31,177 nucleotides of DNA, taken from positions 1 through 31,177 of the IMG/VR virus record IMGVR_UViG_3300034279_001044; one strand, 5' to 3'. The notes beneath the pieces are model-generated. The model saw nothing but the letters and a program-made list of their open reading frames with translations, had not been told where the DNA came from and searched no databases. Made by a program: the position numbers and the translations under genes. This DNA comes from a virus. Shown here in pieces: positions 1 to 31,177 of this stretch; position 1 is the first letter of the stretch; every line of letters starts with the position of its first letter.

Positions 1-322
1 ATGTCCCTTCATCTCCATCAAGACATAACAATTTATATTGAGAGTAAATTGCTCTTGATGGTGTATCATCCAAATCACCACCAACATTCAATGAACCAGA
101 TCCACTAATATGACCATATGCAACTGAAAACATTTTTTCATCATTACATGACAATGATGCAGAACCCCATATTTCATAATAGTATTCTTGTGAAGCAGTT
201 GTTTGTGTGGAACTAGTAAAAAATGTATTTAATGTAGCAGTATTTGGATTCCAAAGACCATAAGCATAACCTTTTGGTTTTCCTTTAAGTGAGGAACCAA
301 TACTGTATTTAATTTCTGCCAT
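1..322 (-). CDS. Partial virion-associated hypothetical protein (C-terminus outside window)
   Basis: An open frame runs leftward from an ATG (complement of 320-322) to the window edge with no stop, giving the first 107 residues. It begins MAEIKYSIGSSLKGKPKGYAYG and is rich in Ser, Thr, Gly and Tyr, like the neighbouring tail proteins; two Cys residues are present. It lies 42 bases downstream of the next structural gene on the same strand, so it probably belongs to the same late transcription unit and encodes a tail, baseplate or fibre component. The preceding spacer is AT-rich and has no strong ribosome-binding site. I do not recognise a family, and the function is inferred only from position and composition. 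Confidence 0.6.
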   Translation of the reverse strand, partial: MAEIKYSIGSSLKGKPKGYAYGLWNPNTATLNTFFTSSTQTTASQEYYYEIWGSASLSCNDEKMFSVAYGHISGSGSLNVGGDLDDTPSRAIYSQYKLLCLDGDEGT

Positions 323-364
323 AATAGTTATCCGAATTATTTATTAAAACTTGTTAAACTTAAA

Positions 365-1048
365 TTATGTTCCAGATACAATAGTCACTGGTATAACATA
401 ACGTGAACCGTAAGTATTGTTTGTGATAATAATTTTTGTAGACTTTCCAATAAGAGTAGTTGCATTTGATGGATTAGCAAAAACACCAGTTTTAACTCCT
501 ACTGCAAAATCAGCGGAATTTGTTGCACTAACGTGATTAGCATATGTAATGGATTTACCAGACATACTCATTTGATTTGCGTTTACAATTTTTTCCAAGA
601 AGAAATATGTTCCATCCAACAAAGTAATAGTATAACTTTGATTTGTTTTTCCGTCATCAATGCCGTCAATCTTCCATTGTTTTGTCTTCAATGGTAGAGG
701 TTTTGTTGCAGTTGTTCCAAGTTCATTTTGCTTAAACTCAATAGCAGTTATTCCTTGAGTATCAATATATGGAATACTTTGAGAACCGGCATCTAATGTA
801 AGCAACTTATATTTCATTGATTGTGTTTCATCCGGAACGGGTTCCGTGATTGGCAAGTTTTCTATAACTATACCCATTTTTGCCTCACCAAAAGGATGAT
901 TTTGATTCCATAAATCGTAATCAATTTCATCATCAGCAAGAGCAAATTGTGTTATGTTAAAAGCGTTGTTTCCTTTTGCTAAAAGCTCTCTACCCTTTTT
1001 AGTAAGAATTGCCTCAACTGTAACAACCGAATTGTCTAAATATCCCAT
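365..1048 (-). CDS. Putative virion structural protein, 227 aa
   Basis: The protein begins MGYLDNSVVTVEAILTKKGR and continues with a stretch around residues 30-50 of the form NITQFALADDEIDYDLW. This N-terminus resembles structural proteins I associate with T4-like marine phages, though I cannot name the family. It has no signal peptide, membrane segment or enzyme motif; the C-terminal half is Thr/Ser/Asn-rich and probably beta-structured. The start is preceded by TTAAGGAG at good spacing. It lies downstream of the 1324-residue tail protein after an 88-base spacer, so it is likely a late gene for a baseplate or tail accessory component. Confidence is high that it is a real gene, moderate for 'structural' and low for any precise role. 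Confidence 0.65.
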   Translation of the reverse strand: MGYLDNSVVTVEAILTKKGRELLAKGNNAFNITQFALADDEIDYDLWNQNHPFGEAKMGIVIENLPITEPVPDETQSMKYKLLTLDAGSQSIPYIDTQGITAIEFKQNELGTTATKPLPLKTKQWKIDGIDDGKTNQSYTITLLDGTYFFLEKIVNANQMSMSGKSITYANHVSATNSADFAVGVKTGVFANPSNATTLIGKSTKIIITNNTYGSRYVIPVTIVSGT

Positions 1049-1136
1049 TGTAAAACTCCTTAAAAACTATTAGTATTAACTATAAATATATGTCTAATCA
1101 TAAAATACTTGCATTAAACAACCAAATTTGTTTTAA

Positions 1137-4100
1137 TTACAAAACAGATTCATTCGGTATGTCATAAATAACAACTGGATTTGAATCCGATTGTTCATCA
1201 TAAGAATTGTATATTGCAATAGTTTTAATATAAGTTATACCGCCACTATTTTTACAACCTTCATATTGATGTCTTCTTTTTCCAGAAGTGTAATTGTGTG
1301 GATTTGTAAAACTAGATGTAACATACTCAAAAGAACTATATGTATACTTTTCATAATTGTCACCACTATAATAAAACTTAAATCCACTATAATAATTATC
1401 AGTTTTATATTTTTCTATCTGTTCAAATAATGCTTCAGACTTTTCAACCGCATTATTGGTGTAATACCATTTTCCATAATTTACACTATTTTGGTTTGTT
1501 CCAAATTTTACATTTCTTCTTAAATAAGTATTTGTAAAATCCCTTTTTATTTCCACAGAATCTATATCAAGCGGTTTATTGTAAATACCATAAACATTTT
1601 GTATATTTGAAATTTTTGTATTGTATGATGTAACTATTCCTTCAAATAACTTATTAGATGCAGATATTATGGCATTCTTTTCTTCATACAATGCACCTAT
1701 ACTTCCAGTTATTGGTAATGTTAAAAGTTGTGTATGTGGCGTCACAATAAATTTTGTTACAAAATCCATATCATCTTCAAGATTTTGTGTATCGGCTTCC
1801 ATTACAGTATCTATTATCGCATCGGCTTCAAATTCATCAGATTCACTTGGTATTTCCTCATCGAATCCAATGAATATAGTTCCATTTATCTGATTAAGTT
1901 CACTTGAAATTACACCTAATTTTGACAACTCACTAACTTCTTTTACAAATTTAGTAGGTGGTTCTCCTGAAAAGTTCTTTCCTATTTTTACTTTAGATCG
2001 TTCTAATATATTCGGCTCAATAACCAATCCTAAAATTTCATTTGCACGTGCAGGAATCATTTGTCTGATTTGATCGAATACACCAAAATCAAATTGTGAT
2101 ATTAAACTGATGTATGCATTAAAATCATTTCTATTTGTATATTTTTGCCAATACTGTCTTGAAAACCATTTTAATCTAGTATATTCTTCAGCATTAACAT
2201 TTGAGTATTCACCAAAATAATCATCAATCCAAGTTGAACCTATTGTTTCATATATGTCTTCATTTATTATGTGTTGTGGTGAAAATGCAACCATCAATTT
2301 GTTTGAATCTTGAGAATATCTGTCAAACGCAGTTAATGCATATGATTCATCTTTTGTTAAAGGACCCAACAAAGATGCAGAATCAATACGGACTTTTTCA
2401 GAAAATGGTGTGTCAATTCCAACCGATGCAATTTCCATATTGTATGTTTCTGTTATAGATTCAAAAGAACTTGAATTGAATCCAAACAAATATGCATTCT
2501 TGGATGAACTATAAAATGTATTTTTTGTTTGATTTGGATGTGAACTAAACAAACTTGTTGTTAATGCAGTATCAAACTTTTGCCAAAACTTCCATTGTCC
2601 TTGTAAGTCATAATAAGAAGATGTTGCGGTGTTTCCGTTATATGCTCTTGCCGCAATTACATGATTATCAAATGATGCAGAATTTAATTGTCTTGTCCAA
2701 TATCTCAATTCAAATATGGAACCCGAAAGTATATTATTTGTTTGTGGGTTTGAACCTGAGCCAATGTATAAGTGTCCATCAGATGTCCAAGCCGTATTGT
2801 AACTTGAACTTACACTTCCGGTTACAATAATACTCGCACTTCTTTCAACTGCAATTTTTCCATACTTTGCAGTTTTTAATATAAAGTCATATTTTTGATT
2901 CGATGAAGATACATCACTCGAAAGACTTCTACGAATCATTATGTTCAACGGAACATCATCGTATAGGTATTCATTTGTTATTGAAGCAGTAGCATAATTT
3001 GTTCCATTGCTCAAATAAAAATTTATACTACCCTTTTCAATATCAGTTCCGTCTTTATGGATGGTGACAAACCAATCCAATCTACTACCAGAAACTTTTT
3101 GTAAAACTGTTTGAACTGGATCATTAACATAAGAATACGAATCTTCCGGTTCCATTTTCCAACGAAATGTTAGGGTATCTGGATACTGCCAATTTCCATC
3201 AGAATTGTTTACCCTCTCCCAAGGAACACGAACATAACTTGATGTTGTTGGTAGCGGATAACTACCCTTAAAATTTAAGTAGTATGTATGTTTTTCCCAT
3301 TCTGCTCTTGGTTTGATTCCCAAATCTGCATTATCTGGTCCACCAAATTCTCTGATAGTTAAAATAGTTTGTGGTATTCCATATGCCGCAAGTAATGCCT
3401 TTACCCCCCTAGCAGTTCCCTTTGTTTTGTAAATGTAAGGAAGATTGTTAAATATGCGTCTCCAAACTTCTTTTGTTCGGTCTTCATCTGATTTTGAGTA
3501 TTCCTTACCAACAGTTGTTCTACCAGTCCAAATAGGTTCACCACTACCACTCAATCCAAGTGCATATTCCCACAATTCTTTTGAAGTAGATCCTTGTGAT
3601 AAAGTCCAACCTAAATTTTTTGTTGCCTCATAAATCAAATCCTGTGAAAGACCATCTCGCGGATTTTCTACTCTTAAATTTTTCTTCAATATATGATCGG
3701 CGTAATAATACAAAATATCAAAATGTTGTCCAATCATTCTGACAAACGTGATAAATTGTTCATTATCCTTACTGTCAAATATATGTTCTGGTATTGCCTT
3801 ATCAAGTGAATTGTAATTAGACATATCATAGTCTGTTGCAATATCAAGTATATTGTTATACCAATCTTCAACTAAACTGGAAGTTATACTCTGTAAATTG
3901 AATTTACCTTCTTTTGTTAAGAGATGATATGTGCTTCCAGTGACCTCATATTTTGGAAATGGTTGAACAGGAGCAGATGATTGTGTAGTGTAATAAAAAC
4001 TTGAAGATGTTTCGTAATATAAAAACTTTTCAAAGTCATCAAAACCGGATACAACTTTATCTTTTAAGAGTTTTATATTTGTTTTATTTGTATCAAGTGA

Positions 4101-5111
4101 TCCAGTATAGGTATTTAATATATCCAACTGATTATTGTAATTTTCAATTAACTGTATCTTGTAATAAAAATTTTCTACTCTTTCTTCCGCAGACGAATAG
4201 AATATAAAATTTTTGAAATCGGTAAAATCCAAATTTAATTTTACATTAGATCCAGAATCCAATAAATACTTGTTTAGTAGTTCTTGTGAAGTTTGAACAT
4301 TTGTTTGTAATAAGTCATTCCAAGATCTGTAATCTGTTTCTGTTGATACCCAATGTGCAGTATCAACTTCATAATTAGGACCAGATATGTAAGAAGGCAT
4401 TAAACTTTCTTCTTCACGATATATCAACACATTATCAATGTATGGTTTCATTATCTGACTTGATAACCAACATTCATAATATAAATCAACATCAGCCGGA
4501 AGTGGTTCATACAGTTTAACAAAAAATGTATCTATTTCGCCATTTGATGTTACATTGATTACATCAATTATATTATTTTCACCAAAATTAAGAACTATTG
4601 GTAAAATAAATTTTGATCCCCTCAAATACTGTAATACAAAATCACTTAACTCTGCTTGAGCAACCTCATCAGTTGGTTTTGTTAATGATAATTGTAATTC
4701 CCTTCTGTCTAATGAAATGTCTGATATAAACAGTCTACTATCGTTATTGTTACTTCCGATGAGATTACGGAAAAAATTGTATACAACTTTATATGGACCT
4801 GGTATTATTTTTGCCTGTTGTAGATGTGAGTGAACGTCTAAAATTACATACTTAAATGTTTCATTGTTTTCCGTTCTAATATCAACCCCATAATTTACAG
4901 AATAAAGAGTATCAACATATGCACCATTTGGCAAAAATATATGAAACTCTATACTAGTTGATAGTGATGTTGGATCTTCAGGATTTACAACAGAATCAAA
5001 TCTTGGAACAACTATATTTCTTCCAAGTTTGTTTTGTAACACACGGACACCACGAATTGGATCTCGTGTTGTAAATATCTCATTTAGATTTTTGTATAAA
5101 AAATTTGGCAT
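1137..5111 (-). CDS. Large baseplate/tail protein with LamG-like domain, 1324 aa
   Basis: This very long protein begins MPNFLYKNLNEIFTTRDPIRG. Residues about 635-845 look like a concanavalin/LamG jelly roll: a beta-rich stretch with LTFRWKMEPED near the start, then LYIGSGSNPQTNNILSGSI and FELRYWTRQLNSASFDNH, which follow the usual 'weak-contact strand, loop, LRIWNRALS' pattern of that fold. The C-terminal third (about residues 1040-1324) is mixed and partly acidic. It is the first large gene after the gp25-gp6 pair, the DNRLRE-like protein and a coiled-coil protein. That position is where T4-like phages keep wedge proteins such as gp7, gp8 and gp10, but no specific homology to any of these is visible. 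LamG-like domains in tail proteins often bind glycans or mediate assembly. No frameshift is seen. Confidence 0.7.
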   Translation of the reverse strand: MPNFLYKNLNEIFTTRDPIRGVRVLQNKLGRNIVVPRFDSVVNPEDPTSLSTSIEFHIFLPNGAYVDTLYSVNYGVDIRTENNETFKYVILDVHSHLQQAKIIPGPYKVVYNFFRNLIGSNNNDSRLFISDISLDRRELQLSLTKPTDEVAQAELSDFVLQYLRGSKFILPIVLNFGENNIIDVINVTSNGEIDTFFVKLYEPLPADVDLYYECWLSSQIMKPYIDNVLIYREEESLMPSYISGPNYEVDTAHWVSTETDYRSWNDLLQTNVQTSQELLNKYLLDSGSNVKLNLDFTDFKNFIFYSSAEERVENFYYKIQLIENYNNQLDILNTYTGSLDTNKTNIKLLKDKVVSGFDDFEKFLYYETSSSFYYTTQSSAPVQPFPKYEVTGSTYHLLTKEGKFNLQSITSSLVEDWYNNILDIATDYDMSNYNSLDKAIPEHIFDSKDNEQFITFVRMIGQHFDILYYYADHILKKNLRVENPRDGLSQDLIYEATKNLGWTLSQGSTSKELWEYALGLSGSGEPIWTGRTTVGKEYSKSDEDRTKEVWRRIFNNLPYIYKTKGTARGVKALLAAYGIPQTILTIREFGGPDNADLGIKPRAEWEKHTYYLNFKGSYPLPTTSSYVRVPWERVNNSDGNWQYPDTLTFRWKMEPEDSYSYVNDPVQTVLQKVSGSRLDWFVTIHKDGTDIEKGSINFYLSNGTNYATASITNEYLYDDVPLNIMIRRSLSSDVSSSNQKYDFILKTAKYGKIAVERSASIIVTGSVSSSYNTAWTSDGHLYIGSGSNPQTNNILSGSIFELRYWTRQLNSASFDNHVIAARAYNGNTATSSYYDLQGQWKFWQKFDTALTTSLFSSHPNQTKNTFYSSSKNAYLFGFNSSSFESITETYNMEIASVGIDTPFSEKVRIDSASLLGPLTKDESYALTAFDRYSQDSNKLMVAFSPQHIINEDIYETIGSTWIDDYFGEYSNVNAEEYTRLKWFSRQYWQKYTNRNDFNAYISLISQFDFGVFDQIRQMIPARANEILGLVIEPNILERSKVKIGKNFSGEPPTKFVKEVSELSKLGVISSELNQINGTIFIGFDEEIPSESDEFEADAIIDTVMEADTQNLEDDMDFVTKFIVTPHTQLLTLPITGSIGALYEEKNAIISASNKLFEGIVTSYNTKISNIQNVYGIYNKPLDIDSVEIKRDFTNTYLRRNVKFGTNQNSVNYGKWYYTNNAVEKSEALFEQIEKYKTDNYYSGFKFYYSGDNYEKYTYSSFEYVTSSFTNPHNYTSGKRRHQYEGCKNSGGITYIKTIAIYNSYDEQSDSNPVVIYDIPNESVL

Positions 5112-5141
5112 ACAACTACTTTATTTTAATGTAAATTATTA

Positions 5142-5864
5142 TCAACCTTCACCGTAATTAACGTCAATTACTCCATTTAGGTCTGGTAAGTTTCCTATTT
5201 CTCTTAATTCACTAACTTGTTTACTCAATAAATCATAAGCTTCTTGATTTCTAACATATATGTTGCTCAATGAAGCAGAAACAAATGTCTGTTGATTTTG
5301 AACTCTAGCAGACATCAAATCTATACTGTTTTCTTGTTGTCTTTGTAGTTCTCTATTTATATTTTCAAGATACTGTATTCTTGTAGACTGTCTTGAATTT
5401 TCACTAGCGGCATATTGCATAAAATCATTTAATCTATCGTTTGAATTTGCCATATTTTCTATCAAATCGGATGAATTGTTTAATGCAGTTTCTAAATCAG
5501 ATATTTTCTTACGAAGAGCAGCAACTGAATTTTGATTTTGTTGTGCCAAATTTGTCAATTCTGATAGTAACTGGTTTTTTGCAACTTCTTTTACTAATTG
5601 CATTCCTTCTTTCAAATCTGCAGGTAAACCAGCTTCAAATAATATAGTTCTTTCGGATTCTTCCAATTTTCTAAAAATAATAGATTCTGCTTCGATTGCA
5701 GTTGGTAATGACTTAAATTCAGATTTAACAATGTATCTAAAATTATCAGTTAAAAATCTTTCATCTAAAACAGGAACTTCTACTTTTCCTTGATTTAGAA
5801 TAGAACTTTCTTCGGTATAACTTATTATTCTATTTGAATCGGTATCACGAACTAAACCACTCAT
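5142..5864 (-). CDS. Coiled-coil tail/baseplate protein, 240 aa
   Basis: The N-terminal 90 residues are mixed (MSGLVRDTDSNRIISYTEES at the start). Residues about 95-225 are a long, Gln/Asn-rich helical region with heptad spacing of Leu, Ile and Ala, for example ISDLETALNNSSDLIENM, and look like an extended coiled coil. The start ATG overlaps the stop of the upstream DNRLRE-like gene by four bases (ATGA), which implies translational coupling. The position inside the baseplate operon suggests a trimeric or rod-like connector between wedge and fibre components. No family was recognised, and the role is inferred from structure type and context. Confidence 0.65.
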   Translation of the reverse strand: MSGLVRDTDSNRIISYTEESSILNQGKVEVPVLDERFLTDNFRYIVKSEFKSLPTAIEAESIIFRKLEESERTILFEAGLPADLKEGMQLVKEVAKNQLLSELTNLAQQNQNSVAALRKKISDLETALNNSSDLIENMANSNDRLNDFMQYAASENSRQSTRIQYLENINRELQRQQENSIDLMSARVQNQQTFVSASLSNIYVRNQEAYDLLSKQVSELREIGNLPDLNGVIDVNYGEG

Positions 5865-7036
5865 CTTGTAACCTTAAAGTAATAATTGTTATCAAAAATT
5901 TGAACTCTATCACCACCATCTGTTTCTACTTTAATTACAACTCTATAAAATCTTTCAGGTTGAAAAGAGTTCATCCAAAGATTAAAATAACTACTTGTTC
6001 CATCACAACTAATTTTTGAACCACTATAATCAAATGGCAATATAACTTCATCAGTATGAGCATCTCTAATTTCATAATAAGAAGATGAAGGCAAATAATA
6101 ATTTATAGTATGATATGATTGAGTTGTGTAATTTTTTTGTGGATATTTTTGATTAGCATATATTCTAATTTTTGCCTTTTCAGTTTCAGCATAGAATTTT
6201 TTTAATTTTACATTTATATTCAAGTTTTCGTCTGATACTCGTGTTAGACTTCCAGTTACAAAAACAGAATCATCCCAAACAACATTAAGTCTTGGAACAT
6301 ATATGGTATTGCTATCAGTTCCAAAAAATTTAAGTCCTGTTAAGAATGCAACAGAAGATTCTATTTCGTCACTAAATTTTAATATAAATCCATCATTTTC
6401 AAATCTACCAGAACCGGTTATCCACTTTTTAACTATACCGGTTACATCCATGTAAATATCGGATGATTGAAATGAAAATGATTGAGTACATTCCAAATTA
6501 TCATAATCCCACCAAGTTCCTCCACCTTCATTTGTGTAATATGAAGATGTAACATCAGCTACTATGTTTGATCCACCCCACATATTATCATTTTGAATCC
6601 ATGTTTGTGATAAATTATCCCATTCAAATGATGATGTTGCAGGTGGAATTTCCCATTCTGTTCCAACAGTTTTTGATGATCTAAATTTCCAAGAAACACC
6701 ATCTGTTGTAATTGGGTTGTTTCCAAATCTACCGGTTCCATTTGTCCATGAAGAACTAACCGGATATGCGTATACTGTATATTCTTGTGGCAATTCTCTA
6801 ACATCAGCGGTTGCAAGTGATAGATAATACTTTGCATTTTGTGATATTTTTCCTGCATTTACTCTTTCTTCTATTTCACTAACATCAAATTTCAATAGAA
6901 CTCTTGCATTGTATATTGAAGAACCCGATCCATTTGCTTCATGTGAAATTTCCAATAAAGAATCCACACCAGTATTCATCTCTATTGACTTTTCGTAAAT
7001 GGTAGCATCTCTTTGTGCAAATATAGAATATATCAT
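5861..7036 (-). CDS. DNRLRE/CBM96-like beta-sandwich tail protein, 391 aa
   Basis: The N-terminal half has the pattern of DNRLRE (CBM96-like) domains: an opening RDATIYEKS, a 'N-x-G-x-x-x-x-L' stretch, then YNARVLLKFDVSEIEERV and later ADVRELPQEYTVYAY and VTGIVKKWI with GFILKF. Such domains normally occur in secreted carbohydrate-binding or fibre proteins as a rigid beta-sandwich. The C-terminal 130 residues form a second beta-rich region, with KIRIYANQKYPQKNY near its start. Start and stop overlap both neighbours by four bases, so it is coupled to gp6 upstream and to the coiled-coil protein downstream. A likely role is a baseplate-attached stalk or receptor-contact protein. The domain call is by eye from motif order only. 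Confidence 0.6.
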   Translation of the reverse strand: MIYSIFAQRDATIYEKSIEMNTGVDSLLEISHEANGSGSSIYNARVLLKFDVSEIEERVNAGKISQNAKYYLSLATADVRELPQEYTVYAYPVSSSWTNGTGRFGNNPITTDGVSWKFRSSKTVGTEWEIPPATSSFEWDNLSQTWIQNDNMWGGSNIVADVTSSYYTNEGGGTWWDYDNLECTQSFSFQSSDIYMDVTGIVKKWITGSGRFENDGFILKFSDEIESSVAFLTGLKFFGTDSNTIYVPRLNVVWDDSVFVTGSLTRVSDENLNINVKLKKFYAETEKAKIRIYANQKYPQKNYTTQSYHTINYYLPSSSYYEIRDAHTDEVILPFDYSGSKISCDGTSSYFNLWMNSFQPERFYRVVIKVETDGGDRVQIFDNNYYFKVTR

Positions 7037-8925
7037 CCGAATGCCCTCACTTTACCTATTATATCATTATTTGGGTATCTTACTTCAAAGATAGAAGGAT
7101 CTAATGACGGAAACAATATACCATCTTTTATAGATTGGTCTATATTGTAAGCATTTGGAGAATACCCTAATGTTTGATCGTATAAATTTTTGAATTTTAC
7201 TTGAACAACTGTTTGAACACCTGGAACTTTATCCAATTCTGTATAAACATTACTTATGATAATAGGTTGATTTATTTGCCATCTTTTTATATCAAAGTAT
7301 TGCTTCAATCTATCTATACACTTTAACAAAACTTTGTTTCCATTTTCATCGGGCATAATGATAACATCAAATTCAATTCCGATGTTAATAATATAAGCGT
7401 CACGAATGTTTATGGCATCTGTTAAAATTCTATGGTGATTTAGATATGTTTTCAAATTTTCTTTTGTTGCATTGTTTGCATTTATTAGTTTATTAGTACC
7501 ATCGTATGCCAATACATAAAAATTTAGAGCAAGTTGATTCTGCACTCTTTCATTATTAAATACAGCATCTCTTGTAAGTTGTGTATCTTTTGTTATGTAT
7601 GCCTTAGCAATAGAACCATATTTTGATGGAAGACTGTATGCACGAATTATGTAATCCTCTTTTGTTACAGCACGATTTTGTGATGCAAACGAAGCAACTG
7701 CATTTTGTCTAATTTCATTCGTTTCTTCTGGCTCTCTACCACCGGTTGCAGGTTGTGGGTTTGTTACTGCAAGACTTCCCAATACTTGTCTTAAAAGAAC
7801 TGAATCTAAACCACTTTCATCTATTAAAATGTTTCTGTTCCGTATTGAAGTAATTACATCACTAGGAACATTGTCCAATACACCATTTCCAGTAGTATAA
7901 TATACAGTCAATTTTGTATTATTAGGTGCAAGACCATATGTTTTTGTATACAAAAAATTTGATGGATCTATATTCGGTGAACTATTAAAAACATTTTGTG
8001 GCAATGAATTACCAACCAAATCTGGATTTGGAATCAAAAGTTCATCATCTAAATCGGATATTCCAGCACCAAACATTATTTCAAACTCACCATTTGATCT
8101 TTGTCTTGTAGTAAATCTTCTTGCAATCTTTCTCAACTTCAACAAGTATGGTGTTTCTTCTCTGTAATAACTTAACTGTCTGTCATTTCTTGATATGTTA
8201 GGCGTTGGTTCAAAAATTGTATCTTGTGCTAAAAATGGAACATGATACCATTTATTTCCATCCGAATCCATTGCATAAAGTATTTCAATTAAAGTTGGAG
8301 CTTCTAATGTAACTTTATCGTATGGTTTTGGTTCTACGAAATCATATTCTTGTGTTTGTATTTTTCCAGAAACAACATTAACTTGTTTTTTCAATAACCA
8401 AAATAATACTTCACCGGTATTTTCATCGGCTTCATACGGTGTAATTTCTGTTGGATCAAAACTACTACTAAACTTAAAATCCACATAGTCCGTTGTTCTA
8501 AATTCAATATCAGATGCATTTGTTGTTGCAATAATCATTCCATCTTCAATGGCAAATGCATAATCAAAATCAGGAACTATTTGTCCACTTATCATTTTTG
8601 ATGGAACTATTTGAAATACATCAAGTTTTGTATTAGATGCAATTTTATTTTTAGGCATATATCCCAATGACTGTGCAATGTTTATTATGTTTTGTCTTTC
8701 TGATGCATGATGTATCATCGACTCTTGTAAAGTTACATCTGTGTAGTATGAAAGAACATCACCAACATACGCAGCCATTTCCAAAAACATCATTCCAGGA
8801 GATGCTTCATTGAAATCTTGGTATGTATTTGGAAAATAATTTTTGGTAAAATCAATTAGATTTTGCTTTAATGATGAAAAATCTTTTGATAAATAACGAA
8901 TGTCTTTATTGACTAAATTAGCCAT
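7033..8925 (-). CDS. Baseplate wedge protein, T4 gp6-like (baseplate J family), 630 aa
   Basis: The N-terminus carries the gp6/baseplate-J signature seen in T4-like phages: DFSSLKQNLIDFTKNYFP, then FNEASPGMMFLEMAAYVGDVLSYY, then RQNIINIAQSLGYMPKNK. The last phrase is the conserved 'A-x-x-L-G-Y-x-P' element. A later stretch, RAVTKEDYIIRAYSLP, matches the conserved 'V-T-x-x-D-Y' segment of the family. In T4, gp6 dimers form the continuous ring of the baseplate and control sheath contraction. The gene overlaps gp25 upstream by eight bases, the usual pairing of these two wedge genes. The length is close to that of T4 gp6 (about 660 residues), and no defects are visible. Confidence 0.88.
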   Translation of the reverse strand: MANLVNKDIRYLSKDFSSLKQNLIDFTKNYFPNTYQDFNEASPGMMFLEMAAYVGDVLSYYTDVTLQESMIHHASERQNIINIAQSLGYMPKNKIASNTKLDVFQIVPSKMISGQIVPDFDYAFAIEDGMIIATTNASDIEFRTTDYVDFKFSSSFDPTEITPYEADENTGEVLFWLLKKQVNVVSGKIQTQEYDFVEPKPYDKVTLEAPTLIEILYAMDSDGNKWYHVPFLAQDTIFEPTPNISRNDRQLSYYREETPYLLKLRKIARRFTTRQRSNGEFEIMFGAGISDLDDELLIPNPDLVGNSLPQNVFNSSPNIDPSNFLYTKTYGLAPNNTKLTVYYTTGNGVLDNVPSDVITSIRNRNILIDESGLDSVLLRQVLGSLAVTNPQPATGGREPEETNEIRQNAVASFASQNRAVTKEDYIIRAYSLPSKYGSIAKAYITKDTQLTRDAVFNNERVQNQLALNFYVLAYDGTNKLINANNATKENLKTYLNHHRILTDAINIRDAYIINIGIEFDVIIMPDENGNKVLLKCIDRLKQYFDIKRWQINQPIIISNVYTELDKVPGVQTVVQVKFKNLYDQTLGYSPNAYNIDQSIKDGILFPSLDPSIFEVRYPNNDIIGKVRAFG

Positions 8926-9421
8926 TGTATATCGCCTCGGTTAATGTCAAGTTACCTGTTGTAGATATAAGTATTTGAATGGGTAAATATATGTCTGTTC
9001 CTTGTATTTGAACAACCAATTTAATCCCAACTGCATGGTCTGTTTCGATTACTCTACCATCCTCTGTTATATTTAATTCAACATCCAACTGATTTATATT
9101 CAAAAAAGGCATCCATGTTTTTATTGCAGAAGCAATTTCTTTTTTTATTTCATTAACAAAACCTTCTTCACTTGATATATTTTCAAACAGTATCAACCGT
9201 ATTTCTGTTCCAAATTCTGGTAACATATATCGTTCACCTTTTGCGGTTAATAACAGATTACGTAAATTAGATAAAACTTGTGAAACGTTAGTTATACTTT
9301 GATTGAATATACCGTTTGGATTGTTAAAAGGTAATGTAACACCAATATATTTGATATTATCGTTTGTAGTAGGCGATAATCCAGGATAGTGAACAGGTTG
9401 TTTTCTTCTAAAAGATCTCAC
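8918..9421 (-). CDS. Baseplate wedge protein, gp25-like, 167 aa
   Basis: The central motif GERYMLPEFGTEIRLILFE is the hallmark of the gp25/GpW-like family ('GER-x-x-x-P-x-F-G-x-x-x-x-x-x-LF'). It is followed by the expected helix NEIKKEIASAIKTWMPFL and a beta-strand region ending in VGIKLVVQIQGTD. In T4, gp25 joins the wedge to the sheath and nucleates contraction; relatives occur in type VI secretion systems and contractile bacteriocins. The start is GTG at 9421, chosen because GGGAG lies seven bases upstream; an ATG two bases further upstream is out of frame. It is three bases from the upstream gene and overlaps gp6 downstream. Confidence 0.9.
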   Translation of the reverse strand: MRSFRRKQPVHYPGLSPTTNDNIKYIGVTLPFNNPNGIFNQSITNVSQVLSNLRNLLLTAKGERYMLPEFGTEIRLILFENISSEEGFVNEIKKEIASAIKTWMPFLNINQLDVELNITEDGRVIETDHAVGIKLVVQIQGTDIYLPIQILISTTGNLTLTEAIYNG

Positions 9422-9424
9422 ATA

Positions 9425-9853
9425 TCATCTCCCTTTCTTTTCATCAATTTTTTTCATAAGAGCGGAATAATCTCTTGTTAATGCGGTCATAACTTCTGAT
9501 GGTATCTCTGCTTTTGTATATCCTTGTGGTATTACACTATTGTTTCTCTCATGGCCAAACCCTTCTGCCATATCCGCAGTAAAACGAAATTCATCTTCCA
9601 TTTCATAACTTTCTTGAAGACTTCTTTTTGTTTCTGCAAGTAGTTCTTGAATTGAACCAAATTCTGTTTTTTTAGTTTTTGGTTTTACTGTTTTTTTAGG
9701 CGTCTGACTTTCGTTATACAACGATAATCCATGATTTAACGTAGAAATATCATCCTTTTTTGTTTGTTTTTGAGATAATTTTTTTTCAAGAGCATATTCA
9801 ATTTCCTCTCGTATTATCTCACGTATTTTACTAAAAAAATTCTTTGTTTCCAT
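9425..9853 (-). CDS. Small charged protein upstream of gp25, 142 aa
   Basis: The protein has a helical charged N-terminus (FFSKIREIIREEIEYALEKK), a Lys/Thr-rich low-complexity linker at about residues 50-65 and a more conserved-looking C-terminal half containing FTADMAEGFGHERN and the stretch SEVMTALTRDYSALMKKID. No signal peptide or membrane segment is present. The start is preceded by AAAGG eight bases away. Its position, between the 735-residue hydrolase-containing protein and gp25, suggests a baseplate assembly or chaperone-like factor. I do not recognise a family. Confidence 0.65.
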   Translation of the reverse strand: METKNFFSKIREIIREEIEYALEKKLSQKQTKKDDISTLNHGLSLYNESQTPKKTVKPKTKKTEFGSIQELLAETKRSLQESYEMEDEFRFTADMAEGFGHERNNSVIPQGYTKAEIPSEVMTALTRDYSALMKKIDEKKGR

Positions 9854-9904
9854 TGTGCTACCTTTGTATAAAACTTACTTACAATAAATATCTTCGATAA
9901 CCAA

Positions 9905-12112
9905 TTATAGCTGGCAAATGTCTTGTAAAACTTCATAATATGATGGTGTTTTCAAACCCTTTGGTTTATTTTTAATTAAATTTTTATCAGTTCCAGCTTT
10001 AACCTTTGAAATGAAGTCTTTAACAGCAGGTGTAGACTTAAATTTTGCACCAAGACCTTTTGATACTTTATTATTACCACCGTTTAATCTTGAAAAAGCA
10101 ACAACATTATGTTCGTTACCAAAATTGCTAAATGCATTTATTTCTTTTACAGCAAAACTACCACCATCATTTGTAAAACCATCTGGACCACCATCATCAT
10201 ATGTAGGTCCACAATTACCTGCCATTACATACATTCTTCCCGTTGCACTATTTGGATCAGCCCAAATTACTGTTTCAACATGGCTTAAATTGTAAATAAA
10301 TGCAACTTCCCAAGTTGTTCCGGTTGTCATTACTCTCCATAATGCCTTGCCTGCATCTGTCAATGTTCCACCTGAATAATGAACACCAGCTATAAAAACT
10401 GCAGCTGATCCACCACCTTTGATTGCAGATGGAAATGCACCTTTATCCTTCCATGGTGTTACAATAGGTGTTGGATTTTTTCTATTTTGCATCAACCAAC
10501 CACTACTATATGCATTTTTCCAACCATCAGAATTTAATGTATGATATGGACCGTTTACTACATTTCCACCTTTGTTTCCGTTTGCCCATTGAGCCCAAAT
10601 AACTGGAACTTGTAAAAATCCCCAATCCCAATTTGCGTCGGTGTAAATTCTTCCAGGATGCATTTTAGAACATTGTGCTGCACATTTTGTCATCATTTGA
10701 GCTGTAATAGCAGGAACACCAACCGGACTACCATGAGGTGATGTATATTTTCCAGCTTTTGTATAATAACTAGATCCAGCACCACACCACCATTGATTTT
10801 CATTCCAAGATGATCTAGGTGTGCCGTCACTTGGGTTTGATCCATTACCAATACCCCAATCTCCCATATTATACCAAGGAATAGATGGACTCTGAATTAT
10901 AGCAAGTTGTTCAGTTGGCCATCTACCGCCGGCACCAGAAGCCATATATGGAATTGCCTTATTCCAAACCCCAACGCTTGGAAAATTCAAAAATAATGGA
11001 ACATCAATCATAGATTGAATACCACCAGCAATCGGGGCTTCCTCCTGCATTTTTTTATTATCTGCACCAACATAATATGGAACGGATCCTAAAGCGGGAC
11101 CAACTGCAAGATTTTTTTCATTTTGTTGTGCACCATTTGTGGCATCTGATGGTTTTCTTCTTACAATCCAATACTTTTTACCTTGAAGTAAAGCTGAATC
11201 GTCTATCATTTTTTGAGTCATTTGTGGGGTTTCCATGTAATCAAAGACAAACCAACCCTCTCCTTTTGCCGTGCTTTGAAAAGCAGCTTGTTCTATTTCC
11301 TTTTCTTTTTCCTCTGTCATTGCATTACTGTTATCAACAACAGCAGGTGCAGATTGTGGTGTTTCTGCCGCCTTTTCTTTTACTTGTTCTTTTTCTTCTG
11401 TGTCTGTTTTAATAACAATGTTTGTTGGTGCACTCGATGGCGGTGCTGGTTTTTTTACTTCTTCACCTATCGGACAAACATCATCGCCAATATATTCATA
11501 ATTTTCGTTTGGATTTGCCTCATTTGGAGTAAACTGTCCTTTTATGTATTTACCAATATAAGTTTTTTTAGCATCATCAAGTTTATCCTTTCCATCATTA
11601 TCAAAAATATACGGACTATTTTTAATTTGATCTACAAACAATCTTGCCTTTTTTCTTTGATCAACAACAGTATTTGGATTGTCTCCGGAACATTTAATAA
11701 ACACGTATTCTTTACCAAATTGATAGCCCTTTTCCTTTTCTACTTTAAGTGCATCTTGACCAATACCCCAATCATTCATATTTATTTTATACGATCCAGA
11801 TGGTTCTTCGCCAGGTTTTAGAAATTTTTCATTAAATGTATTTGCATTTGAATCTGTACTTGAAGGTGGAATTGTTCCAGAAACTTTGTTTGGATCGGTA
11901 ACTTGTGTTGATGTTGCAGATGTTACAGAATTTTGAGTTGATCCAGTTGGCTGACCATCAGGTATACTTATTGTTTCAGTATTATCAGTTTGAGCCTGCA
12001 CCCTTGTTCTTCTCAAACTAGAATCATCAGCTCTATATTCTATCAATTTTGATATTAACGATATAGAGGCATTTGGGTTTTCTCTTTCTACATCATTTAA
12101 TGTTCTTGCCAT
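9905..12112 (-). CDS. Tail-associated protein with probable Cys/His peptidoglycan hydrolase domain (DUF2272/CHAP-like), 735 aa
   Basis: The N-terminal 100 residues are Ser/Thr/Pro-rich linker. Residues about 105-216 form a module with DWGIG near its start, FGKEYVFIKCSG (Cys141) and YIGDDVCP (Cys213); the C-terminus of the upstream 1589-residue protein carries a related module. A Pro/Glu-rich linker follows. The C-terminal half looks like a papain-fold amidase: NENQWWCGAGSSYYTKAG places a candidate nucleophile at Cys443, LSHVETVIWA a candidate His611, and MYVMAGNCG a polar third residue. This order matches DUF2272/CHAP-type hydrolases, although the Cys-to-His spacing (168) is long for them. 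In T4 the tail lysozyme lies in gp5; the gp5-like protein here shows no lysozyme domain, so this gene may supply that activity. Confidence 0.65.
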   Translation of the reverse strand: MARTLNDVERENPNASISLISKLIEYRADDSSLRRTRVQAQTDNTETISIPDGQPTGSTQNSVTSATSTQVTDPNKVSGTIPPSSTDSNANTFNEKFLKPGEEPSGSYKINMNDWGIGQDALKVEKEKGYQFGKEYVFIKCSGDNPNTVVDQRKKARLFVDQIKNSPYIFDNDGKDKLDDAKKTYIGKYIKGQFTPNEANPNENYEYIGDDVCPIGEEVKKPAPPSSAPTNIVIKTDTEEKEQVKEKAAETPQSAPAVVDNSNAMTEEKEKEIEQAAFQSTAKGEGWFVFDYMETPQMTQKMIDDSALLQGKKYWIVRRKPSDATNGAQQNEKNLAVGPALGSVPYYVGADNKKMQEEAPIAGGIQSMIDVPLFLNFPSVGVWNKAIPYMASGAGGRWPTEQLAIIQSPSIPWYNMGDWGIGNGSNPSDGTPRSSWNENQWWCGAGSSYYTKAGKYTSPHGSPVGVPAITAQMMTKCAAQCSKMHPGRIYTDANWDWGFLQVPVIWAQWANGNKGGNVVNGPYHTLNSDGWKNAYSSGWLMQNRKNPTPIVTPWKDKGAFPSAIKGGGSAAVFIAGVHYSGGTLTDAGKALWRVMTTGTTWEVAFIYNLSHVETVIWADPNSATGRMYVMAGNCGPTYDDGGPDGFTNDGGSFAVKEINAFSNFGNEHNVVAFSRLNGGNNKVSKGLGAKFKSTPAVKDFISKVKAGTDKNLIKNKPKGLKTPSYYEVLQDICQL

Positions 12113-12130
12113 TAGTATGCTCTAATATGT

Positions 12131-15100
12131 TTATGAACCGGGACAAACGTCGTCACCAATATAAATATCTCGTTGTGTTGGATCTCCTGACGGATGTGGT
12201 TTGAAAAACATTGCATTTCTATCAGCTGCATATTTTCCTTCTCGTGCATCTTTTCGTGCTTCACCTTGATCCAATCTGCCAAGACCACTACACCATATGT
12301 ATGTATATTTTTGACCATTAGATTCATATTGATATGACTTTGGTGAAGATTGATTTTGTGATGGATATATGTTTTCACCATAAGTTGTAGTGTCAGTTAT
12401 TAAAATTTTTATAGAACAATTTCTAGATGTTGTAGTTTCTTTTCCAGTTGGTGTAAATCTTCTCACCCCAGCATCTCCGTCATTAAATGCAGTTCCTCTA
12501 TTTTTAGACACATCCATTGTTCCCAATACTTGAATTGGTATAAACGATAAGTTTACAAATTCATTTCCACTTATATTAAAATCTTCACAAGTCATTGCAG
12601 TAAATAATCCATCTGGTAACTCTTTTAATTTATTGTTTGAAGCATTGTATGATCCATAAATTCCAAGTGAATCTTTTATTATTGTTGGTGAACTTTCTAA
12701 TGTTTCGAGTTGATTGTTAGAACAATCAAAATTAGTTACCGATGTTATTGTTGGTGTAATACCTTGTGAATAAAATCTTGTAATTCTGTTGTTAGAGCAA
12801 TCGATTCCACCTTTACCAAAAGTTTTAATAGTTGATAATGAGTCTAAAGATGTTATTGCACATTTAGAACAATTTATTAAAGTTTCTCTAGATTCTGCAA
12901 TTAAAACAGTAGCATCAAAACCTTTACCTTTTATTACACTTGGGATATGTTCTAAAGAAGTTAATGTTGGATTGTTACTACAATTAAAAGAATAAACTTC
13001 TTCTGGTGAATTTTTCAATGAAGATAATTGATTTCCAGAACAATCAAATACACCATTTACTGTTTTTGGTGCATTTTCTAATGTATTCAATTTTATATTA
13101 CTACATACAAAATCACCTTTGATTGAGTTAAATTTAACAGGAAATTTTCCATTTTCTAATGCTTTATCTGTTATCTGAACATTATCATTCCAATCAACAC
13201 TTCCATCTGCATTTATTACTACTTGATTGTTTGATGATATGATAGCTTTATCTTCAACCAATTTTTTCAATTTTTCAATCAAGGAAGTAGGTGGTGTAAC
13301 TCCTGGTTGTTCAATTACATCTAATGTTACTGATTTTCCAGAATATGATGGAGGGGCAGTAGAGAGTGCAGGTGGAACACTCATTTTCTGTCTCCAACCT
13401 GGATCACCACCGAGAGCTGCAGGAATGTTATCCATGACATCAGCATAAGGATCTCTTATTATCTCATCCGTTGAATTGTAGAGATTTGATAATAAATCTG
13501 GAGTCAATTCCAAATCATTACTTAAATTTTCAATCATTTCTGGATTACCTTTGCCACCAAACCTATCAAATTCTTCTTTCTTTGCAATTATTGAATTTTT
13601 AATTGTAACCGCCTTTTTTATAGCATCTTCAAAATTAGCAGCTCTACGAACAATTCTCTGTGCTTTAACAACATGAGAACCTTTATCATCTGGTTTGAAT
13701 CCCAAACAAATTGCTATACTTGATTGTAATTTTGGATCCAATCTTTCAAAATCTCGCCAAGAATTTGCACCTGGTGCAAATTTATCTAAAAATGTATCTC
13801 TAAATCTTAAAAATCCTCTATCAAGTAAACCTACAAAATTACCATCACTTTTTCCTTGAGCAAATAACGATAAATCTGCTCCAAATTTTATAGCATCGCC
13901 TGCCCATTCTTCATCCAATCCAAACTTTTTAGCAAACCATGCTTTATTCTCAGGTGACATTTCATCCCAAGCATCTGGACCAAGATTACCCAAATCATAT
14001 AAATTTTTACCAACTGATATTAACTCCCAAGTTTTAGAAATATCTGATGAGCTGATTCCAACATAGGCACCAACACTATTTATCAATCCTTTAACAGGTT
14101 CGGGCAATCTATCATAGTCAATTTCTTCAAAAATATCCATAAATTGCATTTTTAGATATTTGTCAAGACATGGTGTTTCGCCAGTAGAATCTTCTGGTTC
14201 GGATGGTTCCTCATATCCCAATTCTTTGTTTTCTTCTTGTAGTAATAATATATCACTTTCAATCTGTTGTAATTCTGCATTCAATTTTTTTAATTCATCA
14301 TTATTATTTTTAATTCCTTGTTGTATTGTTTCTGTTGTCCAAAATGGTTCCTCTGGTTTTGCATTTCTTAATTTTTCAATGTCTTCTTTTACTTTTTCAA
14401 TTTTTTGTAATAAATCTTCTCTTTTATTTTTTAACCCATCTAATTTATCATTATTAGTATTTATACGTTCTTCTATATTTATTTTTTCTTTGTATGCATC
14501 TCTTACTTTTCTTTTTTTATCAAGATCATTTTGAATTTTTGACAATTCTTTTTCAAGTGTTGCTATTACAACTCTTTCCTCAGGTGATGATCCATCACGT
14601 TCAGAAAGTTGTGTCACTAATAAATCTTCTTGATAAACTAAAGACTCTATTTCTTTTAGTAAACTATCATATTCATCATTTGTTAATTTTTCAGCACCAG
14701 TAACATAAACAACTTTTCCCTTTGAATCTACGGAATAATACTTATTTTCAATTCCAAGTTCAAAGGCATCTTCAAGTATTTTAACTCTAATACCTTTTGA
14801 AGATCCTATTAAATCCGTTAATGGCGATAACCCAATATCTAATTTTGGTTTTATTTGCGCAATTTCTACACGATTTCCCTTTACAATATCTATAACATTT
14901 TGTCTTGTACATTTTGAATTTATCTGTTTGATAGATATAACTTTTTGCATATTTCTTGCAATTTGTTCTTTTAGTGAATCCATATCAACATTACTTGTCA
15001 TCTTTTCTATTTGTTCTGCAAGAGCTGTTGCAACTAATGAAGTTTTTGTTGATAAGTTTCCATTTTTATCTCCTATATCGGCTCCTATTTGAGAAATTAA

Positions 15101-16900
15101 CCATCCTGTATTTTTTTTATCGGAAACTATTATATTTCTTTCAACTAAATAGTCCCAACGTTTACTAAGTGCTATAATTAAATCGTTCTTTTCATTTCTT
15201 TCACCTTGAAATGATAAATCAGCAGTAGCAACCCAACCCTCAAATCTTTTTCCATTTGGATATACTATACCCTTTGGACCAGAATTTGTTGGATTTTCAC
15301 TTGTTTTTGCTTCTGCCAATCTAGAATTTCTAGATGTTACTATATTCAATTGATTTAACCGACCAGCTGATCTAATAGATCCATCTTGATTTTGTTGTCT
15401 TGGTGAAGATTGACTTTCGATAAAACTAATTTGTAAGGGATTGTATTTATATGTAAAAATATCTGAATATGCTTTTGCGAAAGAAGGATATGTAGATTCA
15501 TCAATACCTGTTGTTGTAATGTCATCTCGAATAAGTGAATATGGATCTCTAACCTTCCCATAAAAAACACCATTATTATCATACGCATTTATTCTAGGTA
15601 TAAGGTTGTAAACTCCTAAATAAAATACAAGTTGTTTATCTAAAATTGGAAATAGTTGTGAAAAGTTACCACCACCCATTGATATAGGAATTTCCTTTCC
15701 GTTAAAATCTAAAGCTGGTATTTTTGCCAAATTTTCAAATTTCAAATCGTTTAGAAATGATAATAAAAGTAAATCTAATTGGGCGTTTTTTACATACTCT
15801 ATATTTTCAGGTGACATATCACCATCAAATACACCTATTTGCTTAAATTTTACTTGTTCTTCTACATCAATGGATTCATTTACACTCTTTTCTCGTCTTG
15901 AAACATTTATTCCTAATTTTTGTACAACCAATTCATTAACAACACACTTCAAATCTGGAGAAAGATCCTCTAATGTTGGTGCGTCAAAATGTTGTAATAA
16001 ACCACTTAATAATGAACCATAATCTGGATTGTCACCAACAACCAATTTCTCAATCAAATCTGGAATAATTCGCAGTTGTCTCATTTTTTTTGCAATGTTT
16101 TCCAGTGTTTTAACTTCTGTTTTTAAGATTTTTGCTATTCTTAATTTTTTAGCAGAAGGAAATCTGTCATAATCTGCAATACTACGAATTGATGATATGA
16201 TTTGTGCCTCCATGTATAAATTTTGTGCACTTATGTAAGCAAGATATATCTTCATTCCGGTAAGAACTATTGGAATAAAATCAGAACTTGGTAATCCAAT
16301 TAACTTTGCAAACAAATCATTTTCTGCTTCCAAATCTCTATCGTCTAATTTTTTCTTGTCATCATCAGACAATTTACTAAAATCAATTCCAAGCTGTTCT
16401 TGAACAAACTGAGATCCTGAAAATATCTGTTTTCCTGCCCAATCTGCTCCAGTTCCAATATAACCACCGATAGTTTTCATTGCATCGGATATGTATTTTT
16501 CAACAGAATCTATTGCTGGTGTTAAAACTCCATCTGGACCAAAAAATGAATCTGTTTTTACATCTAAACTTACTGTCAGATTTATTTGTTCAGGTGCAAC
16601 TGCTCTTTTACTTGTTATTATTAAAGTTGCAGTTCCAATTAAAGCACCTGTTAATTCTCCAATGTCAGAAACAGTTGCAGTTGTTCCACCACCTTGAATT
16701 TCAAATTTGAAAATATCTTTTATTATATCGTTTGCAGATCTTCCATTTGCCAATAATTCATCATATCTTTGAGATTCCTTTCCTGAAAGAGTCATAAATA
16801 AAGGCAATTTAATTGTTTCACCTTGACGGAATGTAATAGTGTATGATTTTCCGTCTGCATTTAATTTTATTTGATCATTTTGTTTTAGACTAAAACCCAT
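12131..16900 (-). CDS. Giant baseplate/tail protein with coiled coil and leucine-rich repeats, 1589 aa
   Basis: The longest gene in the window begins MGFSLKQNDQIKLNADGKSY. Residues 1-130 are beta-rich and about 200-700 mixed alpha. Residues about 735-890 are a strongly heptad-patterned coiled coil (for example KNKREDLLQKIEKVKEDIEK). A Pro/Ser linker near 1190-1220 leads to leucine-rich repeats at about 1250-1455, with Cys-containing units such as FDCSGNQLSSLKNSPEEV and FDCSNNQLETLESSP. The last 55 residues hold the module KYTYIWCSG ... YIGDDVCP (Cys1537, Cys1586), shared with the next gene. It sits between the gp5-like hub gene (three bases upstream) and the hydrolase gene, so a hub, needle or central baseplate role is plausible. 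T4 has no obvious counterpart. It is too coiled and repeat-rich in its C-terminal half to assign a single family. Confidence 0.7.
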   Translation of the reverse strand: MGFSLKQNDQIKLNADGKSYTITFRQGETIKLPLFMTLSGKESQRYDELLANGRSANDIIKDIFKFEIQGGGTTATVSDIGELTGALIGTATLIITSKRAVAPEQINLTVSLDVKTDSFFGPDGVLTPAIDSVEKYISDAMKTIGGYIGTGADWAGKQIFSGSQFVQEQLGIDFSKLSDDDKKKLDDRDLEAENDLFAKLIGLPSSDFIPIVLTGMKIYLAYISAQNLYMEAQIISSIRSIADYDRFPSAKKLRIAKILKTEVKTLENIAKKMRQLRIIPDLIEKLVVGDNPDYGSLLSGLLQHFDAPTLEDLSPDLKCVVNELVVQKLGINVSRREKSVNESIDVEEQVKFKQIGVFDGDMSPENIEYVKNAQLDLLLLSFLNDLKFENLAKIPALDFNGKEIPISMGGGNFSQLFPILDKQLVFYLGVYNLIPRINAYDNNGVFYGKVRDPYSLIRDDITTTGIDESTYPSFAKAYSDIFTYKYNPLQISFIESQSSPRQQNQDGSIRSAGRLNQLNIVTSRNSRLAEAKTSENPTNSGPKGIVYPNGKRFEGWVATADLSFQGERNEKNDLIIALSKRWDYLVERNIIVSDKKNTGWLISQIGADIGDKNGNLSTKTSLVATALAEQIEKMTSNVDMDSLKEQIARNMQKVISIKQINSKCTRQNVIDIVKGNRVEIAQIKPKLDIGLSPLTDLIGSSKGIRVKILEDAFELGIENKYYSVDSKGKVVYVTGAEKLTNDEYDSLLKEIESLVYQEDLLVTQLSERDGSSPEERVVIATLEKELSKIQNDLDKKRKVRDAYKEKINIEERINTNNDKLDGLKNKREDLLQKIEKVKEDIEKLRNAKPEEPFWTTETIQQGIKNNNDELKKLNAELQQIESDILLLQEENKELGYEEPSEPEDSTGETPCLDKYLKMQFMDIFEEIDYDRLPEPVKGLINSVGAYVGISSSDISKTWELISVGKNLYDLGNLGPDAWDEMSPENKAWFAKKFGLDEEWAGDAIKFGADLSLFAQGKSDGNFVGLLDRGFLRFRDTFLDKFAPGANSWRDFERLDPKLQSSIAICLGFKPDDKGSHVVKAQRIVRRAANFEDAIKKAVTIKNSIIAKKEEFDRFGGKGNPEMIENLSNDLELTPDLLSNLYNSTDEIIRDPYADVMDNIPAALGGDPGWRQKMSVPPALSTAPPSYSGKSVTLDVIEQPGVTPPTSLIEKLKKLVEDKAIISSNNQVVINADGSVDWNDNVQITDKALENGKFPVKFNSIKGDFVCSNIKLNTLENAPKTVNGVFDCSGNQLSSLKNSPEEVYSFNCSNNPTLTSLEHIPSVIKGKGFDATVLIAESRETLINCSKCAITSLDSLSTIKTFGKGGIDCSNNRITRFYSQGITPTITSVTNFDCSNNQLETLESSPTIIKDSLGIYGSYNASNNKLKELPDGLFTAMTCEDFNISGNEFVNLSFIPIQVLGTMDVSKNRGTAFNDGDAGVRRFTPTGKETTTSRNCSIKILITDTTTYGENIYPSQNQSSPKSYQYESNGQKYTYIWCSGLGRLDQGEARKDAREGKYAADRNAMFFKPHPSGDPTQRDIYIGDDVCPGS

Positions 16901-16903
16901 ATA

Positions 16904-18433
16904 TTATCCTCCCGTGCTTCCAAATAAGCCACCATCCGATTCGTTGGGATTAGAACCTTCTGCATTATTAAAAATTCTATCCGATGTCAAATCTTCTGAT
17001 AGTGGTTTACCTATTGATTCTAATATATCAACTTGAACTTCTGCAATGTTACCCAATTCACCAATTTGTTGTCCAATATCTGCATCATCAAGAACTGCTG
17101 GAACAACAACAAAAGTATCAGGCGAATCTCCATATTGACTATTGTGATATTCTTCGATGTAAGATGTTGATTTTTTATTCTTAGCTTTTTCTTTCTCGCC
17201 TTCTGATGGACCTCCTGCCTTTTCATTTAGAAAAACAAGTTTACTTGGTAATTTATCTAATTTCCCCCTATGTGCCTTCAATTTACTTTTTGCTGTAGAA
17301 AATTGTGCAACATTTATGGGAACACCAGATGGTCCAGTTCCTGTTGGATGTGTTTGTGATTCAATAGCGGCTAACACATCGGATAGTAAATCACATAATT
17401 GTGCCAACCAGTTTATAGTCCTATCTCCTAACAGAGCAGGTGATAATGCGTCTAATCCCAAACTTATTTTTTTAGATTCAAGTTCAACTACTTGAGCACC
17501 ATCAAGTGATATACCCTTTTCGGAAGAAAATCCAATACCCTCTTTACTAAATCCAATAATTTCTTGTTTTTTTGCATTAAAAATAATTCTATCAGATGTT
17601 AGAAAAATTTGATTTCCACCATACTGATTTTTCATAAACAAATCTATTGATTTTGAACTTATAGACGGTGTTGTTTTTGATGCAGGTGTAAATTTTACAT
17701 ATTGTCCTGATGTAAGCCATATTCCAGAATCATCGTTGTCTGGATCTTCAATAACAAATTGATTGAATGCCTTCCCTTTTGGATTTGTTCCGTTTGATAT
17801 TATAGTTATTGGATTTCCTGTTTGTCCTAAACCTTTTTTCCAAAGTGGTGCCTGTGGGTATTTTCTTCTTTCATCAACCGTTGAACCAAATCGTATTGAT
17901 TGTCCCCATCTTCCCTCAAATAGTATATCGCCTGAATATACTTGTAATGGGTAAACGTCAAGTCTTTCTGGAAAAGTAGGATCTATTGTTTTGTTTACAT
18001 TAAGTCTATTTTTTACTTTGTTCATCACACCAACTTCTGCATTTGTTCTAGCACCAACACTCCCAATTTGATGTTTTGTCAAAAAGTCAGTAACGCCTGG
18101 TAAACCATTGTGATGAACAGAACTCTGAACAGGAATTGGATTAGTATAGTAATACTCTTGTGCAGTTGCTCTTGCACTGTTGTATGCGGTTGGACCCTTT
18201 CTCACAAATACAAGTTCGCCTTTGATCGGAACATTTTTTATATTCGAGTCAATCGGCCTTGCTTCAATAATATCATAAGGTGTCTGTGAACCATGGGCAC
18301 CCATTATTTTACAGTACACCTTAAAAAGTTTTTCTTTACTTTCACCAAAAAAATCTACTCGCTCAACAACTGCAGGGACAAACTCATAGTTTATCCCGTT
18401 TATCGTGATTTGCTGTGGATCCTGTATCGGCAT
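16904..18433 (-). CDS. Baseplate hub protein, gp5/VgrG-like, 509 aa
   Basis: The N-terminal region (to about residue 80) with KGELVFVRKG looks like the OB-fold of gp5/VgrG hub proteins. It is followed by the stretch PLQVYSGDILFEGRWGQSIR, then RFGSTVDE, NPITIISNG and SGIWLTSGQYVKF, a series I associate with the gp5-like proteins of T4-type marine phages. After this come repetitive short beta segments (ISLDGAQVVELESKKISLG) that could begin the shaft. No lysozyme domain is visible. The start at 18433 was chosen because GAGGAAAAAG precedes that ATG; an in-frame start 63 bases upstream would give a Lys/Arg-rich extension lying deeper inside the neighbouring gene. The first 50 bases overlap the end of that gene. 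In T4, gp5 trimers form the membrane-piercing hub. Confidence 0.75.
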   Translation of the reverse strand: MPIQDPQQITINGINYEFVPAVVERVDFFGESKEKLFKVYCKIMGAHGSQTPYDIIEARPIDSNIKNVPIKGELVFVRKGPTAYNSARATAQEYYYTNPIPVQSSVHHNGLPGVTDFLTKHQIGSVGARTNAEVGVMNKVKNRLNVNKTIDPTFPERLDVYPLQVYSGDILFEGRWGQSIRFGSTVDERRKYPQAPLWKKGLGQTGNPITIISNGTNPKGKAFNQFVIEDPDNDDSGIWLTSGQYVKFTPASKTTPSISSKSIDLFMKNQYGGNQIFLTSDRIIFNAKKQEIIGFSKEGIGFSSEKGISLDGAQVVELESKKISLGLDALSPALLGDRTINWLAQLCDLLSDVLAAIESQTHPTGTGPSGVPINVAQFSTAKSKLKAHRGKLDKLPSKLVFLNEKAGGPSEGEKEKAKNKKSTSYIEEYHNSQYGDSPDTFVVVPAVLDDADIGQQIGELGNIAEVQVDILESIGKPLSEDLTSDRIFNNAEGSNPNESDGGLFGSTGG

Positions 18434-18773
18434 CTTTTTCCTCTTGTTCTTGTTGAATTTCTTGAATACTCTGTAATAGAGATTCTTTTTCCTCATCGGT
18501 CAAGAACGAAGAAGATTCTTCATTTTTGTTTACCATAGCACGTTGAACAACAGCAGCCAGTTTGACTAAATGTTCATCGTTCTTAACCGAAACTTCAATA
18601 AAATCTTTTATAGCTGGAACCAATATAGCAGCATCACTTATATTATTGAGCATTGGTTTTAAGTCGGCTATAAGTAAATTTATTTGACGATCTTTTTTCT
18701 TCTGATTATCGTAAATGTCTTTCAATAAATCAGAGAATTTTTTGTTTCCGAATAATTCTTGATCAAAATTCAT
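18384..18773 (-). CDS. Small acidic-tailed protein between sigma factor and hub genes, 129 aa
   Basis: The chosen start (MNFDQELFGNKKFSDLL) is the first ATG after the stop of the sigma-factor gene, 13 bases away; an upstream in-frame ATG at 18815 would lie inside that gene. The protein is mostly helical, with KKKDRQINLLIADLKPML and KNDEHLVKLAAVVQRAM, and ends in a Gln/Glu-rich charged tail. Its 3' end overlaps the gp5-like gene by about 50 bases. It has no membrane segment. Its place next to the gp55-like gene makes a transcription co-activator (as T4 gp33 is to gp55) a possibility, but no sequence likeness to gp33 is visible, and a baseplate assembly role is equally possible. Confidence 0.6.
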   Translation of the reverse strand: MNFDQELFGNKKFSDLLKDIYDNQKKKDRQINLLIADLKPMLNNISDAAILVPAIKDFIEVSVKNDEHLVKLAAVVQRAMVNKNEESSSFLTDEEKESLLQSIQEIQQEQEEKDADTGSTANHDKRDKL

Positions 18774-18786
18774 ACCAATAAATATG

Positions 18787-19521
18787 TTATTTGTTAATAA
18801 TATCTTGAAATTCATACCATGTTAAATTATCAATAACGATGCCATTTCTGTATTTTTCATATAATTTCATATAAATTATTTTTATTCTACTGATAACGTT
18901 TGTGATATATTGTGAACTAACACCAGTTCTTTCTCTAACAAGAATATAGATTGCCTTTTTATTGTAATTTTCTATGTTTTCTCTGGACTTAAACAAATAT
19001 AAAATTGAATCTGCAACCTGAATGTCTCTGTTTTTTGTAAAAATTAGTGGTAAATAAGATTCTACTACTTTTACAAATTGATCTATAAAGTCTGATTTTT
19101 CCTCTATCATTTCATATCTTACTTTTTCATTTACAACATTTCTTTCTAAATCTATCGCCTGAATATCTTGACTTCTTTTGAAATGATAATAGTTTTTATT
19201 ATTTTCTGCAATCAAATAATTTTTAGCAACTATTGAAAAATATGAAAATGCCTTACCACTTTCTGCCTTATATTTTGTAATCTTTTCGTGGAGAAAGGAA
19301 ACTACCTCATGTTTTACATCTTCGTGTGATACATCAAAATTGTAGAACTTAAATCTGTGAATCATAATCTCTGCAAGTTTATAGAATGCAGGATGTATTT
19401 TTTGTGAGTAAAGTAAATTCCTTTCTATATCATCTTCACTTTCGTTGTATCTAACTATAGCATTTTCTGTTTCTTTTGTAAAGTAAACATTTGGTTTTTT
19501 AGGACTTCGTTTTTGTTTCAT
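18787..19521 (-). CDS. Late RNA polymerase sigma factor, T4 gp55-like, 244 aa
   Basis: Residues about 45-116 align by eye with the sigma-2-like core of T4 gp55: LAEIMIHRFKFYNFDVSHED, then VKHEVVSFLHEKITKYKA, then GKAFSYFSIVAKNYLIAE and the basic YYHFKR, compared with the gp55 series 'L-x-x-RFNF ... EMIADGI ... NPHAYITQ ... RIKKERK'. In T4, gp55 directs host core polymerase to late promoters with help from the sliding clamp. Unlike T4 gp55 (185 residues), this protein continues with a helical region whose end (AIYILVRERTGVSSQYITNV, then ISRIKIIYMKLYEKY, about 190-225) looks like a helix-turn-helix. The start overlaps the previous stop as ATGA. It probably turns on the leftward virion genes. 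Confidence 0.8.
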   Translation of the reverse strand: MKQKRSPKKPNVYFTKETENAIVRYNESEDDIERNLLYSQKIHPAFYKLAEIMIHRFKFYNFDVSHEDVKHEVVSFLHEKITKYKAESGKAFSYFSIVAKNYLIAENNKNYYHFKRSQDIQAIDLERNVVNEKVRYEMIEEKSDFIDQFVKVVESYLPLIFTKNRDIQVADSILYLFKSRENIENYNKKAIYILVRERTGVSSQYITNVISRIKIIYMKLYEKYRNGIVIDNLTWYEFQDIINK

Positions 19522-19889
19522 GCGAAATAATCCTTCTGAAATGAAACATCTGATGGTTTTTTGTTTTCTAGAATACTTCTCTTTTCATCCTCTATTGCAT
19601 TTTCGCCAAAGTAAACAGCAATATCATTCATAATATCTTTCATTTCTTTGAAGAAATATCCAGTTTCATCGTCTGCCTCAAACGAACCAATCCTATCTAA
19701 TTGTCTTAAATAGGATTGTTGTGACCGTATTCTGTTTCTTAACTCTGTTAAAAACTTTTCATTTTCTAAAAGTGTATCAACACTTTCTTGTGCCATTTCA
19801 TCCAACTTTTCAAACTTTTTTGTGAGATTGACATTGACATATATTGAAACGGCTAACGATATTGATAATACAATTATTGTAATTACCAT
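19518..19889 (-). CDS. One-TM membrane protein with coiled coil, 123 aa
   Basis: Residues 1-20 form a hydrophobic N-terminal anchor (VITIIVLSISLAVSIYVNVN). A helical region with KKFEKLDEMAQESVDTL and LRNRIRSQQSYLRQLDRIG follows and would form a coiled coil. The last 50 residues are acidic. The gene ends in a four-base ATGA overlap with the sigma-factor gene and lies one base after the ClpP-like gene, so the three are coupled. Small anchored coiled-coil proteins of this kind are common in large T4-like phages, but their roles are unknown. No family was recognised. Confidence 0.65.
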   Translation of the reverse strand: MVITIIVLSISLAVSIYVNVNLTKKFEKLDEMAQESVDTLLENEKFLTELRNRIRSQQSYLRQLDRIGSFEADDETGYFFKEMKDIMNDIAVYFGENAIEDEKRSILENKKPSDVSFQKDYFA

Positions 19890-19890
19890 A

Positions 19891-20550
19891 TTAACCTCTC
19901 TTGTGTTTTGGAGGAATTATTACATCTATTACACCAAGATTTAATGCATCCGATGGTGTAATGTAATAATCTTTTATAGTAACATTTTTCCAAAATTCCA
20001 CATCTTTGTTTGAATTTGTTTTTAGTATTTCCAAAAGTATTTCTTCCAATTTTTCCATGTGTTGAACATTTGCTTTCATATCGGAGGATTTACCATATAT
20101 GTCAGAACTAATCTCATGGAACATGATAGTAGAGTATTGGGATGCCAAACGAGCGCCAGTTCCTGCACAAAGAATAAGAGCAGCAGCAGACATTGCTCTA
20201 CCTCTACAAATAGTATTAACTTTAACGTCAAGACTTTGCATATAATCAATGATACCAAGTGCCTCATAAACAGAACCACCATCGGAATTGATGATAAGAT
20301 TTATTGGATCATTTTTGTGTTCTTCCGTTCTCATGTGCATTATTGCACGAATACGTGTGATAATGTCATATAAAGAACCATCCATGATTTCACCGAATAA
20401 TAAAACAGTTGATGCATTTACATCAATTCCATAATCCATTTGAGTTGTTGCTTCTTTCCAACGAACTGGAATATCATTTTCTTTTTCTTTTGATTTATTG
20501 TCTACTTGGTTTTGTTCAACAACATCTTCGCCATCATAAAAATCGTTCAT
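19891..20550 (-). CDS. ClpP-like serine protease, 219 aa
   Basis: The ClpP fold is recognisable: NLIINSDGGSVYEALGIIDY, then RGRAMSAAALILCAGTGARLA, then STIMFHEISS, and at the end DYYITPSDALNLGVIDVII. The catalytic triad is intact by alignment at Ser121, His145 and Asp194; the 24 and 49 residue spacings agree with bacterial ClpP. About 40 residues precede the core, mostly charged (Asn/Asp/Glu/Lys), which could be a propeptide or a phage-specific extension. Phage ClpP-like proteins serve as capsid maturation proteases or form mixed complexes with host Clp ATPases. No capsid gene is in view to favour the first option. The start is preceded by AAGGAG. It heads the ClpP-membrane protein-sigma gene cluster. 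Confidence 0.85.
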   Translation of the reverse strand: MNDFYDGEDVVEQNQVDNKSKEKENDIPVRWKEATTQMDYGIDVNASTVLLFGEIMDGSLYDIITRIRAIMHMRTEEHKNDPINLIINSDGGSVYEALGIIDYMQSLDVKVNTICRGRAMSAAALILCAGTGARLASQYSTIMFHEISSDIYGKSSDMKANVQHMEKLEEILLEILKTNSNKDVEFWKNVTIKDYYITPSDALNLGVIDVIIPPKHKRG

Positions 20551-20586
20551 AACAGAACTCCTTGTTAGAATATAACAATGACATCA

Positions 20587-21675
20587 CTATAAAGTTATTC
20601 CTCTCCTATATCCTAAATCAGGTCTAGGTGGTTCTTCATAGAATGCCCTTTCAATTTCATTTTGTTCTAATATAACATTTTCTTCCTTAACTGCCAAAGG
20701 TTTTTTTTCTTTTTTATTTTTTGTTTTTTTAACTACTGTAACTGCATCTGTTATTTGAGATTCTACTGTTGATTTTATTTTATCTTGTGGTAATATAATA
20801 TCTATAGCATCTTCCGTAACTTTTTCTTTTTTAGATGGTGGCGGTAAATTGTCATCTTCTGGTGGAATTTGTTTTTCCAATTCTTTGTACCTCAAATGAT
20901 TTGCCGCAATAACTAAACTAACTGCAAGTGGATCAAATACTGAAACCAGTACGAGTATGAACCAATTTACAATTATGTCCATAGGAGCACCAGTCAATCT
21001 ACTCAAGTAAAGTAATGGTCCTATCTCTGATGTAAATGTTGAATTTTCAAGAACTAATTTTTCTTGTTCTAATTTAGCAACACTATCTGATAAACCAATA
21101 GATTTCTGATTTAGTTCCGATATTTCTTTGTTTAATGTTTGAGTAGAATTATCAACCGATTGGATATTTTTTTGTAAACCCTTTGTTCCCTTCTTTTGTG
21201 TCAGTTGGTTATTCAGAGAATTTTCTTGTGTCAATCTTAATTGATCGTAAGATGATATTCTCTGCCCCTTTTGTTTTACAAGAGTGTCTATTTGTGATTT
21301 TTGTTCAATGAAGATTTCTTTCTTTTTATCAATCAATGCAATTTTATTTTGTGTTTCGTATATTTCTTTTGCAGTTTCTTGATAAGAATTGGTTAGATAC
21401 CCATAAACACCAACCGATGTTAATATCATAAGAATAACAGCGGAAGACATCAGATATACTTTGAAAGCAGTTTTGAGAGTTTTGTAGTGGTCATGTAGGA
21501 ATGTGATAACCACTAATTTTGAAAATTCTAACATTCCGGCCATCCCCACGATTGACCAAGAACCACCAGAAAATAATTTAGATATACCGTAAACAGAGTA
21601 GTATCCTGAAAATACTGCCAATCCGATAGCACAAAACCAGATTAGATTTTTCAGAGAGAATAATTTGTATGACAT
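20587..21675 (-). CDS. Four-TM membrane protein with periplasmic coiled coil, 362 aa
   Basis: Three hydrophobic segments lie at about residues 9-29, 40-60 and 68-90, and a fourth at about 230-260 (NWFILVLVSVFDPLAVSLVI). Between segments 3 and 4 is a roughly 120-residue coiled coil with Gln, Lys and Asn-rich heptads (QNKIALIDKKKEIFIEQKSQ). The last 100 residues are Pro/Glu and then Lys-rich and probably cytoplasmic. The predicted topology puts the coiled coil outside the inner membrane. The protein resembles the multi-TM coiled-coil group of DUF4407-type membrane proteins in layout only. Its function is unknown; superinfection exclusion or membrane remodelling are guesses. Its ribosome-binding region lies beside a nested hairpin. 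Confidence 0.65.
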   Translation of the reverse strand: MSYKLFSLKNLIWFCAIGLAVFSGYYSVYGISKLFSGGSWSIVGMAGMLEFSKLVVITFLHDHYKTLKTAFKVYLMSSAVILMILTSVGVYGYLTNSYQETAKEIYETQNKIALIDKKKEIFIEQKSQIDTLVKQKGQRISSYDQLRLTQENSLNNQLTQKKGTKGLQKNIQSVDNSTQTLNKEISELNQKSIGLSDSVAKLEQEKLVLENSTFTSEIGPLLYLSRLTGAPMDIIVNWFILVLVSVFDPLAVSLVIAANHLRYKELEKQIPPEDDNLPPPSKKEKVTEDAIDIILPQDKIKSTVESQITDAVTVVKKTKNKKEKKPLAVKEENVILEQNEIERAFYEEPPRPDLGYRRGITL

Positions 21676-21679
21676 TTAT

Positions 21680-21730
21680 ATCCCAATTATTGTTCATAAA
21701 TACATACAGATAAATATGAACTTTTGGGAT
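21680..21730 (-). promoter_or_regulatory. Nested hairpin in leader of the four-TM membrane protein gene
   Basis: Two perfect 7-bp inverted repeats are nested: an outer pair ATCCCAA/TTGGGAT (21680-21686 with 21724-21730) and an inner pair GTTCATA/TATGAAC (21692-21698 with 21715-21721). On the transcribed minus strand, the outer arm TTGGGAT ends only four bases before the start codon at 21675. There is no U-run after it, so it is not an intrinsic terminator. It could hide the start region and control translation. Confidence 0.5.
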
Positions 21731-21737
21731 TTTGGGG

Positions 21738-22643
21738 TTAGATTCCGTATTCCGTTAGGTATCGTTTGAGAGCAAGTTCTTTTGCTTTACATTCTAACAT
21801 AATATCAATATCATGTCCGTATGTGTTAATTTTTTCTAATATGTAGTCTGCATGGGCTTGTGGTTTTTCTTTTGGATTACCGGTTTCTTTTAGTCTTGAG
21901 GATGAATAATGAACAACTGGTGTAATATCTTCTGGCCATGTAGATATTGCAAGTTCGAGTGCCTGTTGTTCAGTCAAATCGCCAGTACAAAATTGGTGAT
22001 GGTGATAATCAAATACAATAGGAATACCACAACATTCATGAATTTTCATAAGATCTTTTACTGAATACATACTTGCTTTATCATCATTCTCAATGGTAAG
22101 TCTTGAACGAACACTATGGGATAATAATTGAAAGTTTTGACACCAACGGTCAAGTGATGCGGTCTTGTCACCATAGACACCGTTACAATGTATATTGATT
22201 TTGTTGTATGGTGTATGTGATAAACCCATCATGTCAAATACTTTACCATGTAATTCTAAGTCAATTATGGTATTCTTAACAACATCCGAATTTGGTGAAC
22301 ATAGAACATTGAAAGGTCCAGGATGACATGATAGACGAACACCATGTTCTTTTGCATAATCACCAATTCTTTTAAGAACAATTTTGATTTTATCAATATC
22401 TTTGAGTTGTTCCAAGTCGTATTCAGAACCCCAAGGAAATACATTAGAAGATGTGCGGAATAAATAAATACCGTTTTGGACATTCCATTTGATAATTTTT
22501 TCCATATCAACAACATTCAGATATGCAAGTTCAGAACAGTAGTCTAAACCTTTTTGTAGAAATGTTTTTTTAATCATGGAACGGTTGGTAGTGATTTTAT
22601 CTTTTGATAAAGTCATGTTGATGCAGGCATATCCGAGTTTCAT
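21738..22643 (-). CDS. uvsE: UV DNA damage endonuclease (UvsE/UVDE family), 301 aa
   Basis: The family motifs appear in order: LGYACINMTL at the N-terminus, VRLSCHPGPFNVL, INIHCNGVYGDK, a metal-ligand stretch LTIENDDKASMY, IVFDYHHHQFCTGD, and HYSSSR followed by PQAHADYI. These are the metal-binding and active-site positions of the TIM-barrel UVDE enzymes, which cut DNA 5' of UV photoproducts and other lesions. The length of 301 residues is normal for bacterial UvsE, and nothing appears missing. The family's usual 'HxGG' is HCNG here. A host-type promoter lies just upstream (22675-22705), so it is probably transcribed separately and early. The gene is uncommon in tailed phages and was probably acquired from a host. 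Confidence 0.92.
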   Translation of the reverse strand: MKLGYACINMTLSKDKITTNRSMIKKTFLQKGLDYCSELAYLNVVDMEKIIKWNVQNGIYLFRTSSNVFPWGSEYDLEQLKDIDKIKIVLKRIGDYAKEHGVRLSCHPGPFNVLCSPNSDVVKNTIIDLELHGKVFDMMGLSHTPYNKINIHCNGVYGDKTASLDRWCQNFQLLSHSVRSRLTIENDDKASMYSVKDLMKIHECCGIPIVFDYHHHQFCTGDLTEQQALELAISTWPEDITPVVHYSSSRLKETGNPKEKPQAHADYILEKINTYGHDIDIMLECKAKELALKRYLTEYGI

Positions 22644-22674
22644 AGGTTGGCGTTAATGTTTAATGAATAATGTA

Positions 22675-22705
22675 CCAATATACGAAATTTATGAATACGA
22701 TCAAA
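22675..22705 (-). promoter_or_regulatory. Bacteroidota-type promoter for uvsE
   Basis: On the minus strand, TTTG (complement of 22702-22705) is followed after exactly 19 bases by TATATTGG (complement of 22675-22682), one mismatch from TAnnTTTG. The -33 box is followed by ATC, as in the repeated plus-strand promoters at 29420 and beyond. Transcription would begin about 25 bases upstream of the uvsE start. Confidence 0.65.
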
Positions 22706-22706
22706 A

Positions 22707-23390
22707 TTATTTTACTTTGTGTCCATAGAACTCGGATAAGCTATTATACATACCGGTTGTATCAAATTGGTTGGCAATAATTTGTTGGCATCTTTTTTGG
22801 AACAATTCGATATGGTCTCCCCATCTACTTTCAAAAAGATGATATGTTTTATTTTCGTAAAGTGTTCCTATACCATAATACCCATAATTTGATAATCTCC
22901 AAACGCCATCTTTCTTCGGAACTCCATCAAATTTTGTTGGGTATAAACAACGGTATCTCTTTCCCATTTCATCTGCAATGTGACTGACTTCTTCTGCAAC
23001 ATCTGAACGAATGGTTGGATAGAATGTTGGTTTGCCAAGAAGTTCATAACAAGATTTTGTTATAGCAAAAAATGATGGAGCGGCAAATACATGAGTCTTT
23101 GGATGTATATGGTTTGACACTTGTGCATTTCCAAACAAACTATCGTTTTCAGTTACATAGTGGATTGCTTCATCATAAACCTCACGATTAAGTGGAACAC
23201 AGTCAATGTCAAAAAATACATAAATATCAGCGTCAGTATTACGGCAAACTGCATTCATCCATAAACCATGTTCTATATTCATATTATGATATTCAACCGG
23301 AATATCAAAGTGTTTCATAACTTGTTTGTGGGATTGTAGTATTCTGTCATCTACATTATCCCAATGAAGTGTATTTACAGAAATTTTCAT
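22707..23390 (-). CDS. Glycosyltransferase-like protein (GT-A fold), 227 aa
   Basis: The N-terminus ISVNTLHWDNVDDRILQSH and the stretch ADIYVFFDIDCVPLNREVYD are typical of GT-A glycosyltransferases. DID at residues 61-63 would be the metal and nucleotide-sugar binding DxD motif. Later come VFAAPSFFAITKSCYELLG, an acidic RSDVAEEV, and YHLFESR, whose His184 could be the C-terminal metal ligand. The length is normal for a single GT-A domain. There is no signal peptide, so it would act in the cytoplasm on phage DNA, protein or a host glycan precursor. The start has AAAGG eight bases upstream and follows a terminator, so it begins a new unit. Its acceptor cannot be inferred. Confidence 0.65.
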   Translation of the reverse strand: MKISVNTLHWDNVDDRILQSHKQVMKHFDIPVEYHNMNIEHGLWMNAVCRNTDADIYVFFDIDCVPLNREVYDEAIHYVTENDSLFGNAQVSNHIHPKTHVFAAPSFFAITKSCYELLGKPTFYPTIRSDVAEEVSHIADEMGKRYRCLYPTKFDGVPKKDGVWRLSNYGYYGIGTLYENKTYHLFESRWGDHIELFQKRCQQIIANQFDTTGMYNSLSEFYGHKVK

Positions 23391-23406
23391 AACATAACCT
23401 TTGTAT

Positions 23407-23432
23407 AAAAAAACCCCTACAAATTGTAGGGG
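23407..23432 (-). terminator. Intrinsic terminator after the lipoprotein gene
   Basis: A perfect 7-bp stem CCCCTAC/GTAGGGG (23414-23420 with 23426-23432) encloses a five-base loop. On the minus strand it is followed by seven T residues (complement of 23407-23413). It ends the leftward unit that includes the lipoprotein gene and separates it from the glycosyltransferase gene. Confidence 0.85.
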
Positions 23433-23468
23433 CTATTAGGGGTTTACCCTTTCCATTCCGAACATGGA

Positions 23469-23999
23469 TTAAGGTTTAACTCTATCACATGGAACTTTAC
23501 CAGTTGCCTTCCAAATGTTCCAAAGTGTAAGTTGATCTTTTCTCAAAAGAACTTCAATATCAGTATGTGTATTTTTTACACACACTGCCATTTTTTCTCT
23601 ATATTCTTTTTCCAAATCTCTTTGTGTTTGACGAAATTGAAAAGTAATCATTTCTATTTCTTTTTTGATTTCATCTGTTTTTTCAACACGGCGATATTTT
23701 TCGATTTTTGCATTATACTCTTGGCGAAGTGTTTTAATTGACTCTTGAAATTCTTTTTTACATTCAATACTACATTGTTTTTCTTCTCTCAAAATCAATC
23801 GTATCACACTATCTTGTTGTCTTGTTAGTCCTAAACATGGCAATACTTGTTCAATAGGAATACGTCTTTTCACCGTATCTTTTTGAACTGGTGTTCTCTT
23901 TTCAAAAATAGTTGTATCTGATGTTGGTAATGGATTTTCGTTACATCCAATTACTACCATTGATAAACTTACAATCACTAACAATAAAAACTTTTTCAT
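23469..23999 (-). CDS. Exported lipoprotein with coiled coil, 176 aa
   Basis: A signal peptide with a lipobox is clear: MKKFLLLVIVSLSMVVIGC, with Cys19 as the lipidated residue. The mature part starts with a Thr/Pro-rich linker, then LGLTRQQDSVIRLILREEKQ, a Cys pair, and a long Lys/Glu helical region (IKTLRQEYNAKIEKYRR), ending WNIWKATGKVPCDR. The 'LT-x-x-Q' opening followed by helices recalls periplasmic Spy/CpxP-type proteins, but this is weak. In phages, small lipoproteins can be outer-membrane spanins, although this one is larger than Rz1. SD-like TTTGGAG precedes the ATG. It could equally be a host-derived morphology or exclusion gene. It ends at the terminator at 23407. Confidence 0.7.
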   Translation of the reverse strand: MKKFLLLVIVSLSMVVIGCNENPLPTSDTTIFEKRTPVQKDTVKRRIPIEQVLPCLGLTRQQDSVIRLILREEKQCSIECKKEFQESIKTLRQEYNAKIEKYRRVEKTDEIKKEIEMITFQFRQTQRDLEKEYREKMAVCVKNTHTDIEVLLRKDQLTLWNIWKATGKVPCDRVKP

Positions 24000-24011
24000 A
24001 TAAACTCCAAA

Positions 24012-24641
24012 TTAAAAATCTATTGTAGGGTTATTGTTAAAACTTCCAGTGTAAGAACCGGTTGCATAAACTAATCTAATTGCCAACCCCATATTCTTCA
24101 ATGCATCTATATTTATTGCATTTTTATTTTGCCAATACAATCTTATTGACTCAGCAGAATCAGCGGAAGCAGTTGTTGAAGTCCAATAATTTGCACTCCA
24201 ACCAAAATCCCAAAACTCTCCGGTGTGTTTCATAAAACCACTTGGGTTTGCAGAATATCCACTTTGATTATTTCCGTTTGGATTACTTCTGTCTAATGTT
24301 TCCCAATTTTTAGTATTTTTCATTTTGAAACCAGCAAGTTTTTCACCACCCAAAAATGTTATTACTGTGTTGTAATCGGCAAGAGTAGGAACTCTCCATC
24401 CATTAGGTGCAACTTCTTTTGAAGAAGATACAACATAGTAATTGTATAGTTTTCCATATTCTTCTTCGAGACTCGAATCATAGTTGTAATAACACCATGC
24501 CGGTGTTTCGGTTGCAATGCATTCCAACCATTGTTCTGAACTTGTTACTTCCGTTATTGGTGTTCCATCTTGGAACGTTTCGACGGCAAGATTGTCTCTC
24601 ATCCAGTATTGTGAACCAATTTGCACGATAGCATTGAACAT
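24012..24641 (-). CDS. C-type-lectin-like protein with Fibrobacter major paralogous domain, 209 aa
   Basis: The protein is essentially one domain of the 'Fibrobacter succinogenes major paralogous' type: IGSQYWMRDNLAVETFQDGT at residues 8-27, then WCYYNYDSSLEEEYGKLYNY, then APNGWRVPTLADYNTVITFLGG, SGYSANPSGFMK, FGWSANYWTSTT and MGLAIRLVYA. These are the usual landmarks in the usual order. The fold is lectin-like and common in FCB-group surface proteins and phage adhesins. No signal peptide is present, so the protein is probably a virion adhesin or an intracellular protein rather than secreted. AGGAG lies upstream of the ATG. It sits outside the baseplate operon, beside the lipoprotein gene. 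Confidence 0.75.
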   Translation of the reverse strand: MFNAIVQIGSQYWMRDNLAVETFQDGTPITEVTSSEQWLECIATETPAWCYYNYDSSLEEEYGKLYNYYVVSSSKEVAPNGWRVPTLADYNTVITFLGGEKLAGFKMKNTKNWETLDRSNPNGNNQSGYSANPSGFMKHTGEFWDFGWSANYWTSTTASADSAESIRLYWQNKNAINIDALKNMGLAIRLVYATGSYTGSFNNNPTIDF

Positions 24642-24701
24642 TAAATTCTCCTGTGTTGTTTATCAAAGATAGCTACTTTGTATAAATATAAATCATAAGA
24701 A

Positions 24702-24983
24702 TTAAACACTTTGTTTTTTATATTTTCTTTTTGGTTTCTCAACTGGTTTTTCTTTTTTTGATGCCTTAGCAACTTTTGCATTGTGTTCCTTTGCCATCTT
24801 CTTAACGTTCTCTCTTTCAATATCGTCAGCGTGTTGATGAATTGTTTTGATGATAAGTTTTTTATCTTCCAATTCAGTCAATACTTCCCTAAATTTATCA
24901 CGATAATATAACCAAACTCCACCGCCACCAATCAAAAATGGAATAATTGCCTGCAATAAAATTGCAATAATTTGTTCAGACAT
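24702..24983 (-). CDS. Small one-TM protein with basic tail, 93 aa
   Basis: A hydrophobic segment at residues 5-27 (IIAILLQAIIPFLIGGGGVW) is followed by a charged helix and a Lys/Pro/Ala-rich tail (KKEKPVEKPKRKYKKQSV). AGGAGAAGG precedes the start. The small size and single membrane segment would fit a spanin-like or holin-like protein, but the basic tail and lack of a lysin gene next to it leave this open. No family was recognised. Confidence 0.6.
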   Translation of the reverse strand: MSEQIIAILLQAIIPFLIGGGGVWLYYRDKFREVLTELEDKKLIIKTIHQHADDIERENVKKMAKEHNAKVAKASKKEKPVEKPKRKYKKQSV

Positions 24984-24997
24984 AACCTTCTCCTAAC

Positions 24998-25531
24998 TTA
25001 ATTTGTAAAACAAAAAATATATTTTCCTTCCGTAAGTCTTTTTACAGTAAACTTCTTGGAATGTGTATTAAAATGTTGGAATAGATACAACATACTATAC
25101 TTAAAAACAGATGTTGTTTGTTCTTTTATAGTAAAAATAACATTATCCGAAAAGTTTAGACATTCTCTGATAACAGTATCTATGAATTGATATTGTCTTT
25201 CACTATAAAGTGGTTTATCAAATACACCGGTTATCAGAGTCCAGTTGTATCTTTCATCGCCTATATTATCAATATATTCTTGCATGGATTCATTAACAGT
25301 AATCCATTGGTGTGTTTTTTCCATTGGTTGAAAATCAGAAAATAATGTTTCAATTTCTTCCTTTGTATCTACTGCAGTATATTGTATGTCCAATCCAAAT
25401 TCATCAATAGTTTCAAGTAAAAATAAATCACTATCACAGGCACCAAAATGTAAAACTGATTCGTGTTGTCCAATCCCACAATAAATTAACTCTTTAGCCA
25501 GTTCGTTATCATGTTCATTATTTTTTTTCAT
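24998..25531 (-). CDS. Methyltransferase-like (Rossmann) protein, 177 aa
   Basis: The fold looks like a class I SAM-dependent methyltransferase. ESVLHFGACDSDLFLLETI would be the first strand with the glycine loop, LDIQYTAVDTKEEIETLF the second strand ending in an acidic residue, and YNWTLITGVFDKPLY, with SDNVIFTIKEQ further on, the later strands. The glycine loop is poor (G-A-C-D rather than GxGxG), so catalytic activity is uncertain. The second in-frame ATG (25531) is taken as the start because AGGA lies about nine bases from it and abuts the first ATG. It lies between ThyX and the small TM protein on the same strand. Confidence 0.5.
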   Translation of the reverse strand: MKKNNEHDNELAKELIYCGIGQHESVLHFGACDSDLFLLETIDEFGLDIQYTAVDTKEEIETLFSDFQPMEKTHQWITVNESMQEYIDNIGDERYNWTLITGVFDKPLYSERQYQFIDTVIRECLNFSDNVIFTIKEQTTSVFKYSMLYLFQHFNTHSKKFTVKRLTEGKYIFCFTN

Positions 25532-25547
25532 ATTATACATTCCTATA

Positions 25548-26234
25548 TTATTTCCAATTTAATGCTTCCGAAATGTTCGGAAATTGATTTACAAAAATTG
25601 ATTTTATACCATCTGCAATCAAACGATGTTCTTTTTGTGTATCAGACGAACAACGAAGTTCCAGATAATGAATCCAACTACGAACAGAACCTTTCATATA
25701 CATAGTAGTTTCTGTTGATAATGGAAGAACATCACGAGCTGTTTCTCTTGATATTCCTTGTTTAATCAATTTATCGTATAACATTTTTGAATTTGCAATA
25801 TGTTGTTCAATATCACGCTCTAATGTGAAATCTGGAACAACTTCTTCCGAACTTTGTCTATTTGTTTTTCCTTGTCTTCTCAATTCTATTTTTTGTATTT
25901 CTGTTGCTGTTGAATATCTTTGAGAAAATTCTTGGAAAGCAAAAGATTTATGACGAAGAATCTGAGCTGCAATACTTCTTCGAGTTACAATCTCAAATGT
26001 AATATCAACAAATTCAAATGGAGACCAATGTTTATGTTTAATCAAATAGTTTATCAATTTTGGAGCAGTTTCCATATTCATCTGATTATCTGGATTACTT
26101 ACTCTAGCAATATAAACAATCAATTCTTCTGGTGTTACTGTTGTGAATGAACCATCTTCGGTGAATCTAACTAATTCTGATGGATTTGTGATCGAAACTA
26201 ATCTTACTGTATCTTTTAATTCAGTAATACTCAT
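25548..26234 (-). CDS. thyX: Flavin-dependent thymidylate synthase ThyX, 228 aa
   Basis: The ThyX signature is present around residues 94-108: QILRHKSFAFQEFSQRYS, with the family Ser at 104. The usual RHR is RHK here. Other landmarks are HWSPFEFVDITFEI before it and ARDVLPLSTETTMYMKGSVR followed by IHYLELRCSS afterwards. The enzyme makes dTMP from dUMP using FAD, NADPH and methylene-tetrahydrofolate, without dihydrofolate as product. The length is normal. It overlaps no neighbour and follows the 158-residue gene by three bases. Phages carry ThyX to raise dTTP supply for an AT-rich genome. No dCMP deaminase or dUTPase is visible in this window. Confidence 0.93.
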   Translation of the reverse strand: MSITELKDTVRLVSITNPSELVRFTEDGSFTTVTPEELIVYIARVSNPDNQMNMETAPKLINYLIKHKHWSPFEFVDITFEIVTRRSIAAQILRHKSFAFQEFSQRYSTATEIQKIELRRQGKTNRQSSEEVVPDFTLERDIEQHIANSKMLYDKLIKQGISRETARDVLPLSTETTMYMKGSVRSWIHYLELRCSSDTQKEHRLIADGIKSIFVNQFPNISEALNWK

Positions 26235-26237
26235 AAC

Positions 26238-26714
26238 TTATTTTTTACCTTTATTTATTTTTACCAATCTTATATTGATTCCTGTTTTATCTTCTGTAAT
26301 AATAACCGAATGGTCACCCGAATACAACAACATAGTTAGCCATTTAAGAAATTTGTTTACATCAGTATCAATTGGATCATTAAAGTTTTTATCTTTACCT
26401 TTCAAATCTTTTTTACCGAAGAAATTTTCAGGATTTTTCATCATTTCATCTTCAAATTTATCTTCGTCTGACTTTGGTAATTCAGATGGTGGCATCATAA
26501 AATCTTTATCTTCATCTTCACCATCTGTTTCTTCTTTGCGTTTTTCTTTTATTTTACGCATAATTTCTTCGAGTGTATAAAAATCATAAATTTGATTAAA
26601 GTTGTCAAGAAATCTATTCAATTCGTTCTTGGTCATCTTTTCATCTTTTCCTCCACGCAAATCTACTTCATAGTAATTCAACATGGATTTTAATTTATGT
26701 TCTTGTTTTGTCAT
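26238..26714 (-). CDS. Acidic/charged protein upstream of thyX, 158 aa
   Basis: A helical N-terminus (KLKSMLNYYEVDLRGGKDEK) leads to a highly charged, low-complexity middle (ETDGEDEDKDFMMPPSELP). The more ordered C-terminus contains FLKWLTMLLYSGDHSVIITE and ends KINKGKK. No membrane segment or enzyme motif is seen. It overlaps the upstream gene by 20 bases and lies three bases before thyX, so it is translated as part of that run. No family was recognised. Confidence 0.6.
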   Translation of the reverse strand: MTKQEHKLKSMLNYYEVDLRGGKDEKMTKNELNRFLDNFNQIYDFYTLEEIMRKIKEKRKEETDGEDEDKDFMMPPSELPKSDEDKFEDEMMKNPENFFGKKDLKGKDKNFNDPIDTDVNKFLKWLTMLLYSGDHSVIITEDKTGINIRLVKINKGKK

Positions 26715-26946
26715 TATTCTGCCTTTTTATAGTGTCTATGACTTCAATGTATTCATAGTTTCCATTTTTTATTTGTTGGATTGAATAATCTTTCAGTTCT
26801 TTACATATTTTTTGGTTTGTACCAAATGTGTTTGCCATTTCAACCATTGTTTCTTTTGTATGTATGTGACTTGGCTTCATAAAATCAAGACGAAGTGCAA
26901 ACCACATTGCAACAAACCCTAGTATGAATGATGATACTATTTCCAC
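26695..26946 (-). CDS. Small N-terminally anchored protein, 83 aa (GTG start)
   Basis: The start is GTG at 26946, supported by GGAG six bases upstream; no ATG gives a better reading. Residues 3-21 are hydrophobic (IVSSFILGFVAMWFALRLD) and probably anchor the protein. The rest is a soluble helix-rich tail ending in a Lys/Arg/Asn stretch. It overlaps the next gene by 20 bases. No family was recognised; it is a typical small phage membrane protein. Confidence 0.55.
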   Translation of the reverse strand: MEIVSSFILGFVAMWFALRLDFMKPSHIHTKETMVEMANTFGTNQKICKELKDYSIQQIKNGNYEYIEVIDTIKRQNNDKTRT

Positions 26947-26992
26947 CTAATTCTCCAAAATTGTAAACTTCATTTCAGATAAATAGATATGT

Positions 26993-27064
26993 TACGAGAG
27001 AAAAATGGTCGGTATGTAAAAAATGTCTCAAAAGTTTACTATATTTGAGACAAAATCTCTCGTA
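26993..27064 (-). repeat. Outer 9-bp inverted repeat enclosing a terminator hairpin
   Basis: TACGAGAGA at 26993-27001 and its exact complement TCTCTCGTA at 27056-27064 enclose the terminator hairpin at 27018-27052. The result is a two-level, asymmetric stem of about 70 bases between the transglycosylase gene and the 83-residue gene. It may stabilise the 3' end of the transcript or form a small structured RNA. Confidence 0.5.
27018..27052 (-). terminator. Intrinsic terminator after the lytic transglycosylase gene
   Basis: A perfect 9-bp stem TGTCTCAAA/TTTGAGACA (27024-27032 with 27044-27052) has an 11-base loop. On the minus strand it is followed by six T residues (complement of 27018-27023). 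It lies 25 bases after the stop of the transglycosylase-like gene, so it ends the leftward envelope-enzyme unit. Confidence 0.8.
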
Positions 27065-27076
27065 TATCAACAGGTA

Positions 27077-27583
27077 TTAACCAGTGATAAATCCCCTTAT
27101 TTTAAGGTCCTTGTAGACCATTTTTGAAACTTTATTCCAATAGTGCCTTGTAGCACCCTTTTTGTGTCCATTAGGACCGCCATTCCACTTCCGTGCAATG
27201 ATTTCCATATCACTCATTGTGATGGTTTCCCAGTTAATGTTGGGATTGTAGAAATTCTGAAAAATCCAAAACATTTGTTCAGATTTTTCAGGATTTAGCC
27301 TATCTTGTAAAGTAAAAGTTTTATTGATACCTTTTATTTTACAGATTCGGTTCACTTCCTTCACCATTACCGGTAAAATTTGAGCTATTCCAAGTGAACC
27401 ATCCTTTGATCGTGCGGTTGCATTGCCTTTAGACTCAACCCAAACGATAGATGAATATAACACATTCTTCATTGTTGATGATTTAGTTTCAACACTTCTA
27501 TTAACTGTGGTAGTCATTGCTACCAATGGAAAACAAAAGCCAATTAAGAATAATGCTATAACCCGTTTACATTTGTTAGTCAT
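27077..27583 (-). CDS. Exported lytic-transglycosylase-like protein (SLT fold), 168 aa
   Basis: The SLT (goose-lysozyme-like) signature is clear: SIVWVESKGNATARSKDGSL with catalytic Glu50, GIAQILPVMVKEV, and RKWNGGPNG followed by TRHYWNKV, the usual 'A/W-NGGP ... T-x-x-Y' end. The N-terminus (KCKRVIALFLIGFCFPLVAM) is a signal peptide. The start at 27583 was chosen because GAGGAAAGGAAT precedes this ATG; an in-frame ATG 72 bases upstream would add a non-hydrophobic leader. It would cut peptidoglycan glycan strands in the periplasm during lysis or entry. It has its own promoter at 27697-27727 and a terminator. The NAGPA-like gene lies upstream on the same strand. Confidence 0.85.
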   Translation of the reverse strand: MTNKCKRVIALFLIGFCFPLVAMTTTVNRSVETKSSTMKNVLYSSIVWVESKGNATARSKDGSLGIAQILPVMVKEVNRICKIKGINKTFTLQDRLNPEKSEQMFWIFQNFYNPNINWETITMSDMEIIARKWNGGPNGHKKGATRHYWNKVSKMVYKDLKIRGFITG

Positions 27584-27696
27584 ATTCCTTTCCTCATTAT
27601 TGGATAATATATTTAACGAACCATTCCGTTGTTGCCAACGATATGGTTGAAACACATACCGACCATGTTTTCAAAGAACGAAATTTTAGTATCATT

Positions 27697-27727
27697 CAAA
27701 GATACAGAAAATATAAATATAAAGCAA
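27697..27727 (-). promoter_or_regulatory. Bacteroidota-type promoter for the transglycosylase gene
   Basis: On the minus strand, TTGC (complement of 27724-27727) is followed after exactly 19 bases by TATCTTTG (complement of 27697-27704), a full match to TAnnTTTG. The TTGC form of the upstream box is also used at 28583. Transcription would begin about 105 bases before the transglycosylase start. Confidence 0.65.
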
Positions 27728-27752
27728 GCATTTTTTTATTCTATTATCTATT

Positions 27753-27799
27753 AGATCTATAGATCTATATTATATTAGATCTATATTAGATCTAGATCT
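27753..27799. repeat. Cluster of five AGATCT palindromes
   Basis: AGATCT occurs five times in 47 bases, at 27753, 27761, 27777, 27788 and 27794, usually inside TTAGATCTATA. The intervals are 8, 16, 11 and 6 bases, so this is a cluster rather than a strict tandem array. It lies in the non-coding region between the two exported-enzyme genes, just upstream of the promoter at 27697, and looks like an operator or a structured leader. Confidence 0.6.
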
Positions 27800-27805
27800 T
27801 AGCAT

Positions 27806-27837
27806 TTTCTCTGTGTTCACACTTTCTCCGTGTTCAC
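27806..27837. repeat. Two 15-bp direct repeats with 17-bp period
   Basis: TTTCTCTGTGTTCAC (27806-27820) and TTTCTCCGTGTTCAC (27823-27837) differ at one base. They lie just downstream, in the minus-strand sense, of the candidate promoter at 27841-27871, so they would cover its start site. They could be a pair of repressor sites. Confidence 0.55.
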
Positions 27838-27840
27838 TAG

Positions 27841-27871
27841 CAAGATAAACAATTTTACCTATATGATCAAA
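27841..27871 (-). promoter_or_regulatory. Weak promoter-like site downstream of the NAGPA-like gene
   Basis: On the minus strand, GCTTTGATC, identical to the start of the repeated early promoters, is followed 19 bases after TTTG by TTATCTTG (complement of 27841-27848), two mismatches from TAnnTTTG. It begins about 13 bases after the stop of the upstream gene. It may be a regulated or degenerate copy of the early promoter. Confidence 0.45.
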
Positions 27872-27881
27872 GCAATAATTG

Positions 27882-28535
27882 CTACCAAGCAAGAACATTT
27901 GGATATTTCCTCATTTTTTTAATTGGCGTTTGTACATAGTCATATTTGTTTTCACGATAGAGAAATGTGGAACCACCGCCATCCATATTGATTGCATCAA
28001 GGCAACCTAATTCCAATAATCTTTTTGGTAAATCCACCACTCTGATTCCATCACTGATATAGATAAATACACTATCCTTATGATGACTGCCAAACACCGT
28101 TCTCGGCCGTCTGGCAGTTGTAAATGAGTTGCGGTGTATCTTTTGTGGTATACTGTCTTTAAGAAGTAATGGCGTTCCTGCAAAGATGTATTTTGACCAT
28201 ATCGCTGGCACCTCACCTAAACCGCTGAAATGTAAATGTGGTGTAAGATTTGGAACACCCCATTCATGTTGATCATCAATAGATACAAATGGCCAATTAA
28301 ATGGATTATTGGGATAAATCTTATCGTGATTCTTAAATGGTGGAACAACCGCCTTTGTTGTGAAGAAAGATAGATTTATCATGTTCCTCAATTTATACTT
28401 TACAGAATACCAACTTGGGTGGCGTAATGTATCTGACGAAAATACATGAACATCTTTGACTGCCAACTTTATCACCCATTCCTTCCCCCAAAGCATCGGT
28501 GATACTAATAGTAATAATAAAATAAATCGTTTCAT
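27882..28535 (-). CDS. Exported phosphodiester glycosidase (NAGPA/DUF2233-like), 217 aa
   Basis: The C-terminal half carries the NAGPA-family signature: SFTTARRPRTVFGSH, then DSVFIYISDGIRVVDLPKRL, then LGCLDAINMDGGGSTFLY with the conserved DGGGS at residues 185-189. The N-terminus (MKRFILLLLLVSPMLWG) is a signal peptide, so it acts outside the cytoplasm. Known relatives remove GlcNAc-1-phosphodiester caps; bacterial and phage members act on cell-surface glycopolymers or are uncharacterised. The start at 28535 has GAAGGG five bases upstream; a TTG one codon earlier is less likely. It lies upstream of the transglycosylase gene, and the pair may attack the envelope together. Confidence 0.8.
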   Translation of the reverse strand: MKRFILLLLLVSPMLWGKEWVIKLAVKDVHVFSSDTLRHPSWYSVKYKLRNMINLSFFTTKAVVPPFKNHDKIYPNNPFNWPFVSIDDQHEWGVPNLTPHLHFSGLGEVPAIWSKYIFAGTPLLLKDSIPQKIHRNSFTTARRPRTVFGSHHKDSVFIYISDGIRVVDLPKRLLELGCLDAINMDGGGSTFLYRENKYDYVQTPIKKMRKYPNVLAW

Positions 28536-28582
28536 CAAATCCCTTCAAATAAATAATTAGTAAAAAAAATTTCAAAAAGTGC

Positions 28583-28613
28583 TTGCTTGTTTCGCAACAA
28601 TTCATTATGTTAG
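28583..28613 (+). promoter_or_regulatory. Plus-strand Bacteroidota-type promoter for the DUF4494-like gene
   Basis: TTGC (28583-28586) is followed after exactly 19 bases by TATGTTAG (28606-28613), two mismatches from TAnnTTTG. The 16 bases ATTTCAAAAAGTGCTT at its upstream edge are identical to those at the promoter at 29515, which supports a shared element. It starts the rightward early unit and lies in the divergent region opposite the NAGPA-like gene. Confidence 0.6.
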
Positions 28614-28657
28614 TATCAAATATAAACATTTTAACTCACATTTCCAAAGGAATTGTT

Positions 28658-28864
28658 ATGGCGTTCTACCTCGCAAAAGTTCAGTTTGAAATCACAAACG
28701 AACAAGGTAAAGTAAAAAGGCACAACAGAACATATCTGGTTGATGCAGTTTCAGTCACAGATGCAGAAGTTCAAGTGAACAAGTTCTTGAAAAATAGTAC
28801 AGAACCATTTGAAGTAAAAACTATTTCTGAATCAAAAATTGTGGACTACATCAATGAGCAATAA
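28658..28864 (+). CDS. DUF4494-like small protein, 68 aa
   Basis: The sequence reads MAFYLAKVQFEITNEQGKVK, then RTYLVDAVSVTDAEVQVNKF and PFEVKTISES. The order 'KV-x-x-E ... YLVDAVSFTDAEA ... F-x-V' matches my recollection of DUF4494, a family found mostly in Bacteroidota genomes and their phages. The start at 28658 was chosen for AAAGGA seven bases upstream; an upstream in-frame ATG lies inside the promoter. It is the first gene of the rightward unit, and its end overlaps the next gene. The family has no known biochemical function. Confidence 0.75.
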   Translation: MAFYLAKVQFEITNEQGKVKRHNRTYLVDAVSVTDAEVQVNKFLKNSTEPFEVKTISESKIVDYINEQ

Positions 28865-29279
28865 TCATTACGAAAATTTGGTAAATGATTTCTCAAAATC
28901 ATTTGATTCCGTAATTAAATCCAAAGATTTATTGGAATTGAAAGACAACTATATTCAAATGGAAGTCTATCGAGAAAATATATTTGAATGGGTTTTAACT
29001 AAAATAAATTCGGATGAAGAAAAGAGTGAATATCTCACCAAGTTTGCAAACAAAGAAAATGATCTTTGGGTGAATAACTTTATACCAGAATTTGATAACA
29101 ATTTTACTTTTGAAGATATTGAAAATCTATTTGAAGAATATGATTCATATTTTCAAAGATACGGCTGTCTAAATTCAGACCAAATAATTTCATGGGATAG
29201 TGAGAATGTGATGTTCGATGATGAATTTGGGAATGTTGATATTGTAAAAAGACCAGATAAAATGATGAACATTCAGTAA
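28854..29279 (+). CDS. Acidic hypothetical protein, 141 aa
   Basis: The start ATG at 28854 overlaps the previous gene by 11 bases. The protein begins MSNNHYENLVNDFSKSFDSV and is rich in Asp, Glu, Asn and Phe, with two aromatic-acidic stretches (PEFDNNFTFEDIENLFEEYD). No membrane segment or known motif is visible. Small acidic early proteins of phages often mimic DNA or bind host enzymes, but there is no direct sign of this here. An intrinsic terminator follows at 29302. Confidence 0.7.
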   Translation: MSNNHYENLVNDFSKSFDSVIKSKDLLELKDNYIQMEVYRENIFEWVLTKINSDEEKSEYLTKFANKENDLWVNNFIPEFDNNFTFEDIENLFEEYDSYFQRYGCLNSDQIISWDSENVMFDDEFGNVDIVKRPDKMMNIQ

Positions 29280-29301
29280 AATCTATTTAAGTCTATATTT
29301 T

Positions 29302-29342
29302 TCAAGGATTTATGTCATTTTTGATGTAAGTCCTTGATTTTT
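29302..29342 (+). terminator. Intrinsic terminator after the acidic protein gene
   Basis: A 15-bp stem with a few G-U pairs starts with TCAAGGA (29302) and ends with TCCTTGA (29337), has a short T-rich loop and is followed by TTTTT. It ends the first rightward unit 23 bases after the stop codon. Confidence 0.8.
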
Positions 29343-29419
29343 ATACAGTTATATCAATTAAACTTAACTCCTTACAAACCAATGAGTTATATTTTTTTTA
29401 CTTTTTTTGAAAATAATGC

Positions 29420-29450
29420 TTTGATCTTACAAAAAAATGTCTTATATTTG
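29420..29450 (+). promoter_or_regulatory. Early promoter copy 1
   Basis: TTTG (29420-29423), 19 bases, TATATTTG (29443-29450). The sequence between and around the boxes (ATAATGCTTTGATCTTAC) is shared with the copies at 29608 and 29919. The 5' leader has ACAACCA about 17 bases downstream. No gene longer than 19 codons lies before the next copy. The 396 bases between genes at 29280 and 29675 hold one terminator and three such promoters. Confidence 0.85.
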
Positions 29451-29514
29451 TAGTATAAAATGATGACAACCAACACAAATATAAACAAATTTTCAAAATT
29501 ATTTCAAAAAGTGC

Positions 29515-29545
29515 TTTGATCTTAACAAAAAATGTGTTATATTTG
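29515..29545 (+). promoter_or_regulatory. Early promoter copy 2
   Basis: TTTG (29515-29518), 19 bases, TATATTTG (29538-29545), with GTGCTTTGATCTTA at the upstream box and ACAACCA in the leader. It has the ATTTCAAAAAGTGCTT edge also seen at 28583. It is followed by a 23-codon open frame that runs into copy 3. Confidence 0.85.
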
Positions 29546-29607
29546 TAATGTAAGATGATGAACAACCAACGGACATATAAAAAAGTGATAAAAATAAAAA
29601 ATAATGC

Positions 29608-29638
29608 TTTGATCTTACAAAAATAGTCCGTATATTTG
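29608..29638 (+). promoter_or_regulatory. Early promoter copy 3
   Basis: TTTG (29608-29611), 19 bases, TATATTTG (29631-29638). It lies 37 bases upstream of the 76-residue protein gene, with ACAACCA in the leader. It is the promoter closest to that gene. Confidence 0.88.
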
Positions 29639-29675
29639 TAGAGTAAGTTTAGAAACAACCAATTAGGATAAAATT

Positions 29676-29906
29676 ATGAAACACACTATGCCAGCCGCTC
29701 GTAGATTGAGACAAGAATTACAAAATGAATTGACTGAAAAACAATTCAAAAAGATTGAAATGTTGCTTTCAATTACTGTTGATGTAGAAAATATGCAATT
29801 ACAGAAGGCATGGAAATTTGGCAAAGATGGCCAAACATTCCAAGACTTTATGGAAAGTTTTGTCCAACCAGGACACTATCAAAAATGGGATGAAAGTAAA
29901 TTATGA
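29676..29906 (+). CDS. Small hypothetical protein, 76 aa
   Basis: The protein begins MKHTMPAARRLRQELQNELT and is helical and charged, with MQLQKAWKFGKDGQTFQDFM further on. AGGATAAAATT precedes the start. No motif was recognised. It stands alone between early promoter copies 3 and 4, so it is a single-gene early unit. The short basic N-terminus would allow nucleic-acid binding, but there is no direct sign of it. Confidence 0.7.
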   Translation: MKHTMPAARRLRQELQNELTEKQFKKIEMLLSITVDVENMQLQKAWKFGKDGQTFQDFMESFVQPGHYQKWDESKL

Positions 29907-29918
29907 TAAAAATAATGC

Positions 29919-29949
29919 TTTGATCTTACAAAAAAATGCCTTATATTTG
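29919..29949 (+). promoter_or_regulatory. Early promoter copy 4
   Basis: TTTG (29919-29922), 19 bases, TATATTTG (29942-29949), beginning 13 bases after the stop of the 76-residue gene. The leader contains ACAACCA twice before the next start codon. Confidence 0.88.
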
Positions 29950-29990
29950 TAGTATAAACTGATAACAACCACTATTTTGAGGAAACAACC

Positions 29991-30311
29991 ATGAGACAAG
30001 TAACAAGATTAGCCGTTTCAAATTGGCTTATGCGTAAGAAATTCCGTAGAGACAATACCCATACAGACGGCGATACCCTATATCTTCACAATAACCCTAT
30101 CGCTCAAATTGATACCGATGGAAATGTTTTCATCCGTTCTGCCGGGTGGGAAACAAAGACAACCAGAGAGAGACTTAATGGTGTTCCCGGTGTCCGTATC
30201 AATCAGAAAAACTGGCAATGGTATCTCAATGGTCAAACATGGGTAAATTCTCACCAGTGGACATACATAGGTAAATGGTCACCCGAAAATGGTGGAATGA
30301 TTATTGAATAA
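29991..30311 (+). CDS. Hypothetical protein with TxxRLNGxPGV motif, 106 aa
   Basis: The protein begins MRQVTRLAVSNWLMRKKFRR and ends GKWSPENGGMIIE. The middle, TTRERLNGVPGVRINQKNWQ followed by WYLNGQTW, is a phrase I recognise from small uncharacterised proteins of many phages and some bacteria (usually 'T-x-x-RLN-x-LPGV-x-I-x-QK-x-x-x-WYLNG-x-W'). No enzymatic motif is seen. GAGGA lies about eight bases upstream of the ATG. It heads the unit from promoter copy 4. Confidence 0.75.
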   Translation: MRQVTRLAVSNWLMRKKFRRDNTHTDGDTLYLHNNPIAQIDTDGNVFIRSAGWETKTTRERLNGVPGVRINQKNWQWYLNGQTWVNSHQWTYIGKWSPENGGMIIE

Positions 30312-30361
30312 CCAATTCAGTAATTCGGTAAATAACTTAATCAATAACTTTGGAAATCAAT

Positions 30362-30886
30362 ATGAAAAAGAAAATAGAATTGAAACGAGCAAAAAGACAC
30401 GAAGCTATCAAGATGAAAACAGTAACTTGTGAAGGTGGCGATACTATGAGTAAATGGTATTCCGGCCGTAACTGTAACGAGAAAATTCGTGTAATGGAAA
30501 ACATTGTCTCTGCTGTTTGTTGGAAATGTGTTGCATCAAAGATTCCAGGTCCACAACTGAATGAGAAAAATGTTGCTACTGGTTTTCCTCGTGGCTGGAA
30601 GTTTTTTAAGGAATTTGTGCACGAAGATGGTCGTGTGTTTCATAAGGGCGAAGAACAATCATCATTGCGTGGAACATTGCCACCAACTGAAATCAAGGTT
30701 GTTGTGAACAAACCGCGTAAAAAGAAAGAAACACTTGACGATAAAATTTCAACCGAAATTGTAAAAAAAATGCGTAAAACAAAACCGGCCAAGAAAGCCG
30801 AGAAGAAACCTGCCAAGGCAAAGACAACCAAGGCAACCAAGACAAAAACTATCAAACCAACAAAGACAACGAGGAGAAAGAAATGA
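30362..30886 (+). CDS. Cys-containing protein with Lys/Ala/Thr-rich tail, 174 aa
   Basis: The start is the ATG at 30362, preceded by GGAAA; an in-frame TTG four codons upstream is less likely. The first part has four Cys residues in TVTCEGGDTM, GRNCNEK and AVCWKCVASKIPG, spaced like a zinc-binding knuckle. Then comes FPRGWKFFKEFVHEDGRVFH. The last 55 residues are almost entirely Lys, Ala, Thr and Pro repeats (AEKKPAKAKTTKATKTKTIK), like the tail of histone H1 or bacterial histone-like proteins. A nucleic-acid-binding role is plausible. It overlaps the following HTH gene as ATGA. Confidence 0.7.
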   Translation: MKKKIELKRAKRHEAIKMKTVTCEGGDTMSKWYSGRNCNEKIRVMENIVSAVCWKCVASKIPGPQLNEKNVATGFPRGWKFFKEFVHEDGRVFHKGEEQSSLRGTLPPTEIKVVVNKPRKKKETLDDKISTEIVKKMRKTKPAKKAEKKPAKAKTTKATKTKTIKPTKTTRRKK

Positions 30887-31161
30887 TTGAAACACCAGAA
30901 GGAAAGTTTTATACAGTCCCGGAAGTTGCAAAGATTCTCGGTTGTTCGTTTCAGTATGTTCGTAAATTGGTAAATGGTAGAACCAGAAAATACCAATCTT
31001 ACAAACTATTTGAGAAACCAGTAGTTGATCAGTCTCTTGTTCGTCCTGTTCGTAAAGAGAACAGCAAAACAGTGAAATACTTGATACATGAAAACGCAGT
31101 CAAGACTTTGGTAGATAAGAAATTACAAAAAATAAAAAATAATGCTTTGATCTTATCGTAA
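30883..31161 (+). CDS. Helix-turn-helix protein (MerR/excisionase-like), 92 aa
   Basis: The N-terminus YTVPEVAKILGCSFQYVRKL, followed by VNGRTRKYQSYKL, is a winged-helix excisionase/MerR-type DNA-binding motif. The remainder is basic and contains KYLIHENAVKTLV. GAGGAGAAAG precedes the ATG, which overlaps the upstream stop. The last ten codons are formed by the next copy of the repeated promoter (KNNALILS), so the gene has been extended or trimmed into it. Likely a phage transcription regulator. Confidence 0.75.
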   Translation: MIETPEGKFYTVPEVAKILGCSFQYVRKLVNGRTRKYQSYKLFEKPVVDQSLVRPVRKENSKTVKYLIHENAVKTLVDKKLQKIKNNALILS

Positions 31162-31176
31162 AATGCCTTATATTTG
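31146..31176 (+). promoter_or_regulatory. Early promoter copy 5 (at window end)
   Basis: TTTG (31146-31149), 19 bases, TATATTTG (31169-31176). Its upstream part overlaps the 3' end of the HTH gene. It implies another early gene just beyond the window. Confidence 0.85.
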
Positions 31177-31177
31177 T

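Follow-up and report, generated by a model that had tools for sequence, protein, structure and literature searches.

SPOR, LysM and PG_binding are small domains attached to wall enzymes, and the LysM and SPOR domains concentrate enzymes on their substrate. The closest described counterparts of the hydrolase-like protein presented here are the T4 gp5 lysozyme and the CHAP 'lytic cleaver' of the phi812 hub (PDB 9eum), which it resembles in that its gene adjoins hub-like and gp25/wedge genes. The window (the whole stretch of DNA that was analysed) is an entire IMG/VR virus record of 31,177 bases (IMGVR_UViG_3300034279_001044; 32% GC), in which no tRNA gene was found. A sequence-only reading had pointed to a shared two-Cys segment in two adjacent tail proteins encoded in the window and proposed that it is a duplicated docking or peptidoglycan-binding module described by no known family. 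The safest statement is that the module is a real and as yet unnamed accessory domain, found on hydrolase-like and leucine-rich-repeat (LRR) proteins carried by the baseplate.

Baseplate neighbourhood of the module genes

Both open reading frames are present as claimed, encoding 1589 and 735 aa on the minus strand, and they lie among the following genes.

7033..8925, minus strand: baseplate wedge subunit, 630 aa (PHROG 219, E 1.6e-23)
8918..9421, minus strand: gp25-like baseplate wedge protein (Pfam GPW_gp25, 4e-9; PHROG 261)
9905..12112, minus strand: 735-aa protein, comprising an N-terminal peptide, linker, module B, linker and a putative CHAP/NlpC-like core
12131..16900, minus strand: 1589-aa protein with predicted coiled-coil-like and LRR regions and module A at its C-terminus
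16904..18496, minus strand: hub/spike-like protein bordering a variable slot (synteny in ~50 loci; PDB match weak)

IMG/VR contains at least 353 relatives of the wedge protein, which also has relatives in Microcystis phage Mel-JY01 (69% identity) and Flavobacterium phage immuto (43% identity). The adjoining gp25-like and wedge genes, together with these relatives, place both module genes in the baseplate region of a group of contractile-tailed phages that is represented mostly by environmental DNA. That the product of 16904..18496 is a gp5/VgrG-like hub we only infer; Pvc8 is its sole PDB match, and a weak one (E 0.52).

Genes for a ClpP-like protease (19891-20550, E 1.8e-31), a UvdE UV endonuclease (21738-22643, E 6e-60) and ThyX (25548-26234, E 1.5e-46) are located upstream of the baseplate genes. 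The 391-aa protein encoded after the wedge gene (5861-7036) has a CBM96 match near threshold (2.4e-5) and is perhaps a carbohydrate-binding baseplate part.

The two-cysteine module and its family

The two copies and their conserved residues are positioned as follows, all on the minus strand.

12134..12400, minus strand: module copy A, residues 1501-1589 of the 1589-aa protein (profile match E 1.2e-24)
12290..12292, minus strand: invariant Cys1537 of module A
12143..12145, minus strand: invariant Cys1586 of module A, in YIGDDVCP
11462..11809, minus strand: module copy B, residues 102-217 of the 735-aa protein (profile match E 5.4e-27), a predicted alternating strand-helix domain
11690..11692, minus strand: invariant Cys141 of module B
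11642..11656, minus strand: R-K-K-A-R helix motif of module B, residues 153-157, with R153 and A156 family-invariant
11474..11476, minus strand: invariant Cys213 of module B, in YIGDDVCP

The segment from CSG to YIGDDVCP occurs in both adjacent tail proteins, and the Cys spacings reported earlier, 49 (C1537-C1586) and 72 (C141-C213), are exact. The extent proposed for copy B needs revision at its start, which falls some 25-30 residues before the residue 134 first given, at the strand SYKINMNDW. Direct blastp of the 1589-aa protein against the 735-aa protein gives one alignment (E 0.006, residues 1521-1587 versus 128-214), and profile-profile comparison of A and B by hhalign gives 96.8% (E 3e-10).

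Approximately 150 baseplate loci were gathered via the wedge and hub-like proteins, and their ORFs were searched with iterated profiles. This profile search of phage proteins, a step that the sequence-only reading had suggested, yields module copies at E values of 1e-29 to 1e-9, whereas no reversed sequence, used as a control, scores below E 1.3. A-type, B-type and N-terminal-type profiles were built separately to guard against circularity, and retrieve each other as next-best matches among 5189 ORFs (best cross-match E 1e-5), with hhalign values of 95.5% between A and N-terminal types and 97.6% between N-terminal and B types. A pattern scan added a group of loci (L176, L177, L180, L181, L182, L185, L192) with two copies per protein, these proteins being 1402-1466 aa where complete. 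The family amounts to 21 distinct copies across related baseplate loci, and the residues C, R, A, Y, G, D, C and P are invariant in 21/21, including window copies A and B. The elements C-x2-D, A-R/K and D-D/N/E are near-invariant, and the motifs common to the 21 copies are C-x2-D, R-x2-A-R and Y-[IV]-G-D-x-x-C-P, such that the likeness extends well beyond the GDDVCP string; outside these motifs the copies are ~20-30% identical. On this profile evidence modules A and B are homologous.

Two IMG/VR relatives at 62-64% identity (L001 and L002) retain both copies; in G001, a syntenic contig at greater distance, the module occurs once, N-terminally in an LRR protein of 858 aa. In a tree of 14 module copies, in which inner support is weak, the A, B and N-terminal types cluster by type, which does not support a recent tandem duplication. 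By this grouping window copies A and B are old paralogues, and the module can be called duplicated in that sense only.

A third, degenerate copy had also been proposed in the 735-aa protein, at the following position.

11150..11182, minus strand: GKKYWIVRRKP, residues 311-321 of the 735-aa protein (hydrolase core, no module)

The module profile does not match these residues even at E 10, and in an alignment with relatives of 456-480 aa that have no module the segment falls opposite YWAYR..., so that we assign it to the enzyme core and exclude it as a degenerate module. The only candidate degenerate copy noticed is a Cys-less, sub-threshold stretch in L144 (E 0.54).

The proposal that no known family describes the module is borne out by searches of Pfam, PHROGs and PDB sequences, none of which gave a match. 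PDB sequences show nothing below E 1.5, a Pfam scan of 14 module copies up to E 10 gave one chance match, to another family, and profiles of SPOR, LysM and PG_binding do not match the copies. A tblastn search of a phage collection with the 735-aa protein and one N-terminal-type module found no match, nor was the module matched in a collection of genome contigs, where absence is weak evidence as one of the scans used a single peptide pattern. The module was not found in the whole record of Mel-JY01, and no description of a two-Cys module was found in the literature. Its confinement to the baseplate locus is judged from 20 whole records, many of them fragments, and from pattern-based scans, in which divergent copies can be missed.

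Carriers of the module in a variable slot

The module genes occupy a variable slot between the hub-like protein and gp25. In related loci the slot contains a phage lysozyme and VanY (L057), an M15 peptidase and GH19 (L053), CHAP, and GH19 plus VanY proteins (L107), NAGPA and CHAP (G001), or, in Mel-JY01, a gene annotated as a putative chitinase, with some of the Pfam matches of these enzymes falling just under the curated cut-off. Across L021-L175 the slot ranges from one enzyme of ~345-590 aa to several large proteins, and the flanking wedge genes stay ~70-90% identical. Long slot proteins start with an alpha/beta-hydrolase-like segment (GFSxG/A), seen by eye and without a Pfam match, ahead of the wall enzymes (L019:12440-16249, L107:11216-14746, L110:4043-7639).

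The carrier features of the window are these.

12521..13138, minus strand: leucine-rich-repeat region, ~residues 1255-1460 of the 1589-aa protein (repeated FDCSxNxL..L motif)
10061..11017, minus strand: putative CHAP/NlpC-like core, residues 366-684 of the 735-aa protein
10784..10786, minus strand: putative catalytic Cys443, which co-varies with His611 across relatives
10280..10282, minus strand: putative catalytic His611, which co-varies with Cys443 across relatives

The 1589-aa protein has a weak Pfam LRR_4 match, and LRR regions homologous to its own occur in related slots. Some phages (L020, L045, L057, L107) carry an LRR region on the hub-like protein itself (630-866 aa), at its C-terminus; in others, including the window, LRR regions occur only on the protein adjoining it.

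The module is N-terminal in 8 distinct LRR proteins and C-terminal in those of the window, L002 and L024; it also occurs internally (L086), within a hydrolase linker (the window and L002), or twice in one hydrolase of 1402-1466 aa (L180, L181 and L185). In L180 and L181 the CHAP-like core is preceded by the two copies in alternation with stalk-like sequence. Module B sits between the core of the 735-aa protein and its N-terminal peptide (MARTLNDVEREN...), which by eye is like MPLLIANIETEN... and MAGIDDIEREE... of relatives, and at its position L030-type relatives carry a linker only. Relatives of the hydrolase core exist at 456-480 aa without any module, which is thus dispensable for the enzyme. 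Likewise, residues 9-12 of the module-less LRR protein of L074 align with residues 111-113 of the module-bearing L107 and L045 proteins, and because the former begins directly after the module of the latter, the module behaves as a detachable appendage. Prior to addition of the L180 group the module was present in 8/16 LRR slots and 0/37 other slots, a strict association that is broken by the two-module hydrolases of L180, L181 and L185, which have no LRR neighbour. From its distribution among these sequences the module is a swappable building block.

The 735-aa protein has no Pfam and no PHROG match, and a Foldseek search with its model found nothing in the PDB below E 1.5 and no significant match among viral models. 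The best VIA-align match of the C-terminal part of its AlphaFold model is LysIME-EF1 (Z 5.1, rmsd 3.9, 122 residues), followed by PcsB (4.6), Ly7917 (4.3), DVU_0896 (4.2), P210 CD lyase (3.9) and the phi812 hub CHAP (3.2); the top five are all wall-related CHAP/NlpC-type enzymes, albeit at low Z (3.9-5.1). The core has a conserved Cys and His (C443/H611) where CHAP/NlpC-P60 peptidases have them, and the pair is retained together in Cys-bearing relatives. In long multi-enzyme relatives C443 is replaced by S or D and H611 by Y, F or R, mostly jointly, the exceptions being L028, L029 and L033 (D/H), in which the His is retained alone. This co-variation adds weight to the low-Z structural match, and the assignment of the modelled core as a CHAP/NlpC-like hydrolase is supported but not proven; hydrolase activity of the 735-aa protein is what we infer from it. 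The CHAP-like core lacks the Cys, and mostly the His, in long multi-enzyme relatives (L107, L019, L045, L025), in several of which a separate CHAP protein adjoins, as if an old CHAP-like domain had turned into a structural part.

Possible role and relation to known systems

Placement of the module on baseplate hydrolase and LRR proteins is consistent with the docking or peptidoglycan-binding role first suggested. We give an even chance to the reading that it is a disulfide-stapled, ~65-115 aa alpha/beta, non-catalytic binding or docking cartridge on baseplate-carried proteins of a contractile-tailed phage group. One copy lies in the linker of the putative CHAP/NlpC-like hydrolase and the other ends the LRR protein encoded next to it, and since each protein carries one copy, both would be held at the same tail-tip partner, either in the baseplate or in the cell envelope, as the enzyme breaches the wall. 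The placement and the conserved YIGDD loop suggest binding; the non-catalytic role and the common partner are likewise presumed. A broader reading is tentative: that this is a new domain superfamily restricted to the baseplates of one environmental myophage group, a common plug that loads differing proteins (wall enzymes, LRR proteins) at the tail tip via a disulfide-stapled cartridge recombining among carriers.

Possibly, though we doubt it, the module is a cell-envelope binding domain that attaches to a surface polymer or to peptidoglycan and gathers the enzymes of the tail tip at their substrate. It lies on or beside cell-wall hydrolases, alternates as two copies with stalk-like sequence ahead of the CHAP-like core in L180 and L181, and has a near-invariant acidic YIGDD loop. 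A search of viral structures also returned a weak match named 'Peptidoglycan binding-like' at rank 2 (probability 0.13), but this is non-significant and its aligned region is unreported, none of the known wall-binding families is matched, and the majority of copies belong to LRR proteins in which no catalytic domain is recognised. That the module serves purely as a structural spacer, a small and stable linker insertion that binds no ligand, is unlikely; this would account for the occurrence in differing linkers and termini and the absence from close relatives, but not for Y-I-G-D-D-x-C-P and R-x2-A-R, which are near-unchanged in a domain otherwise ~20-30% identical, beyond the apparent needs of a spacer.

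In the model of the 735-aa protein the block at residues 101-170 has pLDDT values of 73-92 and the remainder of module B 57-85. Module B is predicted to form a strand (105-109), helix (119-127), strand (135-139) and helix (149-165), followed by a helix (180-189) and a short strand (206-207). Module A modelled alone (mean pLDDT 56) has two strands and one helix, and at this model quality a fold search returns only uninformative rows at Z 2.1-2.4. The two invariant Cys probably form a disulfide, since no other Cys is universal and the N-terminal-type copies acquire a further pair jointly; the joint presence of that pair in all such copies suggests an additional disulfide. Counting against a disulfide, phage proteins fold in the reducing cytoplasm. 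A two- or four-Cys metal site in its place is improbable: N-terminal-type copies do have four conserved Cys and L180-type copies a C-x-C, but A and B copies have only two and no conserved His, and just two Cys are common to all 21 copies. Chance similarity confined to GDDVCP, which the modest pairwise blastp score (E 0.006) might suggest, is scarcely credible given the profile, orthologue and reversed-control evidence, and is refuted by the alignment of the 21-copy family.

The strict signature C-x2-D ... R-x2-A-R ... Y-[IV]-G-D-[DNE]-x-C-P defines an unnamed domain in the most variable part of the contractile baseplate. Should the module prove to be a cartridge for loading or targeting, it would illustrate how tail-tip enzymes are exchanged between phage frameworks, and its signature would let annotators spot tail-carried hydrolases and LRR proteins that currently have no family match.

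Among known systems, LRR proteins of uncultured megaphages (0.64-0.74 Mb) and of Vibrio phage VB_VaC_TDDLMA match the LRR region of the 1589-aa protein at 33-37% identity, and the matches are limited to that region, excluding module A. With SPOR, LysM and PG_binding the module shares a possible role only, and no sequence match. To our knowledge T4 gp5 and the phi812 hub CHAP have neither the two-Cys module nor an LRR partner protein or the N-terminal peptide. Besides its gene neighbourhood, the 735-aa protein would share with these baseplate peptidoglycan hydrolases a putative CHAP/NlpC-like core with a Cys/His pair.
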